Source of the DNA: Humisphaera borealis
GTDB lineage: Bacteria > Planctomycetota > Phycisphaerae > Tepidisphaerales > Tepidisphaeraceae
Assembly: GCF_015169395.1 (NCBI RefSeq)
Contig: NZ_CP063458.1
Location: 2,418,001 to 2,482,000, forward strand
DNA length: 64,000 nt
Direction: 5' to 3'
Shown: piece after piece, positions 1 through 64,000 of the stretch
Position numbering within the stretch: the first letter of the stretch is position 1
How the letters are laid out: every line of letters starts with the position of its first letter
Translations under genes and position numbers: made by a program
Notes under the pieces: model-generated
What the model was told of the DNA's origin: nothing
Database searches by the model: none
What the model saw: only the letters and a program-made list of their open reading frames with translations

Positions 1-1
1 C

Positions 2-1171
2 CGGACGGCCGTCGCTCGCACCCACGACGAAGCCCTGACCGCCGCCGCATCGATTGGATACCCGGTCGTACTGAAGCTCTACAGTAAGACGATCACCCAC
101 AAGTCGGATGTCGACGGTGTGAGGCTCAACCTCCAGAACGCGGACGCCGTGTTGTCGGCATTCGATGGCATCGAGGCGGCAGTACGCCAGAAGTCTGGCC
201 CGGGTCACTTTCAGGGCGTCACGGTCCAGTCGATGGTCAAGACGATCGACGGCTACGAACTGATCGTCGGCAGCAGCATCGACCCGCAGTTCGGACCGGT
301 CCTGCTGTTCGGCACCGGGGGCACACTGGTGGAAGTCTTCAAGGATCGCGCCCTGGGCCTGCCGCCACTGAATGCGACCCTTGCCCGGCGGATGATGGAA
401 CAAACGCGGATCCTGACCGCGCTCAAGGGCGTGCGAGGCCGCAAGCCGATCGACCTTCTGGCTCTAGAACAGTTGCTCGTCCGGTTCGGGCAGCTCGTGA
501 TCGAGCAGCCCTGGATTAAGGAAATCGACATCAATCCGCTGGTGGCATCGCCGGACGGCTTGGTCGCACTCGACGCCCGGGTCGTGCTTCACCACAACTC
601 GACGCCTCCCGATCGCCTCCCACGGCCGGCGATCCGGCCTTACCCGCGTCAGTACGCCAGCCCCTGGACGATGAAGGACGGCACGCCGGTCGTCATCCGC
701 CCGATCCGCCCGGAGGACGAGCCGCTGCTGGTCCGCTTCCACCAGACACTGTCGGACCGAAGTGTGCAGTTGCGCTACTTCCACGCGATGAAGTTGTCGG
801 CCCGCACCGCCCACGACCGGCTGACACGTGTCTGCTTCAACGACTACGACCGCGAGATCGCGTTGGTCGCCGAGCGGTCGGACGTCGAAACCGGCCTGCG
901 TGAGATCCTCGGCGTTGCCCGGCTCAGCAAGGTTCCCCACAGCAGCGAAGGAGAGTTCGCGCTGCTCATCAGCGACCAGTGGCAGAACCGGGGGTTGGGC
1001 CGGGAACTACTCAGCCGAATCCTCCGCATCGCCCGCGACGAAAAGCTCGGCCGGGTGACGGCGGATATCATGCGGGAGAACACCGAGATGCAGCGTGTCT
1101 GCGAGAAAGTCGGCTTCACGTTGACGGCCGACCTGGAGGAAGGCGTCGTCCGGGCGGCGATTCAGCTGTAG
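2..1171 (+). CDS. NDP-forming acyl-CoA synthetase / GNAT acetyltransferase fusion (Pat-like), 3' part
   Basis: The reading frame is open from base 2, so the gene starts before the window; 389 residues are visible. The first ~200 residues match the ATP-grasp beta part of NDP-forming acyl-CoA synthetases: they include GFGT-like segments such as LLFGTGGTLVEVFKD and the EIDINPLVA motif near residue 175. A linker leads to a GNAT domain from about residue 221 (GTPVVIRPIRPEDEPLL) with the acetyl-CoA pyrophosphate loop QNRGLGREL. This domain order is that of the protein lysine acetyltransferase Pat/YfiQ, which in known cases acetylates and inactivates acetyl-CoA synthetase. Whether the synthetase half is catalytic cannot be judged because its N-terminus is missing. 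The stop is TAG at 1169-1171. Confidence 0.88.
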   Translation, partial: RTAVARTHDEALTAAASIGYPVVLKLYSKTITHKSDVDGVRLNLQNADAVLSAFDGIEAAVRQKSGPGHFQGVTVQSMVKTIDGYELIVGSSIDPQFGPVLLFGTGGTLVEVFKDRALGLPPLNATLARRMMEQTRILTALKGVRGRKPIDLLALEQLLVRFGQLVIEQPWIKEIDINPLVASPDGLVALDARVVLHHNSTPPDRLPRPAIRPYPRQYASPWTMKDGTPVVIRPIRPEDEPLLVRFHQTLSDRSVQLRYFHAMKLSARTAHDRLTRVCFNDYDREIALVAERSDVETGLREILGVARLSKVPHSSEGEFALLISDQWQNRGLGRELLSRILRIARDEKLGRVTADIMRENTEMQRVCEKVGFTLTADLEEGVVRAAIQL

Positions 1172-1219
1172 AGATTGAGCATTGACGATCGATGTCTATT
1201 CACCCGGCCGCCCTGAATA

Positions 1220-1256
1220 GCAGTAGCACCGCAGGTGCACCTTCGGTGCGACCGCT
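1220..1256. repeat. Paired small hairpins (GCACC-type repeat)
   Basis: Two abutting hairpins, GCACC-GCA-GGTGC and GCACC-TTC-GGTGC, share their central arm. The complementary strand reads AGCGGTCGCACCGAAGGTGC, closely matching a half-copy at 56510-56530 downstream of truB. It lies between the convergent ends of the Pat-like gene and the 74-residue gene, so it could also act as a transcription stop. No T-run follows. Confidence 0.5.
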
Positions 1257-1270
1257 CCTCGGGCGCGGGA

Positions 1271-1495
1271 TCAGCCGGCGATCACCTCGGTCACCTGACC
1301 CATCAGGAAGGTGACTGTCGCGAGCTTGCCAGGTTCGAGCGGCGACTTCACGGCGTGGACCGGAACGCGGACGAGGTGGTCGCTCCGATCCTCGACGTGT
1401 GTCATGTGCACTTCGAAATACTGGTCGCCATGGATTGTGAACGGCCGAGCGCCGTTCACGGTCACTTTCCAGGTTCCGATCATGGGAAGTTGCAT
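1271..1495 (-). CDS. Small hypothetical protein, 74 aa
   Basis: A 74-residue soluble, beta-rich looking protein (starts MQLPMIGTWKVTVNG, ends GQVTEVIAG) with no recognised family. It begins 9 bases after the stop of the PhyH-family gene and has a good Shine-Dalgarno (GAGGAG, 5 bases before ATG), so it is probably co-translated with that gene. The sequence GTWKVTVNGARPFTIHGDQYF suggests a small beta-barrel, but this is only an impression. The GAGGAG site and tight spacing are the main reasons to accept it as real. Confidence 0.6.
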   Translation of the reverse strand: MQLPMIGTWKVTVNGARPFTIHGDQYFEVHMTHVEDRSDHLVRVPVHAVKSPLEPGKLATVTFLMGQVTEVIAG

Positions 1496-1504
1496 TCAGT
1501 CTCC

Positions 1505-2212
1505 TCAGCCCTGGTGCCATTGAAGGCCATGGGGCAAATCTTCGGACGACCACTCAATGTGGACCACCCGGCGATGCCCAGGCTCCGTCGCCGGTGACGA
1601 CGCGTGCAGGATGAGCGGCCGCATCAGTACCGCCCCGCCGGCCGGCAGCACGCACGATACGGGCATCACACGCGATCGCCAGTCCTCAATCTGCTCCGGC
1701 GAGAGCGTCCCGTGCCGATGCGAGCCGGGCAAAACCCGCAGCGGACCGTTCGATGCCTGGCAATCATCCAGGTGTAAACGAAGCGTCAGCATCGATTCGA
1801 GCAGTCGAACCGGCGGCTGCACATGGACCACACCGGCCTTGACCGACCAGGGTCCGAAACCGGGAACATCCATTCGCTCGCGTACCGCAATCGAAAGGTC
1901 CTGATGCCAGGGCACCTTCCAGTTCGATTCGGGGGTCTTGTCGAACAGGATCGCCCGTACAGGCAAAGCCTTGCCGCCGATCGCCGACTCAACGAGGGAT
2001 CGCACTTCAGCACTGTCGGCGAACTGCCGAACTTCCCGGCAGATACTCAGGAGATTGCGAATCGCGTAAACCCGGTCATTGCGCTGTCGGATGCCCTCGG
2101 CCCCGACCAAAGCGGAAACCGCTGAACAAAGCGATGCCACGGCCGTCGGCGGAATCACCCGCGGCACCAGCTCGTAACCTTCAAGGTCAAGCATCTCCAT
2201 GCGGGTGCCCAT
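1505..2212 (-). CDS. Phytanoyl-CoA dioxygenase (PhyH) family protein
   Basis: A 235-residue protein with the Fe(II)/2-oxoglutarate oxygenase facial triad: H103 and D105 in WHQDLSI, and distal H203 in LILHASS, followed by R214/R215 in GHRRVVHIEW for the 2-oxoglutarate carboxylate. PGSHRHG near residue 163 is also typical of PhyH proteins. The substrate is unknown; members hydroxylate diverse small molecules. The frame stays open further upstream into moxR, but that part is arginine/proline-rich antisense-like sequence, so I start at ATG 2212; ATG 2200 is equally possible. It lies 17 bases after moxR and just before the 74-residue gene, in one likely operon. Confidence 0.82.
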   Translation of the reverse strand: MGTRMEMLDLEGYELVPRVIPPTAVASLCSAVSALVGAEGIRQRNDRVYAIRNLLSICREVRQFADSAEVRSLVESAIGGKALPVRAILFDKTPESNWKVPWHQDLSIAVRERMDVPGFGPWSVKAGVVHVQPPVRLLESMLTLRLHLDDCQASNGPLRVLPGSHRHGTLSPEQIEDWRSRVMPVSCVLPAGGAVLMRPLILHASSPATEPGHRRVVHIEWSSEDLPHGLQWHQG

Positions 2213-2229
2213 CCCGTCCGTCCAACCCC

Positions 2230-3273
<1,044 letters not shown>

Positions 3274-3320
3274 GGTTGTTCTCTTTTAACAGTAGCTCTG
3301 ACACGGACTGACGTTCGATT

Positions 3321-3810
3321 TCAACACGAAGGCACAAAGGCACAAAACACACAAAGAAGAAGTCAGGCTAATGAATAATGCGCTCAATGCCGTCACGAAT
3401 AAGCTCAACGTTGAAGTTGATCATGAGACAAAGGCGTTTGCCGGTCAGCTTCAGGTACGTCAGGCATTGGGCACGGTGAATTGGAATCAACTTGTCGACG
3501 GCCTTGACCTCAACGACGACGGCATCGTCGATCAAAAGGTCGAGACGTAGGGGGGTCGACAATTCGACCCCATCATAGAACAGAGGCACTCGCTTCTGCC
3601 TGAGGACTTCATGCCCCCGTTTAGCCAACTCCATCGCAAGACACTCTTCGTAGATACCTTCAAGCAACCCTGGACCGTATTTCGAATGGACTTTGAATGC
3701 CGAGTCGACGATGGCACGGGCAACGGCTTCAATCTCAGCCTCAAGTGATCCGACAAATCCCATATCTTCCTCTTCTTCGTGCACTTCGTGCCTTTGTGCC
3801 TTCGTGTTGA
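3321..3810. mobile_element. GxxExxY cassette 1 with terminal inverted repeats
   Basis: A 490-bp unit bounded by perfect 23-bp inverted repeats at 3321-3343 and 3788-3810 (outer end TCAACACGAAGGCACAAAGG). Similarity continues inward for ~19 more bases (13 of 19 identical). The repeats are made of the short iterated word GGCACAAA. The only gene inside is the GxxExxY gene at 3368-3763. It separates moxR from the VWA gene. I could not see a clear target-site duplication. Mobility is inferred from the structure and from two similarly built units in this window. Confidence 0.65.
3368..3763 (-). CDS. GxxExxY protein (predicted PD-(D/E)XK fold)
   Basis: A 131-residue protein with the family signature G32-LL-E35-GI-Y38 and the core D75-x9-E85-V-K87 (RLDLLIDDAVVVEVK), the spacing of a PD-(D/E)XK nuclease active site, followed by Q99 in HRAQCLTYL. 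The family is usually 120-135 residues and of unknown role; nuclease activity is a fold-based prediction. I chose ATG 3763 because GAGGAAG precedes it; an in-frame GTG at 3784 lies closer to the terminal repeat. All proposed active-site residues are intact. The gene fills nearly the whole space between the inverted repeats. Confidence 0.88.
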   Translation of the reverse strand: MGFVGSLEAEIEAVARAIVDSAFKVHSKYGPGLLEGIYEECLAMELAKRGHEVLRQKRVPLFYDGVELSTPLRLDLLIDDAVVVEVKAVDKLIPIHRAQCLTYLKLTGKRLCLMINFNVELIRDGIERIIH

Positions 3811-3842
3811 GTAATGACTCGAAGAAAGCTTCGAAGTACCGG

Positions 3843-6800
3843 CTACTTGTGCTCTCCCTGCTCCTTGTCCTTGATCTGCTGTTGGGCCCGCTTTTTTGCC
3901 GCCATCAGGCCGCCGAGGTGGCCGCCGGGGGGTGCGGTGCCGCCTTTGGGTTCTACCTTCTTGGGGGCTGAGGGGATTGGCTTATTCGTCGCGCCGCCGA
4001 CGACCGACGTGATATCCCCTTCCACCGCCTTGCTGGCGACGAACTTGGCCTTGGGATCGGGTTTGCCGCCGGCCGTCGTGGGAACTGGGGGCGGTGCGCC
4101 GGGGGTTCTCGCGGGCGTTGCCGGCTGCTCGCCGGGCTTGAAGCGGGTCTCGGCGACGTCTTCGCGCACCTTCCGCAGTGCATCCAGCGTTGGCTTGGCC
4201 TCGACCTGCCGGGTGGTGGTGAACGATCGCACCCGGTCGCCGGTGGCGGCGGCCATCTTCTTCAGCGAATCCATATCCCACGCAATCCGCCGAACGGCGA
4301 CGTCGAGGATGATCAGCGCCAGCAGCCAGGGCAACAGCCAGTCCCAGATCGGCTTGAGGCTCTTGCCGGGGAAGACGCCGTCGCGGGTGAAGACCGTCGC
4401 GGTCGTCGGGTCGAAAGGCGTCAGCACGCGGCCGCCGGTGCGCTCGGCAATGCGGCGAAGCGTCGCCTCGTCGCTGCGCAGGGCCCGGTCTTCGGGCGTG
4501 CCGTTCTTGACGGTGCCGGTCAGCAGCATGCCCCCTTCGTTGCCCCGGCCGCGGTAGTTGATCGCCGCCACATAGGCCCCGGCTTCCGACGCATTGAACT
4601 CGGCCCGGTAGGTGCCGGGGGCGATCTGGACCAGCCGCACCTGCTGCGGCTTATCGATGTTTTCGCCGCCGACGATGTTCGCCGTCAGGTTCAGGAAGTT
4701 CTGGTAGCCGGCGTCCTTGTCCATCGCCTCGACGATGATCTCACCCTTGTCGCCGACGATGTTGGTCTTGATATCAAAGTCGCCGCTCATCGGCGGGCGC
4801 TGGATCTTGCGGATGGTCTGGGCGAACAGCGTGGCAAAGCCCGGCGTGCCGACCCAGCCGCTGGCCCAGATATCGTGGGCATCGCTCGTCCAAACAGCCG
4901 ACTTGCCGAGGCCCGACTGCCAGTAAGCCAGGATGGGGTCCTTCATCGGCCCGGTCGCCAGCGGCATCTGCACCTTGGGGTCGTTCTTGCGGCTGGTCAG
5001 GACCATGCCGCCGAGGTTCGGGAACTGACCGATCGATTTGATGAGGTCGTCCGACGGATCTTTGAAGCTCAGCGGGACGCCGCCTTCTGGTTCCTGGATC
5101 AGGCTGCGTTTCACGATCTGCGCTTCCTTGATGAAGATCTGCGGAAGCTGGTTGGCGTTGCTTTCGATCGGCCCGTACGACTTGCCGCCGAGGATGCGCG
5201 GCAGATCGACCATGACCGGCGGCGGCGGGGAGTTGGGGACGTGCGGAAAGACCGTCACCGTGCTGACCGTGATCTTCGCCTGTCTGGCCTGATCCAGCAG
5301 CTTCTGCTGCGGGGCGGCGGGATCGCCGTCCGAGATGATAATGATGTGCTTGTGCCGCGCCTTGGAGTCCTTCAGGCCCTTGCCGCCCTGTGCGCCGTTG
5401 ACGGCCAGTTCCAAGGCATCGTCGAAGCTGGGCATGTCGCCGAGCTTCATGCGTTTGACGGCGTCGATGACGTTCGCCTTGCTCTGCACTTCGCGGAGGG
5501 GGACATCCCATTGGGCACCGCCGACGCCGTTCTTCGCCTGCCCGCCCCAGTCGTAGCTAATGACGCCGATCTCATCGCGGGTCGAGAGCGTTTCGATCGC
5601 CTTGATGGCGCACTGCTCGCCCCAGTAGTTGCCGTTGGGCATTTCGCAGGAGTGCATGACCAGCACCAGCGCGCCCTTGCCGACATTGCGCTGGGCGGGG
5701 ATTTCCATGTCGACCGGCAGAATCTTCTCGGTCTCCGAGCCCGTCCAGCCACCGGCACCGAAGGTGTCGGTCCCGCCGATCATTAGCAGTCCGCCGCCCA
5801 TGTCGTGGACGTAGCTTTTGAGCATCGCGTCCTGCGTGTCGTCCAGGCCGTTGGCGAAGCCGCTTTCGGTGGTGTTGCCACGGGGGACGTTGTAGAGCAC
5901 GACGGCGTCATAGCTTTGCAGGTCGACGATCGAGTTGGGGAACTGATCGATGGTGATCTTGCGGAACTGGATGCCCTCGCCGGGCTTGCCCGGGCCCTTC
6001 TCGCTGAGGGCGCGAATCAGGAAGTCGGATTTCGACCCCGCCTGGCCCGGACGAGCGTTGCCGTCGACGAACAGCACCTCGCCCTTGCCGCGGACGAACG
6101 TGAAGGCCTCGGCGGCGTTGTTGCTGCCGACCGAGTCGTTGGTCGCCTTGGAAGCTGTCCCGCCCGCTGATGCCGTCACGCTGCCGGTGGCTGCCGGATC
6201 GTCCGGCGTGAAGATCGCCCGAAACCGATGCACGCCGGCCGCCGTTTGCGGCGGAACGCGAACGCTTTCGCCGTTCAGGCCGGGCTTGAGCGTCACCCTT
6301 CTGCCGACATCGATCTGAGGCGTCGTCGGGTCCATGTCCAGGTCGGCTTCGCCGTTGGACATCAGGTGCTTGACCCGCAGTGTACCGCTCACGGGAATCG
6401 GGTTGGTTGACCGCAGCGCCACGCGCAGATCGAACGGCTCATTCTCCCGCTTCCATTCCGGGGCCGAGAACCGATCGACCAGCACGTCGTTCTGAACGTC
6501 GTACTTCAGCAGCATCACGTCGATCGGCACGTTCTGCGCCTTGGCCGCGTCGACGGCGGCGTCGAGATCGCCGGTGGTGCCGTTGCCGTCGGTCACCAAT
6601 ACCAGGCGGTGCATGGCGTCGGCCGACAGCGTCACCAGGCCAAGCTGGATCGCGGCGGCGATGTCCGTGCCGCTGTTGGGCTTTCCGGACCAGGTGCCGC
6701 GGTTGTCGAGCCGCAGCTCCTGGTTGGGCATCGCATCGACCCGGGCATAATGCCGGAAGCTGATCAGGCCGATGCGGTCGTTCTTCTTCTTGTTCTCGTC

Positions 6801-7133
6801 GACCCCAAGTGCCCGGTAGTAGCGGTCCAGCGCCTGCTGCACCGAGGCAACATCGGTCCCTTTGCCGGGATAGGTGCCGACGTTGTCGACCGACCCCGAA
6901 GAGTCGTTCAGGACCATCACTTCCAGGTCGTCATGCTTCCGTTCCCAACGGGCCCCGCCAAGGATCAGGATGAGCAGCAGGATCACCATCAGCCGAACGG
7001 CGATCGCGGTCCACTTGCGCGCCTGGCCCAGCCCGGCGAGCGACCAGAGCCCCAAGAACACCACAATCGCCCCCGCGCCGGCAAATGCCAGGAGAGCGAC
7101 CCACCAAGAGAAATGTTGGAGTTGAAGGGGCAT
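3843..7133 (-). CDS. Large VWA-domain membrane protein (BatA/glutamine amidotransferase-like type)
   Basis: About 1096 residues. Two N-terminal membrane helices (about 9-32 and 44-60) precede a von Willebrand A domain with MIDAS motif D77-S-S-G-S81. A beta-sandwich-like region follows, then a segment (ILFVDGNARPGQ ... GGGLLMIGGTDTFGAGGW) typical of class-I glutamine-amidotransferase-like folds in such proteins. A second VWA-like region contains IIISDGDPAAP. A C-terminal helix (WDWLLPWLLALIILDVAV) precedes a Lys/Pro-rich tail. It probably works with MoxR in an envelope complex. The open frame extends upstream to 7187, but those codons are the terminal repeat of cassette 2, so ATG 7133 (MPLQLQHFSWW) is preferred. 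No strong Shine-Dalgarno is seen. Confidence 0.85.
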   Translation of the reverse strand: MPLQLQHFSWWVALLAFAGAGAIVVFLGLWSLAGLGQARKWTAIAVRLMVILLLILILGGARWERKHDDLEVMVLNDSSGSVDNVGTYPGKGTDVASVQQALDRYYRALGVDENKKKNDRIGLISFRHYARVDAMPNQELRLDNRGTWSGKPNSGTDIAAAIQLGLVTLSADAMHRLVLVTDGNGTTGDLDAAVDAAKAQNVPIDVMLLKYDVQNDVLVDRFSAPEWKRENEPFDLRVALRSTNPIPVSGTLRVKHLMSNGEADLDMDPTTPQIDVGRRVTLKPGLNGESVRVPPQTAAGVHRFRAIFTPDDPAATGSVTASAGGTASKATNDSVGSNNAAEAFTFVRGKGEVLFVDGNARPGQAGSKSDFLIRALSEKGPGKPGEGIQFRKITIDQFPNSIVDLQSYDAVVLYNVPRGNTTESGFANGLDDTQDAMLKSYVHDMGGGLLMIGGTDTFGAGGWTGSETEKILPVDMEIPAQRNVGKGALVLVMHSCEMPNGNYWGEQCAIKAIETLSTRDEIGVISYDWGGQAKNGVGGAQWDVPLREVQSKANVIDAVKRMKLGDMPSFDDALELAVNGAQGGKGLKDSKARHKHIIIISDGDPAAPQQKLLDQARQAKITVSTVTVFPHVPNSPPPPVMVDLPRILGGKSYGPIESNANQLPQIFIKEAQIVKRSLIQEPEGGVPLSFKDPSDDLIKSIGQFPNLGGMVLTSRKNDPKVQMPLATGPMKDPILAYWQSGLGKSAVWTSDAHDIWASGWVGTPGFATLFAQTIRKIQRPPMSGDFDIKTNIVGDKGEIIVEAMDKDAGYQNFLNLTANIVGGENIDKPQQVRLVQIAPGTYRAEFNASEAGAYVAAINYRGRGNEGGMLLTGTVKNGTPEDRALRSDEATLRRIAERTGGRVLTPFDPTTATVFTRDGVFPGKSLKPIWDWLLPWLLALIILDVAVRRIAWDMDSLKKMAAATGDRVRSFTTTRQVEAKPTLDALRKVREDVAETRFKPGEQPATPARTPGAPPPVPTTAGGKPDPKAKFVASKAVEGDITSVVGGATNKPIPSAPKKVEPKGGTAPPGGHLGGLMAAKKRAQQQIKDKEQGEHK

Positions 7134-7160
7134 CGGCTGGCGCTCAGGGAAGAAAACGTA

Positions 7161-7604
7161 GAACCACAGATGCACACAGATGCACACAGATAAGAGATGT
7201 CATTCGATGCGCCTCCCGTTTCCTCTGACGCGTTTGTACTCGAGATCTGGCTTGACGAAGTTCATTAAAAGGCAGACGGGCAAGCCGGTTGCAGAAAGAT
7301 AGTTGATGCATTGCGCCATGTGAATCTCGTCCAACGTCTTGACCGCTTTCACCTCGAGAAGCACCGTATGCTCGACGATCAAGTCGGCAACGTACTCCCC
7401 GACGACTACACCATCATACATGATCGCGAATCGAGCCTGTTGCTCGAATTTCAGGCCTGCTTTCCGCAACTCGACACAGAGTGCGTTCTCATCGACCTTC
7501 TCGAAGAACCCGCACCGCACACGGTTTGCGACCCTGAACGCACAGCCGATGATCGCGCCCGTCAACTGATTTAATCTGTGTTCATCTCTGTGCATCTGTG
7601 GTTC
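7161..7604. mobile_element. GxxExxY cassette 2 with terminal inverted repeats
   Basis: A 444-bp unit bounded by inverted repeats at 7161-7191 and 7574-7604 that match at 29 of 31 positions (outer end GAACCACAGATGCACACAGA). The repeat is two to three copies of a ~10-bp word, CACACAGATG. One gene, GxxExxY, fills the interior, and its ATG lies inside the right-hand repeat. The unit sits between the NHL lipoprotein gene and the VWA gene. Its repeat sequence differs from that of cassette 1, but the layout, size and cargo are the same. Confidence 0.65.
7200..7595 (-). CDS. GxxExxY protein (predicted PD-(D/E)XK fold), variant signature
   Basis: A 131-residue paralogue of the protein at 3368-3763, same length. 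The signature is G29-FF-E32-KV-D35, so the usual Tyr is replaced by Asp (GxxExxD). The proposed catalytic core D71-x9-E81-V-K83 is intact, as is Q95 (HMAQCINYL). The start ATG at 7595 is part of the terminal repeat: the first seven codons (MHRDEHR) are the repeat word read as protein, and GAGGAG just outside the repeat gives the ribosome binding site. The gene therefore depends on its terminal repeat for translation. The frame is open further upstream, but only as antisense of the NHL gene. Confidence 0.85.
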   Translation of the reverse strand: MHRDEHRLNQLTGAIIGCAFRVANRVRCGFFEKVDENALCVELRKAGLKFEQQARFAIMYDGVVVGEYVADLIVEHTVLLEVKAVKTLDEIHMAQCINYLSATGLPVCLLMNFVKPDLEYKRVRGNGRRIE

Positions 7605-7626
7605 TCCTCTCCCGATCTTCAGCGGC

Positions 7627-8541
7627 TCAGAATCCGAACACCTGAAGCCGGTTGTTCCCCGAGTCGACCGCGACCACCCTTCCTTTCTTGTCGACCGCCA
7701 CCCCCCAGGGGTAGGCGAGTTGGCCCGGCTCGCGGCCGGCGGTGCCCCAGGTTTTGATGCCCTTGCCCGTCTTCTTGTCCAGCAACTGCACGCGGTTGTT
7801 GCCAAACTCGCAGACGACAAGGTGGCCGTCAGCGTCCAGATCCAAGCCGTAGGGGAATCGGAATTGGCCAAGGCCCGAGCCCACGCCGCCCAGGTTGCGA
7901 ACGAACGTGCCGTCGGTCTTAAAAACCACGATGCGGTGATTGCACGAATCGCTGACGTAGAGCAGACCCTTGTCGATGATCATTGACTGCGGCCGGCTGA
8001 ACTGGCCGTCGCCTTCGCCGAACGTGCCGAACTCGTACAGGTACGTCCCGACGATATCAAACACCTGCACGCGGTCGTGCTCGCCATACTCGCTGACAAA
8101 GATCCGGCCCTGCTCGTCGAACGCCACATCCGTCGGGTAAATGAATTGCCCTTTCTCCTTTCCCAGCGATCCCCATTGCCGCAGCAGTTGGCCTTTGGGT
8201 GAATAGACCATGACGCGGTGGTAATGCGTATCGGGGACGTAGACGTTCCCGTCCGGTCCGACCGAAATGCCGACCGGTTTGCCGTACTGCCAGTCGGGCA
8301 TCTGCCAGCCGTTGAGGTGATTGCCTTCGCGGTCGATGTGCTGCACGCGGGCGACCCGGTCGACGATGAAAAAGGTGTCGTCCGATCGGCTGTAGCAGAT
8401 GGCCCGCGGGTAGACGACCTGCCCCGGCGCGGTGCCCGTGGACATCCAGACGGCGTCCGGCTTGGCCGGGTCGCCGCAGCCTGAGAGGAGGAAGAAAATC
8501 GAAGACAGAAGGTAGAGGATGGAGGATCGCGAGTGCGTCAC
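7627..8541 (-). CDS. NHL-repeat beta-propeller lipoprotein
   Basis: About 304 residues. The N-terminus is a lipoprotein signal (ILYLLSSIFFLLSGC, lipid-modified Cys about 22), followed by at least five NHL repeats with the recurring pattern GQFxxPxGxxxDxxGxxxVxDxxNxRxQxF. This makes a six-bladed-type propeller anchored in the envelope, probably for binding or scaffolding. The frame is open to 8775, but residues upstream (NPHPNPPPEYRRRG) are a translated inverted repeat. I therefore choose GTG 8541, which is preceded by GGAGGAGGGG contributed by the end of that repeat. ATG 8604 inside the repeat is the alternative. It follows the iron permease gene. Confidence 0.82.
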   Translation of the reverse strand: MTHSRSSILYLLSSIFFLLSGCGDPAKPDAVWMSTGTAPGQVVYPRAICYSRSDDTFFIVDRVARVQHIDREGNHLNGWQMPDWQYGKPVGISVGPDGNVYVPDTHYHRVMVYSPKGQLLRQWGSLGKEKGQFIYPTDVAFDEQGRIFVSEYGEHDRVQVFDIVGTYLYEFGTFGEGDGQFSRPQSMIIDKGLLYVSDSCNHRIVVFKTDGTFVRNLGGVGSGLGQFRFPYGLDLDADGHLVVCEFGNNRVQLLDKKTGKGIKTWGTAGREPGQLAYPWGVAVDKKGRVVAVDSGNNRLQVFGF

Positions 8542-8544
8542 CGG

Positions 8545-8737
8545 TCCCCTCCTCCGGTACTCCGGGGGAGGGTTAGGGTGGGGGTTGCTCCGATCGGCGT
8601 TCATGCGCGCTAGAGTTGCTTTGTCTATCTCTCGAAAAGCACTTGTAGCGGCGGGCGTCGCCTTCATGAGTTGTCGAGGGAATACCAACCGACACAACCC
8701 CCACCCTAACCCTCCCCCGGCGTACCGGAGGAGGGGA
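8545..8737. mobile_element. MITE-like element with 42-bp terminal inverted repeats
   Basis: Inverted repeats at 8545-8586 and 8696-8737 match at 41 of 42 positions (outer end TCCCCTCCTCCGGTACTCCG) and enclose 109 bp with no gene. It fills the whole gap between the permease stop and the NHL lipoprotein start. The left end, read on the minus strand, supplies the purine-rich ribosome binding site of the NHL gene. Confidence 0.75.
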
Positions 8738-8767
8738 CTTGGCCGCCACCCGTGGATGGACATTCGA

Positions 8768-10660
8768 TCACTCATCTATGCCCCCCATGTCGAGCAGTCG
8801 CGGTTGCGCGACCCGCCTTCCAAACCTGACCAGCACAACCCCCACCGCCGACAGCGCCATCGCGACGGCCGCCAGCAGCAGCGACGACTCGATCATCGGG
8901 TCGCTTTCGAGAGTGTGTACCCAGGTCATCAACATGGGAATGATCTGAGGCGGTCGGAACGGAGCGGCGAGTACCGTCGCCGGGACTTCGGTCAGGCTCA
9001 GCACCAGTACGAGCACGCCGGCCCCCAGGATCAGCGGCCAAGCCAGAGGCAGCACCACCCGGGCCGCGATGCCCGCGGCCGAGGCACCATCAAGCTGCGC
9101 CTGCTGCCGGAGCAACCGCCAGGGCCGCGACCACGTCGCCCCCGCTGTCAGCAGCGCCAGCCAGCCGAACCGCCCGAGGTAGGCCATCACCATGACGGGC
9201 GGAGCGTTGTAAATCCACCCCAGGTGCGGGCGATTATAGAGCCGTATGAGCGCGATCGCGAGCAGTTGCCCACCAACCAGAAAACTGGAGATCGCAAGAA
9301 GCAGTATCCATCGTGGCTTCCGCACGAGTGCTGCAACGCCGACCACGACCGCAGCCATCCCCGCCAATGCGGCAATCAGGAACGACCCCGCCACCAGTTC
9401 GCCGGACTGCTGCCAGATCATCACCGGGTGAAATGATCGCTGATGGCGGAGGATCATCGAGACAATTGGGATGCCGACGGTCAAGGCGATGACAGCGAAG
9501 GCCGCGACGGCGAGAAAATTCCAGCCAACGCCGTTACGCCTCTTGTCCCCTCCTCCGGTGGTGGAGGTCACGTCGGATCGCGATCGGAATGAAGAATGAA
9601 GAACGAAGAATGAAGAACGGGGAATGGAAGCAGGGGCGGACCAAGCCTCCTGCTCGTGAATCTCGTCTCCTTCCGCACTCCATCGTCGGCAGGCAAACAC
9701 AACGATCGCGCCGACGACCACCGTCAGCAGCAACATAGGCACTCCCGTCGCAACCGCAGCGGCGGCGGCGAGCTGCTGAACATCCTGGCCGTCGGCGATC
9801 GCGACGACTGGCGTCTGCGTAACCGCGAGCGACGGAGGCGGCGCTTCCGAGCTTATCGCCGAAAACCCGCCGCCCATCGGCGCCGTAATCGGATTGCTTC
9901 CCGATGAGAACGACCCGGTCTCGAAAACCATCCGTACTTCCGTCGCCACGACGCTGACGCCCGTGGGTTCGTAGACGGCGAACTCCTGCGACGCCAGCAC
10001 CCAGACCGCGAGCATGCCGATCATCGCAGCCGGAAGGATCTGCCGCAGTGCGACGCGCCAGGTTGCGCCGTCGAGCTGCGCCTGCTGCCGGACCGCTGGG
10101 TCGGCGCGGCCCAGGGCCCAGGCGATCGCGGCAGCCGGGATCGGCCAGAGCCAGGTCGCCAGTGACCAGATGCACCGCGCCACGTCCGCCGGGCCGGCGT
10201 TGGTCAGGTACATTCGAGCGTCCGCACCCTGCCCTACGAGCGAAACGCCGAGCCCGGCCAGCCAGGGTCGGCTCACGTCGATCGCGGCGAGCCACCGTCC
10301 CATCGGCTCGGTCATCAGGCGGAAAAACTGCGCCCAGCCATAGGCGTACATGAGCGATGGCAGCAGAAGCGTGAGCGGGAGCAGAAAAGCGGCAAGGCCG
10401 GCGAGCTTAGATCGCCGCCGGCCGATGAGCAGTCCCGCCGGCAGCGCCAGCAGGGTGGCGACCACCGCGGCGGCCGCGCTGTAGCCGCACGTCCGGGCCA
10501 GGATGTCCCAGCGAATAGCACTGGGGTGGAGAAGCTGCAGAGTCGACGGCTCGGTGGCGATCTGCCAGAGCAGCCAACCCAACGGCACGGCCGACGAAAC
10601 GCCCAGCAGCAGACCCGCCAGCAGCGGCAGAACGGACGGAAGTCGCAGGCGGCGGGTCAC
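8768..10660 (-). CDS. Fused ABC transporter permease, ferric iron type (FbpB/SfuB-like)
   Basis: A 630-residue integral membrane protein containing two binding-protein-dependent permease halves, each with a cytoplasmic loop around QQAQLDGAxxxxxLRxxLP (near residues 193 and 520) that contacts the ATPase. Two-domain permeases of this layout serve ferric iron uptake. The linker at about residues 345-375 is odd: bases 9589-9625 are GAATGAAGAA-type iterated sequence, translated as SSFFVLHSSFRS, followed by 14 bases identical to the end of the 42-bp inverted repeat. The start is GTG at 10660 without a clear Shine-Dalgarno. The binding lipoprotein is directly upstream. No ATP-binding subunit is encoded nearby. 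Confidence 0.85.
   Translation of the reverse strand: MTRRLRLPSVLPLLAGLLLGVSSAVPLGWLLWQIATEPSTLQLLHPSAIRWDILARTCGYSAAAAVVATLLALPAGLLIGRRRSKLAGLAAFLLPLTLLLPSLMYAYGWAQFFRLMTEPMGRWLAAIDVSRPWLAGLGVSLVGQGADARMYLTNAGPADVARCIWSLATWLWPIPAAAIAWALGRADPAVRQQAQLDGATWRVALRQILPAAMIGMLAVWVLASQEFAVYEPTGVSVVATEVRMVFETGSFSSGSNPITAPMGGGFSAISSEAPPPSLAVTQTPVVAIADGQDVQQLAAAAAVATGVPMLLLTVVVGAIVVFACRRWSAEGDEIHEQEAWSAPASIPRSSFFVLHSSFRSRSDVTSTTGGGDKRRNGVGWNFLAVAAFAVIALTVGIPIVSMILRHQRSFHPVMIWQQSGELVAGSFLIAALAGMAAVVVGVAALVRKPRWILLLAISSFLVGGQLLAIALIRLYNRPHLGWIYNAPPVMVMAYLGRFGWLALLTAGATWSRPWRLLRQQAQLDGASAAGIAARVVLPLAWPLILGAGVLVLVLSLTEVPATVLAAPFRPPQIIPMLMTWVHTLESDPMIESSLLLAAVAMALSAVGVVLVRFGRRVAQPRLLDMGGIDE
9546..9625. repeat. 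Iterated repeat inside the permease linker
   Basis: Bases 9589-9625 are tandem GAATGAAGAA/GAACGAAGAA words, and 9546-9559 repeat the outer 14 bases of the 42-bp inverted repeat at 8545. Both lie between the two permease halves and keep the frame open. Related GAATGACGAA words form the inverted repeat before truB (55694-55793). Confidence 0.5.
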
Positions 10661-10689
10661 GGTGGAATGTTACACGGCGGTGAAGCGTC

Positions 10690-10766
10690 GTGGCACGGCC
10701 GTCTCGGCCGTGTTTCTTCGAATCACGCGAGCGTCGGGCCTGCCATGGGCCGTCCACCATGCCACT
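10690..10766. repeat. Degenerate two-hairpin (bow-tie) element
   Basis: The left part is a perfect hairpin, CACGGCCG-TCT-CGGCCGTG, preceded by TGG. The right end reads CCATGCCAC, the usual closing word of bow-tie elements, but its hairpin has decayed. It lies between the iron-binding lipoprotein stop and the permease start, about 28 bases before the permease GTG. Confidence 0.45.
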
Positions 10767-10770
10767 TTGC

Positions 10771-11823
10771 TCACGGCGTTCGCCCTTCAAGAATCGCAGC
10801 CGCCCGCGTGGGTGCCCATGCCATGTTGTCGGCGATCCGGGCATACGGAACGTCTATGGTCTTCACGGCCTGCGCGCCGCTGGCCCGAACGCTGTACTGG
10901 CCGAACTTCGCTTCGATCAGCTTTGCCTCCACTGCGTCGCCCAGCAGGTGATCGACGAGCTTCTTCGCCCGGTCCGACCCCGGCCGACCGGCGACAAGAC
11001 CGACGGTGCATGGGATCGTCAGCGTGCCGATTCCCGCTTCGCCCTGATCGGGAAGGACGCCCTTGACCTTCCCTCCCGCCCGTTCGGCGGCGGCGATGTC
11101 GTCGTTGTCGGTCAGGCCCGCGAGCATCTGCCCCTGGCCGACCTGCTCGGCGACGACGGCATTCCCGCCGAGCATCTTCGCCCCGTTGGCATGCAGGGCG
11201 CGGAAGAAAGCGTCGGCCTTGTCGTTACCCCAGAGAGCGTAGATCGCCGACACCTGCCCGCCGGTGGTGCCGGCCGTCGGGCGGGCCAGGCAGATGCGAT
11301 CCTTGAGCGCAGGGTTTTTGAGATCCTCGATACCGGCGACCGCGGGAGTCGAGCCGCCGTCGGCGACCGCGATCACACGCGCCCGCAGGCATGTGCCTGC
11401 CCAGAGGTGTGCGGCGTCTTTGTACTGCGCGGGAATCGCCGCCGCCTCCGGCGATTCGTAAGCCGTCAGCACGCCGTTTCGGGCCAGGTTGATCGTATGG
11501 AAGACCTCGTTCCCCCAGAACACGTCGGCCTGCGGGTTCGCCTTTTCGGCGAGAAGCCGGGCGGCCAGCCCGGCGGACTTGGTGGCTTCGGTGTCGGTGA
11601 GGATGCGAATCTTGATCCCCGTCCGGCTTTCGAAATCACGCAGGAGCGGATCGGCGATCTGTTGATCGACGCTGGTATAGACAACGACTTCCGGGGTCAC
11701 AGATGTGGCAGGCTCCTGCTTGCACCCCGTCGCAAGGACAAAAGCACTGAGCAGCGCAATGACAGCGGCGGACGTCATGACTGCGTTCAATATGATTCGC
11801 AATGGATGATGCGCTTCTGTCAT
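10771..11823 (-). CDS. Iron(III)-type ABC transporter substrate-binding lipoprotein
   Basis: A 350-residue protein with a lipoprotein signal ending in VLATGC (Cys34), then a periplasmic binding fold of the FbpA/FutA/AfuA group. Diagnostic stretches are VVVYTSVDQQIADPLL at the start of lobe 1, DVFWGNEVFH, RPTAGTTGGQVSAIYALWG, and the interlobe region VLPDQGEAGIGTLTIP. It should capture ferric iron or a chelate and deliver it to the fused permease encoded downstream. The start ATG 11823 lies in an A/T-rich stretch with only a weak ribosome site. An unrelated but similar group binds other oxyanions or phosphonates, so the ligand is inferred from family. Confidence 0.85.
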   Translation of the reverse strand: MTEAHHPLRIILNAVMTSAAVIALLSAFVLATGCKQEPATSVTPEVVVYTSVDQQIADPLLRDFESRTGIKIRILTDTEATKSAGLAARLLAEKANPQADVFWGNEVFHTINLARNGVLTAYESPEAAAIPAQYKDAAHLWAGTCLRARVIAVADGGSTPAVAGIEDLKNPALKDRICLARPTAGTTGGQVSAIYALWGNDKADAFFRALHANGAKMLGGNAVVAEQVGQGQMLAGLTDNDDIAAAERAGGKVKGVLPDQGEAGIGTLTIPCTVGLVAGRPGSDRAKKLVDHLLGDAVEAKLIEAKFGQYSVRASGAQAVKTIDVPYARIADNMAWAPTRAAAILEGRTP

Positions 11824-11921
11824 TACGTAAAGTTTACCCCGATGAACCGCGACATGGGAACGAGATTCGATTCCACGTTCCCGACTAAGTACGAAGCGTC
11901 CCGCATTCGATTCGTTCCTCT

Positions 11922-11997
11922 TTTTAGCGCCATCCCCGAAGGGGTGGGCTCGGCGCGACCGGCGCGAGAACCCACCCCTTCGGGGATGGCGCTAAAA
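11922..11997. repeat. Two-hairpin (bow-tie) element, CCATCCCC type
   Basis: A 76-bp inverted repeat starting TTTTAGCGCCATCCCCGAAG and ending with its complement. Each half is itself a hairpin (CCATCCCC-GAA-GGGGTGG). It lies 98 bases upstream of the iron-binding lipoprotein. The 302-base gap 11824-12125 holds only this element and the terminator at 12055-12084. Confidence 0.7.
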
Positions 11998-12054
11998 GGT
12001 CTCGATGTGGACCCTCAATCCATCGGTGCGTCGATCACACCGTGAACCAAGCGA

Positions 12055-12084
12055 AAACCCCGCGAAGCATGCTCCGCGGGGTTT
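12055..12084 (-). terminator. Rho-independent terminator of the Q-rich protein gene
   Basis: A 10-bp perfect stem, AAACCCCGCG with CGCGGGGTTT, around an AAGCATGCTC loop, followed on the minus strand by TTTTCGC. It lies 42 bases beyond the stop codon at 12126. Confidence 0.75.
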
Positions 12085-12125
12085 AGAATTCGTTTGAAGG
12101 TCGAAGGTCGACACTCACCTCAACC

Positions 12126-14279
12126 TTACTTCTTCGCGTCGTTCTTCAAGTCGTCGAAGTACTTCTTCACAATGCTCGCACCTTGTCGCGAAATGCGGTC
12201 CTGCTCCACTTCGTCGGCCGATTCCTTCTCGGCCGTTTCGATGACCTGCTGCGCCTTGGCGTTGCTCTTGCCCTTCTCGTTAACGGCCTTGATGAACTGG
12301 CTCGCGATCAGTTCTCCCTTGTCATCGGTCTTGGTGGGGGACTGCTCGGGTTTGACAGTGAAGGGCGCTGCGGTGCCTTTCGGACGGCCGCCCATGGCCT
12401 GGCCGGGGCCACCGGCACCGTTGCCCTGGCCCTGCTGCGGGTCGCCTGGTTGAAACTCGCCCAGCCCGCCGGGTCCGGCCTGCTGGCCGCCTTGCGCCTG
12501 GGCGCCCTGACCCTGATCGCCGGGCTGAGTGCCGTCGGCGGTGTCCTGCCCCTGACCGGGCTGCTGACCACCGCCCTGATCACCCGCCTGCTGCTGTAGC
12601 TGTTCGGCCAACTGCTGGCCGGCATCGGCAACACTCTGCTGCTGACCGCCTTGGCCTTGCTGCTGACCCTGTCCCTGCTGCTGGCCCTGACCCGGTTGCT
12701 GGCCCTGCTGATTTCCGTTCTGTCCCTGCTGAGCGCCCTGTCCGGCCTGGGCCTGTTGCTGGCCGGCCTGCTGCCCCGCCTGGCCTTGCTGGCCACCCTG
12801 CTGTTGACCTTGTTGCGTGCCCTGCCCCTGCTGTTGGCCGGAGTTGGCCTGCTGCCCCTGCTGGCCTTGCTGGCCCTGTTGCTGCTGGCCCTGCTGACCT
12901 TGTTGTCCCTGCTGGCCCTGTTGTCCTTGATTCGCGGCCTGCTGCTGCTGACCGGCACCCTGCGCCTGCTGCTGCATCGCCTGGGCGAGTTGCTGGGCGG
13001 CGTTGGCCATCTGCTGCGCCTGCTGCTGGTTGTTCGCCGCGCCCTGCATCTGCTGGGCGATCTGGTTCACCTGGTTGGTCATCGCCTTCTGCTGCTGCGG
13101 CGTCAGGTTCGGGTTGTTGTTGATCTGCTGGGCGATCTGGTTCGCCATCTGCTGGACCTGCTGCTGCGCCTGCGGATTGCCGTTGGCCGCCTGCTGCATG
13201 GTCTGGGCCATCTGCTGGACCTGCTGCTGGTTTGCGCCCATCTGCTGCAGCTGGTTGGCCAGCTGCTGCATCTGCTGCTGCGGCTGCTGGGCCTGTTGCT
13301 GCAGGTTCTGCGCCAGCTTCTGCATGTCGTCGGCGGCTTTCTTTTTGTCTTCCTGCTTGAGTTGGTCGAACTTCTTGGTGACGTTCTCCACCTCTTTCGC
13401 GGCGTCGGCGACATCGCCCTTGGCCAGCGCATCCTTCAGTCCCGACATCAGGCTGTTGTCGCTGAGCTGCACGCTGTTGATCTTCTGCATCCGCGAAAAC
13501 TGTTCCTGCTTGGCGGCGAACTTCTGCTGATCCTTGATCTTCTGCTTCAGCTCGTCGAGCTCCTGCATGGTCGAGAGCGCCGTCCGCTTCTGCTGCTCGG
13601 CCGACTTGTTCGGCGTCGCCAGTTGCTGCGCCATCTCGAGCCGCGCCGCCTGGATCTTCTCCGACTTGGCCAGTTCCGGCGGAGCCGAGTCGATCGCCTT
13701 GATCGCGTCCTTCAACAACCTCTGAGCGTCTTTCGCTTCGGGCGTCAGAACGGCGACCTGCGGCTTGGCGGGTTTCTCGGCCGCGCGGACGAATACCGGA
13801 TTGCTCCAAAGCCAGGTCACGCACGCCGCCGCCACCAACGCGACGGTGATCGTGGCGATGCCGTGCTTCGGCTGGCGAACGGGGAACCGCTTGTGCAGGC
13901 TCACATTGTCGGCGGTCACCTCGGCATCGCGAACGGCAGCGGCGGCGAACGGGTCGTCGCTCTGGCGGACGTAAAGCGCCGTGCTGAACTTTTCGTGAAG
14001 CCCCAGCCCCTGGTCAATGAATACCGCCGCCTGCTTCGCCGTCGGTCGGCGGTAAAACGCCCATCCCACTGGCACGGCGACCGCGACACCCAGCATCGAC
14101 CAAAACCAGATATCCGGCCGGCCGATGATCGGCATCCAGTTGTACACAAGCCGGTCGACGACGACCGCGACAAGAACAACCGTACCCACCGCCAGCAGAG
14201 ACCAGGCAAGGGCGCCGAGCAGCGATTCCAAAAACAGCTTGGTGCGGATGACGTTAACGTGTCGGTCAAGTCGGCTCAT
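12126..14279 (-). CDS. Membrane protein with long glutamine-rich low-complexity region
   Basis: About 717 residues. Helices at roughly 16-47, 58-76 and 147-165 anchor the N-terminus (MSRLDRHVNVIRTKLFLESL). A Lys/Glu/Ala-rich coiled-coil region follows (about 180-300), and then ~330 residues of Q, G, A and N (QQMQQLANQLQQMG; later repeated QQGQQGQ). The tail (EKGKSNAKAQQVIETAEKES ... KKYFDDLKND) is again normal charged helix. I do not recognise a function; the extracytoplasmic Q-rich part may be a flexible linker or assembly domain. I start at ATG 14279 with AGGGAG seven bases upstream; an in-frame upstream start at 14306 lacks support. A terminator follows. Confidence 0.8.
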   Translation of the reverse strand: MSRLDRHVNVIRTKLFLESLLGALAWSLLAVGTVVLVAVVVDRLVYNWMPIIGRPDIWFWSMLGVAVAVPVGWAFYRRPTAKQAAVFIDQGLGLHEKFSTALYVRQSDDPFAAAAVRDAEVTADNVSLHKRFPVRQPKHGIATITVALVAAACVTWLWSNPVFVRAAEKPAKPQVAVLTPEAKDAQRLLKDAIKAIDSAPPELAKSEKIQAARLEMAQQLATPNKSAEQQKRTALSTMQELDELKQKIKDQQKFAAKQEQFSRMQKINSVQLSDNSLMSGLKDALAKGDVADAAKEVENVTKKFDQLKQEDKKKAADDMQKLAQNLQQQAQQPQQQMQQLANQLQQMGANQQQVQQMAQTMQQAANGNPQAQQQVQQMANQIAQQINNNPNLTPQQQKAMTNQVNQIAQQMQGAANNQQQAQQMANAAQQLAQAMQQQAQGAGQQQQAANQGQQGQQGQQGQQGQQQQGQQGQQGQQANSGQQQGQGTQQGQQQGGQQGQAGQQAGQQQAQAGQGAQQGQNGNQQGQQPGQGQQQGQGQQQGQGGQQQSVADAGQQLAEQLQQQAGDQGGGQQPGQGQDTADGTQPGDQGQGAQAQGGQQAGPGGLGEFQPGDPQQGQGNGAGGPGQAMGGRPKGTAAPFTVKPEQSPTKTDDKGELIASQFIKAVNEKGKSNAKAQQVIETAEKESADEVEQDRISRQGASIVKKYFDDLKNDAKK

Positions 14280-14432
14280 GTGAATACTCCCTGCAAAACG
14301 CCCCACCGTCAGGGCCCCTGTTACGTCCTGCCGGCGATTCTAGCAGACCGGCGGAGACGACGTCAGGTCAAATGGCCCCGACGACAGTTAGATGCGCCGG
14401 ACCGGCAGATGTTTCCGAATCCCCCCATCAAC

Positions 14433-14475
14433 GCACAAGCCGTGACGCATCTTCAGAATGCGTTACGGCTTGTGC
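14433..14475 (-). terminator. Strong hairpin after the 14508-15170 gene
   Basis: An 18-bp stem with one mismatch (GCACAAGCCGTGACGCAT against its complement) and a 7-base loop, 33 bases past the lipoprotein stop. No long T-run is present, so termination is likely but not certain. The rest of 14280-14507 shows nothing recognisable apart from the upstream region of the Q-rich gene. Confidence 0.6.
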
Positions 14476-14507
14476 CACGAGGCCGGGCTCTTTCATCGCT
14501 TGCGCGT

Positions 14508-15170
14508 CTACTGACCGCTGCTGACCGCCTCGGTGAACTTCGGATCGGAGATGACCTTCAGAATCGCCCGCTTCAGTGCGTCGCTGTAGGTCTCTTGATA
14601 GTTTGTCGCATTCTTGCTTTTGCCGTAGTTACTGCCGTCTCCGGAGCCGACTCCCTGCCACAGCACCTTGCCCGTCGGATCGACGACCTTCAGGCGGATC
14701 TGAACGATCGCCTTGTAGGTGCCGCCTTCGGTGACGTTGAACTGGATCAACTCCGAATCGATCTGCCGCTGTGTGCTCGACACGTCGCCGGTTACTTCGA
14801 GTCCGGCGGTGGTCATCTCCTGCTTCAGGACGTCAGTAACAAAGTCGGCGGGTGTTTTGCCGGCAGCGTAGACGGGAATCGGGGTCTCGTCTTCGGTATT
14901 GGTGCCGATCGTCCGCGGATCGTTGCGGCTGTCCACCGTCGGCGACAAGTACAGCTTCAGCGGCTGGCCGGTCGGTGTGCGGGTGACCGGCGAATCGGCC
15001 GATCGCGGCTTGTATTCCATCGGCACGTCGATCGACGAAACCTTGCTTCCCATCGAACAACTACCGGCGACATTGCCACCAAGGAAAACCGCGAGGCCGA
15101 GCGTTCCAAGAACGCCGCGGATCACCCGGCGACCCGCGAGACATCGAAAAACCGTTGAGAACGTGGACAT
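14508..15170 (-). CDS. Putative envelope lipoprotein, 220 aa
   Basis: A hydrophobic N-terminal segment (VLGTLGLAVFLGGNVAGSC) ends in a plausible lipobox with Cys38. The mature part resembles small outer-membrane-associated lipoproteins that start with a duplicated strand motif (LKLYLSPTVDSRNDPRTIG ... VTDVLKQEMTTAGLEV), a pattern seen in YajG-like proteins; this match is by eye and weak. The Shine-Dalgarno AAGGAG six bases before ATG 15170 is excellent. It probably sits in the periplasm, anchored to a membrane. It is followed by a strong hairpin and may be an independent unit. Confidence 0.75.
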   Translation of the reverse strand: MSTFSTVFRCLAGRRVIRGVLGTLGLAVFLGGNVAGSCSMGSKVSSIDVPMEYKPRSADSPVTRTPTGQPLKLYLSPTVDSRNDPRTIGTNTEDETPIPVYAAGKTPADFVTDVLKQEMTTAGLEVTGDVSSTQRQIDSELIQFNVTEGGTYKAIVQIRLKVVDPTGKVLWQGVGSGDGSNYGKSKNATNYQETYSDALKRAILKVISDPKFTEAVSSGQ

Positions 15171-15493
15171 GTGTTGCTCCTTTGCGAAGGAATCTCGCGG
15201 CTGACGTTTGTGTCACGCCGCCAATTGCAATGAACGGCAGATCTTGACCTGGAATCCAACATCTGACATTCGAGCTCTGGGAGCTTCAGATTTGCGACTC
15301 CGGATCTGAGACGATGCGATTGTACCTCAAGCTTGTGATAACCCCTCGGGTAGGGGATGGTCAACGTGACCCAGGTCGTTCCGCGGACGGTTCGCCTTTC
15401 GCAGGTAACGCAACCTGCATGTAGCCCTTAGGCTTTTGGTCGACGAATGAACGCGGACCGCAAAGCCTTTGCTGAGCGGTAGTCAGCCTTATC
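15171..15493. other. Intergenic region between divergent genes
   Basis: 323 bases between the lipoprotein gene (minus) and the deacetylase gene (plus). It must hold both promoters. I see no repeat, hairpin or credible small gene in it. Confidence 0.6.
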
Positions 15494-16258
15494 ATGCCGC
15501 TACCGATGACCGAATCGATCCTGATCGCCGTCGCCTCGGGTACCGCCGCGCTGAGCGGTATTGCCGCATACGGCACCTTCGTACCCTCAAGCCAGCTCTG
15601 GGGACGGGTGATCCTGCGCGGGCCGGCCGGTGGCGAACCATCGGTCGCCCTGACGTTCGACGACGGCCCGACACCTGGGCCAACTGAACGCGTGCTCGAT
15701 ATTCTGGGTACTGCGGGCATCAAGGCGACGTTTTTTGTCATCGGTGCGAACTGTCGCCGGGCACCAGCGCTGCTTCAGCGGATTTATGCCGAGGGGCACC
15801 TGGTCGGCAACCACACCTTCGACCATTCCCACTACGGCTCCTGGGGGATGCAGCGCTACTGGGACCGCCAGCTCCGCCAGACCGATGAGGCGATCGCCAG
15901 CATCATCGGCGTCAGGCCCGCGATGTTCCGCCCGCCGATGGGCATCAAGCAATTCCACACCATGCGGGCGGCGAGAAAAGGCGGCCAGCAGGTGGTCGGC
16001 TGGACGCGCAAGGCCCGCGACGGCGTCGCGACCACTTCGGCCGCCATCCTTGACCGCCTGGCCGAGCCGACGTTAGCCGGCGACATCCTTTTGCTGCACG
16101 ACGGGATTGAACCCAACTCTCCCGGCCGCGATCCGCAGCCGACGATCGACGCCCTGCCAATACTCATCAGCCGACTGAAAGACCGCGGGCTCAGGATGCA
16201 GCGGTTGGACGAACTTCTACAGGTGCCGGGGTATCAAGCGCCGGTGCCGCTTCGCTGA
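15494..16258 (+). CDS. Polysaccharide deacetylase (NodB / CE4)
   Basis: A 254-residue protein with an N-terminal hydrophobic segment and a NodB domain: TFDDGPT (catalytic base and metal Asp at about 56-57), HTFDH (metal ligands H107 and H111), RPPMG, and the late LLLHDGI motif. It removes N-acetyl groups from a glycan such as peptidoglycan or an exopolysaccharide; the substrate cannot be read from sequence. ATG 15494 lacks a clear Shine-Dalgarno and ATG 15506 is possible. Its last 68 bases overlap the convergently transcribed GT2 gene. Confidence 0.92.
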   Translation: MPLPMTESILIAVASGTAALSGIAAYGTFVPSSQLWGRVILRGPAGGEPSVALTFDDGPTPGPTERVLDILGTAGIKATFFVIGANCRRAPALLQRIYAEGHLVGNHTFDHSHYGSWGMQRYWDRQLRQTDEAIASIIGVRPAMFRPPMGIKQFHTMRAARKGGQQVVGWTRKARDGVATTSAAILDRLAEPTLAGDILLLHDGIEPNSPGRDPQPTIDALPILISRLKDRGLRMQRLDELLQVPGYQAPVPLR

Positions 16259-17495
16259 CCGGTATCCGCCGAAGCAGCGCATCGGCGACGAAGAACACGA
16301 CGAACATCGTGCCGATGCCGACGACGACCGAGCCGATCGCCCAGTCGATAAAGAACCAGCTTCCCAACTTCATGAAACCCGCCCAGCCGTCCCACATCGG
16401 GGCGAAATCCTGGGGCGGCGGGATGTGCCCGAACCGCACGATGTGCCCCAGGCCGACAGCGAGCATCGCAAGGACGATCCCAACCGGCGGGCAGGCGACC
16501 TGTGTGCCCAGCACCATCGCCAGCGGGTTGAGATGAAGGCGCTTGGCACCGTACAACGCGAGGATCGCGTGCAGCCCGTAAAGCGGCAGGCAGCCGATGA
16601 ACGCACCAATCGCCAGTCCGCCGGCGGCGGCGGTGCGCTTGAAGCCCTCGGGGCGGTCCTGGCGGATCTGCCGCCAGGCGTCGCGCGGGCTGAGCCAGTT
16701 CAGCACGCGCCGCCAGTGCGGCGTCGGCGCGGCAGGCGCGGCGGCATCGGACTCGGCCTCTGCGACACGATCGCGAATGCCGCCGAACGGTAGCAATCGG
16801 CGACCGACCAGCCGAGCGTGCATGAACGCTGCCCGCATGGAGTCCACCCACGGCCTAAAGTGGCTCACCCGTCGCTCGCCGGCGAAGTAGGTACACAACG
16901 CAGGCATCTCGGCGATCGACCGCCCCGCCCAACCCGCGCGGACGATGATCTCGGTCTCAAACCCGTACCGCCCGGCGCGGCACTTGAGCAGTTCCGGCAT
17001 CGCCAGCGGGTAAACGCGCAGTCCGCACTGGCTGTCGGCGACGCGCAGGCCCGATTCCATGTAGATCAGCAGGTTCGCCGACCGCCGACCAAGCCGGCTG
17101 CGCCAGGGGTAGTCGGCGGCAGACGCGTCGCGCACGCCGAGCACAAGTGATTCGGGATTCGCCCGTGCCAGCTCGAACATCTGCGGAATCTGCTCGGGCG
17201 AAAGCTGGCCGTCGGTATCGATCGATAGTGCGTGCGTGAAACCGAGCTTCTTGGCCAGTTCGAATCCGGTTCGCAACGCGGCGGCCTTACCGCGATTTTT
17301 CTCGTGCGTCTCGATATGCCGCGGGAGATTCCCGGGATGATCGAGCCATTGTTCCAGGATCGCCGCCGTCGAATCGGTCGAGCCGTCGTTCACCGCGATC
17401 ACGGCGACGCCCTGCGCGTCGACCCGCCGCAGCACGTCCAGAAGCGTGCCGGCGTTGTTGTAGGTCGGGGCGATGACGACCGGCTTAAACTCCAT
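16191..17495 (-). CDS. Glycosyltransferase family 2 fused to DUF2062
   Basis: A 434-residue protein. Residues 1-230 form a GT-A glycosyltransferase: VVIAPTYNNAGTL at the nucleotide-sugar site, VNDGSTDST, the DTDGQ metal site, and GLRVYPL. After an Ala-rich linker, residues ~290-415 match DUF2062, a helical membrane domain (GGLAIGAFIGCLPLYGLHAI). This fusion is seen in dolichol-phosphate-mannose-synthase-like enzymes of bacteria, so a polyprenyl-phosphate sugar product is likely. The gene overlaps the deacetylase gene tail to tail by 68 bases, so read-through would yield complementary RNA. Confidence 0.9.
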   Translation of the reverse strand: MEFKPVVIAPTYNNAGTLLDVLRRVDAQGVAVIAVNDGSTDSTAAILEQWLDHPGNLPRHIETHEKNRGKAAALRTGFELAKKLGFTHALSIDTDGQLSPEQIPQMFELARANPESLVLGVRDASAADYPWRSRLGRRSANLLIYMESGLRVADSQCGLRVYPLAMPELLKCRAGRYGFETEIIVRAGWAGRSIAEMPALCTYFAGERRVSHFRPWVDSMRAAFMHARLVGRRLLPFGGIRDRVAEAESDAAAPAAPTPHWRRVLNWLSPRDAWRQIRQDRPEGFKRTAAAGGLAIGAFIGCLPLYGLHAILALYGAKRLHLNPLAMVLGTQVACPPVGIVLAMLAVGLGHIVRFGHIPPPQDFAPMWDGWAGFMKLGSWFFIDWAIGSVVVGIGTMFVVFFVADALLRRIPVSEAAPALDTPAPVEVRPTAAS

Positions 17496-17603
17496 CCTGC
17501 TCCTCTAATCCAACATGACCGGGCTGCGCTGCAACGTCCGCACGCCGCGGCCCAAACGAGACGCGGCTGCCGGGTGTCTTGTTCCGCGGCGAAAGACCCG
17601 CAG

Positions 17604-17609
17604 TATACT
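17604..17609 (+). promoter_or_regulatory. Possible -10 box (TATACT) of the first plsC-like gene
   Basis: TATACT lies nine bases before the GTG I take as start (17618). A TTGTTC at 17579-17584 could be a -35 with a long 19-base spacer. A transcript from here would have almost no leader, consistent with the missing Shine-Dalgarno. Confidence 0.35.
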
Positions 17610-17617
17610 CCCAAACT

Positions 17618-18379
17618 GTGTCACGGCTCAGTCCCAACTTCTACCGGCTATGTCATTTCGGTGGCCGGTTCACTTTTTTCTGCACCATGAACCTGCGCGT
17701 CCTTCGGGCGCACCTCGCCGAACGCGACGGACCGTACGTACTGGCCGTGAGCCATCTCAGTCACATCGAGCCGTTTATCGTCGCAACTTCCATGAAGCGG
17801 CAGATCGATTTTGTCGCACGGGTCGAGTTCTATCGCTACCGCGTACTGGCCTGGACGCTAAAGAAGCTCAATGCGATCAAGGTCATCCGCCAGGGCGTCG
17901 CGGCCAATACGGTGCGGACCGCCCTTGATAGACTCAGAATCGGCCGCATCGTTGGGATTTTCCCCGAAGGGGGCGTCACCCGGGGTGAGGCGAGCGTGTG
18001 TCTCGGCGGGCCGATCAAGCTCGGTGCGGCGCTGATCGCCTGTCGGGCCGGCGTGCCGATCATTCCTTGCGTCATCGTGGGAACTCACGAACTTAACCGC
18101 GTCGGACCGTGGCTGCCTTTCAAGCGGGCTCATGCCTGGATGGCGTTCGGAGAGCCCATTGCTCCCATAAGCCCCGGCTCAACCAGGACGAGCCGCAAAG
18201 CCGCCTACGCCGAAATGGGACGACAAGTTCAGCAGGGCATGATGTCGCTCTATCGCGAGTTGTGCGATACCTACGACCTGCAAGGGATGGCCGGCGAAAC
18301 GTACGCCGAACCCGCGACGGCTTCGCGTCCACATTCACCGTTGGCTCCGGCAAACGGCAACGCATCGTCGGCCGCCTGA
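17618..18379 (+). CDS. 1-acyl-sn-glycerol-3-phosphate acyltransferase-like protein (PlsC family), HX4E variant
   Basis: A 253-residue LPLAT-family protein. The catalytic motif reads H46-LSHI-E51 where the family has HX4D, so Asp is replaced by Glu. The substrate motif FPEGG (IVGIFPEGG) is normal, as are the VPIIPCVI and FGEPI segments. It should add a fatty acyl chain to a lysophospholipid or related acceptor at the inner membrane, if the Glu variant is active. An upstream TTG at 17579 is also in frame; GTG 17618 is chosen because of the -10-like box just before it. A second PlsC gene follows after a 17-bp tandem repeat. Confidence 0.82.
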   Translation: MSRLSPNFYRLCHFGGRFTFFCTMNLRVLRAHLAERDGPYVLAVSHLSHIEPFIVATSMKRQIDFVARVEFYRYRVLAWTLKKLNAIKVIRQGVAANTVRTALDRLRIGRIVGIFPEGGVTRGEASVCLGGPIKLGAALIACRAGVPIIPCVIVGTHELNRVGPWLPFKRAHAWMAFGEPIAPISPGSTRTSRKAAYAEMGRQVQQGMMSLYRELCDTYDLQGMAGETYAEPATASRPHSPLAPANGNASSAA

Positions 18380-18461
18380 TGTGCGACTTCACTTGATGTG
18401 CGACTTCACTTGATGTGCGACTTCACTTGATGAGTCTTTCGACCTGATGAGCGATTCCACC
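18377..18461. repeat. 17-bp tandem repeat, five units, linking two plsC-like genes
   Basis: Three identical units of TGATGTGCGACTTCACT (18377-18427) are followed by TGATGAGTCTTTCGACC and TGATGAGCGATTCCACC. The first unit contains the stop of the upstream gene and the last contains the start of the downstream gene. Every unit has an overlapping TGATG stop-start word. Because 17 is not a multiple of three, the frame shifts with each copy. Confidence 0.85.
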
Positions 18462-19115
18462 TACCGCACAGTCGTCGCCATCTGCTACCCCGCGTTCTGG
18501 GTATCGGGCCGTCCCGTCGTCATCGGCCGGAAAAACATGCCGCTGACCGGCCCGGTCATTCTCGCCCCAACCCACCTGAGCCATTACGACGTCCCCCTGC
18601 TGATGGCCGAAACGCCGCGCAACATCGACTTCATGAGCGTGGTCGAGTTCCTGAGCGTGCCGTTCGTCGGCCGGCTGTTCACGGAGATGAACTGCTTCTT
18701 CCTCGACCGCGGTCGTGTCGATCTGAAGTCCGTCCGCACCGCACTTGACCGGCTGAAAAAGGGTCGGCTGGTGAGCATGTTCCCCGAAGGACACATCCGC
18801 GAATTCGACGATTCGATCATCCACGGCAGGCCGTTTAAGCCGGGCATCGCCCGCCTGGCCTACCTGTCAGGCGCACCGGTGGTACCGTGCGTCGTCCTAG
18901 GCGGCGACCGATTCAAGAAGCCGTCCGCCTGGCTACCGCTGATGCGTACGCGCTACGGGGTTAGCTTCGGGCAGCCGCTGTCGGCAAGGGCCGAACTGCC
19001 GGAGCGTGAAGCGGTTCAGGATCTCGTCCAGCGGCTGGGCGACGCCTACCCGAGGCTCTACAAAACCCTCTCGGCTGCGATGGATCGGAAACAGCTCGGC
19101 CGGACGCCCGGCTGA
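18447..19115 (+). CDS. 1-acyl-sn-glycerol-3-phosphate acyltransferase-like protein (PlsC family)
   Basis: A 222-residue LPLAT-family protein with the canonical catalytic motif H43-LSHY-D48, the acceptor motif FPEGH, and APVVPCVVLGG. It is a paralogue of the gene upstream, with shared phrases such as VRTALDRLKKGRLV, and probably acylates phospholipid or envelope lipid precursors. The ATG at 18447 lies in the last unit of the 17-bp repeat, overlapping a TGATG word, so translation may be coupled to short upstream frames. The two genes look like a tandem duplication that diverged; only this copy keeps the standard catalytic Asp. Confidence 0.9.
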   Translation: MSDSTYRTVVAICYPAFWVSGRPVVIGRKNMPLTGPVILAPTHLSHYDVPLLMAETPRNIDFMSVVEFLSVPFVGRLFTEMNCFFLDRGRVDLKSVRTALDRLKKGRLVSMFPEGHIREFDDSIIHGRPFKPGIARLAYLSGAPVVPCVVLGGDRFKKPSAWLPLMRTRYGVSFGQPLSARAELPEREAVQDLVQRLGDAYPRLYKTLSAAMDRKQLGRTPG

Positions 19116-19207
19116 ACCAGAGGACGGCCGGCCAGCGACTGCTGCCGGCGTCATGATGCATCCAGAATGCCGTCAATACGCCGACAGCTGGAAGGCCTTC
19201 CACAGAC

Positions 19208-22200
19208 CTACTTCTTCACTTTCACCAGCGTGATGGTGACTGTTCCGCCTTCGGTGCTTTCGCCTGGGGCGAATGCGGGCTTGGCCGGCTTCAGGCGGTC
19301 GACGAGATCGGGGACGCCCGCGTCAACAAGTACCTGACGTGTCGCATCGAGGCGTTCCTGTCCCAGATCAAGCGCGGCGACGCGGGTACGCCTGGGAGCC
19401 TGCCGATCGGCGCCGGGTCGCATCAGGTCGTACAGGCGATCGAGCGCGTCTTCCGTGCGGCTCAGTTCCCGATCGATCACCCGCACGCGATCCACGGCAT
19501 TGTCCACGTCCGGTCCGACGCTTACCGCCAGACGGGTTCGGGCCGACGCGGCGACATCGCCACGCAACTGCGTGAGCTCGATCTTTCGTTGCCGCAGCGA
19601 GGAGGCCAGCGCCGCGGCGTCGGCTGTGGTGGGGTTGGCACGCACCTCGGCAATGCTCAGGTCGCCGCCGCCCAGATCATGTTTGACGGAAATCGTCAGC
19701 TCCGGCTCCTTCTTCATTCGCTCGGCCAGGGCGCGCATCTTGGTCAGTTCAGCGGGCTCCAAACCGGTATAGCCGGCGGGAAACGCCAGCACGATCGGCA
19801 CTTCGGGCTTCTGCTGGCCGGCGAAAATCGCGTCGAGTCCGATCGCGGAAGCGACCCCGGTAACGGCTTTGGCGGGGATCGCAGCAATTGCGTTGAGAAA
19901 TATGCTACTGATCGCCGGCTGAATCTGCGCGCCAATACCGCCGACGCTGTATTTGCCGGCCGCATCCGGGGTGACTGTGACGCCCTTGACGGGAATGGTG
20001 ATCGATTTGTCGGCCGCCTCAACCGCGCCGATCGCGATATCGAGCGCCGCCGGTAGCACCAGGTATTTGCTGATCGGGCCACCGGCCGGTTCGGTCACCG
20101 ACAGGTCGGTAATCGCCGGGCGGGTATCGACCACAAAGCCCCCTTTGCCATCGCCGCGGAGGTCAAGCGGCATATCGAAGGTTCCATACGACAGCGCGAT
20201 ATCCTTCTGCTTTGCGAAACCGGCGAGGGATGCAAGTTCGAAGCCGCTGACGTTGACCTTCAGGTAACCGTCGGGTTTCGGATAAAGCGTGAGCTTGCCG
20301 CCAGCCGCAATCTGCGAGAACAGCTCGCGATCCTCACACTCGGGTGCCGGCGCGGTCGCTGGCTGCTGCTGGGCCGCCCCGCCAATCAGGTTGGCCACGC
20401 CGCCTACGGCACCGATGAGGCCTCCCTTGACCTTCTTCGGAACGGTCACCTTGCCCGCGTTCATGCTCGCAGAAAACCGAATTGGCCGGTCCTCCTCGTA
20501 CATCGCCATGTTGCTGGCGTCGCGCACATCCACATCGAGCGACGTCAGCGGCAGCACGAACACCGGATCGACGCTCCGATCAATCACGCGGAAATCGATC
20601 CCGCTGACCGTGAACTTATCGACGCGAATCTCTCCCGCCGGCTTCACAACCGCCACCGCGGGCGCGGTCGCCGGCTGACTGGCGGCGGGAGCTTCGGCGA
20701 CGGCGGGCTGCGTCTGGGCCGGCTGCGTTGACGCGACAGCCGGCTCAGTCGCCGGGCCAGTGGTGGGCTGGGTCGCCGGCGTAGTCGGCATCTTCACCAG
20801 CAGGCCGGCGATACGAATCCCTTCCTGGTCACGAACGACCTGCCCCATGGGCTTGGTCAGGTCGATCGACTTGATTCGCAGCGATGTCGCGATCTGCTTT
20901 CCGGCGTCGTCCTTCACCGGCCGGAACTTGGCGTCTTCAATGCGAATCTCGTCGAGCCCCAGAAGAATGTCGCCGTCCTTGATGGCCCGGAACTCGGTGT
21001 GGTGGACCAGTGCTTCGATATCGAAACCCTTGCTGAAATCCACGTCCATCGGCCCCCGCCGATCGACCTTCGCTGTTGCTTCGAGCTTCGTCTTGAACTC
21101 CCCGTCTTTCAGGTCGGCGGTGTCGATCAGCTCGCGGAGCTTCGGCGCAACAGCAAAAATGCCTTCGCCGTTGATCCCGTTCAGAATCACATCGGCGTTG
21201 ACCGTCGGCTGCTGGGCAAACGGTGCGGTCGTGATCCCGACGTTGATCGAGCCGATTAGCGGGTCGACTTTGCCCGTCAATTGAAACTTCGCCGGCGGCT
21301 GGCCGGCCGGGTCCTTGCCGAGCATCACGAGCTTTTCCAACAGCCGGAATCGCAGATTGGCGACCGTCAACGGCTTGGTATCGGGCACCGAGTGGTCGAT
21401 GTACCCGATCCGGCGGACGTTGAGGTCAAGCGTGTTGACGGTGATCAACGGCGGTGCTTTGCGGGCTTTGGCAACGGCGGCGGCAACATCGGTGGGTGCC
21501 GAGGTCGGCTGCGTCGCCGCCGCAACAGCCGGCTTTGTCGTCGCCACGTCGACAACCGCGGGTGCGGGTTCGACAGGTGCAACGGCAGGCGCGGCATCTT
21601 TCGCAGCGGGCAGCCCGACCGCCAGGCCCATCACGCCGATTGATCCATCCGCCGCCCGCACGGCATCCATCTCGAAGCCATTGAGCTGGACCTGATCAAT
21701 GGTGACCGCCCCGCCGTCGGGATTGATTAGCGGCGCGACGATGCGGAACTGGTCGAGCTTCACGAATGACGGTCCGGCTGTTCCGTCGCGGTAATCGAGA
21801 CCATTGACCAGCAGCCGGGCCTTCATGCCCCCGGCAGGCAACTGTTCAATCCCTGCGTCGATTTCAGTCGTCAGCCGGCCGTCCTTCAGACTGAAGGCCG
21901 TCCCCGCCGGCAGGTAGCCTGCCAATGCCGTCCCGCGCAGCCCGGCGACATCAATCTTCAGCATCACGGCCTGAGTCTTGGGATTGGCAAGCACCTTCCC
22001 GTTCACGGCGACGCTGTCGACGATGTCGTCGGCCTTGAAGGTGAGCTTCAAATCCGCCGGCGGGCCATCACGACCGAGCAGCAGAGCACCCAGATCGACA
22101 TTCACCCGTGCAGTGGTGTTCACGGCGGTAGCCGCCGACTGATCGGAGAGTTGCAACGCGGCATCGGTCAACTTCAGACCGCCGAGCGCGATCGCGAAAG

Positions 22201-24982
22201 CTTCGGCCGCGGGTGCGGGTGCCGCGGGCGCGGGTGCCGCAGGTGCTGCGACAGCATCAGGGGCGTTCCCGGCGGCAACGGCGGCGGGCTGCGTCGCCGG
22301 AGTAGTAGACGCCAAAGGAGCGGCCGGCGGTTGGGCCGCTTTTGCCGGTGGCTTGATCCGGATTCCACCGGCTACGATCGCGTTTCCCTTTTCCAGCGTG
22401 ACGGTCGCGCGCGGACGGGCGATCTCCACCACGCCGAGCGACAGCGTGCTCGGCGAAAACTCGATGTTGCCGAGCTTCACGCGGTCCACGCCTGCAAGCT
22501 CGGTCTGCCCGTCGGAGTAAACGACGTCTTCAATCGCGAGCGACGCCTTGATGCCTTTGTCCGTTTTTCCGAGCGACGTCTTCACGTGGGCGAGTAACGC
22601 GCCGTCCTTTAAGAGCGGTTCAACGCCAATCGTTTTTAAATACCCCGCGATCCCCGATCCGGTGATGCCCTGCCCGGTGAACAACAGGTCCGCTTTCAGC
22701 GAACCGGGGGTCGATGTGAGCGAACCTTCCATCGCCAGCTTCTCGGCGATGTTCGGGGCGACGAGCCAGCCCTTGATCTTGCCGGGCTTGGTCGCCGGTT
22801 CGAGGTCCTCCAGATCGAACGAGAAATCGGAGATTTCAAATCCCGCGTCGCCGATCGCCACGCTCGACGGCGGTACCGCAGCCTCGTCGTCGAAGCGGAC
22901 GGCAACGTCTTTCCAGGTGAACTTGCCGAGTTCGAACTTGGCGAGCTTGAGCTCGGACGGTGCGCTTTCGGGCTGCTCCTTCCGTCTCGGGTACGGCGTT
23001 GCCGCCTTGGTACGGAAGCCGAATCCGGAGAACGCCCCGTCCTTCTCCCGCTTGAAGGCCAGCGTCGGGCCAGTGATCTCGATCTCTTCGACACGCATCA
23101 CGCCGTTCTTCGGATTCACGGCAATGCCGGAGAACGAGACGTTCTTCATCCCGAACAATTCGTCGCCGTCCTGGAAGCTGATACCGCCCAGAACCGCCTC
23201 GGCACCGACCTTTCCAGAAGGATCCACCGTCGCGGACGCGGCGAGGTTCGCGGTAAACGAGCCGTCCTTGAGCGTGGAATCCAGCCCCGCGAAATCGAGG
23301 TACGGCTGGAGGATCGTCGGCTCGATGCCACTGACGTCCAACGCCAGATTCAGCGTACGCTTCTGCGCGAAGGGCCTGGCCGTTCCGTTGAGCTTGATCG
23401 CCCGTACAACGCCAGGCGACTTGAACGCGCCCGCGATCTTGATTTGCGCGTCGGGCTTAGCTGCGTCAAAGACAATATCGTTGACGCTAAGCCAGTCGAC
23501 TTCGAACGACATCTTTTCCGACTGGGGGACGAACTGATCCTGAAACGACAAGCTGACGTTCTTTAGCAGCAGTTGATCGAGCGACACACGCGCAGTCGAG
23601 GGGACCAGCTCCGCAGTCACTGCCGGTCCGGTCGCCGGTGCGGCCGGCCCGGCTGCCGCCACAGGGGCGGATGGTTTGGTTGCGGGTGTCGCGACGGGGA
23701 TAAGTTCCATACCCGCCGCGACGATGTTTCCTTCGGCGTTGCGGCTGGCGTTTGCCCGGACGCCGTCGATCAGGACGCGTGACAACTGCATGACGCCGAA
23801 CTTCGCGCTTGCCAGGTCGATCTCGAACAAGTCGCAGGCTGCGGCTTCCTTGCCGTCCGACAGCAGCGCCAGGTTCTTCAGCTTCACCGTGCCGCCGACG
23901 TATTCGGCAGGTTTCGGGTTGGCAGGGAAGGCGGGATTTTCCGGTTGCGATGCCGGTGTGGCCGGCCGCGTCGCCGAAGCACTGGTCGCGACCTGAGTGG
24001 CCGACTTCGGCTGGGTTGCCGCCGCGATCGCCGTCACCGCCGACATGACCGATGCCGGCGACGCGCGGACGGTACCGCTGGCCGTCGCGGAAAGGTCATA
24101 TGCGACCGGCCGGATACCCAGCGGTTCGAGGTACTGCGCAACCGACCGAAGGTGCAGGCCTTTGAGCCCGACGCGCACATCGGCATCGATTGACGCCCCG
24201 GCAACGCGGCCCTGACCCTCTACCGTCAGGGCGTCGAGCACCGGATCGGAGTAGAGATTCAGATAGAACTGCGTCGGCCGCTCACTGGACCCGACATCGT
24301 CGACGCGCACGTCAAGCTGGACCATCGCCTTGAGTGGCGGGGACAGGCTTTTGTCGGTCAGGTGGACGCGAAGGTGCTGCAGGCGGAACCCCTCGACGTA
24401 TGCCGGCGAGGTCAGGTCGATCTGGGTGGAGGTGGCGACCTCTTTGACGACCTTTTTCTCCACCTGCACTGTTTTGGGCGCGTTGAGCAGGTCGCCCAGG
24501 ACGTTCACGTTGCCGTCTGCTTCGCGGGTGAGGTTCAGGTCAACGCCGTCGGCTTCGACGCGCCACACTTCGAGCCTGCCGATGAGCAGTTTGAGCGGGG
24601 AGATGGTGGCACGAACATAGTTCGCCGAAGCGAACACCTCACCGGACTTCTGTGATTTGAACTCGATACGTCCCAGACCCACGTCGCCACTCAGCATGCT
24701 AAGTCGGAGCTGCGAGTACTCGGCATTGAGGCCGAAGCCGGCTGCGACCTTGTTGAGCACGATCGGGAATGCCACCTGCACGGCGATCCGAATGACCAGA
24801 CCGACGATCAGCAGGAAGAGGAAAGCCAGCCACAGCCGCCGCTTCCAAGTTCGCCGCTTCTTCTTCGGCTTCTGCGGCGTGGGGACCGGCTCTGGAGCTG
24901 GAGCGTCGGACGCCGAATCCGCACCGGGTTTCACTTCCGGCTGTTCGCCGGGGTCGAGGGGATCGACTCTCGATTCAGACAT
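19208..24982 (-). CDS. Giant AsmA/DUF748-type envelope protein
   Basis: About 1924 residues. A basic, proline-rich cytoplasmic start is followed by one membrane helix (about 49-73, RLWLAFLFLLIVGLVIRIAV) and an enormous periplasmic part made of repeated beta-strand units (patterns like LKDGxLxAxVxxSLxxxxxGxxA and VxLGNIEFSPSTLSLGVVEI), separated by Ala/Thr/Pro-rich linkers (PATQPTTGPATEP). The C-terminal ~200 residues (AELTKMRALAERMKKEPELTISVKHD) are typical of DUF748. AsmA/YhdP/TamB relatives form long grooves that carry phospholipid between membranes, so this may be a lipid bridge; neighbouring acyltransferases fit. ATG 24982 has GGAG upstream; a longer frame to 25054 is not supported. Confidence 0.85.
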   Translation of the reverse strand: MSESRVDPLDPGEQPEVKPGADSASDAPAPEPVPTPQKPKKKRRTWKRRLWLAFLFLLIVGLVIRIAVQVAFPIVLNKVAAGFGLNAEYSQLRLSMLSGDVGLGRIEFKSQKSGEVFASANYVRATISPLKLLIGRLEVWRVEADGVDLNLTREADGNVNVLGDLLNAPKTVQVEKKVVKEVATSTQIDLTSPAYVEGFRLQHLRVHLTDKSLSPPLKAMVQLDVRVDDVGSSERPTQFYLNLYSDPVLDALTVEGQGRVAGASIDADVRVGLKGLHLRSVAQYLEPLGIRPVAYDLSATASGTVRASPASVMSAVTAIAAATQPKSATQVATSASATRPATPASQPENPAFPANPKPAEYVGGTVKLKNLALLSDGKEAAACDLFEIDLASAKFGVMQLSRVLIDGVRANASRNAEGNIVAAGMELIPVATPATKPSAPVAAAGPAAPATGPAVTAELVPSTARVSLDQLLLKNVSLSFQDQFVPQSEKMSFEVDWLSVNDIVFDAAKPDAQIKIAGAFKSPGVVRAIKLNGTARPFAQKRTLNLALDVSGIEPTILQPYLDFAGLDSTLKDGSFTANLAASATVDPSGKVGAEAVLGGISFQDGDELFGMKNVSFSGIAVNPKNGVMRVEEIEITGPTLAFKREKDGAFSGFGFRTKAATPYPRRKEQPESAPSELKLAKFELGKFTWKDVAVRFDDEAAVPPSSVAIGDAGFEISDFSFDLEDLEPATKPGKIKGWLVAPNIAEKLAMEGSLTSTPGSLKADLLFTGQGITGSGIAGYLKTIGVEPLLKDGALLAHVKTSLGKTDKGIKASLAIEDVVYSDGQTELAGVDRVKLGNIEFSPSTLSLGVVEIARPRATVTLEKGNAIVAGGIRIKPPAKAAQPPAAPLASTTPATQPAAVAAGNAPDAVAAPAAPAPAAPAPAAEAFAIALGGLKLTDAALQLSDQSAATAVNTTARVNVDLGALLLGRDGPPADLKLTFKADDIVDSVAVNGKVLANPKTQAVMLKIDVAGLRGTALAGYLPAGTAFSLKDGRLTTEIDAGIEQLPAGGMKARLLVNGLDYRDGTAGPSFVKLDQFRIVAPLINPDGGAVTIDQVQLNGFEMDAVRAADGSIGVMGLAVGLPAAKDAAPAVAPVEPAPAVVDVATTKPAVAAATQPTSAPTDVAAAVAKARKAPPLITVNTLDLNVRRIGYIDHSVPDTKPLTVANLRFRLLEKLVMLGKDPAGQPPAKFQLTGKVDPLIGSINVGITTAPFAQQPTVNADVILNGINGEGIFAVAPKLRELIDTADLKDGEFKTKLEATAKVDRRGPMDVDFSKGFDIEALVHHTEFRAIKDGDILLGLDEIRIEDAKFRPVKDDAGKQIATSLRIKSIDLTKPMGQVVRDQEGIRIAGLLVKMPTTPATQPTTGPATEPAVASTQPAQTQPAVAEAPAASQPATAPAVAVVKPAGEIRVDKFTVSGIDFRVIDRSVDPVFVLPLTSLDVDVRDASNMAMYEEDRPIRFSASMNAGKVTVPKKVKGGLIGAVGGVANLIGGAAQQQPATAPAPECEDRELFSQIAAGGKLTLYPKPDGYLKVNVSGFELASLAGFAKQKDIALSYGTFDMPLDLRGDGKGGFVVDTRPAITDLSVTEPAGGPISKYLVLPAALDIAIGAVEAADKSITIPVKGVTVTPDAAGKYSVGGIGAQIQPAISSIFLNAIAAIPAKAVTGVASAIGLDAIFAGQQKPEVPIVLAFPAGYTGLEPAELTKMRALAERMKKEPELTISVKHDLGGGDLSIAEVRANPTTADAAALASSLRQRKIELTQLRGDVAASARTRLAVSVGPDVDNAVDRVRVIDRELSRTEDALDRLYDLMRPGADRQAPRRTRVAALDLGQERLDATRQVLVDAGVPDLVDRLKPAKPAFAPGESTEGGTVTITLVKVKK

Positions 24983-25148
24983 ATCGTGCTCCGGGGCAAC
25001 AAAAGTAGATGACGTACAAAAACAGAAACCTGGCAAGAACGCCGGCTGCGACAACCGGGCCGTGTCGTCACAACAGGAGTTCGAAGATGCGACCGTCCGT
25101 GGCAGCGGCGGACAGGTCGCAAAAGGCGTTCGGCCCGCTCAACCGGGG

Positions 25149-26711
25149 CTACGGCTTGGCCGGCGCTGTGGCCGGACCGGCAGCAGCAGCCGCCATCCCT
25201 TTTTCCAAGGCGATCCGGCGTTCCTTCGGTGTGCCGAGGGGATCGAATCCGGCCGGAGCGCGTCCCCGCGCCCGAAGCCAGTCGAACGCCCGCACGCGAG
25301 CCGACGGAGAGCTGTCTTCCAGGTAGATCAGGTTTTCGGCGAGCAGTCGGTTGTCCAGATCCTGCCGTGAACCCAAGTTTCGTGAGACTTCCTCAATCGA
25401 AGCCACATTCCGACCCGCCTCACCGGCATGGTTGGCGAGCACTGCCGACAACTCCGGCGGCAACTTTCCCTCATTGAACAGTTTTCCGAGCAGCTCGAAC
25501 GAGGCCTTGTCCAGCAGCCAGCCCACGGCAGAAGCATCGCCCGGCCCGCCGGCGACGCCCGCGTTGAGCGCGCCATCGAGTGTCGCCTTGCCCTGCTCGG
25601 CGAGCTTGGCGAGCACGCTGTCATCGGCGACGAGCGCCACGTCTTCACAGAGTCGGGCACCGGTCTGCCCGGCCAGGTAGACGAGCGTCGGCCGCAACCG
25701 GCTTGCCGACGACAGCGACTCCGATGCCGCCCGTAACGCGGCCGACTCGCTGCGTCCGAAAGGCAGTGTCGTCGGACGTCGGGCGGCAAGTTCCGCCGAC
25801 TGTTTGATCTGCTCCATGCCCGACGACAGCGCTTCGAGGTGTTCGGCGGATGCGTCTCCGGGACCAATCTCGATCGCGACGGCGATGGCTTTGCCGCTCG
25901 CGGCATCGAACGACATCGGCACGACGATCGCCAGCGACTGTTTACCGGTCACTTCTCGGTCAATGATCGCAATTTCGCGCTGTGCCCACTGCACGGGCGG
26001 CGGTAGCGGCTTGGGGGCGGCGGGCTTGGCACCGGGCGCGGGCTTGGTCGCCGATTCGGCAGCCTCCTGCGCGTCGGCCGACACTTTCGTAGCGGCCAGG
26101 CCCTCGATCGCGACCGCGATCTGGACCGGCTGGGGCATGTCGGGGGTAAGCACGGTCACCGGTCGATACACGTAGATCTGCAGCGTTGCCGATGATTCCG
26201 TGCCGGCGATGTGAAGTTGAAAAGCATCTTTGGCGGTCGCTTCAAACACCGCCGAAACCCCACGCGGCACGGCGGCCCGCGCCGCAAAGAATGAGGTCGC
26301 CCGTCCCCGCGATGCATCGACAACGTCCGGCTGAAATCGGTCGGCGGCCTGCAAGGGTACGAACCGGGCCGTGCCGGTTAACCGTGACGACGCCAGCACC
26401 GGCGTGCCGAGCCGCGTCGCCGTGATCAGTCGCGCCTCAGAGCCGAGGGGTACGCCGACTGATGGAATGTTTTCCAGCGCCACGAACTGTACCTGCACTG
26501 CGAGCGCTTCGGCGGGCGGTGGAGCGGGTATGGTCTTGCTCGTCGGCCCCGAAAGTGGCGATCCGAAAAACTCAGACGACCGTGTCAGCGCCGAAGGCGC
26601 GGGCAACGGCGCGGGGACCTTATCGCGATCGGCATTGCCACAGCCCGACACCATCAAGGTCGCGGACACGGCAATCAACCAATAGGCCACTGGACCACTT
26701 CTGCCGAGCAT
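25149..26711 (-). CDS. Large lipoprotein of unknown function, 520 aa
   Basis: The signal MLGRSGPVAYWLIAVSATLM ends with VSGC, giving a lipid-modified Cys24. A Pro/Ala-rich spacer follows, then a mixed alpha/beta region (VQVQFVALENIPSVGVPLGS; later LAIVVPMSFDAASGKAIAVA). The C-terminal half is helical (VASIEEVSRNLGSRQDLDNRL ... AFDWLRARGRAPAGFDPLG). I recognise no family. It lies just upstream of, and is co-oriented with, the giant DUF748 gene, 166 bases apart, so a shared role in envelope assembly is possible. The frame is open to a GTG at 26741; ATG 26711 is chosen because the signal peptide begins there. Confidence 0.75.
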   Translation of the reverse strand: MLGRSGPVAYWLIAVSATLMVSGCGNADRDKVPAPLPAPSALTRSSEFFGSPLSGPTSKTIPAPPPAEALAVQVQFVALENIPSVGVPLGSEARLITATRLGTPVLASSRLTGTARFVPLQAADRFQPDVVDASRGRATSFFAARAAVPRGVSAVFEATAKDAFQLHIAGTESSATLQIYVYRPVTVLTPDMPQPVQIAVAIEGLAATKVSADAQEAAESATKPAPGAKPAAPKPLPPPVQWAQREIAIIDREVTGKQSLAIVVPMSFDAASGKAIAVAIEIGPGDASAEHLEALSSGMEQIKQSAELAARRPTTLPFGRSESAALRAASESLSSASRLRPTLVYLAGQTGARLCEDVALVADDSVLAKLAEQGKATLDGALNAGVAGGPGDASAVGWLLDKASFELLGKLFNEGKLPPELSAVLANHAGEAGRNVASIEEVSRNLGSRQDLDNRLLAENLIYLEDSSPSARVRAFDWLRARGRAPAGFDPLGTPKERRIALEKGMAAAAAGPATAPAKP

Positions 26712-26851
26712 ATGACTTATCCCCGATCGGGAGAGGAACACAGATTAAGGCGCGATATCAAGTTGGGCTCGGATATTAGCCCGTCAACTTCACGCAATGC
26801 AAAGGGGGCCGTGGATTTAGAGCCCATTCGCGGGGAATCCCGATACATCGA

Positions 26852-28492
26852 TCACGGTTGTGTGCTCTGCTCTACAGGACGCGTGACCGGCCGAGTCTGA
26901 CTTCCGTTTCGAATCGGTGGCCGGTCGCGAAGCCAAATTGCGCCGATGGAATCAAACAGGTAGTCGCGTCGCCACCAATATCCCTCCGAACGCTGGCTTG
27001 GCGACGCCAGGTGATAACGGAAGGTGCGAACGCGCAAAAACGCGGGATTCTCTTCGAACGGCGCGCTGGCGATCAGTCCCACCACCGGCTTTCGCTGCTC
27101 AAGCAATCCCTTCAGGAGCGATTGAAACCAAAGTTGCTCCTTCGGATCGCCCCACCGCAAAGACCACATCAGCCAATCCAGGCGCGGCATATGAGGGGCC
27201 GCGACACGCGGCTCGCGGGTGATATCGCCCGGCTTGAACCTGAACTCGTAAGGACGCCAGTTCACGCCGTCGCGGCTGGCTTCGATGATCATCTCGACCC
27301 GCTCCGATGGCATCACCCCGTAGATGCCGTAGCTGTTGACGATGCGCCATGGACGCAAGCCTCGGACGACCGGCTCGGTCAACGCGAGCACCTCCGAGCC
27401 CAAAAGCGCCCGCGGCAGCAGCTGGACGACGCTGACCGGGACCAACAAAACCGCGATCAGAACAGGCACCGCTTTCGGCCAGCGCCAGTACGGCGTCGCA
27501 TCGGTTGACGCGACAAAACGGCTGGCTGTTCGCGGCGATCCCGATCGCATGATCCATCGGTACGGTGCAGCAAGCGATCGGGCGATCCAGTGCCAGGCGG
27601 CGTCATCAAGGAGCGACAGGCAGAGCACCAAGGCGAGGTAGTTGAGGAACCCGTAGTTTCCGGTCGCCAGAATGAGCACCTGCACCGCCGCCAGCGGAAG
27701 GCACACGAGCCGGCGACCCCATCGCCCGAGCAGGATCGCGAAAGGAAGCACGAGTTCCGCGAACAGCAGTCCCCAGGTCGCCGCCGACAGCAGCCCGGCG
27801 GGCAATCGCGCGGCGTACCAACTGGTGAAGACCGGCAACGGCTGAATGACGAAGTACTTCAAAAGTGCAGTCCCGTCCCGCCAGGAAGGGTCCGCGAGCG
27901 TGATCTTCGCCAGTCCCGATCCGAACAGCAGACGGAACAGCAGCCACCAGACCAGCCACAGCAGCAGTCCTGATGGCTCGGCTTGTCGGTGGATCTTCAG
28001 CGACAACTGCCAGGGTGCGAGAAAGATCGCAAGGAAGCCGGTCTCGAGCAGCAGCGAATCCCACGGCGTATCGTCGAAGAACTGTTGCCCGCCGACCGCC
28101 ACAGAAAGATAGAGAACGAAGCAGCCCAGGAGCATGGGTGCCTGCAAAAGGCCCAGTGCAACCAGGGTTGCCGCCATTGCTCCGCCCAGACAGATGGCGT
28201 CGATCGTTGCGTCGGAGTGGTCGACCCAGAGAAGCGTGGGGTATCGCCAAGCGAGCGAAGCAGGTTTGTCCGCGGGTCGAGATGCGAGGAACTCGTGAAC
28301 GGGCAAAAGCCCCTGCCGCCCGATGAGCCCGTCGGCCTGCGACGCCATCGACAGAAACGCCGACAAGTAAACCAACGCCAGCCCGCGAAGAAAGATTTGC
28401 CGCGACAGCCGAAAGCTGAGCCGTTGCCGGCCGTCGTTGCGATCGGCAGGCGAGGCGATCGGCGAAGGTGTCGCGGTCGGTCGGTTCATCAT
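26852..28492 (-). CDS. Lipase maturation factor family (LMF1-like) membrane protein
   Basis: A 546-residue protein with many hydrophobic helices in residues 30-370 and a C-terminal soluble domain. Strings such as DTPWDSLLLETGFLAIFLAP, WLLFRLLFGSGLAKI and a final conserved block (GLRPWRIVNSYGIYGVMPSER, RFKPGDITREP, APHMPRLDWLMW) are hallmarks of the lipase maturation factor family. Animal LMF1 helps fold secreted lipases; bacterial homologues are uncharacterised. Two adjacent ATG codons start the frame and neither has a good Shine-Dalgarno. It is divergent from the Gfo/Idh gene. Confidence 0.88.
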   Translation of the reverse strand: MMNRPTATPSPIASPADRNDGRQRLSFRLSRQIFLRGLALVYLSAFLSMASQADGLIGRQGLLPVHEFLASRPADKPASLAWRYPTLLWVDHSDATIDAICLGGAMAATLVALGLLQAPMLLGCFVLYLSVAVGGQQFFDDTPWDSLLLETGFLAIFLAPWQLSLKIHRQAEPSGLLLWLVWWLLFRLLFGSGLAKITLADPSWRDGTALLKYFVIQPLPVFTSWYAARLPAGLLSAATWGLLFAELVLPFAILLGRWGRRLVCLPLAAVQVLILATGNYGFLNYLALVLCLSLLDDAAWHWIARSLAAPYRWIMRSGSPRTASRFVASTDATPYWRWPKAVPVLIAVLLVPVSVVQLLPRALLGSEVLALTEPVVRGLRPWRIVNSYGIYGVMPSERVEMIIEASRDGVNWRPYEFRFKPGDITREPRVAAPHMPRLDWLMWSLRWGDPKEQLWFQSLLKGLLEQRKPVVGLIASAPFEENPAFLRVRTFRYHLASPSQRSEGYWWRRDYLFDSIGAIWLRDRPPIRNGSQTRPVTRPVEQSTQP

Positions 28493-28875
28493 AAGGAGAA
28501 ATGCCGGGTGGCTGAGCAGACGGGGCGTAGCTTCGGCAACGGAGGGACGGCCGTATTAGGCAACCCGCAGCCGTGCTACCCATCCACCTCGCCGTTCCAA
28601 CGCCTTGTCATCGTGCGAACAACACGCCGGCGGGATGACTGGTAGAGCACTATAGCTGAGGGTGCTGTACCGCCAAACCCGGTTGCCGTATGCAACCGTA
28701 AAGCCCGTCAAGGATTCGGTTGCGACCCGCCGGCCCTGAAACTATGCTTTTGGGCTGCAGGTCGCCCATCCCGGCGGAGCAGCGAACCTGGAAGCAGATC
28801 CCGATCGTTTGATCCCGAGTTGACCGAATACCAGGGTCCTTCGATCCGACCCCATACCTCTCTGGAGTAGAGTCC
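28493..28875. other. Intergenic region between divergent genes
   Basis: 383 bases between the LMF gene (minus) and the Gfo/Idh gene (plus). I find no repeat pair, clear promoter or small gene. A minus-strand open frame entering from the Gfo/Idh gene is a shadow. Confidence 0.55.
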
Positions 28876-30279
28876 ATGTCGCAGAAGATGAACCGTCGTG
28901 ACATCCTTAAAGGCGCGGCCGCGGCCACTGCCGGATATTGGGTTCTGGGTCGCCAGACCATGGCGCAGGAACTGTCCAGCAAAAGCCCCAACGAGAAGGT
29001 CAACTTCGCGTCGATCGGCATCGGCGGCAAGGGAGACAGCGACTCTGAGCACGTCGGCAAGCTCGGCAACCTCGTCGCGATTTGCGACGTCGACACCGAC
29101 CGCCTCGGCAAGAAGAACGAGAAGTACCCCAAGGCCAAGGCGTTCACCGACTTCCGCGAGATGTTCGACAAGATGGGCAAGGAGTTCGATGCCGTCACCG
29201 TCTCCACGCCCGACCACACCCACGCCGTCGCGACGATGATGGCGATCAAGGCCGGCAAGCACGTCTACACCCAGAAGCCGATGACGCACGACGTCTCGGA
29301 AGCCCGCGCTCTTCGCCTGGCCGCCAAGGAAGCCAAGGTCGCCACACAGATGGGCAACCAGGGCACTGCCAGCAGCAAGCTCCGCGAAGGCGTCGAGCTG
29401 ATCCAGGCTGGCGTACTTGGCGACGTGACGGAAGTCCACATCTGGACCAACCGCCCCGTCTGGCCGCAGAGCCCCACGATCACGACCCGCCCCGAAGTCG
29501 CCCCCGTCCCGGCGAACCTCAAGTGGGACCTCTGGCTCGGCACCGCTCCCTTCCGTGAATACGGCGCCAAGTTCTATCACCCCTTCAACTGGCGTGGCTG
29601 GTGGGACTACGGCACCGGCGCTCTCGGCGACATGGGCTGCCACACCGCCAACCTCCCGTTCATGGCGCTCAAGCTCGGCTACCCCAAGACCCTGGTCGGC
29701 TCCAGCGAAGAGCTGAACAAGGAGACCTACCCCGCCTGGGGCCGGGCCGACTACGAATTTGACGCCCGCGGTTCCATGCCCCCGGTTAAGGTCAGCTGGT
29801 ACGAAGGCAAGAAGGACGGCAAGCTCGTCCACCCGCCGGAAGAACTCGTGAAAAAGGTTCTCGAACAGGCCGGCGTCAAGGGCAAGGGCGGCGCGGCTCC
29901 TCAGCTCAATAACAGCGGCTCGATCATCGTCGGTTCCAAGGGCATGCTCTACTCCCCCCACGACTACGGCGGAGCCTGGGTTCTGCTGCCGCAGGAACAG
30001 TTCAAGGACTACAAGGCCCCTGCCCAAACCCTGCCCCGCAACGATAAGGGCGACGAAGGCCAGAAGGCCGAGTGGGTCGCTGCGATCAAGGGTGGCCCCG
30101 CCGCCCTGTCGAACTTCGACTACGCCGGCATGCTCACCGAGTTCATCCTGCTGGGGAACATCGCGATTCTCGGCAAGGGCAAGAAGCTCGAATGGGACGG
30201 CCCGAACATGAAGTTCACCAACGCCCCGGAGATGGACCAGTACCTCAAGCGCACCTACCGTGCCCCCTGGACCCTCTAA
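28876..30279 (+). CDS. Gfo/Idh/MocA family oxidoreductase, Tat-exported
   Basis: A 467-residue protein. The N-terminus MNRRDILKGAAAATAGYW is a twin-arginine signal, so it acts outside the cytoplasm with a bound cofactor. The Rossmann part contains ASIGIGGKG and AICDVD, then STPDHTHA and the modified EKP motif TQKPM. The C-terminal domain is the typical GFO fold (WDYGTGALGDMGCH supplies the catalytic His region). Members oxidise or rearrange sugars and cyclitols with NAD(P); exported ones are abundant in Planctomycetota and used in glycan breakdown. GGAG precedes ATG 28876. A strong terminator follows. Lys codons are almost all AAG, suggesting high expression. Confidence 0.93.
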   Translation: MSQKMNRRDILKGAAAATAGYWVLGRQTMAQELSSKSPNEKVNFASIGIGGKGDSDSEHVGKLGNLVAICDVDTDRLGKKNEKYPKAKAFTDFREMFDKMGKEFDAVTVSTPDHTHAVATMMAIKAGKHVYTQKPMTHDVSEARALRLAAKEAKVATQMGNQGTASSKLREGVELIQAGVLGDVTEVHIWTNRPVWPQSPTITTRPEVAPVPANLKWDLWLGTAPFREYGAKFYHPFNWRGWWDYGTGALGDMGCHTANLPFMALKLGYPKTLVGSSEELNKETYPAWGRADYEFDARGSMPPVKVSWYEGKKDGKLVHPPEELVKKVLEQAGVKGKGGAAPQLNNSGSIIVGSKGMLYSPHDYGGAWVLLPQEQFKDYKAPAQTLPRNDKGDEGQKAEWVAAIKGGPAALSNFDYAGMLTEFILLGNIAILGKGKKLEWDGPNMKFTNAPEMDQYLKRTYRAPWTL

Positions 30280-30671
30280 AACTCGCGGCCTTCATCGCAC
30301 GCGAGCGCAATTCAGACTTCAGCCCGCGCCGGACCCGTCCGGCGCGGGCTTTTTTGTGTGTTGGGCTGATCGCACCGCGATTTGACATCGTTCGACGTCA
30401 TTCGAACGCGCTTCACGGGATCTCGCCTTATGGTTAGCCGTGACGCGTAGCGGAGCGGTGCGCGTCGTGCGGCCCGATCCTCTGCCGGGCAGGATCCTGT
30501 CGGAAGACTGCGATCGCCGCAACGCGGCCATGAAAAGCGGTTGAATAACTACACTTCTGGCTCATTTGTTCAAACTTGACAGCACTGTAATCAAGTCACC
30601 GACGTCCCACACCGATCCAACTATGTCCAACCGTCTTTTCAGAACGGTCGCTTCAACAGTGGGGTCTAACG
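30280..30671. other. Intergenic region before the hybrid kinase gene
   Basis: 392 bases. The first part holds a terminator (30321-30356). The stretch 30540-30670 is richer in A/T than its surroundings and contains TTGACA at 30576-30581, but no convincing -10 at standard spacing. Nothing else is recognised. Confidence 0.5.
30321..30356 (+). terminator. Rho-independent terminator of the Gfo/Idh gene
   Basis: A 13-bp perfect stem (AGCCCGCGCCGGA with TCCGGCGCGGGCT) around CCCG, followed by TTTTTT. It lies 41 bases after the stop codon. Confidence 0.92.
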
Positions 30672-33600
30672 ATGCTGGGTTGGTTTCACAGCCTCAAAGT
30701 CGCGCACAAACTGGCCCTGATCAGTTTTATCTTCGTGGTCCCTGACTCGCTGATGCTCTACCTGTTCATCACGAGCATCAACGAAAACATTGAGTTCGCC
30801 AAACTTGAAAAAGTGGGCAACGAATTCCAGCGCCCCGTCGAGCGCCTGCTGGATCTCGTCCCCCAGCAACGGCTCGACGCCCGGCGGTCGCCCGACGAGG
30901 CCGCCGAGGCACGCATGCGGGCACGGGCGAGCGAGATCGACGAGGCGTTCGCAGTCCTGGCCGAAGTCGATGCCCGGCTGGGGCAGACGCTCGATTTCAA
31001 TCGCGAATCGCTCTCGAAACATCAGCGGCTCGGCTGCGATGCGACCAGCGTCCGGGCCGAGTGGGAGAGCCTGAAATCCGCTACGGCCCGAGATGAGATC
31101 ACGGCGGCCGCTCGCGACCAGCACTACCTGCGGTTGATCGATCACCTTCGAGGCATGATCGCCCATGCCGGCGACATGTCGAACCTCATCCTTGATCCCG
31201 ATCTCGACAGCTACTACATGATGGACGTCACGCTGATGGCGATCCCACAAACGCAGGATCGGCTCCATCGCGTCATGGCCGACGGCGAAGATCTCTTCCG
31301 TGCCAGAACCAATGAAGACATCGCCCGCTGCAAGGTGGCATTGGCGATCGATCTGGCCTTTCTCAAAATCGATGATCTGGATCGCATCACCGGCAGCATC
31401 CAAACCGCGTTGACCAGCGACAATCCACAATCGCGGGTACATCCCACCCTCCATGCCCGGATTCCGCCTGCGTTGCAGGCGTACACGAACGCCGCCACCC
31501 GCTTTAACGACCTGACCGCGCAACTGCACGGGGACGGGAACGTGCGGCCGACGCTCAACGAATACCTCGCCGCCGGCGAACAGGCCCGACAGGCTTCGTA
31601 TCAGCTCTGGTCTGTCGCCGATGAAGAGCTCAACGGAATGCTGCAGAGCCGGATCGATTACTACGTGAATCGCCGGACTCGCAGCCTCGGCGTTGCCGCC
31701 TGCGCGTTGCTGGCGGCGAGCGTGCTCGTGACCTTTATCACGCGAAGCATCAGCCGCCCCCTCAAGAAGCAGGCAGAGCAGCTCCAGGCGATGAACCAGG
31801 AGCTGACACAGGCCCGTGCCAAGCTCGAAGAGCGCGTCGTCACCGCCGACGCCGCGCTGGTCAGAACGGAAGAGAAGTACAGAAAGATCTTTGAAAACGC
31901 GGTGATGGGAATCTTTCAAACCTCGCCGGACGGGAGGTACCGCAGCGCGAACCCGGCGATGGCGTGCATCTTCGGCTTCGATTCGCCGGAGCAGATGCTC
32001 GCCAACGACGCCGAAACCAATCGCCGGTGCTATGTCGATCCTGATACCCGGCTGCTATTCGAACAGTTGATGGCCGATCGCGGCCATGTATCGGACTTTC
32101 AGTCGGAGATTCGCACGCCCGATGGAATCCGCTGGATCAGTGAGAATGCTCAGACGGTTCGCGACGAGTTCGGGCAGACGGTCTACTACGAGGGAACTGT
32201 CGAGGACATCACCCAGCGCAAGCGGGCCGAGGCCGACGAACGACTGGCCAAGGAGAGCATCGAAGCGGCGCGAGCAGCCGCCGAAGACGCCCGTGCCGCC
32301 GCCGAAGCGGCCAGCACCGCCAAGAGCGACTTCCTGGCGACCATGAGCCATGAAATCCGCACGCCGTTGAACGGCGTGATCGGCATGGCCGACCTGCTTT
32401 CCCACACCCCGCTGACACCGCAACAGGCCCGCTACGCGAGCATCATCCAGTCGTCATCCGACGGACTGCTCGCGATCATCAACCAGGTCCTGGACTTCTC
32501 GAAGATTGAAGCCGGCAAGCTGGAGCTGTGCGAGCGCGACTTTGAACTTCCGTCGGCCGTGGAGGAAGTCGTCGTCGTTCTGGCCCAAAAGGCCGCGACA
32601 AAGGGGCTCGAGCTGGCATACCGGATCGACCAGGGCGTCCCGTCGAACGTCCGGGGCGATGACGACCGCCTCCGCCAGGTCCTCATGAACATCGTGAACA
32701 ATGCCATCAAGTTCACGGCGAGCGGCGAGGTCGTGGTGCGGGTGACGGTGGACAAGGATGAAACCGCCTGTCTCGAAGACAACAACAGGGTAATGCTAAG
32801 GTTCGCCATCACCGACACCGGGCCGGGCATTCCCGCCGAACGTCTGCACCGGCTTTTCAAGAGCTTTTCGCAGGTGGATAGCTCGATCACGCGTCAGCAC
32901 GGCGGGACCGGGCTTGGACTGGCGATCTCGAAGCAACTTGTTGAATTGATGGGAGGCCGGATTGGGGTCGAAAGTACCCCTGGCAAGGGTTCCACCTTCT
33001 GGTTCACAGTGGCGTTGTCGCTGCGGCAAAAGGCGGCGGTGAATGTTGCGGCATTCTCCCTGGCTGGCCGGCGTGTGTTGGTGGTGGACGACAACCTCAC
33101 GCAATGCCAGGTCCTCCACGAGCAACTGCGAACGTGGGGCTTGGATGCCCACTACGCGACCGACCCGCGGATCGCGCTCGATATGCTCGCCGAAAGCGCG
33201 CGGCGCGGCACGCCGTTCGATCTGGCGATCGTGGACCTGAACATGCCCGTCATGGACGGCTTTGCCTTGGCCCGGGCCGTCCGTGGCAATAGGGAACTCG
33301 CAATGCTGCCACTGGTCCTGATGAGCGGCGTAGAGGCCTCCGGCGCTGCCGAGGAAAGCAAGCTGGGACAGTTCCTGACCAAACCCGTTCGGCAATCGGA
33401 TCTGCTGGACGCGGTAATGAAAGCCCTGGCCCGCCCGGCGGATCTGCCGGCGGCCGTTCCTCCGACCGGTGCCACGGCACCGGCGCAGGACCGCAGCGCG
33501 ATGCGCATCCTGCTCGCCGAGGACATGGAAGTGAACCAGTTCGTGGTCGTCGAGACGATCGCCCGTGACGGTTACACGTGTGACATTGCGTCGAACGGTC

Positions 33601-34394
33601 GCGAAGCGGTCGCCGCCGCTACGGCGAAGGAGTACGACCTGATCCTGATGGATTGCCAGATGCCGGAACTGAGCGGCTTCGAGGCAACCGCAGCAATCCG
33701 GGAGTTCGAGCGAACTCAGCGGCCCAATGGCGTTCGGGCGCGAATCATTGCCCTGACCGCCAACGCGGTGAAGGGAGATCGTGAACGATGTCTTGCCGCC
33801 GGGATGGACGATTACCTGACCAAGCCACTCGACCCGGTGAAACTGTTGCGAAGCATCGCATCGACCGAGCCGGCCGGTCCTGTCGAGATGACCGCCGGGC
33901 AGACCGCTCCGGCCGCCCGTGCAAACCCGATCGCGACAGCCGCCGCGACGTCGGCGGACCCAGTGAAAGCGGACGTCGAAGCCACCGTCGCCGGTGTGAT
34001 CGACTACCACGATCTCCTGGCTCGGTGCGACGGCGACAAGAACATGATGGGACGACTGGCGCAGAAGTTCCACGCCAAGAGCGGGCAGATCTGGGTCGAT
34101 CTGGAAGCCCGTTTCCGTTCCGGCGACGCCGAGGGAACCACGCGCCTGGCCCATGCGCTCAAGGGAACGGCAGCGAACCTCTCGGCCGGAAGGGTCGCGA
34201 AACTCGCCGAGGAACTCGAAGAGCTTGGCCGCTCGGCTGAACTGACCTCGGCGGAGGACGTTGTCCGGCAGCTGGGCCAGCAGATTGAACAGTGCCGGAC
34301 GGCGCTGATGAGCCTTTCCGAATCGTGCAACGCCAGTCGCATGGCTGATTGCGGTGACGCAGCAGGCGTATCCACCTCGAAGGGGAAACTGTGA
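30672..34394 (+). CDS. Hybrid sensor histidine kinase: PAS-HisKA-HATPase-REC-REC-Hpt
   Basis: A 1240-residue membrane kinase. TM1 is about 12-34 and TM2 about 335-357, enclosing a ~300-residue helical sensor domain of unknown ligand. Then come a coiled coil, a PAS domain (~400-515), HisKA with phospho-acceptor H560 in [11 protein letters not shown], and HATPase (N-box [13 protein letters not shown]1 [17 protein letters not shown]). Receiver 1 follows (D855 in IVDLNMP), then receiver 2 (D994 in LMDCQMP) and a C-terminal Hpt domain (H1161 in [11 protein letters not shown]). A full phosphorelay is thus in one chain. The stop overlaps the start of the HD-GYP regulator, its likely partner. No HAMP domain is evident. 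Confidence 0.95.
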
Positions 34395-35410
34395 AAGTTC
34401 TGGTAGCAGACGACGACGACATCACGCTCGAACTGGTTGCGGCCATGCTCCGCCGCCGGGGGTACGAGGTGGACACCGTTTCCGACGGTCGTCAGGCCCT
34501 GGACATCCTGGCCAGCGGCAACCATCGGATCGTCATCTCCGATTGGGAGATGCCCAACCTCAGCGGCCCGCAGCTTTGCGAGGCCATCCGGGCGGCGGAC
34601 TTCGGCGGATACGTCTACACGATTCTCCTCACAGGGCGGAACAAGAACGGCGACTCGGTCGCCGGGTTGAATGCCGGTGCCGACGACTTTATCACCAAGC
34701 CGGTCGACCCCGACCAACTCGCCGCCCGCATCCGCATTGCCGAGCGTATCTTGTCGTTCCAGACGCAGGATGTGACGATCTTCGCACTCGCGAAGCTCGC
34801 CGAATCACGTGACCCGGAAACGGGTGCCCACCTCGAGCGTGTCCGGAGCTACAGCCGGGTGCTTGCGGAATACCTGACGCGGACGTCCAAACATGTGATC
34901 GAAGGTACGGCGAACTACACGCAGCTGATCTACCAGACCAGCCCGCTTCATGACATCGGCAAAGTAGGCATTCCCGACCACGTACTGTTGAAGCCGGGTC
35001 GCCTCAGCGACGAAGAGTTCGAAATCATGAAATCGCACACCCTCCTGGGTGCGCGCACGCTCGAGGCTGCTCTCAAGGAGCACCCCGAGGCAAGCTTTCT
35101 GAGGATGGCGCTCGACATCGCGCTGACGCACCACGAACGGTGGGACGGAACCGGCTACCCGAACGGCCTCAAGGGAGAAGCGATCCCACTGTGCGGCCGG
35201 GTCGTCGCGCTGGCCGACGTCTACGACGCGCTGACCAGCAAGCGCGTTTACAAGGGCGCCTATTCGCACAGCGTCGCCAAGGCGATCATTCTCAAGGACT
35301 CGGGTATCCATTTCGACCCGGCGGTGGTGGATGCGTTCGTCGCCTGCGAATCCTCCTTCGTCCGAATCGCCGAGAAGTACCGCGACCACGACGTCGCAGC
35401 GGCGGCCTGA
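34391..35410 (+). CDS. Response regulator with HD-GYP domain (RpfG type)
   Basis: A 339-residue protein. The receiver domain has acidic pocket DDDD (7-10), phospho-acceptor D51 in ISDWEMP and K103 in ITKP. The HD-GYP domain has HDIGK (H187, D188), THHERWDGTGYP (about 247-258) and the trailing ALADVYDALT, so all metal and substrate motifs of an active cyclic-di-GMP phosphodiesterase are intact. It starts at GTG 34391, overlapping the kinase stop by four bases, so translation is coupled and phosphotransfer from the kinase Hpt is the obvious input. Output would be lowering of cyclic-di-GMP. A PilZ receptor is at 61421. Confidence 0.95.
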   Translation: MKVLVADDDDITLELVAAMLRRRGYEVDTVSDGRQALDILASGNHRIVISDWEMPNLSGPQLCEAIRAADFGGYVYTILLTGRNKNGDSVAGLNAGADDFITKPVDPDQLAARIRIAERILSFQTQDVTIFALAKLAESRDPETGAHLERVRSYSRVLAEYLTRTSKHVIEGTANYTQLIYQTSPLHDIGKVGIPDHVLLKPGRLSDEEFEIMKSHTLLGARTLEAALKEHPEASFLRMALDIALTHHERWDGTGYPNGLKGEAIPLCGRVVALADVYDALTSKRVYKGAYSHSVAKAIILKDSGIHFDPAVVDAFVACESSFVRIAEKYRDHDVAAAA

Positions 35411-35614
35411 GCCGACAATTTCACGCCATCACTGGCAATCTCCATCTACCGCGCGTCGCCGGGGTCATTTACACTGTCGGCGGTGCGTCCGGGCGCTGAG
35501 GGGCGGGGCATTGCCGCCCGTTGCCGCATGGCCCTCCTCGGTCGCGTCACTTCTTTCAACCACCTGAGTGCTTCGGCTCAGGGTCCGGACGGCTCTTTTG
35601 GATGGAGATCTGAC

Positions 35615-36100
35615 ATGGGAACCCCCGCAAAGAACACAATCTGCCTGTGGTACAACCGCGACGCCGAGGAGGCGGCGCGGTTCTACGCCAGCGTCTTTCC
35701 CGATTCATCCGTCAGTGCGGTCCACCGCGCCCCCAGCGACTTTCCATCGGGCAAGAAAGGGGACGTATTGACTGTCCAGTTCACCGTGATGGGCATCCCC
35801 TGTCTCGGCCTCAATGGTGGGCCCGCGTTCAAGCAAACCGAGGCGTTCTCGTTCCAAGTCGCGACCGCCGACCAGGCCGAAACCGATCGCTATTGGAACG
35901 CGATCGTCAACAACGGCGGCCAGGAGAGCGAGTGTGGCTGGTGCAAGGACAAGTGGGGCCTGTCCTGGCAGATCACCCCGGTCGCGCTCACAAAAGCCTT
36001 CACCAGCCCCGACCCCGCCGTCGCCCAGCGGGCGTTCCAGGCGATGATGACCATGAAAAAGATCGACGTCGCCGCGATCGAAGCGGCGGTTCGGGGATGA
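35615..36100 (+). CDS. VOC/PhnB-like protein (3-demethylubiquinone methyltransferase-like domain)
   Basis: A 161-residue glyoxalase-fold protein. The opening NTICLWYNRDAEEAARFYASVF and the core CGWCKDKWGLSWQITP are characteristic of the PhnB/YjdN subgroup, whose members lack a confirmed activity. The start ATG 35615 has GGAG eight bases upstream; the frame stays open to 35483, but that stretch is intergenic in character. It stands alone between the HD-GYP gene and an esterase gene. Confidence 0.88.
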   Translation: MGTPAKNTICLWYNRDAEEAARFYASVFPDSSVSAVHRAPSDFPSGKKGDVLTVQFTVMGIPCLGLNGGPAFKQTEAFSFQVATADQAETDRYWNAIVNNGGQESECGWCKDKWGLSWQITPVALTKAFTSPDPAVAQRAFQAMMTMKKIDVAAIEAAVRG

Positions 36101-36164
36101 GGGCGGCAATCTGTACGCCGAGTCGCGAGTCCCTTGGGTAGCTGGTGATCGCAGCGCAAGTAGG

Positions 36165-36180
36165 GTCCGCCTTGGCGGAC
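36165..36180. repeat. Solitary small hairpin repeat
   Basis: GTCCGCCTTGGCGGAC is a perfect palindromic hairpin with a two-base loop, preceded by AGTAGG. It resembles one half of the two-hairpin elements found elsewhere in the window and lies 63 bases before the esterase start. Confidence 0.4.
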
Positions 36181-36242
36181 GCGACCGGCCGGGTGAACAC
36201 TTCCGACAAAGCAGACCCAACGTTACGAACCGGACAACCATC

Positions 36243-37163
36243 ATGCATATGAAACTCGCTTTTGCAGGCCTCCTATTGCTCACATCGACCTCGGCCGTAT
36301 CGATGGCACAATCCGCACCGGCCAAACCGCTGGCTTCGGCTCGGCCGGCGACGGTCCCGGCCATGCCTAAGGGCGTCGAGTTTCAGCCCGACGTCGCCTA
36401 CCTGCCGGAGGGCCGATCGGAAAAGGCCGACCTCTACCTGCCCCAGAACCGGGCTCGCGACGTGCGGTCGCCGGCCGTCCTGATTATTCATGGCGGCGGA
36501 TGGTCGGGCGGCGAAAAGCGGGCGGCGCGCGAGATCAACATCGGCACCACGCTCGCCCTGCACGGCTACGTCGGCATGAGCATCGATTACATCCTGGCCA
36601 CCAACGGTAAGGTCACCTGGCCGCAGAACCTGCACGACTGCAAGACTGCCGTGCGCTGGCTGCGCAAGAACGCCGAGAAGCTGCAGATCGACCCCGACCG
36701 CATCGGCGTGATCGGCGGATCAGCCGGCGGGCACCTGGCGGCGATGGTCGCCGTCACCGGCCCCGGCGACGGCCTCGACCCCGCCGAGCCGTACGGCGAC
36801 CTCTCGTGCAAAGTGAAGTGCGCCGTCGATCTCTACGGCCCGGCCGACCTGACCGACCGCCCGGAGATCAGGATGTTCGGCAAGAAGCTCGCCGAGGCGC
36901 CAGAGCTCTACAAGAACGCGTCGCCGGTGAGCCACTTGGATAAGAACGATCCGCCCATCCTCATCATGCACGGCACGGCCGACATGACCGTGCCGCTGGA
37001 ACAGTCCAAGCTCTTCGCCGCCGCACTGGCCAAGGCGGGCGTGGAACATGAGTTGGTCATCGTCGAAGGCGCGCCGCACACGTTTCATCTGCAGCCGAAG
37101 CAGAAGGATCTGCGACCGATTGTGCTGGGGTTCTTTGATAAGTATTTGAAGGCGGGGAAGTGA
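36243..37163 (+). CDS. Secreted alpha/beta hydrolase (BD-FAE/HSL-type esterase)
   Basis: A 306-residue protein with a Sec signal (LAFAGLLLLTSTSAVSMAQ). The hydrolase core shows the oxyanion loop HGGGW, the nucleophile elbow GGSAGG, Asp in MHGTADMTVPLEQ, and catalytic His in APHTF. It most resembles bacterial carbohydrate esterases that remove acetyl or feruloyl groups from plant polysaccharide; the exact substrate is not readable. Two in-frame ATGs (36243, 36249) are close together. It is followed by two bow-tie elements and another secreted hydrolase. Confidence 0.88.
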   Translation: MHMKLAFAGLLLLTSTSAVSMAQSAPAKPLASARPATVPAMPKGVEFQPDVAYLPEGRSEKADLYLPQNRARDVRSPAVLIIHGGGWSGGEKRAAREINIGTTLALHGYVGMSIDYILATNGKVTWPQNLHDCKTAVRWLRKNAEKLQIDPDRIGVIGGSAGGHLAAMVAVTGPGDGLDPAEPYGDLSCKVKCAVDLYGPADLTDRPEIRMFGKKLAEAPELYKNASPVSHLDKNDPPILIMHGTADMTVPLEQSKLFAAALAKAGVEHELVIVEGAPHTFHLQPKQKDLRPIVLGFFDKYLKAGK

Positions 37164-37204
37164 AGGTAACCGTCCGCGGGTATGTGTTGTCCCGGCTTGA
37201 TTCT

Positions 37205-37294
37205 GGGTGGCATGGGCAAGCGTACTCGCTTGCCCGTGGGGATCGCCGTCTGACGTTCGACACGGGCAACGGAGTACCGTTGCCCATGCCACCC
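37205..37294. repeat. Bow-tie element, family A (GTACTC loops)
   Basis: A 90-bp inverted repeat bounded by GGGTGGCATGGGC and its complement. It contains two hairpins, GGGCAAGC-GTACTC-GCTTGCCC and GGGCAACG-GAGTAC-CGTTGCCC. It is the reverse complement of the copy at 40776-40865 with scattered changes, several of them compensatory in the stems. Confidence 0.85.
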
Positions 37295-37306
37295 GGTCTG
37301 AACGGT

Positions 37307-37395
37307 TGGTGCCACGGGTCGGCGGTACTCCGCAGACCCGTGCGTGGACAGGCGGTCGGCACGGGTCTCCGGAGTACCGGCGACCCGTGGCACCA
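37307..37395. repeat. Bow-tie element, family B (GTACTC loops)
   Basis: An 89-bp inverted repeat bounded by TGGTGCCACGGGT and its complement. It holds two hairpins with stems GGGTCGGCG/CGCAGACCC and GGGTCTCCG/CGGCGACCC, and the same loops GTACTC and GAGTAC as family A. It ends 47 bases before the downstream hydrolase start. The sister copy is at 45358-45445. Confidence 0.85.
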
Positions 37396-37442
37396 TATCG
37401 CAAACTACTTCCAGGACCGAGCACGACGGAGACGGTGACTTC

Positions 37443-38786
37443 ATGCGAAACCTTAGACCTTCATTCCTGATTGGCATTCTCGTTCTCGTCGCGTCCGCCT
37501 CGTCGGCGATTGCCGCCGATGCGCCTCCCGTCGCGCCCCCCTACTACGCCGTCCGGTACGAGGCCTCGGACAAACCCGGCGAATTGGCGATGCCGGTCAC
37601 TTACACCCTCTGGATCCCCGACGGCGTGAAGACCCTGCGCGGCGTCATCGTTCATCAGCACGGCTGCGGCAAAAGCTCTGGTCTGTCCGGGCAGACCGCG
37701 GCCTACGACCTGCACTGGCAGGCGCTCGCTCGCAAGTGGGACTGTGCCCTCCTCGGCCCGGCCTACTTTCAAACCACCGACAAGGACTGCCGCAACTGGT
37801 GCGATCCGCGCAACGGCTCGGACGCGGCGTTTCAGAAAGCGCTCGCACATTTCGCCGCCGAATCCAAGCACCCCGAACTGACAACCGTTCCGTGGTGTTT
37901 GTGGGGGCATTCCGGCGGCGGATTCTGGTCGAGCATCATGCTTACGCTGCATCCGGAGCGCATCGCGGCGATCTTCTTCCGCTCGGGGTCGGCGTACGCG
38001 ATCTGGGAACGCGGCGAAATCCCCAAACCAACCCTCACGCCGCCGGTGTACGAGGTGCCGTTCATGTTCATCGGCGGTGTGAAGGAAGCGCAGGACAAGG
38101 TCCACGGCCCGCCACGCCTCGGCGACCGGGCGATGCTCAAGGCGTGGCGCGAACACGGTGCGCCCGGTGGGCTGGCGTCCGATCCGCTCAGCGGTCATGA
38201 GTGCGGCGATTCGCGCTATCTCGCGATCGCATTCTTCGACGCCTGCCTGGCCCAGCGACTTCCAGACGCCGGCGGCGCGTCGCAGAAGCTCAAGCCGATC
38301 GACATGAAGCTCGCCTGGCTGGCCGCGCCGGATTCGAACGAAGCAAAGCCCGCGGGCGTGTTCACGGGCGACAAGAGCGCCGCCCACTGGCTTCCCGATG
38401 CGGCATTCGCCAGGGCTTGGAGTTCGTACAACCAGACCGGCCGTCCGAGCGACACCACGCCGCCGCCCGCGCCGACGAACGTGCGCGTTAGCCCCGCGGG
38501 CGAGCTGACCTGGTCCGCCGTCGCCGATCTGGAGAGCGGGCTGGGCGGATTCATCATCGAGCGCGACGGCAAAGAGATCGCCCGCCTGCCGCCCAAGCCC
38601 ATCGGCAAGATCGGAACGCTGTTGTTCCAGGGTTTAACGGGTGGCGATACCCCGATCGTCGCGATGCCGCCGATGGCGTTCAAGGACACGACCGCCGTGG
38701 CGGGCAAGAAGCATCAGTACGCCGTTCGAAGTGTGAACGGGGTGGGATTGGTTTCGCCGGCGAGTATGGCGGCTCCTGTGCCTTGA
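37443..38786 (+). CDS. Secreted alpha/beta hydrolase with C-terminal Fn3-like domain
   Basis: A 447-residue protein. A Sec signal (FLIGILVLVASASSAIAA) precedes an esterase-like alpha/beta hydrolase with HQHGCGKS near the oxyanion loop and the nucleophile elbow GHSGGG. The catalytic His may be in SGHECGDSRY. From about residue 340 the chain reads TPPPAPTNVRVSPAGELTW ... QYAVRSVNGVGLVSPAS, a fibronectin type III-like module. It is probably an extracellular enzyme on carbohydrate or ester substrates. The frame is open to 37344, but that portion is the family B bow-tie, so ATG 37443 is the start. Confidence 0.82.
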   Translation: MRNLRPSFLIGILVLVASASSAIAADAPPVAPPYYAVRYEASDKPGELAMPVTYTLWIPDGVKTLRGVIVHQHGCGKSSGLSGQTAAYDLHWQALARKWDCALLGPAYFQTTDKDCRNWCDPRNGSDAAFQKALAHFAAESKHPELTTVPWCLWGHSGGGFWSSIMLTLHPERIAAIFFRSGSAYAIWERGEIPKPTLTPPVYEVPFMFIGGVKEAQDKVHGPPRLGDRAMLKAWREHGAPGGLASDPLSGHECGDSRYLAIAFFDACLAQRLPDAGGASQKLKPIDMKLAWLAAPDSNEAKPAGVFTGDKSAAHWLPDAAFARAWSSYNQTGRPSDTTPPPAPTNVRVSPAGELTWSAVADLESGLGGFIIERDGKEIARLPPKPIGKIGTLLFQGLTGGDTPIVAMPPMAFKDTTAVAGKKHQYAVRSVNGVGLVSPASMAAPVP

Positions 38787-38831
38787 TCTGAAGCCTGCCT
38801 GAAATCGGTCGCATCAACCGGGCAGTTCGAT

Positions 38832-39269
38832 ATGTCAGTTTTTCGAAAAATCTCGAACTGGGCCCGGTACGGCCGACTTGCTTACTTTCCGGCGCTTGCA
38901 TCATTTGATCCCAAAGAAGGGATGAAGCGCCTTAAAGCATGCGAGCGAGAGGAGCGTGCCGCGTCCAGGCATTGGCTCATCCTTGGATGGGTCGCTGTTC
39001 TTGGATTGATCGCCTTCTTCGGAGCACTTTCGTACTTCAATCCTCACGCGCGAATGTTCATGTTTCTCGGAAACATCCCCGGTCCGATCTTCAACCATCT
39101 TGTGCATCGACGAGTTCGCCGACGCGTGGAGATGAGGGTCGCCGCCGAACTTCGTGATGGTCGGCATTGGAAGTGCATCGAATGCGACTATGACCTGCGC
39201 GCATCGGAAGACCGCTGTCCCGAATGCGGTGCGCCGGTCCATGTTGTTCCACCTGCGGATAGCAGGTGA
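38832..39269 (+). CDS. Membrane protein with C-terminal zinc ribbon, 145 aa
   Basis: One long hydrophobic stretch (HWLILGWVAVLGLIAFFGAL, about 47-66) and a possible second, followed by a basic region and a C-terminal four-cysteine ribbon, CIECDYDLRASEDRCPECG. Small membrane proteins ending with a CxxCxYDLR...CPECG ribbon are frequent in Planctomycetota and have no known function. It lies after the Fn3-hydrolase gene and convergent with yjdM. Confidence 0.8.
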   Translation: MSVFRKISNWARYGRLAYFPALASFDPKEGMKRLKACEREERAASRHWLILGWVAVLGLIAFFGALSYFNPHARMFMFLGNIPGPIFNHLVHRRVRRRVEMRVAAELRDGRHWKCIECDYDLRASEDRCPECGAPVHVVPPADSR

Positions 39270-39302
39270 GCCCTTTCGATGTCGATCGTCGTGAAGATCG
39301 AC

Positions 39303-39653
39303 CTACGATTTCCTCACAAACTGCGTCTTCAACTGCATCGCTCCGATGCCGTCGATCTTGCAATCGATGTCGTGGTCCCCGTCAATCAGGCGGATATTCC
39401 TGACTTTCGTCCCGGCCTTCACCACGTTCGAACCGCCACCCTTGACCTTAAGGTCTTTGATGACGGTGACGCTGTCGCCGTTCTGAAGTTCGTTGCCGTT
39501 GGCGTCGCGCCAGACGCGGGTTTGCTCGGTCGAAGCGGCATCGGCCGACTCGGTACGGCTCCATTCGTGGGCGCACTCGGGGCAGATGTAGAGCGTCGAT
39601 TCGATGTAGGTGTACTCCGACTTGCACTGGGGACAGGGAGGCAGGTCGCTCAT
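39303..39653 (-). CDS. yjdM: YjdM/PhnA-family zinc-ribbon protein
   Basis: A 116-residue protein. The N-terminal zinc ribbon [12 protein letters not shown]...[10 protein letters not shown] is followed by the SH3-like PhnA domain ([20 protein letters not shown] ... [21 protein letters not shown]). It was once called an alkylphosphonate utilisation protein, but the family is not part of the C-P lyase and its role is unknown. ATG 39653 has GGAG five bases upstream; the longer frame to 39902 is antisense to upstream sequence. No phosphonate genes are nearby. Confidence 0.92.
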
Positions 39654-39888
39654 GGGTTCTCCGAGGGTTCGCAGGACGGGCCGTCCAAACTTGCGGCCAT
39701 ATTGCAAGCGTGATTCTACAGGCGGTCGACGGCAACCGGGCACGAGGGTTTCCCTCGGGGGCGACGGTGCTTCGTTTCTGCTAACTTTACCGACGCGGGC
39801 CTGTGATCCAAAACACCGAATGTGTTTGCGTCTGTCCGATCGGACGGCGACCGTTCCGAGGGAGGCACGCGGCCCTTCGAAAGTCCCC

Positions 39889-40203
39889 ATGAAATACATC
39901 ATCAGTTGGTTCGAGCGTCCGCAGGGTTCGCCGATCGAGTACGAGAACGCTCAGAAGCGAATTCTTGAAGTCTTCGGGCAGTGGAAAGCACCGGCCAACT
40001 TCAAGATCGAGTTCTTTGTGATCCGCGTCGGCGAATGGGGCGGGCACATGCTCATGGAGTGCGACGATCCGGTGACGATTCACAAGTTCTGCTCGATGCT
40101 GCCCTCGTTCGTTTTTGAGGTGCATCCGGTGATCCCGGTCGAGGAAGCGGTTCGCGGCGAACTCGAAGTGATCGCCTGGCGGGACGGGCTTAAAGGCAAG
40201 TGA
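39889..40203 (+). CDS. DUF3303-family small protein
   Basis: A 104-residue protein beginning [21 protein letters not shown], with the ferredoxin-like alpha/beta pattern of DUF3303 ([13 protein letters not shown] near the end). Function is unknown. The frame is open far upstream, but the family-typical start is ATG 39889. It is divergent from yjdM and convergent with the DUF1772 gene. Confidence 0.78.
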
Positions 40204-40224
40204 AGGCGGGACGGCTGACGGCCG

Positions 40225-40713
40225 TCAGGCGGCAATCCCCACGACCAGAAGCATCATCGCCGAAGCCGCGGCGGCGGTTCGCACATGATTCCACCACGTC
40301 CACCGCCGGAGGTAGTCGGACCAGATACGCTGGCCTTCGGCGTCGTCCGGGTTCACCTTCGCCAGCGCGTCGTTCAGCGGCACGTTGCCCGCGATGGTGA
40401 CGCCGAATGTCCCGACGATATACAGCAGGCTGCCGGCGATGATGTACAGAGATGCCGGGGATTGCCAGTGCCACACGGCAGCGACAACAACCCCCGCGGC
40501 GACGACGACCGTGCCCATGAAGACGCCGAGGAACGCAGGATTCAAGACGACAATGTTGATCTGCTGCATCGCCCGGATGCCCTCGGCCGGCGACAGGCGG
40601 GCGAGTGCCTTCATGACGAAGGTCGAGAACGCGAAGAATACGCCGGCGACCAGGCCGGAACCGACCGCGGCGGCAAGCGTCAGCAGAAAGAACCAGGGGT
40701 GGTTGGGGAGCAT
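40225..40713 (-). CDS. DUF1772 / anthrone-oxygenase-like membrane protein
   Basis: A 162-residue protein with four hydrophobic segments. Typical family stretches are GLVAGVFFAFSTFVMKAL, INIVVLNPAFLGVFMGT and NVPLNDALAKV followed by WTWWNHVRTAAA. The family is related to anthrone oxygenases, though bacterial members are unassigned. A family A bow-tie element ends 62 bases upstream of the ATG. Confidence 0.88.
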   Translation of the reverse strand: MLPNHPWFFLLTLAAAVGSGLVAGVFFAFSTFVMKALARLSPAEGIRAMQQINIVVLNPAFLGVFMGTVVVAAGVVVAAVWHWQSPASLYIIAGSLLYIVGTFGVTIAGNVPLNDALAKVNPDDAEGQRIWSDYLRRWTWWNHVRTAAAASAMMLLVVGIAA

Positions 40714-40775
40714 GTCTACGTGAGGTTAGGCATGACGGCGCGCGAGGACCAACGGCCGGCGAAAGTGTCGTTGCA

Positions 40776-40865
40776 GGGTGGCATGGGCAACGGTACTCCG
40801 TTGCCCGTGTCGAACGTCATGTGGCGTCCACCACGGGCAAGCGAGTACCCTTGCTCATGCCACCC
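40776..40865. repeat. Bow-tie element, family A, second copy
   Basis: A 90-bp inverted repeat bounded by GGGTGGCATGGGC and its complement. It contains hairpins GGGCAACG-GTACTC-CGTTGCCC and a slightly decayed GGGCAAGC-GAGTAC-CCTTGCTC. It is in opposite orientation to the copy at 37205 and lies between xer and the DUF1772 gene. Confidence 0.85.
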
Positions 40866-40904
40866 AAACGCACGCGGAAACTCAGGTACCGCGGCTATCC
40901 GTCA

Positions 40905-40942
40905 ACGCAACAAGCCCACCCTTGCGGGTGGGCTCGTTGTTG
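40905..40942 (-). terminator. Terminator-like hairpin after the recombinase gene
   Basis: A 9-bp stem (AGCCCACCC with GGGTGGGCT, loop TTGC) with further imperfect pairing outside, followed on the minus strand by TTGTTGCGTTG. It lies 34 bases after the xer stop. Confidence 0.6.
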
Positions 40943-40975
40943 ATGCAGGCAATTCGTGGCGACGACGGGGCCGGG

Positions 40976-42148
40976 CTAGATCGCCTTAGGGTAGAAAGGG
41001 CGCTGCCCTCCCGAGTTGGTCTGCTGGGCCGCCGGGTGCGGGATCGTGTCGGAATTCGCCCGCGGGTGGGCCGAGTTGTACGCGTCCTTCATCCGGGCGG
41101 TCGTCAGGTGCGTGTAGACCTGCGTGGTGCTCAGACTCTGATGCCCGAGCAGTTCCTGCACGCTTCGCAGATCGGCACCGTTGTTGAGCAGGTGCGTCGC
41201 GAAGCTGTGCCGCAGGGTGTGCGGGCTGATGCCGGGATCGAGGCCGGCCTGCACGAGATACTTGTCGAGCTTGCGGCGGACCGAGCGGGTGCTCAGCGGT
41301 TCGCCGTGCTTGTTCAGGAACACACGGGCGGCATACGGGCCATTGCAGCGCGGCTCCATCGACCGCATTTCAAAGTACTTCTGCAACGCCTTGATCGCCT
41401 GGCTGCCGATCGGGGTCAGGCGGTCCTTGCGGCCCTTGCCACGAACCCGCAGCACGCCTTCAACCAGGTCCAGGTCCTGCATCTCCAGCTCGACCAGTTC
41501 GCTGACGCGGATACCGGAGGAGTAGAGGATTTCGAGCATCGCCCGGTCGCGGCCGGCGAGGATGTCGCCGTCGCCGGGGGCATCGAGCAGCTTCTGCACC
41601 TGTTCCAGGTCCAGGCACTTGGGCAGGCGCTTGTCCTGCTTGGGCGTGCGGATCGTTACCAGCGGGCTGGCACCGACCATGCCCCGGCGGATGAGGAACT
41701 TGTAAAAGCTCCGGAGCGTCGCCAGCTTCCGTGCCGTCGTGCTCTTGGTGTAGTTCTGGGCGTAGAGGTAGGTCAGGAACTCGCGAACCGTCGTCGGCTC
41801 GCACTTGACCTTCCGCTCGTCCACCTGCGCTGCGGTCATCTTCTGCGCCGGAGCGACATTGCCCACGCCCGCACCGATCTCGCCGGCGAGATACTGACCG
41901 AACTGCTGAAGGTCAGCGCCGTAGCTCTTGACCGTGTAATCGCTGAAGTGGCGTTCAAGCTTGAGGTAGTCCAGGAACTGGCGGACCAGCGGAGTGAACT
42001 CCTTCTCCTGAGGAGCCGCGGCCTTTGCGCCGGTGTGCTTGAGCCCCGGAGCAGACGAGGCGACCGACGGCAGTGCGCCGATCGATCCGATCGTCCTTGA
42101 ATCGGGAATCGGGGTTGGATGAGTTGGAAAAACGGTGGCGCTATTCAT
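40976..42148 (-). CDS. xerC: Tyrosine recombinase XerC/XerD
   Basis: About 390 residues. After a ~60-residue Pro/Ser-rich N-terminal extension comes a SAM-like core-binding domain (FTPLVRQFLDYLKLERHFSDYT), then the catalytic domain with all key residues: R in SSGIRVSEL, K in GKGRKDR, HTLRHSFATH, H in LLGHQSL and nucleophile Y in TTQVYTHL. It is most likely the housekeeping recombinase that resolves chromosome dimers; with no neighbouring integron or phage genes an integrase role is less likely. C versus D cannot be told here. ATG 42148 is a guess because the frame is open to 42346 and no clear Shine-Dalgarno is present. Confidence 0.9.
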   Translation of the reverse strand: MNSATVFPTHPTPIPDSRTIGSIGALPSVASSAPGLKHTGAKAAAPQEKEFTPLVRQFLDYLKLERHFSDYTVKSYGADLQQFGQYLAGEIGAGVGNVAPAQKMTAAQVDERKVKCEPTTVREFLTYLYAQNYTKSTTARKLATLRSFYKFLIRRGMVGASPLVTIRTPKQDKRLPKCLDLEQVQKLLDAPGDGDILAGRDRAMLEILYSSGIRVSELVELEMQDLDLVEGVLRVRGKGRKDRLTPIGSQAIKALQKYFEMRSMEPRCNGPYAARVFLNKHGEPLSTRSVRRKLDKYLVQAGLDPGISPHTLRHSFATHLLNNGADLRSVQELLGHQSLSTTQVYTHLTTARMKDAYNSAHPRANSDTIPHPAAQQTNSGGQRPFYPKAI

Positions 42149-42365
42149 AGGTACCGGCGTGGCACGAGGACATCCTCTGACCGATGTGAGCCGCCGCCGG
42201 CACATCGACTCGGCTTTGCATTCGCCGAACCGTCCGGGGGCGCAAGGGCGTGGGACGATCCTCGTTCCACGTGGGTCGTTACGAACTGACCCGAGATCCG
42301 ATCTGCTGTCTTTCATCCCGCCTGCCGTCGGCATGGCCGCGGACAAACGGAAGCGATAAACCGAG

Positions 42366-42623
42366 TTATGCTGCTTTCTTCGGCAAATACGTCATCAATT
42401 CTTTCGCCAAATGCTGGCCGAGCTGATGAGACAGCACGGCGGCGTCAAACCAGTCGAACGGCATCTCGCGGCGATGAACCATTTCGACCAGCGCGTCGAG
42501 CACCCTGGGCTCGTCTCCCACCTCATACCGAAAGCAGAACCGGTGCTGCCCCTTGACGAGACTGAGCGTCTTAAAGACCGGCTCTTGGGTGTTGGAAGAG
42601 GGCTGGGTGACTGGGTCGGGCAT
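42366..42623 (-). CDS. Small hypothetical protein, 85 aa
   Basis: A short soluble protein starting MPDPVTQPSSNTQEPVFKTL. The middle part reads GQHRFCFRYEVGDEPRVLDAL and the C-terminal helix contains FDAAVLSHQLGQHLAKEL. I recognise no named family. It has ordinary codon use and lies between the recombinase and lipoprotein genes on the same strand. Ribosome site evidence is weak (AAGAG before ATG). Confidence 0.6.
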   Translation of the reverse strand: MPDPVTQPSSNTQEPVFKTLSLVKGQHRFCFRYEVGDEPRVLDALVEMVHRREMPFDWFDAAVLSHQLGQHLAKELMTYLPKKAA

Positions 42624-42727
42624 GGTGACTCTTGAATCTCAGACTTGAGACGGCGGACTCCACAACTCACGTCTGGCGTCCGCCTCGTTATCCCTTCATC
42701 GGCCGAACCACATCATTCCCTTTGCCT

Positions 42728-43585
42728 TCAACGCGTTGTGACTTTTTCCGGATCGCTGCCGGCCCGATTTGCACCTTCAGGGCGCTTCAGTTCCTGCAGC
42801 AATACGGGGCCTGCGGAGTTCGTACCGGCCGAGGCAACCGCCGGCGGTCGTGCCGCCGCGCCCAGACGCCGCGCCTCGGCTCGAAGCAGGTCGCCAATCA
42901 GCGTGTGGTAGGCAAATCCCACATATCGGTCCATGTTGACGAAATACTCGCGATCGCCCATCGGGCTGACAGGATCGTGCCGGCCCCTGGCATACCCGGA
43001 CAGTGCTTCACGCACCGTGCCGTTGGCGGCGTCGAACATGCCTATCGCCTGGACGAAGTCGTTCTGAGTCGGCCCGGCGGGCATCAGGGTCGGGTCAGGT
43101 GCGGCCTGGCGGGTCATCTCTCGGACATCGACCGCCGGGATGCCTCCCATCCGCGCCGAGCGGAACATTTGCAGGCTCCCGCCCCACTTGGGCGGATCGT
43201 AGGGGTCGTACGCTGTAACAGTCGGTACAACCAGCGCGTCGCAACCCAAGGCCTCGCAAACGATCGCCGCCTGCGTTGCCGACTGCACCTGCTCGATGCG
43301 TAATGCGGCGTAGACCTGGATCGTTCGATCCACCGGTATCACCGTCAGCCCGCGCACCTCCTGCAGCTTGTGGTACAGGATGTCGGATTGCAGCAGCGGA
43401 TCGACCTCACGCTGCCCGCTCAGGTTGATCGCCGGGGCGATCGCCCAGACCTGCGGCTGCGCTCCCGGCAAAATCGAGACGACTTCCGAGCCATAGGGCT
43501 TGGGCTTGCTCGAGCAACCCATACCCATCGCCGCAATGGCGATGACGCCCAATCCGAGTCTAAAGATGCTCCGCATCAATCGCAT
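42728..43585 (-). CDS. Envelope lipoprotein, 285 aa
   Basis: The signal MRLMRSIFRLGLGVIAIAAM ends in GMGC with a lipid-modified Cys about 24. The mature protein has a region (VWAIAPAINLSGQREVDPLL; LGCDALVVPTVTAYDPYDPPK) resembling lipoproteins that estimate or bind at the periplasmic face, similar in style to DUF799/CsgG-like folds, but no firm assignment is possible. ATG 43585 has AAGGA upstream; the longer frame to 43699 translates a bow-tie element and is rejected. It follows the TolB-like gene on the same strand. Confidence 0.78.
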   Translation of the reverse strand: MRLMRSIFRLGLGVIAIAAMGMGCSSKPKPYGSEVVSILPGAQPQVWAIAPAINLSGQREVDPLLQSDILYHKLQEVRGLTVIPVDRTIQVYAALRIEQVQSATQAAIVCEALGCDALVVPTVTAYDPYDPPKWGGSLQMFRSARMGGIPAVDVREMTRQAAPDPTLMPAGPTQNDFVQAIGMFDAANGTVREALSGYARGRHDPVSPMGDREYFVNMDRYVGFAYHTLIGDLLRAEARRLGAAARPPAVASAGTNSAGPVLLQELKRPEGANRAGSDPEKVTTR

Positions 43586-43613
43586 ATCGCTTCGTCCTTG
43601 AAGCAGTTTTGTC

Positions 43614-43694
43614 TTGTGGCATGGGCATGTACTCATGCCCGTGTCTTCTCCGAGGCATCGCAAGCACGGGCATGAGTACCTGCCCATGCCACAA
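43614..43694. repeat. Bow-tie element, family A, third copy
   Basis: An 81-bp inverted repeat bounded by TTGTGGCATGGGCAT and its complement. It has hairpins GGGCAT-GTACTC-ATGCCC and GGGCAT-GAGTAC-CTGCCC. The stems are shorter than in the other copies but the loops are unchanged. It lies 29 bases upstream of the lipoprotein start. Confidence 0.85.
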
Positions 43695-43706
43695 TGCAAC
43701 TACTCA

Positions 43707-45050
43707 CTACTCACGAATATCGCTGCGACTTCCCGGCGCACCGTTTTGGAACGGGTCGGGGTTCGCACCCGTTGCGGCCGGACCACCCGGCTTGACGGGT
43801 TCGGGCGCACGGTCATGACCGGCCAGTTCGAAGGCCCGTCTCGGGTCGGCGCGAACCGACCAGACGCACTCAGCCCCGCCGCGATCACTGACGAAATAGA
43901 CTCGATTGTCCGCGCCCCAGAACGGCGACAGGTTCGTGCCGTTGCCGTCGGTCAGGCGCTGGCGGTTGCCGCCGTCGGCATCCACCGTCCAGACGTCCTG
44001 CTGGCCGTACTGCTTGGCCATCGCGAGCTTCTTTTGATCGGTTTCCGTTCCGACTCTCGCCGGTTCGACGATCGTCGCGAACGCCAGCTTCTGCCCGTCC
44101 GGGCTCCAGCAGGGCGTGACGACGGCGGCATTGGGGCTCGAGACGACTTCCGTCATCCGCCGACCTTCGCCTTCAATCAGATCGAGCGTCCAGATGCTGA
44201 ACCAGCGGGTGCCGCGCTGCCGGCTCTTCTGGAAGGCGATCCGGTCCACCTTCTTGTCCGGGCACCACCGCGGGAAAATGCCGTAGCCGATCATTCGCTT
44301 TTCGCCGGAGCGCAGGTCGGCGACCCACAGTTCCCACTGGGCACTGCGGCTACCGATGGCGCTGTAGACGATTCGCGTGCCGTCGGGGCTGAACGACGGC
44401 TGCACGCACTGCATGTTGCCGTTGGTCACCTGGACGACATTCCGGCCGTCGGTGTCCATCGTGTAGATCTGCCACACACCCGCCCGCGTGCTGGAGAAGC
44501 AGATCTTTCGGCCGTCGGGGCTGAAGCTGGGGAATGCGTCGTCGGCGGCGTCGTTGGTGAGCTGCGTGACGGCGGTCCCGTCGACGCGCTGCATGTAGAT
44601 ATCGGTGTGCTCGTTGTGCCGTGTGCTGCTGAACAGCAGCCATTTGCCGCTCGGGTCGACCGACACTTCCGAATCGGAGCCCTCGTCGGTGAACGTGTGC
44701 TGCTGGAAGCCGGCGTCGCCGACAACGCGGCTGAGCGGGCGCGGTCCGCCCATTTCGCCGAACACATTGACCGGCACTGACTTCACCTCGCCCAATCCCG
44801 GCACGCCTGCCTGCGGCGGACCCCAGGGATCGGCGACGACGAGCTTGGTTTCTTTCGCGCCCCGCTTGCCCGGATCGATCACCGGCCGGCCGTTCTCGTA
44901 CTGAACGCCGTTGACGGTATGGCGGACTTCCTTGGGCGCGGAGCTGCAACCGGTGATCAGCATCGCGGCGGCGAGAGCACATCGCGCGAGGGCGCGGTTT
45001 CGCGACGGCGCGGTGGTGACAGCGGAATGTGCCGGTCGGCTCGGGGGCAT
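43707..45050 (-). CDS. TolB-like WD40/PD40 beta-propeller lipoprotein
   Basis: About 447 residues. A lipoprotein signal (ALARCALAAAMLITGC) leads to a propeller of PD40 repeats, each with a PSFSPDGRKICFSS- or PCWSPDGQKLAFAT-like strand pattern; at least five are visible. TolB-type propellers act in the periplasm as protein-binding platforms. Without pal or tolA neighbours I do not call it TolB. The start is uncertain: ATG 45050 is closest to the signal, but ATG 45080 or 45152 are in frame and none has a good Shine-Dalgarno. Confidence 0.85.
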   Translation of the reverse strand: MPPSRPAHSAVTTAPSRNRALARCALAAAMLITGCSSAPKEVRHTVNGVQYENGRPVIDPGKRGAKETKLVVADPWGPPQAGVPGLGEVKSVPVNVFGEMGGPRPLSRVVGDAGFQQHTFTDEGSDSEVSVDPSGKWLLFSSTRHNEHTDIYMQRVDGTAVTQLTNDAADDAFPSFSPDGRKICFSSTRAGVWQIYTMDTDGRNVVQVTNGNMQCVQPSFSPDGTRIVYSAIGSRSAQWELWVADLRSGEKRMIGYGIFPRWCPDKKVDRIAFQKSRQRGTRWFSIWTLDLIEGEGRRMTEVVSSPNAAVVTPCWSPDGQKLAFATIVEPARVGTETDQKKLAMAKQYGQQDVWTVDADGGNRQRLTDGNGTNLSPFWGADNRVYFVSDRGGAECVWSVRADPRRAFELAGHDRAPEPVKPGGPAATGANPDPFQNGAPGSRSDIRE

Positions 45051-45473
45051 GTGCGATTGGCTCTCGGGCCTTCGGCCCATCGGACGCACCTGCGAGCTCC
45101 GCCGCCGGGTGTCCCTCTGCCACTGCTTATCGGCCGATCCTCGGCCTTGCATGTACGCGGTCTTAGCGCAGTCCGCTCTCGGTCGTTATCGGACTGCCGG
45201 TGCCACGAGCTTGAGCATTCATCACTTACGATAGAATGCCGGGCAAAAGCCAATTCCAATCGTTGCTGACGATCGGTGTTACAACCGTTAAGCTCGGTGC
45301 AGGCGTAAATCCTGAGTTCGCGCCCGTTGCTGAAACCGCCTTCGACGAGACGTCTCCGGTACCACGGGCCGGCGGTACTCCTAAGACCCGTGAGCAAGTG
45401 ACGCGTCGGCACGGGTCTCCGGAGTACCGGCGACCCGTGGCACCAATTCGCCCGACGTAGACCTGCCAATCCC
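45051..45473. other. Intergenic region between TolB-like and SDR genes
   Basis: About 420 bases between divergent genes (less if the TolB-like gene starts upstream). It contains the family B bow-tie at 45358-45445. Nothing else is recognised. Confidence 0.5.
45358..45445. repeat. Bow-tie element, family B, second copy
   Basis: An 88-bp inverted repeat. The right half is identical over its hairpin to the copy at 37307 (GGGTCTCCG-GAGTAC-CGGCGACCC). The left half keeps loop GTACTC, but its stem has decayed (GGGCCGGCG/CTAAGACCC). It ends 28 bases before the SDR start. Confidence 0.82.
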
Positions 45474-46250
45474 ATGACGACTCAACGCCTCACCGGCAAA
45501 GTCATCCTCATCACCGGCAGCACGACCGGCATCGGCGCCGCAATGGCCCGGCGGTTTGTCGCCGAGGGCGCACAGGTTCTGGTTCATGGGCTCGAACGCC
45601 CCGCCGGCGAAACGCTCGTCGCCGGCCTGGCCGGGAACGCTGCGTTGCACATCGACGATCTGTCCGATCCACTCGCCGCCGGGCGGACGGTCGCGGCGGC
45701 GGTCGCCGCATTCGGCCGGCTCGACGCGGTCGTCAACAACGCCGCTTGGGTCATCCGCAGCAACATCGCGACTACGGACGCCACGCTGTTCGACCGCTGC
45801 ATGGCGATCAATGTGCGTGCGCCGATGTTGCTGATTCAGGCCGCGCTGCCGCACCTGGAAGCGACCAGCGGCTGCGTGCTGAACATCGGTTCCATCAACG
45901 GCTACTGCGGCGAGCCGAACCAGCTCGCCTACAGCATGTCCAAGGGCGCACTGATGACGATGAGCCGAAACCTGTCGGATGCCCTGGGATCGCGGAAAGT
46001 CCGCGTCAATCACATGAACCTGGGCTGGGTGCTGTCGGAGAACGAGTACAAACTGAAGGTCAGCGAAGGGTCGCCACCCGACTGGCACGTGCACCCGCCG
46101 GCGGCATTTGCGCCGTCGGGCCGCATCCTGACGCCCGAGCAGGTCGCCGCCGCCGCGGTTTATTGGGTGTCCGACGAGAGCCGGCCGGTCAGCGGAACGG
46201 TGATGGAGTTGGAACAGTACCCGGTCATCGGGCGGAACCCGGTGAAGTAG
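45474..46250 (+). CDS. SDR-family oxidoreductase
   Basis: A 258-residue classical short-chain dehydrogenase: nucleotide-binding TGSTTGIG (15-22), NNAA (VVNNAAW), Ser in NIGSINGY and catalytic YSMSK. The C-terminus GTVMELEQYPVIG is ordinary. It oxidises or reduces an alcohol/ketone with NAD(P); the following isomerase gene and exported oxidoreductases suggest a sugar-related substrate. It starts 28 bases after a bow-tie element. Confidence 0.92.
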   Translation: MTTQRLTGKVILITGSTTGIGAAMARRFVAEGAQVLVHGLERPAGETLVAGLAGNAALHIDDLSDPLAAGRTVAAAVAAFGRLDAVVNNAAWVIRSNIATTDATLFDRCMAINVRAPMLLIQAALPHLEATSGCVLNIGSINGYCGEPNQLAYSMSKGALMTMSRNLSDALGSRKVRVNHMNLGWVLSENEYKLKVSEGSPPDWHVHPPAAFAPSGRILTPEQVAAAAVYWVSDESRPVSGTVMELEQYPVIGRNPVK

Positions 46251-46261
46251 CGAAAAATCGT

Positions 46262-46370
46262 CGTCAGTGAAACGGGCTTCCAGCCCGTGCATGGTGCGCC
46301 GGAGTAGGCAATCGTTCACACCAGCAAGCATTGAACCGCGCGCACGGGCTGGAAGCCCGTGTCACTGACG
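46262..46370. repeat. Two-hairpin (bow-tie) element, ACGGGCT type
   Basis: A 109-bp element whose ends (CGTCAGTGAAACGGGCTTCC and its complement) match at all but two of 30 positions. Each end is a perfect hairpin, ACGGGCT-TCC-AGCCCGT or ACGGGCT-GGA-AGCCCGT. It lies between the SDR gene and the isomerase gene, 53 bases before the latter's ATG. Confidence 0.82.
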
Positions 46371-46423
46371 GAGCCGTCAAAGGTCGAATCCTGTTCAGCG
46401 ATCGAACCATCCTGAGCCTACCC

Positions 46424-47305
46424 ATGCCCAAACTCGCCGCATTCCCCAAGGCCTATCTCGACGACCTCTGCGTCCACAACACCATGTCGATCCGCCAGTG
46501 GATCGAGCTGGCGTCCACACTCGACATCGACGGGCTGGAGTTCTACAGCGGCTTCACTGAGCTTGAGTCGCCGGTCAACTGGCGAGAATCCAGGCGCATC
46601 GCTTCTGACAAGGGGCTGGCGATTCCCATGCTCTGCTGCTCGCCGGACTTCACCCACCCCGATCCCCGCTTTCGCCAGGAGCAAATCGACAACGAGAAAC
46701 GCTGGATCGACATGTCAGCGGCACTGGGCGCGACCTTCTGCCGCGTCCTGTCCGGCCAGCGGCGGCCGGACGTCTCCCGCGAGGACGGCCTGAACTATGT
46801 CGTCGAAAGCATCTACGCCTGCCTGCCCCACGCCGCCGAGCAAGGCGTCACGCTGATCCTTGAGAACCACTACAAGGACGGCTATTGGCAGCACCCCGAG
46901 TTCGCCCAGAAGATGGACCTGTTCCTCGACCTGGTTTCACGCATCGACCATCCCAGCTTCGGCGTGAACTACGACCCCAGCAACACCATCTTGGCCGGCG
47001 AAGACCCGTTGGAACTGCTCGCCAAGGTCAAGCACCGGGTAGTGTCAATGCACGCCAGCGACCGGTACCTCGCCGAGGGAACGATTGAAGACCTGATGAA
47101 GGAAGAAGACGTCACCGGCTACGCCAAGCGGCTGAAGCACGGCGAAATCGGGAAGGGAATGAACGACTACGACGCGATCTTCCGCGAACTCAGGGGCGTG
47201 GGCTTCGACGGCTGGATCAGCATCGAAGACGGCGTGGATGGCATCGACCAGCTCCGTCGCAGTGCGGATTTCCTGCGCCGGAAGATGGCGGAGCACTTCA
47301 AGTGA
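46424..47305 (+). CDS. Sugar phosphate isomerase/epimerase family (TIM barrel)
   Basis: A 293-residue AP-endonuclease-2-type TIM barrel. Metal-site stretches are ILENHYKDGYW (Glu/His), FGVNYDPSNT, VSMHASDRY and the final WISIEDG. Members interconvert sugars, hydroxypyruvate or inositol derivatives; the exact reaction is not readable. It pairs with the SDR gene upstream. ATG 46424 is chosen because everything upstream in frame belongs to the bow-tie element. Confidence 0.9.
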   Translation: MPKLAAFPKAYLDDLCVHNTMSIRQWIELASTLDIDGLEFYSGFTELESPVNWRESRRIASDKGLAIPMLCCSPDFTHPDPRFRQEQIDNEKRWIDMSAALGATFCRVLSGQRRPDVSREDGLNYVVESIYACLPHAAEQGVTLILENHYKDGYWQHPEFAQKMDLFLDLVSRIDHPSFGVNYDPSNTILAGEDPLELLAKVKHRVVSMHASDRYLAEGTIEDLMKEEDVTGYAKRLKHGEIGKGMNDYDAIFRELRGVGFDGWISIEDGVDGIDQLRRSADFLRRKMAEHFK

Positions 47306-47333
47306 AGCAGGGCGGGCAATGCCCGCCCTGCTT
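47305..47333. terminator. Bidirectional terminator between convergent genes
   Basis: A perfect 13-bp stem, AAGCAGGGCGGGC with GCCCGCCCTGCTT, around AAT. It begins at the isomerase stop and ends 9 bases before the stop of the convergent esterase gene. Confidence 0.75.
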
Positions 47334-47342
47334 GCTACCCTT

Positions 47343-48359
47343 TCACGGCTTGGCCGCCTTGAGCTTCTCGATCAGGTAATCCCAGACCTGCGGATGTTTC
47401 ACATCCGGCGCGCCGGGGTACACCAGTTCACACGGCACGTTCACACTCTTGAGCTTCTCCTGCAGCTTTACGCCAAAGTTCGACGTGTGCGTCGGATCTT
47501 TCTGATCCTGGCCCATCGCCGGCGGCGCCGAGTACGTCATGTAAATGGGCGCATCGTCGGCCGTCACCAGGGCGTACGGCGAATACTCCGCGATCCACGG
47601 GAGAATGGTGTCGCGCTTCTGGAGGAACTCGTCGAACTGCGAGAGTTTCTTGTCCTTGTCACCGGTGAAACCGAAGGCGTGACCGCCGTACTTGCTGTTG
47701 GGGGTCCACTCCTTCATCTGTTGCGGGTCGAGCGTGGTCTGGGCACCGTTGACAGCGGCGCACCAGAGGCGGGTCGATTCGCGGGCAAGCGGGTCGGTGC
47801 TGGTGGGGTCGGCCATGTCGGGGTGGAATGCGAGCCAGAGGCTGGAGCAGGCCCCGGCCGATCCGCCGGTCGCGCCGATGCGGGCCTTGTCGATGTTCCA
47901 CTCGCCGGCCTTGCTACGGACGAACTGCAGCGCGCGGGCGGCATCGTGCAACGGTGCCTTGACCGGCGGTTTCACACCCTGCGCGACGGCCTGCGGCACG
48001 TACCGATAGTTGATCGAAACGACGGAAATCCCAGCGGCGAGGTACTTTTCGATCCCACTGACCCGGGCCTTGTCACCGGCATTCCAGCCGCCGCCGTGGA
48101 TATTGAACACCACCGGTGTCGGAGTCGCCGATTCGGCCTTCCAGAAATCCAGTACGTTGCGCTCGTGCTCGCCGTAGCGGACGTCCGCCATCGTGGGCTT
48201 GATGGTCGGTGCGGCTGGCGGTTTGGCCGGGGCGGCGGGTGGCTTGGCGGGCGCGGCAGGCTTGGCCGGGGCCGACCCCTTCGCGGGAGCATCTGCCGCG
48301 AACGATGGGACACCGACCGCGCACAAGGCGGTCGACAGAATGAGCGATTTAAGACGCAT
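47343..48359 (-). CDS. Secreted alpha/beta hydrolase (esterase), 338 aa
   Basis: A Sec signal (LILSTALCAVGVPSFA) is followed by a Pro/Ala/Lys-rich linker of about 30 residues (APAKPPAAPAKPPAAP) and an esterase of the HSL/BD-FAE group: HGGGW oxyanion loop and the nucleophile elbow GGSAGA. The late region HTSNFGVKLQEKL and DVKHPQVWDYL should carry the catalytic His. Likely substrates are esterified sugars or polysaccharide. The ribosome site GGAGG is good. It is a distant paralogue of the esterase at 36243. Confidence 0.88.
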   Translation of the reverse strand: MRLKSLILSTALCAVGVPSFAADAPAKGSAPAKPAAPAKPPAAPAKPPAAPTIKPTMADVRYGEHERNVLDFWKAESATPTPVVFNIHGGGWNAGDKARVSGIEKYLAAGISVVSINYRYVPQAVAQGVKPPVKAPLHDAARALQFVRSKAGEWNIDKARIGATGGSAGACSSLWLAFHPDMADPTSTDPLARESTRLWCAAVNGAQTTLDPQQMKEWTPNSKYGGHAFGFTGDKDKKLSQFDEFLQKRDTILPWIAEYSPYALVTADDAPIYMTYSAPPAMGQDQKDPTHTSNFGVKLQEKLKSVNVPCELVYPGAPDVKHPQVWDYLIEKLKAAKP

Positions 48360-48579
48360 GGACGATCCTCCTCGGAACTTTGGGGCTTGAACGGTTGAAC
48401 GGGGTCATTTCATCCCCCTGCCGGCGTGGGTTCAAGGGCGAACGAATCGAAGTGCACGCAATTCCAAACCGCAATCACCCGGTTGGGTGAGCTGGCGACG
48501 GCACGACCGCGACAAGACGCACTTAGGAAATGGGCCCGCCCTACTTCCCGCTCATCAAAAGACTTAGACTACCGTTGCT

Positions 48580-50079
48580 ATGTCCACCCGACTCATCGAC
48601 CTCGTCGAGAACCTGCCGCGCAACCGTGTCGTCCTGCTCGGGGACTTCATGATGGACCGCTACCTCTACGGCAACGCCGAGCGGCTGAGCCCCGAAGCGC
48701 CAGTGCCGGTGCTGCATTTCCAGAACGAAGAATACCGCCTGGGCGGCGCCGGCAATGTGGCCGGCGGACTGGCGGCATTGAACGCCGACGTGCGCGTGGT
48801 CGGCGTCATGGGCGACGACGAGATGTCGCATAAGCTCACCGAACACCTTCGCGACTGCGGCTGCGATACCACCGGCTTGGTCTGCTGCAGCGGACGGCCC
48901 ACCACGACCAAGATGCGGCTTGTCGGCTCGGCGCAGCACCGCCATCCGCAGCAGATGCTTCGGCTGGATTTCGAACAGTCGTCGGCGTTATCCAGGGCCG
49001 ATGAAGACAAACTGATCGCGTCGTTCACCACGGCGATCGCGGGTGCCTCCGTGGTCTGTATCGAGGACTACAACAAGGGCGTCGTCACCGAACGGGTTTG
49101 CCAGGAAGTCATTCGCATCGCCAAAGCCAGGGGCCTACCGGTGCTGATCGACCCGGCGAACATCCCTGACTACTCCAAATACACCGGCGCGACTTGCATC
49201 AAGCTCAACCGTATCGAGACGCACAAGGCGACGGGCATTCGGCCCAGTACGCCTGAAACGTGCGAGGCGGCCGCCAAAGTACTGATCGCCCGGCTCGGCC
49301 TGGAGGCGGCGATCATCACCATGGATAAGGACGGGGCGTATCTGGGCCTTTATGAAGGCGATACCTTCGTCGGCGAGCAGCTCCGCACCCGCGCTCGGCA
49401 GGTTTACGACGTCACCGGCGCCGGCGACATGGTGCTGGCGATGCTCGCGGTCGCCCGGGCGGCGGGCGCAACCTGGCACGAGGCGGTCATGCTGGCCAAT
49501 GTCGCCGGCGGGCTGGAAGTCGAGAAGTTTGGCGCGATACCGATCAAGCCACACGAAATCGTCCAGGAACTCATGAGCGAGGCCCACGAAGGCCTGGGCA
49601 AGCGGCGGACGCTCGAGCAGCTTCTCCCCGAGCTGGCCCGCCATCGCGGGGCCGGCCGTCGTATCGTCTTCACCAACGGCTGCTTCGACCTCATCCACCT
49701 GGGTCACGTCAAGTATTTCCGGTTTGCCAAGGCGCAGGGCGATCTATTGGTCGTCGGTGTGAACACCGACGCCAGCATCCAGCGTCTAAAGGGGAGCAAG
49801 CGGCCGATCGTCAACGAAGACGACCGCACAGAGGTGCTGCAGGAACTGGAGAGCATCGACTACCTGGTGCTGTTCGGCGAAGACACGCCGATCAACCTGA
49901 TCCAGGCCGTACGCCCGGACGTGCTGGTCAAAGGGGCGGATTACGCCAAGACGGCAGTCGTGGGTTGGGACTTCGTCGAAGCGTATGGCGGCAAGGTCGC
50001 CCTGGCACCGCTGATCGACGGCCGAAGCACGAGCAACGTGATCAGCCGAATCCTGGACGCATACGGCGGGCAGAAGTGA
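48580..50079 (+). CDS. hldE: Bifunctional heptose-7-phosphate kinase / heptose-1-phosphate adenylyltransferase
   Basis: A 499-residue fusion. The N-terminal PfkB-type kinase (about 1-320) shows LLGDFMMDRYLYG, RLGGAGNVAGGL and the anion hole DVTGAGDMVLA with catalytic Asp. The C-terminal nucleotidyltransferase (about 350-490) shows FTNGCFDLIHLGH with the HxGH motif. Together they turn D-glycero-D-manno-heptose 7-phosphate into ADP-heptose for LPS core. Full length and all motifs point to heptose-containing LPS in this organism. No Shine-Dalgarno precedes ATG 48580; a TAGACT ten bases upstream could be a -10 box for a very short leader. The kinase partners gmhA/gmhB are not in the window. Confidence 0.96.
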   Translation: MSTRLIDLVENLPRNRVVLLGDFMMDRYLYGNAERLSPEAPVPVLHFQNEEYRLGGAGNVAGGLAALNADVRVVGVMGDDEMSHKLTEHLRDCGCDTTGLVCCSGRPTTTKMRLVGSAQHRHPQQMLRLDFEQSSALSRADEDKLIASFTTAIAGASVVCIEDYNKGVVTERVCQEVIRIAKARGLPVLIDPANIPDYSKYTGATCIKLNRIETHKATGIRPSTPETCEAAAKVLIARLGLEAAIITMDKDGAYLGLYEGDTFVGEQLRTRARQVYDVTGAGDMVLAMLAVARAAGATWHEAVMLANVAGGLEVEKFGAIPIKPHEIVQELMSEAHEGLGKRRTLEQLLPELARHRGAGRRIVFTNGCFDLIHLGHVKYFRFAKAQGDLLVVGVNTDASIQRLKGSKRPIVNEDDRTEVLQELESIDYLVLFGEDTPINLIQAVRPDVLVKGADYAKTAVVGWDFVEAYGGKVALAPLIDGRSTSNVISRILDAYGGQK

Positions 50080-50317
50080 TCGGACGCTTGGCGATCGCAT
50101 GCGTTTGTGAAGTATCGCCGATCGACCGCCCCGCTAGCGTGTTCCTGGCGTCTGAGATCGAAGGTCGTCGCAGGCTTAGGATGAGAACCGGCGCTGTTTC
50201 GGGTGACGAAGATTTCATCGGCAGTTCGGCGCTCACGGCCCCGCTCGGCACGCCTATAAATGACATAGGTCGGCACGTGCGGCCGGAAACGAATCACTTT
50301 CAGCAAGGAGCAATGCC

Positions 50318-50719
50318 ATGAGTATCGCCAATGAAATCCCCGTCGGTGCCGGATCACCCCCCGACCAAGGCCGCGACCTGAAGCAGACGGCCAACGATGT
50401 GAAGGACGCGGTGGTCGAAAAGGCCGCCGAGGTCCGCGATCGCGCGTCGGCGATGTACGAAACGGGCAAGGAGAAGGCATCGGCGATGTACGACGCAGGT
50501 AAGGAGAAGGCATCGCACCTGTACGACGCCGGCAAGGAAAAGGCCGCCGCGTACTACGAGCAGGGCAAGGCGACCGCCAGCGAATACCTGCACGAAGGTG
50601 CCGATCGGGCCAAGCAGTTCGAGCATCAGGTCGAAGACTACATCCGCCAGAAGCCGATTCAATCGGTGTTGATCGCAGTCGGCGTCGGCGTGGTGCTGGG
50701 CGCTCTGTTGAAGCGGTAA
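50318..50719 (+). CDS. DUF883/ElaB-like membrane-anchored protein with 11-residue repeats
   Basis: A 133-residue amphipathic, alanine- and lysine-rich helix ending in a membrane anchor (RQKPIQSVLIAVGVGVVLGA), the layout of ElaB/YqjD proteins that tether ribosomes to the membrane in stationary phase. Residues 46-89 are four 11-residue repeats of the form [MLY]Y-x-x-GKEKA-x-x, encoded by 33-bp DNA repeats at 50453-50584. This resembles LEA-type coiled helices and suggests stress protection. AAGGAG precedes the ATG. It is first in a three-gene cluster. Confidence 0.85.
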   Translation: MSIANEIPVGAGSPPDQGRDLKQTANDVKDAVVEKAAEVRDRASAMYETGKEKASAMYDAGKEKASHLYDAGKEKAAAYYEQGKATASEYLHEGADRAKQFEHQVEDYIRQKPIQSVLIAVGVGVVLGALLKR

Positions 50720-50774
50720 GTGACGCGAGCTGATACCGTGGTCGGCGAAGTCCCCGTTGCAGAGGGAAGTCCAC

Positions 50775-51302
50775 ATGGCACCCAATCCGCCTCCCGATCC
50801 CGTGCCGCCGGCCTCCGCCGGCGGACGATTCTCCGACGAGCCGACCGCCTCGCCCAACGATTCCTGGAAGGAAGCGATCGCGTCGGTGATCGAGCGCATC
50901 GGCGAAATCCGGGAGTATGCCAGCTACTACGTCGCGGCCCAGACTGATTCGATCAAGACCAAGGCGACATGGATCGCGATTTACATCGGATTGGGCGTTG
51001 TCGCGGCCGTGATTGCGATTGCGGCGCTGGCGACGCTCGGCGTGCTGCTGATTTCCGGCATTGCCGGCGGCCTGGGCGAGTTGTTCGGCAGGGCCTGGCT
51101 CGGGCATCTTGTCACCGCGGTCGGACTGCTGGCTTTGTTCGGAATTGGAACATGGGTGGGACTTAAGGTGCTGCGCAGCAGCTTGAAACGGAAGTTGATG
51201 GCCAAGTATGAGCAGCGACACCAGGAACAACGTCGGCGGTACGGCTCGGACGTCGGCCAGCGGGCCGCGGAACGCGAACATGCCCAACCCGACCAAGCCT
51301 AG
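50775..51302 (+). CDS. YqjE/holin-3-like membrane protein
   Basis: A 175-residue protein with two adjacent membrane helices (about 71-102 and 112-134, WIAIYIGLGVVAAVIAIAAL and HLVTAVGLLALFGIGTWVGL) between an acidic N-terminus and a basic tail, as in YqjE. Such proteins accompany ElaB/YqjD homologues. AGGGA lies upstream of ATG 50775. The 3' end overlaps the next gene by 95 bases in another frame, so translation is probably coupled. Confidence 0.85.
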   Translation: MAPNPPPDPVPPASAGGRFSDEPTASPNDSWKEAIASVIERIGEIREYASYYVAAQTDSIKTKATWIAIYIGLGVVAAVIAIAALATLGVLLISGIAGGLGELFGRAWLGHLVTAVGLLALFGIGTWVGLKVLRSSLKRKLMAKYEQRHQEQRRRYGSDVGQRAAEREHAQPDQA

Positions 51303-51996
51303 CGCGAAGCAGGACAAGCGGTCGGCGGATTACGACGCCGCCCTTGATCCGACCGTGCCCGATGCCGACCTGAAGATCGAGCAGTACCTTCGTCGGCAGT
51401 CGGAGCGCGCCAAGGCCGCCATGCTCGGCGCCGCCGATGCAATGAAGTCCACCGCCATGGCGAAGGTTAAGACCGTGATGCCCGGCGGTGGTTCCGGCAA
51501 CGGTGAAGCGCCGGCTAACGGCGGTGTGGGTGGCACAACCGGCGGCTTTAGTGCCACGGCTCCGATTCAGTTCGTTAAAAAGCACCCTTGGTACACCGTC
51601 GGGGCAGCGACAGCCGTCGGCTTCCTCGGCGCTTCCTACCTCAATCCGACCCGTTACGGCCGGCTACGCGGCAAGCTTAAATCTCTCGAAAAGCGACTCG
51701 CCGAGCAGGAGAAGATCGCCAGACATCCGCCGGTTGCCGGCGACAGCAAAGCCGAGACCGCCGCCAAGAGTTCGTTCCTTTCGAGCCTGGGCACGCTGCT
51801 GCTGACGCAGGGACTGAACATCGTCAAGCCGATCGTCACCGCGTACGTGGAGCCCCTGTTGGCCGGTCGGGGCCACGAGCAAAACGGGCATGATGTCAGC
51901 GGGCAGTATGCAGGGGTCGCGACCGGCCCGACGCCGACCGACGACATTCCCGACGACAAGGCACCGCCTAGAGCCGCCGGCGATCCGTCGATCTGA
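51208..51996 (+). CDS. DUF883-like membrane-associated protein, 262 aa
   Basis: A hydrophilic N-terminus, a Lys/Ala-rich helix (YLRRQSERAKAAMLGAADAM), a Gly-rich linker and a single anchor-like segment (KKHPWYTVGAATAVGFLGAS) of the type that ends ElaB/DUF883 proteins. Here it is central, followed by a charged coiled helix and a second hydrophobic part (LGTLLLTQGLNIVKPIV). It is the third gene of the YqjD/E-type cluster. ATG 51208 overlaps the previous gene by 95 bases; ATG 51280, overlapping by 23, is an alternative. A hairpin follows. Confidence 0.75.
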   Translation: MSSDTRNNVGGTARTSASGPRNANMPNPTKPSAKQDKRSADYDAALDPTVPDADLKIEQYLRRQSERAKAAMLGAADAMKSTAMAKVKTVMPGGGSGNGEAPANGGVGGTTGGFSATAPIQFVKKHPWYTVGAATAVGFLGASYLNPTRYGRLRGKLKSLEKRLAEQEKIARHPPVAGDSKAETAAKSSFLSSLGTLLLTQGLNIVKPIVTAYVEPLLAGRGHEQNGHDVSGQYAGVATGPTPTDDIPDDKAPPRAAGDPSI

Positions 51997-52037
51997 CGGG
52001 CTTCCTAGCATACGTCGAGAACCGACACCAAAAAGCA

Positions 52038-52067
52038 GAGAGCAGGCCATCGCGATGCCCTGCTCTC
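52038..52067. terminator. Bidirectional hairpin between convergent genes
   Basis: GAGAGCAGG pairs with CCTGCTCTC, with extra pairing in the ATCGCGAT centre. It lies 42 bases after the DUF883-like stop and 47 before the convergent stop. Confidence 0.6.
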
Positions 52068-52113
52068 GTCGTTTGTATGCCGTGATCGTTCGCCGTCCAG
52101 CGAACCAAGGCAA

Positions 52114-52581
52114 TCACTCGTCGTCGTCGTCGACAACAGCCTTCTTCTTGCGGGGCGGCGGCGGACGACGACGGCCGGAGTTCTTGATCACCGATCGCCA
52201 GAAATCGGCTTCGCTCAGCGTCTGCCCCGACACCTTGTTGAACTCGTTGCGGGCCGAATTGAACGCATCGCTGTAAGGCAACAGCTTGCCACTGGAGCCG
52301 TGCCGCACCAGAACCGACTTGAGCTGCTTGACCTGCTCTTCGCTCATGGGGGGTGCAATCACTTCCGGATCGGAGGCAAAGCTTCCCGATCGGCCGTACT
52401 TCAGCAGCGCGGCGAACACCTGCTCGCCGTCAGCGTTTTTGAAGGTTCGGTCCTGGAAATCCTGGATGAGCTGCTCGTACGCGGGCGTGTAGGGCAGTTC
52501 ATCGCGCGGGGCACCGACGGCATTATAGAGCTCCTGGAGGTGCTCCTGTTCGATTTCACTCAGCTTCAGCGCGGGCTTCAT
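52114..52581 (-). CDS. Hypothetical protein with acidic tail, 155 aa
   Basis: A soluble, helical protein starting MKPALKLSEIEQEHLQELYN and ending in a basic RRRPPPPRKKK stretch followed by VVDDDDE. The middle has two similar segments (LPYTPAYEQLIQDFQDRTF and LPYSDAFNSARNEFNKVSG), perhaps an internal duplication of a helical motif. No family is recognised. GGAGACGAG precedes the ATG, so expression is likely. Confidence 0.7.
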   Translation of the reverse strand: MKPALKLSEIEQEHLQELYNAVGAPRDELPYTPAYEQLIQDFQDRTFKNADGEQVFAALLKYGRSGSFASDPEVIAPPMSEEQVKQLKSVLVRHGSSGKLLPYSDAFNSARNEFNKVSGQTLSEADFWRSVIKNSGRRRPPPPRKKKAVVDDDDE

Positions 52582-52760
52582 CTCGTCTCCGTGTGGGTCG
52601 TCCGTACCGTGGCATCATATGGAATTCCACAGCCTTACGTAAGGGCGGCCGGGACCAAACGGGGACTTTGGCAGGATTGCTCGCTCCGGCGCAGGCAGGC
52701 TTCCCCTTGCCGTGCCGCTGACCGTATCGTACCGGCCGTCGCAGCCCGAAGCCGCAGCCC

Positions 52761-54056
52761 ATGGAACCATCCGCGACTGACAACCCGCCCCCTCGGCCCC
52801 TCCGCGAGATCGCGATCGCGTTCACGCGCCTCGGCTTCACGGCGTTCGGCGGGCCGGCGGCCCATGTCGCTTTGATGGAGGACGAGTTCGTCCATCGCCG
52901 CCGATGGCTCTCCCGCCAACACTTCCTCGACCTCGTCGCCACCCTCAACTTCATTCCCGGCCCCAACTCGACCGAACTGGCGATTCACCTGGGCCTGATT
53001 CGCGCCGGATGGCGCGGTCTGGTCGTCGCCGGCGTCTGCTTCATCACCCCGGCGATGCTCATCATCCTGCCGATCGCCTGGATGTACGTGCGGTTCGCCG
53101 GCGCAGGCGTACAACCCCCGGCGGCCGTCCTGGCCGCGCTGCAGGGGATCGGCGCCGTGGTCGTCGCGATCCTGGCGATCACCGCGTTCCGCCTGGCCCA
53201 CACGGCGGTAACGACGCGACGGGCGGTCGTCATCGCGCTGCTGACGCTGCCCGCCGAATTGCTGATCCGCCGATACACGCTGCTGCAATCCGAGATCGTC
53301 ATCCTGGCGGCGGCGGCGGTAGTCGGTGCGGTTGGTGCGGTCGCGGCAAGCAGGCGGGTTCCGCCGGCGACGACGCTTGCGATCATCCCCCAAACGGTCG
53401 GCGCGATCGCGTCGGCGTTCGGCCCTGTCGTCACAGGCGTGAAATCCACGCTGCAGTGGATCGCCGCGGCGATGACGCTCGGCCCGGCCGGCACCGAGTT
53501 CCTGCGGCTCGCGTGGTACTTTCTCACCGTCGGCGGAACCCTTTTCGGCAGCGGCTACGTGCTGGTGAACTACCTGGAGACCGGCCTGCTCCAGCAGCAC
53601 GGCTGGCTGACGCACCGCCAGGTTGCCGACGCCGTCGCCGTCGGCCAGGTCACGCCCGGCCCGCTGCTGACGACGGCGACTTTCGCCGGCTACGTGCGCG
53701 GCCATGCCATCACCGGTACCGACGCCGGCGGCCTGACGGGCGCAGTCGTCTCGACGGTGGCGATCTTTCTGCCCGCGTTCGTGCTGGTCGCACTCTTCGG
53801 CCGGGTGTTGCCCATCCTCCGCGCCAAGCCCTGGGCCCGAGGCGCGCTCGACGCCATGAACGCCGCCGTCGTCATGCTGCTGATCATCGTCACCGTCCGT
53901 TTCGCAATCGCCGCCCTGCTGCCGGACGGCACAATCGCAGTCATCCCCTGCCTGCTGTTCGCCGGTTCGCTGTCGATGATGCTGAGATGGGGCGTGAACT
54001 CGGCGATCCTGATCGCAACGGGAGCATTGGTGGGGACCCTGTCGTCAACATTCTAA
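52761..54056 (+). CDS. chrA: Chromate transporter family protein, two-domain
   Basis: A 431-residue CHR-family protein with two homologous halves. Half 1 has FGGPAAHVALMEDEFVHRRRWL and FIPGPNSTELAIHLG; half 2 (from about 245) has FLTVGGTLFGSGYVLVNYL and VTPGPLLTTATFAGY. Long two-domain CHR proteins export chromate, probably as chromate/sulfate antiporters, although some have other oxyanion roles. No chrB or sulfate genes adjoin it. About ten membrane helices are visible. Confidence 0.93.
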   Translation: MEPSATDNPPPRPLREIAIAFTRLGFTAFGGPAAHVALMEDEFVHRRRWLSRQHFLDLVATLNFIPGPNSTELAIHLGLIRAGWRGLVVAGVCFITPAMLIILPIAWMYVRFAGAGVQPPAAVLAALQGIGAVVVAILAITAFRLAHTAVTTRRAVVIALLTLPAELLIRRYTLLQSEIVILAAAAVVGAVGAVAASRRVPPATTLAIIPQTVGAIASAFGPVVTGVKSTLQWIAAAMTLGPAGTEFLRLAWYFLTVGGTLFGSGYVLVNYLETGLLQQHGWLTHRQVADAVAVGQVTPGPLLTTATFAGYVRGHAITGTDAGGLTGAVVSTVAIFLPAFVLVALFGRVLPILRAKPWARGALDAMNAAVVMLLIIVTVRFAIAALLPDGTIAVIPCLLFAGSLSMMLRWGVNSAILIATGALVGTLSSTF

Positions 54057-54091
54057 GTCCGTCGTCCTATGGACGTTGAAGAGTCTGAGAC

Positions 54092-54535
54092 ATGCGGCAA
54101 TTCCATGCACCACCTATCACACTCGGAAGGACGCCGAATCTCCGTCGGCTCGTGACGCTTCCAATTGTTGCCTGCGCCGCCGATGTTGCGATGACACTGA
54201 CGGGCCAACCCGCCGCCTACTGGCAAGGCAACTATGCGGCCGTCTCCGAAGCCAACCCCGCCGCCCGCTGGCTCATGCAAATCCACCCGTTGCTGTTCGT
54301 CGTCGCGGGGGCAGTCAGCAGTCTCATCGTCGCGATCGTGATTCTGCGAACCAACCGGCCTCTCGCAGTTGCAGTATCGCTGCTCGTGACGTTCGGTCAC
54401 ACGGTCGCCGCGTGTGGATGGCTCGCCAAGAATGGCCCGGCGGGATGGGCAGCGGCGCTTGTGATACTGCTATTGGTGAACTTCGCTTTCTCCGGGCAGG
54501 AACAAAAAGGATCAAAGCTGGATGTTGCCCCCTGA
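54092..54535 (+). CDS. Small integral membrane protein, 147 aa
   Basis: Four hydrophobic stretches, starting with LVTLPIVACAADVAMTL. The segment AADVAMTL...AVSEANPAARWLM resembles the xDxxxT...EANP pattern seen in DUF5658 proteins, but this is a weak match by eye. It starts 35 bases after chrA on the same strand and may be co-transcribed. The final residues (EQKGSKLDVAP) are cytoplasmic in character. Confidence 0.65.
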   Translation: MRQFHAPPITLGRTPNLRRLVTLPIVACAADVAMTLTGQPAAYWQGNYAAVSEANPAARWLMQIHPLLFVVAGAVSSLIVAIVILRTNRPLAVAVSLLVTFGHTVAACGWLAKNGPAGWAAALVILLLVNFAFSGQEQKGSKLDVAP

Positions 54536-54547
54536 GAAGCAGCGAGA

Positions 54548-54808
54548 TCACGCAGGCTTCCGCTTGCCCGCCGGCCGCTTGCCGATCGGTAGCTGTTCCA
54601 ACCGTTCGATGTTTGGGTAGGCAATCACGTCATACCCTTCCGCCCGGGTCGTGTCAGACGACGGGTTTCGAAAAACCAGTAGGGATTGGTTGAGCGTCCA
54701 CGCCGCGTGCGGGGCGAGCACATCGACCGTCTTCCCACTCACGAGGTGGATCCGAAACGCGACGAATGGGTCCGTGTGAAGTTGATCTTCAAGTTCTTTT
54801 TCAGTCAT
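54548..54808 (-). CDS. Small conserved hypothetical protein, 86 aa
   Basis: The sequence MTEKELEDQLHTDPFVAFRIHLVSGKTVDVLAPHAAW has the form common to a small family abundant in Planctomycetota (a short helix, then PFxPFRIHxxSGxxxxV). Function is unknown. ATG 54808 has GAGGGG at good distance; the longer frame to 54850 is not favoured. It is convergent with the membrane protein gene, 12 bases apart. Confidence 0.75.
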   Translation of the reverse strand: MTEKELEDQLHTDPFVAFRIHLVSGKTVDVLAPHAAWTLNQSLLVFRNPSSDTTRAEGYDVIAYPNIERLEQLPIGKRPAGKRKPA

Positions 54809-54873
54809 GGTGCCCCTCATGATACCCGCGTCATGGCGGCCAGAAACCACAATCTAACCGGAGTCGTCGCCCC

Positions 54874-55623
54874 CTACCGAACAAACTTCACACCCGCCGC
54901 CGTGCGGGCGAGGGTGAAGCTGCCGAACAGGCGGACCGCCGCGCCGTAGAGGGCGGGCTCTTCCTTGCGGATCGACGAGTCGGACAACTTCTTTCCCGAA
55001 CGCTTTGCCGCCTTGATCGACTTGATCACCTCGGCCTTGTCCCAGCGTTTACGCTCGCGGACCTTGACGGGGTCAATCTTGGCGGCCTTGAGGGCGGCGT
55101 CGTAGGACCCGAAGTGTCGGACCGACGCCGCGTGCAACCCCGGATCGTCGCGCTGAATGGCGCCGCTGTTGAGCGGCTCATGCCCCTTATATCTTCCCTT
55201 GAGTTCAAACAGGATGTGCTCGCGATCCCACTTGCGGTAGCGGTTAACGTCGTCGGCATCGAGGCCGGACGCGGTCAGCGCGCGGTCCCAACTGCCGAAC
55301 AGCCGCGGTTGCAGCGACGCGAACGCCGCCCGACCGAGCTCGTCGCGGCGTTTGGTGACGGCAGACCAGTGCAGGTCGTCGTCCTTGCGGCGGGCGGCCT
55401 TGATCAGCGCGATGATCTTTTGCCGCGTCCAGCGCGGGCGGCGGGTAACCTCGGCGTAATCAACGCCGGCCTTTTCCACCGCGGTGCGATACGACCCGAA
55501 ATGGTACGCCGCCGCCGACACCAGCGCCTGCTGCCGCGACGCCATCGCGTTGTACGAAAGATCGCGCCCCTGGGCGTAGAGCTTTTTGACCGCCTTGACG
55601 ATCTCGTCCTTGGTCCAGTGCAT
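54874..55623 (-). CDS. Protein of four homing-endonuclease-associated (HNH-type) repeats
   Basis: 249 residues made wholly of four ~60-residue repeats (about 2-62, 64-129, 130-190, 193-249). Each begins WT/WDxxxIxxxIK, has a variable middle, and closes with A..xxFGSYxxAxxxAGxD (for example YHFGSYRTAVEKAGVD and RLFGSWDRALTASGLD). This is the pattern of the homing-endonuclease-associated repeat, a small helical DNA-binding unit normally joined to an HNH nuclease. No nuclease motif is present, so a pure DNA-binding protein is likely. It begins 81 bases from the divergent truB element. Confidence 0.82.
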   Translation of the reverse strand: MHWTKDEIVKAVKKLYAQGRDLSYNAMASRQQALVSAAAYHFGSYRTAVEKAGVDYAEVTRRPRWTRQKIIALIKAARRKDDDLHWSAVTKRRDELGRAAFASLQPRLFGSWDRALTASGLDADDVNRYRKWDREHILFELKGRYKGHEPLNSGAIQRDDPGLHAASVRHFGSYDAALKAAKIDPVKVRERKRWDKAEVIKSIKAAKRSGKKLSDSSIRKEEPALYGAAVRLFGSFTLARTAAGVKFVR

Positions 55624-55693
55624 AAGGTATGTCGAACGTTACTGCGTCTGATGAGAATGCTCAACAAGCAAATCGGTAGACCCGGGCTTGCCG

Positions 55694-55793
55694 GGGAATG
55701 ACGAATGACGAAACTCGACTCGACGCGAGTTCAGTTGGTCATTGATAGATTCGAGTTTCATTCGTCATTCGCATTTCGTCATTCGTCATTCCC
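55694..55793. mobile_element. MITE-like inverted repeat directly upstream of truB
   Basis: Perfect 20-bp inverted repeats at 55694-55713 and 55774-55793 (GGGAATGACGAATGACGAAA and complement), with a second inner pairing of CGAATGACGAA words, enclose about 60 bp. The element ends one base before the GTG start of truB. Confidence 0.75.
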
Positions 55794-55794
55794 A

Positions 55795-56508
55795 GTGCTG
55801 ACCGGAATTCTCAACCTCGACAAGCCTGCCGGGCTGACCAGCGCCCGGGCGGTCGGCATCGTGAAGCAACTGCTGCCGCGCGGGACGAAGATCGGACACG
55901 CCGGCACGCTAGATCCGTTCGCGACCGGCGTGCTTCTGCTGCTGGTCGGCAAGGCGACCAAATCGTGCGAACGGCTGATGGACCAGCCCAAGCAGTATCT
56001 CACCACCGTTCGCCTGGGCGCGACAACCGCCACCGACGATCTGGAGTCGGAGGTAACTCCCTGGTCGCCGTCGGGTGCGCGAGGAATCACGCCGCCAACG
56101 CTCGATGCAGTCGTCGCGGCACTGCCGAGTTTCGTCGGAACGATTCAGCAGCGTCCGCCGGCGTTTAGCGCGATGAAGATCGGCGGACGACGGGCGTATG
56201 ACCTGGCGCGACAGGGGCAATCGGTCGTGATGGCTCCACGCCCGGTCAACGTTTACGGCGTCGAGCTCGTCCGCTATGACTGGCCGGACCTGGTCCTCAG
56301 GATCGATTGCGGCCGGGGCACCTACATCCGGTCCATCGCCCGCGACCTCGGTGAGATGCTCGACGCCGGCGGATATCTGACCGAACTCCGCCGTACGCGG
56401 AGCGGGCAGTTTCTGGCCGAGCAGGCCGTCTCGCTTGAGACGTTGAAAGCCGACGGGCTGGAGAAACATCTGCACCCAATTCCCACGGAGATCGCATCTC
56501 CCGATTAG
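55795..56508 (+). CDS. truB: tRNA pseudouridine(55) synthase
   Basis: A 237-residue TruB: GILNLDKPAGLTS, the catalytic loop GHAGTLDPFATGVL with its Asp, RLGATTATDD, and the C-terminal RIDCGRGTYIRSIARDLG. It makes pseudouridine 55 in the T-loop of tRNAs. The normal start is GTG 55795, matching the family N-terminus. An ATG at 55705 inside the inverted repeat would add 30 residues of translated repeat (HSSFAFRHSSF) and has a better ribosome site, so both starts may be used. An incomplete GCACC hairpin repeat follows at 56510. Confidence 0.93.
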   Translation: MLTGILNLDKPAGLTSARAVGIVKQLLPRGTKIGHAGTLDPFATGVLLLLVGKATKSCERLMDQPKQYLTTVRLGATTATDDLESEVTPWSPSGARGITPPTLDAVVAALPSFVGTIQQRPPAFSAMKIGGRRAYDLARQGQSVVMAPRPVNVYGVELVRYDWPDLVLRIDCGRGTYIRSIARDLGEMLDAGGYLTELRRTRSGQFLAEQAVSLETLKADGLEKHLHPIPTEIASPD

Positions 56509-56509
56509 C

Positions 56510-56530
56510 GGTCGCACCGCAGGTGCACGG
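56510..56530. repeat. Half-copy of the GCACC hairpin repeat
   Basis: GCGGTCGCACCGCAGGTGCA contains the hairpin GCACC-GCA-GGTGC and matches the complement of the element at 1220-1256. It lies just after the truB stop. Confidence 0.45.
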
Positions 56531-56670
56531 CCTGTCGAACTCCGTCGCGGAGCGGAAAGCCACGACGCAACAAGCCACCGATTGCCATTCATCACAAGAC
56601 TTGGATATCACTGCAAATGGTGGGGATGGCGCAAGCGACCCCCACCCTTCGTGGTGATCGTTGCCCGCCG

Positions 56671-56676
56671 TATAAT
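56671..56676 (+). promoter_or_regulatory. Consensus -10 box (TATAAT) at mutL
   Basis: A perfect TATAAT ends seven bases before the GTG start of mutL (56683), so transcription would begin at or next to the start codon. No good -35 hexamer is seen at 17 bases upstream. Confidence 0.45.
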
Positions 56677-56682
56677 CGTCCC

Positions 56683-58665
56683 GTGGAACGTCGGCCAATC
56701 CAACAGCTTTCACCCGGGCTCATCAACCGCATCGCCGCGGGCGAGGTCATCGAGCGCCCGGCGAACGTCGTCAAGGAACTGGTCGAAAACGCCGTGGACG
56801 CCGGGGCGACGCAGATCACGATCGACGTCGAGGACGGCGGACGCGCCCTCATCCGCGTGATCGACAACGGCGGCGGCATCCCCCCCGCCGAGCTGCCGCT
56901 GGCGTTCGCATCTCACGCCACCAGTAAGCTGTCGAGCGACGAAGACCTGTTCCGCATCATGACGATGGGCTTCCGCGGGGAAGCGCTGGCGAGCATCGGG
57001 TCGGTGTCGCACAGCCGAATCCTGTCGCGCACCGCTGCCGACGACTCGGCGTGGGAGATCCACAACCGTGGCGGGGAGATCACCTTTCCGCAGGCCGCGG
57101 CAGGGAACGTCGGGACCTGTATCGAGGTCCGCAACCTCTTCTTCAACACGCCCGCCCGGCGGAAGTTCATCAAGGGCACCTCGACCGAGTTCGGCCACAT
57201 CGCCGACATGGTCACCCGGCTGTCGCTGCCACAGCCACATATCGCGTTCAAGCTGACCCACAACGGGCGGGTGACGGCCGACCTCCCCGCGGTCGCCTCG
57301 CCCGTCGAGCGCTGGCTGACGGCCTGGCCGAGCGAGTTCCGCGACCAGAAGCTCGACATCAACTGCCGCGACGCCGAGCTGCGCATCCGTGGCGTGGTCG
57401 GCCTGCCCGAGCTGGGCCGTCCGACACCCAAATACCAGTTCGTCTACCTCAACGGCCGGCACATCCGCGACAAGACGATCATGCACGCCCTGCGCGAGGC
57501 GTTCCGCGGGCTGATGGAGCCGGGCCGGCACCCGGCGGCGATCCTGATGCTCGACGTCCCGCCCGGCGACGTCGACGTCAACGTCCACCCCACCAAGATC
57601 GAAGTCCGCTTCCGCGACAGCGGGCGGATCTACTCACTGGTGCTGTCGGGTGTTCGCGAAAAGGTGCTCGCCAGCGACCTGACTCCGACGGCGATTCCGA
57701 TGAAATCGGACGTTGACGTCGCCCGCGAATCACAGGAACGCCTGGGCGTGCGGCAGCAGCTGGCGGATTACTTCAAGCAGCAGTTTTCGCCGGCGGGCGT
57801 TACGCCCGGGGTGCCGCAGCCCATGCTGCCGGTCGGCGACCCGCTGGGAGCGCGGGTCTCCTCGCCCGCCTTTGGTTTCGGCGAGCCGTTGGCGCGGTAT
57901 GCACCCTCCGCGGCGGCGATCGAGAGCCCTCGTGCAGTCGGTGCGACGATGCTCTCGCCGGGCACCGAATCGAGCTCGGTGCCGAATGCAGCACCGTTCG
58001 TTAACGAGTCGGCCGAAGACGCACGCATTTCCAGGGTGCCGTTCGCGTTGCCGTCGACCACGACTGTCCCGCCACGGGCCGAGCTCCCCAAAGCCTCCGC
58101 AATCCAGCTCCACAACAGCTACCTCGTCGTCCAGAGCGATGAGGGCATGCTGATCATTGACCAGCACGCGCTGCACGAGCGGATCATGTACGAAGAGCTC
58201 CTCGCCCGCGTCAGCCGGGGGCCGATGGAGAGCCAGCGGATGCTCATTCCGCAGGTGATCGACGTCTCGTCGTCGCAGGCGGCACTACTCGAACAGATCC
58301 AGCCGGTGTTGCAGCGGATGGGGATCGACGTGACCGCGTTCGGCCCGCAGAGTGTCGCGGTGCAGGCGTTCCCCACCTTCCTCGACCGGCTGGAACCGGC
58401 GACCTTCGTCCGGGAGCTGCTGGAACGCGGCGAGCAGGAACTGCTCGACATGCACCAGGAAGAACTGATGCACGAAGTGCTCGACATGATGGCGTGCAAG
58501 GCGGCGGTCAAAGCCGGCGACCCGCTGACGCCACAGGAGATCGAAGCGCTGCTCGCCCGCCGCGACTTGGTCGACCGCAGCAGCAACTGTCCGCACGGCC
58601 GGCCGACGACGCTACGGCTGACACTCCGCGACCTGGAGAAGCAGTTCAAACGGACGGGGTTCTGA
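56683..58665 (+). CDS. mutL: DNA mismatch repair protein MutL, endonuclease type
   Basis: A 660-residue MutL. The GHKL ATPase domain has INRIAAGEVIERPANVVKEL, ELVENAVDAGA, DNGGGI and TMGFRGEALASI. A Pro/Ser-rich linker (about 345-490) precedes the C-terminal dimerisation domain, which carries the zinc/manganese endonuclease motif DQHALHERIMYEE (DQHAx2Ex4E) and CPHGRP. It should therefore nick DNA itself, as in organisms without MutH. GTG 56683 is favoured over ATG 56617 because a TATAAT box lies just before it and no ribosome site exists. mutS is not in the window. Confidence 0.96.
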   Translation: MERRPIQQLSPGLINRIAAGEVIERPANVVKELVENAVDAGATQITIDVEDGGRALIRVIDNGGGIPPAELPLAFASHATSKLSSDEDLFRIMTMGFRGEALASIGSVSHSRILSRTAADDSAWEIHNRGGEITFPQAAAGNVGTCIEVRNLFFNTPARRKFIKGTSTEFGHIADMVTRLSLPQPHIAFKLTHNGRVTADLPAVASPVERWLTAWPSEFRDQKLDINCRDAELRIRGVVGLPELGRPTPKYQFVYLNGRHIRDKTIMHALREAFRGLMEPGRHPAAILMLDVPPGDVDVNVHPTKIEVRFRDSGRIYSLVLSGVREKVLASDLTPTAIPMKSDVDVARESQERLGVRQQLADYFKQQFSPAGVTPGVPQPMLPVGDPLGARVSSPAFGFGEPLARYAPSAAAIESPRAVGATMLSPGTESSSVPNAAPFVNESAEDARISRVPFALPSTTTVPPRAELPKASAIQLHNSYLVVQSDEGMLIIDQHALHERIMYEELLARVSRGPMESQRMLIPQVIDVSSSQAALLEQIQPVLQRMGIDVTAFGPQSVAVQAFPTFLDRLEPATFVRELLERGEQELLDMHQEELMHEVLDMMACKAAVKAGDPLTPQEIEALLARRDLVDRSSNCPHGRPTTLRLTLRDLEKQFKRTGF

Positions 58666-58699
58666 AACTGGATCGAGGATAGAGGAGCGACGATTGACG

Positions 58700-58721
58700 A
58701 TCGAGGATGAAGATCCTCGAT
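58700..58721. terminator. Hairpin between convergent mutL and M48 genes
   Basis: ATCGAGGAT-GAAG-ATCCTCGAT is a perfect 9-bp stem without a T-run, 35 bases past the mutL stop. The surrounding bases repeat GATCGAGGATxGA words. Confidence 0.45.
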
Positions 58722-58744
58722 TCTCCTTCATCGATCTTGGCACG

Positions 58745-60340
58745 TCACCGCAGCAGCGACGGCACCGTATACGCCGCCGACGCCACCAGCACGAACAGCA
58801 TCGCGCTGTAGAGCCGGCCCATCAGCCGGTCGAACTGGCCGGTGAGGGTTGGGTCGGTGCTGAGCGTTCGCAGGTAGTCCATGCGGCTGGGGATGCTGCC
58901 GTGGAGCCAGTCGTGGGCCAGGTCGGTGAGTGAGCCGACGGCGTAACTGACCTGGTTCATCAGTCCGGTGCCCTGCCGGGACCGCGGCGTGACGGGCATG
59001 TTGTTGATGATCGCGACCCGGTGCAACGCCGAAGCGAACAGCTGGGCGCCGTACGTGCCGACGTGCGACTGGATGGGACTGAGTTGAACCGCCGAGCGCG
59101 GCTCACGCGATCCACCCAGCAGCGGCGACAGCGCCGCCGCCCCCGCGGCCGGGTCGGCCGGGCGGGCCACTTCCATCATCCGGGCCGCGTAGACGTCGGC
59201 CTGGCGTTCGAACCGGCGGCTCAGGTAGCCGAAGATCAGCCAGAAGCCCGCCGTCCCGATCATCATCGTGAGCAGCGCCCAGATTTCCGGCGGCAGCGCA
59301 AACCAGCGGGGCAGCCCGTGGACCACGTTTTCCATGCCGGCGGCGACGAGCATGAGCGTCAGGAAGAAGACCACGTACCACGCCATGTGATGGTGAACCA
59401 CGTGGCCCAGTTCGTGGGCGAAGACGGCTTCGATCTGCTCGTCTTCCATGCGTTCCAGCAGCAGGTCCGACAGCAGCACGTACCTGAACCGCGGGAACAG
59501 CCCCATCACGGCGGCATTGCCCACGTTGTGGTGCGTATCCCAGATGAGCACATCGCGGTACTTCATGCCGCTGCGACGGCACAGCGCCTCGAGCCGGCGG
59601 CGCAGCGGGCCCTCGGGCAGCGGCGATGTTCGCAGGATTCGGCGGAGCAGTTCCGGCGCGACGATAAACACGATCGCCGCCGACGCCAGCCAGATCGCCC
59701 CTTCGACCTGGTCCCGCATCGAGGCCAAGTCGCGTGCGCTGCGGGATTCGAGTTGCGGCAGGATCAGGGAGGCGGCGATGTCGTGGACGCCGGCGATCAG
59801 CATCACCGGCAGGATGGTGAACAGCACCTGCAACCGAAGGTTCGACGCCAGGTACCCGGCCAATCCGGGTGGCTTATGCACCGGCAGGCCGTCGAGCAGG
59901 TTTTCGGTCAGCCCCTGCTGCCTCAGCTCATGATCGAGGGGGTAGATCGCCCACCAGAGCCCGACCCACGCCAGCATCGCCGGCAGCGTGCCGACAATCA
60001 GGGCGGGCAGACGCGCGGTCTCGAACCAGCCGAAGTTCAGGGTCTCAATCACGACGCCGACCCACCCCAGCGCGAACACGCCGGTGGTGAACCAGGCAAT
60101 GATGAAGACCCTGCTGAACAGCAACACCCAGTTCAGCCGGTGGACTGAGCGCGCAAATGTGCGGGCGGAAATCTGCCGGGCGGCCATTCGGCACCAGAAC
60201 CCGACCGCCAGGATAAGTACCGGAAATGCCCCCAGGAAGAGCGCGACCCAACGGGTGGAATGCTCAAGTCGGGCGACCGACGGCTCGGTCGAGCCGGTCA
60301 TCCAGATCAGGCAGACAAAAAGGAGCAGAAGTCGGGACAC
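58745..60340 (-). CDS. M48-family membrane metallopeptidase
   Basis: A 531-residue protein with a run of N-terminal membrane helices. A zinc protease core follows: H309-E310-LG-H313 (AHELGHVVHHH), third ligand in RRFERQAD, and GNAAVMGLFPRFRYVLLSDLLL just before, typical of HtpX/Ste24-like enzymes. Further helices follow the HELGH. The family degrades misfolded membrane proteins or processes exported substrates. It is longer than HtpX (about 290) because of extra N-terminal helices. It is convergent with mutL. Confidence 0.9.
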   Translation of the reverse strand: MSRLLLLFVCLIWMTGSTEPSVARLEHSTRWVALFLGAFPVLILAVGFWCRMAARQISARTFARSVHRLNWVLLFSRVFIIAWFTTGVFALGWVGVVIETLNFGWFETARLPALIVGTLPAMLAWVGLWWAIYPLDHELRQQGLTENLLDGLPVHKPPGLAGYLASNLRLQVLFTILPVMLIAGVHDIAASLILPQLESRSARDLASMRDQVEGAIWLASAAIVFIVAPELLRRILRTSPLPEGPLRRRLEALCRRSGMKYRDVLIWDTHHNVGNAAVMGLFPRFRYVLLSDLLLERMEDEQIEAVFAHELGHVVHHHMAWYVVFFLTLMLVAAGMENVVHGLPRWFALPPEIWALLTMMIGTAGFWLIFGYLSRRFERQADVYAARMMEVARPADPAAGAAALSPLLGGSREPRSAVQLSPIQSHVGTYGAQLFASALHRVAIINNMPVTPRSRQGTGLMNQVSYAVGSLTDLAHDWLHGSIPSRMDYLRTLSTDPTLTGQFDRLMGRLYSAMLFVLVASAAYTVPSLLR

Positions 60341-60545
60341 GCGGCCAGATCCTTCAAGCGCTACCGTTCCACATTCGTTCCGTCATGAAGCCGATCCCCG
60401 GTGAGGGTGGCTGTGCGGTCGCCCCCGTGGCGGGAGATGCGACCGGAGCGACAGTATACACCGGATCGGTCGGTGCCGAAGCCCGAATCGAAGGGGAATA
60501 CGGCAAGTAGTGACTGTGAAGGCAATTACAGGACGTCTGAGGCTG

Positions 60546-60926
60546 TCAGGCACCCGCCGACGGTGCACAACGGGCGATCGCCGCTTCCAAGTCCTCGAAC
60601 AGGACCGGCTTGGCAACGTGCAGGGTGAAACCCGCCTCGAGGCATGCCGCGATGTCCTCAGGTGCCGTGCTGCCGGTCAGGGCGACGCCGGGAATCCTGC
60701 CCCGCCGCAGAAGCGATCGCATCAGTTCGGTTCCGGTCGTATCCGGCAGGCCCAGGTCCACAACGGCGCAATCGAACGGGGGAACACCGTCCTTGCCGCA
60801 TGCGTCAAACGCCCGCTCGGCCTCGGCCCCGGTCGCGGCAACGACCACCTCGTGCCCGGCGAACCGAAGCAGGGTCGCCATGGCGCGGCTGGTGTCTTCG
60901 TGATCCTCGACTAGCAGTATACGCAT
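60546..60926 (-). CDS. Single-domain response regulator (receiver only)
   Basis: A 126-residue CheY-like receiver: VEDHED acidic pocket, phospho-acceptor D57 in AVVDLGLP, Thr in ALTGST and Lys in VAKPVL. No output domain is present, so it acts as a phosphate shuttle or binds a partner. There is no kinase next to it; the hybrid kinase at 30672 is far away. No good Shine-Dalgarno is present. Confidence 0.9.
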   Translation of the reverse strand: MRILLVEDHEDTSRAMATLLRFAGHEVVVAATGAEAERAFDACGKDGVPPFDCAVVDLGLPDTTGTELMRSLLRRGRIPGVALTGSTAPEDIAACLEAGFTLHVAKPVLFEDLEAAIARCAPSAGA

Positions 60927-61420
60927 CCGACCACACCATTAAGTTAAGGAGCGCGCCTCCAGAAGAGGCGCCGTACGAACGGACTGAACTGACCACCGGC
61001 ACACACGCCTGGTCGGAAGCGTGGTTACCGGGGGACGGCCCTCCATATGACGATCCGTCGATTTGCCACCCGTTCGGGCGACATTCTGCCGAGTCACCGG
61101 CGCAAGTTCAAGCGGCGTTCCGCAGAACCCTCGCGTCAGCTGAAACGTCGACGATTCGTGATTCTTGCCATGTCTGTCGACAAGTCAGCAATGCCCTCGA
61201 AGACCGTGAAAGACGCCAAACGTCTGCTGAACAGGCGACAAATGCGTAGTCATAACGTCGCATCTGCGTCCCATAGAAGTTTTTTACCCCAAATATCTCA
61301 AATTACCCAAATTACCAAATCACTCTCAAAGGCCGGGCCGATGGAAACAGTGTAGACCGGCCCGTCGCTGACGTTCGGAACGCGACGAAGGATCGGTCAG
61401 TCCCGCAGGAGATTCACATC
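60927..61420. other. Long region without a recognised gene
   Basis: 494 bases between the receiver gene (minus) and the PilZ gene (plus). An arginine/serine-rich open frame at 61047-61355 has no ribosome site or family likeness and is not accepted. Bases 61280-61325 are unusually A/T-rich, with repeated CAAAT/ATTACC words, and may form the promoter region of the PilZ gene. Confidence 0.5.
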
Positions 61421-61951
61421 ATGCGCCCCACTGATCCGCAATGGATGATGCCCGAAGGTTCCGTGAACACGATGCGCCTGGTCGTCGATGAGCCGGACAC
61501 GACCGGCCCCGACACCGCCGCCGGCGACGGCAACGACATGACGCCGATGACCATCCACTTCGAACGCCGCACCCACCGCCGCTTCGATGTCGAGCCGATG
61601 AGCATCACGATCGAACGCTGGGACGGCCGCCGCGACAGCCGGCTGGTCTTCGGGCAGATCATTGATCTGTCGGCCAGCGGCGTTCGCCTTCGCACCCGCC
61701 AGCAGGGCATCCGCGTCGATCAGCAAATTCGCGTTCGACTCGACCTCCCCGACAACGGCGGCATCTTCCCGTTCGTCGATACGTCCGGCGGCCAACTTCA
61801 GCCCAAGCGGGAATGGGTCGGCTGGCTCGCCGTCGCCCGCGTACGCCAGGTCGGCGACAGCTTTGAAGTGGCCGGACGGCTGGTCGACATGGAAGAAATG
61901 GACCGCGGCATGCTCAGCCTGTACCTGTCGACCCGCGCGATGGCGGCGTAA
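61421..61951 (+). CDS. PilZ-domain protein (cyclic-di-GMP receptor)
   Basis: 176 residues. After ~45 flexible residues comes a PilZ domain with the RxxxR segment RRTHRRF (49-55) and D82-LSASG (DxSxxG), the two motifs that clamp cyclic-di-GMP. The rest of the barrel continues to GRLVDME. It has no attached output domain, so it likely regulates a partner by binding. AGGAG precedes the ATG. With the HD-GYP regulator at 34391 it suggests local use of this second messenger. Confidence 0.92.
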   Translation: MRPTDPQWMMPEGSVNTMRLVVDEPDTTGPDTAAGDGNDMTPMTIHFERRTHRRFDVEPMSITIERWDGRRDSRLVFGQIIDLSASGVRLRTRQQGIRVDQQIRVRLDLPDNGGIFPFVDTSGGQLQPKREWVGWLAVARVRQVGDSFEVAGRLVDMEEMDRGMLSLYLSTRAMAA

Positions 61952-62095
61952 TCAAGCACGTTGCGACCGTCTCTGTCGATGCGACCCGGACACTACCGCA
62001 AACACACGGTACTGGCGTGAGTACGCTCGCTTCGCCACGGTCGTTCGAAACGCCTTGGTCGAATCCAAAACAGCGGTTCGATTATACCCGTGACA

Positions 62096-62126
62096 TTGGA
62101 CCCGGTGACGCGCCGATGGTTATACT
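62096..62126 (+). promoter_or_regulatory. Possible promoter of the Bax-inhibitor-1 gene
   Basis: TTGGAC at 62096 and TATACT at 62121 are separated by 19 bases, a little long. They sit 43 bases before the ATG, in a short A/T-richer stretch. Confidence 0.3.
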
Positions 62127-62168
62127 TCCGGCGGGTTACAGAGACCTTTTACACAGGGAGGCGATCCA

Positions 62169-62885
62169 ATGTCGCAATTTCCGTATCAACAGTCCAAGCC
62201 GTTCGACCTCAACTACGCCACCGACGAGAAATCGGTGTTCAACTTCTTCAACGCGGTCTACGCGTGGATGTGCGTCGGTCTGGCGGTGACGGCGGCGGTC
62301 GCGTACATCGTCTCGATGAACGTACAGGTCGTGGTGGCGATGAACGCCAAGGGCATCACGATCGCGCTCTTCCTCGGCCTGGCGGTGCTGTCGTACGGCA
62401 TTCAGGCGGCGGCGCACAAGATCGGAGCCGGCGCCGCGACGGCGCTGTTCATCCTGTATGCGGCCATCCTGGGTGCGGCTCTCTCGTACATCTTCATCAT
62501 CTACAAGATGAGCACGATCGGTGCCGCGTTCGCCATCACCGGCGGCACGTTCGGCGTGATGAGCGTGCTCGGTTACGTCACCAAGCGCGACCTGACCCGC
62601 CTGGGCGGCATGCTCACGATGGCGGCGATCGGTTTGTTCATCGCGTCGCTTGTCAACATCTTCATGCAGAGCAGCGGACTGAGCTGGATCATCACCTACG
62701 CCGTGGTGATCGTGTTCACTGGCCTGGTGGCATACCACACGCAGAGCCTGCGTGAGATCGCCGTCGCCAACTCGGGCAACCCCCGGGCGCTGGCCAGCCA
62801 TGCCATCGTCGGCTCGCTGATCCTGTACGTCGACTTCATCAACATCTTTGTGTCGATCCTGCGAATCCTCGGAAGCCGCAAGTAA
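62169..62885 (+). CDS. Bax inhibitor-1/YccA family membrane protein
   Basis: 238 residues with about seven membrane helices after a short soluble start (MSQFPYQQSKPFDLNYATDE). The family hallmark FNAVYAWMCVGLAVTAAVAYI, GxxFGVMSVLGYVTKRDLT, and the terminal VGSLILYVDFINIFVSILRIL with its acidic residue in the last helix are all present. Bacterial members such as BsYetJ conduct calcium in a pH-dependent way or associate with FtsH. GGGAGG precedes the ATG. A strong terminator follows. Confidence 0.94.
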   Translation: MSQFPYQQSKPFDLNYATDEKSVFNFFNAVYAWMCVGLAVTAAVAYIVSMNVQVVVAMNAKGITIALFLGLAVLSYGIQAAAHKIGAGAATALFILYAAILGAALSYIFIIYKMSTIGAAFAITGGTFGVMSVLGYVTKRDLTRLGGMLTMAAIGLFIASLVNIFMQSSGLSWIITYAVVIVFTGLVAYHTQSLREIAVANSGNPRALASHAIVGSLILYVDFINIFVSILRILGSRK

Positions 62886-62914
62886 CTGACGCGGACGTGT
62901 CAAACCAAAAACCG

Positions 62915-62946
62915 AAAGGGCCGCCGTGCAGACACGGCGGCCCTTT
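62915..62946 (+). terminator. Rho-independent terminator of the Bax-inhibitor-1 gene
   Basis: A 14-bp perfect stem, AAAGGGCCGCCGTG with CACGGCGGCCCTTT, loop CAGA, followed by TTGCTTT. It lies 30 bases after the stop. Confidence 0.9.
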
Positions 62947-62983
62947 TGCTTTGGCCTGTGGCGAGCAAGCCGGCACCGGAACA

Positions 62984-63153
62984 AAGAGAACACGAAGGCG
63001 CGAAGGCACGAAGAAGCCACGAAGGTTGGCAAATCGATGGATGGCCACCGGCGATCCGTTTGCGCGCCTGGCATCAGGATTCGGGCCAAGAGCGCCAAAG
63101 GGGCAGGAACTACTTCGCGTTTCCTTCGTGCTTTCGCGCCTTCGTGTTCTCTT
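62984..63153. mobile_element. Gene-less unit with GxxExxY-cassette-like inverted repeats
   Basis: Inverted repeats at 62984-63013 and 63124-63153 match at 29 of 30 positions (AAGAGAACACGAAGGCGCGA and complement). The word AACACGAAGGC is shared with the terminal repeat of cassette 1 (3321). The 110-bp interior has no credible gene. It lies between the Bax-inhibitor-1 terminator and the fuconate dehydratase stop, which would fit a non-autonomous relative of the GxxExxY cassettes. Confidence 0.6.
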
Positions 63154-63182
63154 CGTCCCCGGCGTAACCCTTCGTTCGCGTC

Positions 63183-64000
63183 TCACCGCCAGGCCGCCCC
63201 GCCGGGGTAGGTGTGGTCGGCGATCGATCGCGGCTTCATCTCGATGCTGTATCCCGGCAGCGTCGGGCAGGCGTAGCGGCCGTTGACGATGCGGACGGGG
63301 TCGACGAAATGTTCGTGCAGGTGATCGACGTACTCCACCACCCGCCGATCGAGTGAGCCGCTGCAGGCGACGTAATCCCACGTCGACAGGTGCTGCACCA
63401 TCTCGCACAGGCCGACGCCGCCGGCGTGGGGGCAGACGGGCAGGTTGAACTTCCGCGCCAGCAGCCAGACCGCCAGGCATTCATTCACGCCGCCAAGCCG
63501 ACCGGCGTCGGCCTGCACGAACTGCATCGCGCCGGCCGCCATGAACTGCTTGAACATGATCCGGTTCTGGCAGTGTTCACCGGTCGCGACGCCGATGCCC
63601 AGAGGATTGACCGCCTGCGCGATCGCCCGATGGCCGAGGATGTCGTCCGGATTGGTCGGCTCTTCGATCCACATCGGCTTGAAGGGCGCCAGCTCGCGCA
63701 TCCAGTCGATCGCCTGGCCGACCTCCCACACCTGGTTGGCGTCGACCATCAGCGTTCGGGCGGGGCCGACTTCCTCGCGGACGATGCGCAGCCGGCGCAG
63801 GTCGTCCTGCAGATCCCGGCCGACCTTCATCTTGAAGTGCGTGAACCCCTGCCGCATCCCGTGCTGCGCGAGCGATCGCAGCTTCTCGTCGGAGTAGCCC
63901 AGCCAGCCGGCGGCGGTGGTGTACGCCGGGATGCCCTCGCGTCGGACGTGCGCCTCACGCTCGGCTTTGCCGCCGGCGGTTTGTTCCAACAGCCCGATGG
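63183..64000 (-). CDS. L-fuconate dehydratase (enolase superfamily), C-terminal part
   Basis: The gene enters from beyond the right edge; 272 codons are visible. Diagnostic stretches are YTTAAGWLGYSDEKL, HFKMKVGRDLQDDL (catalytic KxK), MVDANQVWEV (metal Asp), WIEEPTNPDDILGH (metal Glu), VATGEHCQNRIMFKQ (metal Glu) and CPHAGGVGLCEMVQHL (catalytic His region). This combination is that of L-fuconate dehydratase, which makes 2-keto-3-deoxy-L-fuconate in the non-phosphorylated L-fucose pathway. The frame stays open to base 64000, so the start lies outside. Confidence 0.9.
   Translation of the reverse strand, partial: IGLLEQTAGGKAEREAHVRREGIPAYTTAAGWLGYSDEKLRSLAQHGMRQGFTHFKMKVGRDLQDDLRRLRIVREEVGPARTLMVDANQVWEVGQAIDWMRELAPFKPMWIEEPTNPDDILGHRAIAQAVNPLGIGVATGEHCQNRIMFKQFMAAGAMQFVQADAGRLGGVNECLAVWLLARKFNLPVCPHAGGVGLCEMVQHLSTWDYVACSGSLDRRVVEYVDHLHEHFVDPVRIVNGRYACPTLPGYSIEMKPRSIADHTYPGGAAWR

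Follow-up and report, generated by a model that had tools for sequence, protein, structure and literature searches.

Small genes of the GxxExxY type are common and often multicopy, and they have no assigned function. One of them lies between long inverted repeats, where it interrupts a gene pair. Is this gene a passenger of a repeat element, or is it part of what moves that element? In the open-access literature, which was the scope of our search, GxxExxY receives a passing mention and we found no description of elements made of a GxxExxY gene and repeats. The repeat words described below were also absent from the open-access full text searched.

Inverted repeats enclose a single GxxExxY gene between the VWA gene and moxR

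The window, that is, the whole stretch of 64,000 nucleotides that was analysed, carries the unit at 3321-3810 with these features:

2230 to 3273, minus strand: moxR, the downstream member of the split gene pair
3321 to 3360, plus strand: left arm, first 23 nucleotides perfect, iterated CACRAAG words
3368 to 3763, minus strand: GxxExxY gene of 131 residues, predicted PD-(D/E)XK nuclease (PF13366/TIGR04256)
3771 to 3810, minus strand: right arm, last 23 nucleotides perfect, CACGAAG/CACAAAG/CACGAAG/CACGAAG at 8-8-9 spacing
3843 to 7187, minus strand: VWA-domain gene, upstream neighbour (true start probably near 7133)

Positions 3321-3343 are the exact reverse complement of 3788-3810 (23/23). The first mismatch falls at position 24, and 35 of 40 positions pair over the full arms. 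The inverted-repeat score of the arms is 55, while the best score was 34 in 20 simulated order-3 Markov windows of 64 kb each, with arms at most 750 bp apart. The preliminary description had reported perfect 23-bp repeats around a 131-residue gene between the VWA gene and moxR; we confirm the coordinates, the pairing and the position, and the repeats go beyond chance. It had also noted iterated words in the arms. These are present, but the word is CACRAAG (right arm, CACGAAGGCACAAAGGCACGAAGTGCACGAAG) and GGCACAAA alone is incomplete.

The gene (3763-3368) encodes 131 residues from ATG and 138 from GTG. In profile searches, its product scores 134 bits against TIGR04256, where the cut-off is 35, and 132 bits against PF13366, where it is 22; the 490-bp unit, which this one gene fills, gave no other profile match.

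The host genome has four GxxExxY genes, two of them inside the window. Checking whether each has inverted repeats of its own, as had been suggested, we obtained a positive result for all four; the repeats differ in sequence among them (CACGAAGGCACAAAGG, AACACGAAGGCGCGAAGG, GCGCCAAGAGCGCCAAGG and AACCACAGATGCACACAGATG). The second element of the window and a gene-less element are arranged as follows:

7160 to 7191, plus strand: left arm of the second GxxExxY element, CACAGATG word class
7200 to 7595, minus strand: second GxxExxY gene, found by profile match, motif reading GxxExxD
7574 to 7605, minus strand: right arm of the second element, holding the gene's starting ATG
62978 to 63159, no strand: gene-less element with related words of the same word class (AGAACACGAAGGCGCGAAGGCACGAAG...), arms 62978-63024 and 63113-63159

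In the CACAGATG word class (window 7160-7605), the start codon of the gene falls within a repeat arm, and arm sequence therefore codes for the first residues, MHRDEHRLN in the second element. Similar starts of the MNTDEHRLN type occur at loci L009, L010 and L013.

The GxxExxY protein is confidently modelled as a PD-(D/E)XK nuclease

The structure model built from a 68-row alignment reached a pLDDT of 95.8, compared with 37 for the single-sequence fold. Residues E35, D75, E85 and K87 are invariant in the 68 GxxExxY proteins. The best structural match was the Cas4-like protein SSO0001 (Z 9.4, the sole Z over 8); next came restriction-type folds and archaeal Holliday-junction resolvases. Since these latter matches have Z values of 6-8, only the fold class can be claimed. 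Nuclease folds of the PD-(D/E)XK superfamily make up most of the top structural matches. Foldseek gave no decisive match (all E above 0.001), and a sequence search of solved structures with the GxxExxY protein gave none. We thus model the protein with confidence as a PD-(D/E)XK nuclease, the fold model and the invariant acidic and lysine residues agreeing with the core already predicted for GxxExxY proteins. The comparison with TnsA made in the preliminary description is weak: the element's one gene lacks a TnsB-like companion, and Cas4-like proteins come out ahead in the fold search. TnsA is absent among the structural matches listed, an absence that carries no weight.

Inverted repeats flank most GxxExxY loci

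Across all loci examined, inverted repeats flank 101 of 120 GxxExxY genes. In the host family, 38 of the 40 loci with usable flanks have arms that score at least 36; arms paired from different family elements gave a 95th percentile score of 33, a value raised by shared word types. The broader set comprised 80 loci of many phyla, one of them archaeal, where 63 score at least 28 and 44 at least 36, and 17 show no clear inverted repeat. Among control ORFs of similar length from the same loci (n = 452), 1.5% score at least 28 and 0.7% at least 36. We found no GxxExxY relatives in viral contigs or phages.

The arms follow a common design. A typical arm starts with TTNACC or GAGAAC and continues with CRCNRAG-type words at 8-11 nt spacing; spacings such as 8-8-11, 8-9-10 and 8-8 recur within an element type. 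These iterated words of 8-10 nt (e.g. CACGAAG, CGCAAAG or CACAGATG) differ between elements but match between the two arms. A cyanobacterial element, L168, carries a further hairpin repeat (GTTGGGCGGCTCCGCCGAC) inserted within its left arm.

Relatives have empty sites, and the gene lies in the sense orientation

An empty VWA-moxR junction in relatives had been predicted, and four of them have it: the junction measures 11 bp in G003, 24 bp in G002, 46 bp in G016 and 81 bp in G022. Other GxxExxY elements fill this junction in G006 (CACGAAT words) and G018 (CGCAAAG words). The GxxExxY proteins found there in the host, G006 and G018 belong to different parts of the tree, and the elements of G006 and G018 are independent of the host's. 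In G015, G023 and G024 the same junction holds gene-less palindromes of the S23 word type.

Filled and empty pairs also exist at fabD-fabG (Sphingomonas) and radA-FAD (Bacteroidales), where the element starts at the stop codon or a few bases away. The empty VWA-moxR, fabD-fabG and radA junctions are short and have no word palindrome, so insertion would seem to need no pre-existing palindrome. The empty sites come from relatives too diverged for base-level comparison; in this material we saw neither a target-site duplication nor a product of excision. Several copies occupy the orthologous site in different species and genera. Copy number varies from 0 to 7 among genomes, at different sites.

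With an empty junction in hand, together with repeats at 4/4 host loci, 38/40 family loci and 63/80 broad loci, the gene and its repeats hold together as one cassette, as first proposed. We see neither a majority of GxxExxY genes without repeats nor repeats fixed in place in relatives. The 490-bp unit of gene and repeats is very probably a small mobile unit.

Scoring 101 loci for orientation, we find the GxxExxY gene in the sense direction in 62 of 69 cases with codirectional neighbours (p 4e-12). S23 elements exhibit no such bias (14/21 sense). The sense bias may reflect an insertion preference or the survival of expressed copies.

Gene-less copies accompany the gene

The preliminary description had the unit right but overlooked the many gene-less copies and the word differences between elements. 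The two-word pattern occurs 364 times in the host genome, against 8 occurrences of the reversed control pattern. The first 400 kb contain 66 strong inverted repeats of all classes (0 in the Markov control), of which about 15 are of the GxxExxY word type by reading of the list. Among gene-less copies the ends agree and the interiors differ, and one element is nested in another; such copies are unlike simple deletion derivatives.

To compare genomes, we used 158 genomes of the host's class with completeness of at least 90%. The median number of word hits was 31 with GxxExxY and 2 without it (p 8e-15), while the reversed control pattern was not significantly different (p 0.08, 158 genomes). When genomes of one family are paired, the one with the gene has more words in 88% of comparisons (within-family permutation p 2e-4). 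The words are entirely absent from two members of the host family in which GxxExxY and S23 are both missing. The association has exceptions on both sides: at least 10 word hits occur in 12 of 61 genomes without GxxExxY, and none in some that have it.

RAYT genes do not account for the words in the same way. The 49 genomes with RAYT and without GxxExxY have a median of 2 words, and the seven with GxxExxY and without RAYT a median of 18; the partial correlation of word load is 0.63 with GxxExxY and 0.32 with RAYT number. On these figures, RAYT is not supported as the mobiliser of these words.

Three single genomes were compared in this respect. G042 has one GxxExxY gene, whose arms have CGC words at 9-9 spacing, and each of the 25 listed copies has the same words and spacing. 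Gene-less copies in G035 likewise resemble the gene's arms; in G030 the arms mismatch the listed solo words. Because gene-less repeat copies are abundant in gene-bearing genomes, the gene is probably part of a small mobile DNA kind. We consider it likely, with some reserve, that the GxxExxY gene is responsible for the spread of these copies.

Words follow the protein tree and can switch at one site

Mapped on a 91-protein tree, the word shows 46 changes, compared with 63.6 ± 2.1 in shuffles (0/500 as low). With the 55 broad loci only, it changes 29 times compared with 35.8 (1/500 as low). A CGCAAAG/CGCAGAG clade spans Acidobacteria, Cyanobacteria, Desulfobacteraceae, Planctomycetes and Bacteroidetes. 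The tree being poorly resolved, this agreement supports co-inheritance of gene and arms and not necessarily recognition; physical linkage alone could be its source.

Two pairs of loci with homologous flanks have switched the word in both arms and in nearly all repeats: L021 and L029 between CACGAAG and CACGAAT, and L204 and L176 between CGCAAAG and CGCAGAG, in either direction. A word switched in both arms at a shared site requires concerted change, through repair between the arms, selection for recognition, or both.

Comparison with known elements

The closest analogue is the REPIN-RAYT (REPtron/TIRtron) system, in which a small gene has a copy of a repeat on each side, in inverted orientation. 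The repeat is also dispersed without the gene, mostly in intergenic DNA, and its type tracks that of the enzyme (PMC3116915, PMC3733652, PMC8266576). The GxxExxY gene is similarly flanked by a dispersed repeat, and the gene-less copies track the gene. The differences lie in the enzyme, a predicted PD-(D/E)XK nuclease with no Y1_Tnp (Y1/HUH transposase) in the focal unit, and in the repeat, which consists of iterated 8-10 nt words with no internal hairpin and no GTAG-tagged palindromic REP of 20-40 nt. The GxxExxY word also changes freely between elements. By this analogy, the GxxExxY element would work like REPIN-RAYT but is not a member, as enzyme and repeat architecture differ. As a positive control for the flank test, all 11 Y1_Tnp matches of the host lie between repeats of their own.

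Terminal inverted repeats and the coexistence of gene-bearing and gene-less copies also recall insertion sequences and MITEs. Unlike DDE insertion sequences, the unit has no DDE transposase and is filled by the single 131-residue gene; unlike TnsA-type transposition, it has no TnsB partner and no second gene in its 490 bp. A 23S rRNA intervening sequence is likewise a unit of about 450 nt with one small gene between complementary ends (PMC4990558). The focal gene, however, is PF13366 and not S23, it sits between the VWA gene and moxR, and its arms have no RNA-level signature.

S23 and DUF559 genes show parallel arrangements. In the S23 flank test, applied to genes outside rRNA (L043-L072 and L123-L142), about 42 of 50 loci score at least 28 or close to it and 37 score at least 34, mostly with 7-nt words. 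Such iterated-word inverted repeats around S23 genes suggest that the rRNA is just one of the places where a broader class of elements inserts, giving rise there to intervening sequences. Stand-alone DUF559 genes resemble GxxExxY in being enclosed: among the 15 best-scoring loci, 13 have inverted palindromes of a single class on both sides. They differ in the repeat, a CCCTCTCCC hairpin. Within L266-L290, stand-alone genes lie between CCCTCTCCC/GGGAGAGGG palindromes. None of 10 weaker or fused DUF559 loci showed this arrangement, and domains inside long proteins had no such repeats. Gene-less DUF559-type palindromes also occur at window 8544-8738, although DUF559 has no match in the host genome; palindromes, this cautions, can outlast any gene of their own in a genome.

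A working model and its alternatives

Our preferred explanation is a mobile element whose nuclease would act both at the element's ends and on copies that lack the gene, and we hold it as a whole to be somewhat more probable than its negation. The nuclease would read the iterated words as the mark of its own ends and cut there, perhaps in cruciform or single-stranded form. The cut would start copying or excision, which host repair would complete. The enzyme would serve the element that encodes it and, in trans, those that have similar ends but no gene, much as RAYT does for REPINs. The data show the unit structure, the empty sites, repeated insertion, joint inheritance of gene and word, the association of the gene with gene-less copies across genomes, and the conserved active site; word recognition, cleavage and a nuclease-driven route of transposition are inferred. 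For cutting of the element ends by the nuclease we put the chances at about even. For an active nuclease that encounters long palindromes, cleavage of an extruded cruciform or hairpin would be an attractive first step.

The inverted-repeat elements might instead be moved by a RAYT (Y1/HUH) or DDE transposase, with the nuclease as cargo or copy-number regulator. The enclosed Y1_Tnp genes of the host and the 0.32 correlation that word load keeps with RAYT number fit this view. So does the arrangement of S23 genes; S23 proteins have no known nuclease activity, so the enclosed gene need not be the mobiliser. We nevertheless regard it as unlikely, because words are scarce in RAYT-only genomes (median 2, against 18 with GxxExxY only), the correlation with GxxExxY is the larger (0.63), and the arms of the host's RAYT genes are hairpins of other sequence, not iterated words. 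Homing, in which the nuclease cuts alleles without the gene at target palindromes and repair copies the gene in, would suit a small, lone nuclease, the gene-less palindromes as possible targets, and the three genomes with GxxExxY elements at one VWA-moxR junction. Insertions at many unrelated sites and empty junctions with no word palindrome argue against it, and it is less probable still.

The arms could instead pair in the transcript, with processing of the unit as in the S23-bearing intervening sequences of 23S rRNA; rRNA intervening sequences have complementary borders and are cut out by RNase III (PMC4990558). The iterated-word repeats around S23 genes of the same genomes and the orientation of the gene with its neighbours (62/69 codirectional pairs) are consistent with this. 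However, the elements lie between protein genes and not in rRNA, and arm mismatches read on the mRNA strand give no excess of G-U over A-C (39 vs 38; 61 vs 77), which makes such processing very improbable. Least credible to us is a domesticated host function in defence or regulation, with the repeats as relics of an old insertion. Copies kept at orthologous sites across species and genera would agree with it; a PADLOC search gave no match, copy numbers of 0-7 at differing sites speak against it, and the arms stay matched while the words change.

Returning to the nuclease-driven element, a wider claim is more tentative, and we lean slightly against it: that a lone PD-(D/E)XK nuclease brings about its own movement and that of gene-less relatives, in the absence of any known transposase or recombinase, by recognising iterated words switchable in place, that such elements are widespread, and that DUF559 and S23 form parallel systems on other proteins. 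An element driven by its nuclease would account for many dispersed palindromes of bacteria, a large class to which no known transposase corresponds; the REPIN-RAYT arrangement would have arisen more than once with unrelated enzymes, and there would be nucleases with recognition words that are short, iterated and changeable and that the flanking DNA displays directly. The GxxExxY genes would gain a testable function, and the rRNA intervening sequences with S23 genes may join a broader group of elements.

Other repeats in the window

A gene-less inverted repeat at 55694-55793 has the word AATGACG, a type associated with S23 elements. Paired, REPIN-like hairpin repeats occur at 11922-11997, 37205-37294, 37307-37395, 43614-43694 and 46262-46370; they are of the kinds that flank the host's Y1_Tnp genes.

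Follow-up and report, generated by a model that had tools for sequence, protein, structure and literature searches.

A GTACNC loop kept over changing stems in REP hairpins of Humisphaera borealis and its family, a probable recognition element of RAYT transposases

Two palindromic elements lie side by side in a 64,000-nucleotide stretch of the Humisphaera borealis genome (the window, below), and each half of each palindrome is itself a hairpin. All four hairpins present the same loop, on one strand or the other, whereas their stems differ. The locus raises the question of what kind of element is built in this manner, and of what might read a loop that is kept while the stem beneath it changes.

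Two bow-ties and their copies

The preliminary description of the locus presented elements A and B as bow-ties, each a palindrome of two hairpins. Inverted repeats, the four inner hairpins, and folding z-scores confirmed this architecture, with the coordinates as claimed (Table 1). The arms of bow-tie A (37205-37245 and 37254-37294) form an inverted repeat that is 83% complementary, and those of bow-tie B (37307-37343 and 37359-37395) one that is 95% complementary; each of the two B hairpins contains one unpaired position (G.A or T.C). Folding of the + strand as DNA gave z-scores of -8.1 for A and -10.5 for B, with none of 200 dinucleotide shuffles folding as well. The most stable fold of either bow-tie is a single long hairpin, in which both loops are paired together, and the two-hairpin fold is weaker (-46.4 compared to -65.5 for A, and -54.8 compared to -80.3 for B, calculated as RNA with the halves folded apart). 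Both bow-ties are intergenic: a + strand gene ends at 37163, and the gene that follows them, also on the + strand, has an ATG placed from the sequence at 37444.

The elements had initially been set apart from REP/BIME sequences. This contrast does not hold, because they are REPs, having a foot tetranucleotide of GTGG, GTGC, or GTAG, and A and B are REPINs/BIMEs, small, probably mobile repeats with a GTGG or GTGC hairpin foot. The foot of A is GTGG, while that of B and of the A3 hairpins is GTGC, a variant of the GTAG/GTGG foot rule. Nor are the stems of A and B wholly different, as had been claimed, since a CAYGGG/CCCGTG base is common to both.

Table 1. Coordinates of bow-ties, feet, and hairpins in the window
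Feature	Position	Strand	Remarks
Bow-tie A	37205..37294		REPIN of two inverted REP hairpins
GTGG foot, left A hairpin	37207..37210	+	mirror CCAC at 37289-37292; same foot in other copies
Left A hairpin	37211..37238	+	inner stem AAGC/GCTT; loop GTACTC 37222-37227
Right A hairpin	37261..37288	-	inner stem AACG/CGTT; loop GAGTAC 37272-37277
Bow-tie B	37307..37395		second REPIN
GTGC foot, left B hairpin	37309..37312	+	mirror GCAC at 37390-37393; same foot in other copies
Left B hairpin	37313..37342	+	inner stem GGCG/CGCA; loop GTACTC 37325-37330
Right B hairpin	37360..37389	-	inner stem GCCG/CGGA; loop GAGTAC 37372-37377
Further A bow-tie	40776..40865		loops at 40793, 40843
Short-stem A bow-tie	43614..43694		loops at 43629, 43674
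Further B bow-tie	45358..45446		decayed left half; loops at 45375, 45422
Two facing type-C hairpins	8546..8737		CCCCTCCTCCG stem, TTAGGGTG tail; loops GTACTC and GTACGC

The host genome was searched as its 7,189,892-base contig (7.19 Mb), in which a 191-base query spanning A and B had 85 matches. A pattern that specified only the outer stem, leaving the loop open, occurred at 209 + 212 = 421 places genome-wide, compared to 16 + 17 = 33 for the reversed pattern. A survey of 464 kb, comprising 20 stretches chosen for holding RAYT transposase genes or copies of the elements, plus the window, revealed 137 hairpins with 10 or more pairs. The GNGTAC loop or its complement was present in 55 of these (GAGTAC 38, GCGTAC 10, GGGTAC 7), and the next commonest loop occurred only 3 times. 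The survey contained 30 pairs of a left plus-strand and a right minus-strand hairpin, spaced by 43-60 bases.

The two halves were non-identical in 27 of these 30 bow-ties. Compared with reshuffled halves, in a test that entered every hairpin on both strands, the inner stems differed between the halves in 18 of 19 A-type (p 0.0016) and 14 of 15 B-type bow-ties (p 0.0024). The commonest pairing of B halves was GCCG with GGCG (13 bow-ties). In A it was AACG with AAGC, so that the paired change first seen at the locus (AAGC/GCTT against AACG/CGTT) is real, exactly these halves being present in 14 of the 19 A-type bow-ties. The excess of unlike halves fits copying of the doublet as a single unit. 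Empty sites were sought in a congener, where two orthologous genes are without the bow-tie, yet only a single flank aligns at each and no clean site was found.

A further bow-tie in the window (46268-46371), ACGGGCT-tcc-AGCCCGT, is without the GTAC loop and has tens of copies in a congener (G005).

A loop kept over changing stems

The preliminary description gave the loop as GTACTC on one side and GAGTAC on the other in every hairpin; this applies to the four hairpins at the locus, whereas genome-wide the loop is GTACNC. Loops were counted in matches that had been anchored on the outer stem, using the 98 plus-strand matches among the 100 listed of the 421 (the other 2 being minus-strand), and exclusion of one match of odd length left 97 for the six-base loop count. 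Among these listed matches, the loop was GTACNC in 82 of 97 and agreed with it to within one mismatch in 90, with N being T in 57, C in 15, and G in 10 of the 82. The four pairs next to the loop swap jointly (AAGC/GCTT, AACG/CGTT, TGCG/CGCT). The early impression of a conserved loop on a variable but paired stem was thus borne out.

The same loop was found on other stems. In type D hairpins, anchored on the outer stem without the loop, all 13 rows had GTACNC, and the inner stems were of at least three kinds (AAGCG, AAGT, GGAGC). Type C hairpins had GTACNC at five of six distinct places in the host genome (overlapping rows merged by eye), and ATACTC at the sixth. GTACNC is common to stem families A, B, C, D, and F. 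Across 26 GTACNC stem types, both-side changes occurred at all nine pairs; the rows had been picked for loop and pairing, which biases the pair counts towards pairing, and the alignment serves as an illustration rather than a test. On the 5′ side of type C, a GTRS foot was looked for and none was found, and CnGA was not constant across the 13 type D rows at the base of the stem, the start of which is unsure.

At several loci (L167, L174, L192, and L051 16176-16227), another short palindrome (GACATTCTTGTC type) precedes the GTACNC-loop hairpin.

RAYT genes, feet, and distribution of the loop

The host genome contains 11 Y1_Tnp matches, plus one further RAYT from a later search. The preliminary description had suggested looking for a TnpA-REP-like gene, and RAYTs of three kinds were present, each with GTACNC hairpins on both flanks (clade names I, II, and III were coined in this analysis). 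In clade I, these hairpins flank L047/L059 of the host genome (A3 hairpins at L047), as well as L060 and L061 of other genera. In clade II, they are present on both sides of L223 (host genome, type F) and L224, and on one side only of L225 and L242. The third kind is L043 of the host genome, where one flank holds a type D bow-tie and the other flank another copy, and type D hairpins recur elsewhere in that genome (the 13 rows above). Copies of A (AAGC/AACG) or B directly flank none of the RAYTs found in the host genome, the nearest B being 1.1 kb from L045. In the 20 kb stretches surrounding the RAYTs L001-L003 (L039 and L040), the sole GTAC-loop hairpin, at L039 8020, is weak.

With the NCBIfam model REP_Tyr_transpos (NF047646; cut-off 80 bits), L047 (88.6 bits), L042 (96.7), and L223 (173.1) scored above the cut-off, and L043 (29.6), L044 (77.9), L045 (40.8), L046 (45.4), and L001 (67.5) below it. 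The RAYTs scored higher with REP_Tyr_transpos than with transpos_IS200. Residues H59, H61, Y139, and N143 are invariant in 4 of 4 clade I proteins compared; we take H59/H61 to be the HUH motif, and Y139/N143 to belong to the YxxxN motif of the catalytic tyrosine. A clade I profile matched the solved TnpArep structure 4er8 (E 7.9e-8). A dnaA-like open frame, identified by eye (L059 2-1406), adjoins the RAYT with A3 hairpins.

Next to related RAYTs elsewhere, the foot is retained and the loops are different ones. Among clade I RAYTs of named genomes, an inverted word of at least 11 bases was common to both flanks at 60 of 80 loci, and the hairpin bases elsewhere are mostly GTGC-CAC, GTGC-CAT, or GTGG-CAC. 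An inverted pair of 14 or more bases was present at 64 clade I loci, counting those of the host family; GTGCCA stood on both sides in 37 of them, and some GTGC or GTGG word in 53, by a loose word count. The clade I loops elsewhere vary (tt, tgt, tgc, tcc, tctt, gcyttg, and more). In clade II, the foot GTAG was found on both flanks of 14 of 14 loci, with att, tgt, tctg, and gc loops outside the host family and GTACNC, ttcat, gat, and tc loops inside it. The stem GTAGGGTCCGC carries a tgt loop at L254, outside the family, compared to GTACNC on the same stem in G004, inside it. Next to clade I RAYTs of other planctomycetes, a GCYTTG-like loop recurs over differing stems (L126, L127, L130, L134, L135, L160), and the keeping of a loop over changing stems may be general.

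On a clade II tree of 22 rows, a single branch (support 97/92) unites the four GTACNC types, among same-family RAYTs with other loops. For clade I, loop classes were assigned by eye, with L106 relabelled GTACNC, and the tree was scored on the loci whose loop was clear, 54 of 84 rows. All loop classes together required 23 changes on this tree, compared to a shuffled mean of 29.3, and 0 of 200 shuffles were as low. GTACNC alone required 4 changes, at least two of them by starred branches, and was unclustered (64 of 500 shuffles as low). Loops tend to accompany RAYT branches. GTACNC probably had more than one origin; because it needs 4 changes and is unclustered in clade I, it was not simply inherited along one RAYT.

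The distribution of the loop was mapped with a covariance model of generic stems and a GTACNC loop (R1), trained partly on rows from the host genome, G004, and G014, and with a control carrying a GATC loop instead (R2). A genome-wide collection by covariance model had been advised at the outset. At E 1, R1 had matches in 22 of 26 host-family genomes (19 of 22 genera), with 139 in the host genome (150 candidates scored) and 494 across the 25 others, compared to 17 for R2 in all 26 and 0 in the host genome. Outside the family, R1 matches are at chance level. At E 0.1, they occurred in 19 of 198 other genomes of a phylum sample, about the expected number (39 candidates scored per genome), and at E 1 in 16 of 36 genomes of a class sample, with 1-3 matches each. 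Clade I RAYT loci of named genomes had GTACNC in 3 of 80 cases (L093, with a single hairpin, L106, and L097, which the criterion applied to the other two had missed). A universal planctomycetal loop was rejected on these two grounds. A tie between the loop and RAYT clade III was also rejected; among 28 loci scored, a clear GTACNC lay within 500 bases at L282 and a weak one at L288.

Proposed recognition and alternative explanations

A RAYT protein binds a folded single strand, and its cleavage is guided by the foot. We propose, with a probability of roughly 0.6, that the REPIN doublet is moved by a RAYT that reads both the foot and the GTACNC loop. Two inverted REP hairpins would multiply as one unit, mobilized in single-stranded form by a RAYT/TnpA-REP whose gene lies elsewhere in the genome, and A and B would be served in trans by RAYTs that are presumably active. 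The foot tetranucleotide 5′ of the hairpin would be recognized and would also guide the cut, and the apical loop would be contacted by the same protein. The stem would need only to pair, and could therefore drift by paired changes, with GTACNC acting as the loop code of the host planctomycetal family. The conservation pattern and the hairpin-flanked genes suggest that a transposase probably reads the GTAC loop. Weighing against the proposal are the lack of A or B copies directly beside a RAYT of the host genome, the one-sided alignments at the candidate empty sites, the type C hairpins without a 5′ GTRS foot, the unclustered GTACNC loop on the clade I tree, and the loop-blind group-2 RAYTs described below.

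Most parts of this scheme have precedents. REPINs, BIMEs, RAYTs, GTRG feet, and loop reading are already known, as the accessible parts of earlier work describe (PMC2817692, PMC3733652, PMC6006769, PMC8266576, PMC3686654). The preliminary description had set the loop against known REPs; according to the accessible text of PMC8266576, however, transposases are already known to read the loop in the REPs of S. maltophilia and Marinomonas, and loop bases are essential in both systems. The same text gives the Marinomonas loop as T-T-N-A, with one free position, reports a contacted loop base for IS608 and ISDra2, and states that group-2 RAYTs, such as that of E. coli, do not read the loop sequence. 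In GTACNC, G and C form the closing pair around three fixed bases and a single free one, which fits this published mode of loop reading. GTAG-type loops are described as mostly very short, many fitting TY or CMA, in the accessible text of PMC3733652, which contains no word beginning GTAC. A search of freely accessible literature text found no report of a GTAC loop in REPs.

The elements resemble gammaproteobacterial REPINs/BIMEs in their inverted foot-plus-hairpin doublet, high copy number, mostly intergenic position, GTGG/GTAG foot, and RAYT genes flanked by the same units (A3 at L047, F at L223, D at L043), although the A (AAGC/AACG) and B subtypes alone do not flank a RAYT in this way. As in the y and z REPs of E. 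coli, the halves of a bow-tie are of two subtypes. They differ in the six-base GTACNC loop over unrelated stems and several RAYT kinds, in a foot that is partly GTGC, and in a host family that belongs to Planctomycetota. Group 3 REPtrons of S. maltophilia and Marinomonas share the reading of foot and loop by the transposase (proposed here) and the one free loop position, but their loops have 3-4 bases and one RAYT each, and no loop used across RAYTs is reported for them in the accessible text of PMC8266576. Type D hairpins on both sides of L043, whose C-terminal YTLNQ is similar by eye to the class 3 Y motif, may recall class 3 TnpA-Y1 proteins with CnGA-foot structures (PMC6006769, accessible text); a constant CnGA foot was not seen in type D, however. 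As in IS200/IS605, an HUH Y1 transposase would recognize a folded single strand, but the doublet here is without a transposase gene, and the RAYTs are nearer to REP_Tyr_transpos than to transpos_IS200.

A and B thus belong to a known type of element, and their loop is specific to the lineage; the new part is that this loop is common to several RAYT lineages, stems, and feet in one family. Tentatively, several unrelated RAYT lineages of the family may have converged on GTACNC, such that REPs with differing feet and stems carry a common token, a reading we hold as possible but doubtful. If it is true, the shared reader would consist of cross-serving RAYTs, one REP population using the transposase of another, or of a host protein, and REP loops would be an interchangeable recognition module. 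To our knowledge, discrimination between own and foreign hairpins by RAYTs is understood biochemically for few systems only. Here, across dozens of genera, foot, stem, and loop each vary on their own, a natural mutagenesis in which the foot tracks the RAYT clade and the loop tracks the lineage. The reading rule is thereby testable by loop swaps between close RAYTs, and the loop-marked hairpin family is a ready resource for finding a common reader.

Among other explanations, a host factor of the family, not a RAYT, might read or require GTACNC, with REPs of unrelated RAYTs converging on it; confinement of GTACNC to the host family, and its presence in REPs of three RAYT kinds and of stem families A, B, C, D, and F, would be expected from such a factor. 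A host-wide loop rule is not supported, however, and a host-wide requirement is disfavoured because the same genomes hold REPs with other loops, including REPs of the host genome that combine a GTAG foot with a tt or ttca loop, the ttcat, gat, and tc loops by family RAYTs, and the tcc-loop bow-tie at 46268-46371 of the window. We regard a host factor as unlikely.

Common descent from one ancestral REP, the loop being kept by chance or structural bias without recognition, would account for the CAYGGG base and similar foot that A, A3, and B have in common, and for the 87-97% identity to the query of copies of one family (among the matches listed). The stems of C, D, and F, however, bear no obvious likeness to those of A and B, and D and F accompany different RAYTs, while five loop bases are kept in all. 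The loop also changes easily elsewhere, as outside the family the A3 base carries a tt loop (L088) and the B base a tcc or tgt loop (L087). Descent alone is improbable.

A role in transcripts, where the hairpins might be terminators, stabilizers, or processing sites and the loop an RNA signal, is less probable again. By crude gene calls, 30 of 40 hairpin clusters lie outside predicted genes (coding fraction 0.80), 16 of them flanked by tandem genes and 10 by convergent ones, as an RNA function might lead one to expect, but this context is near the expectation from gap length. Furthermore, a bow-tie read in either orientation shows GUACUC as well as GAGUAC, a search with Rfam at gathering score had 0 matches in the 64,000-nucleotide window, and the flanking of RAYT genes would be left unexplained. 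Pairing between the complementary loops of one bow-tie is very improbable, for although GTAC is self-complementary and GTACTC and GAGTAC could pair over six bases, a non-T N was present in either loop in 13 of the 30 bow-ties, the two N were equal, as full pairing needs, in 0 of these 13, and pairing could span the four-base GTAC core only; six-base kissing is not supported, because N varies without covariation between the two loops.

RAYT-like domains were also observed within larger frames. A DinG-type helicase of the host genome (L041 9225-12029, - strand, near C1:3416068) contains an in-frame RAYT-like Y1 domain, and the same insertion place was found in three genera (L041, L236 of G025, and L301 of G023; Helicase_C_2 plus Y1_Tnp), the Y1 score of the L236 helicase being below the Pfam cut-off; an HUH-helicase fusion is possible. 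A 584-residue frame (L048 8476-10230, + strand), thiamine-phosphate-synthase-like by eye, has a RAYT-like domain at its C-terminus.
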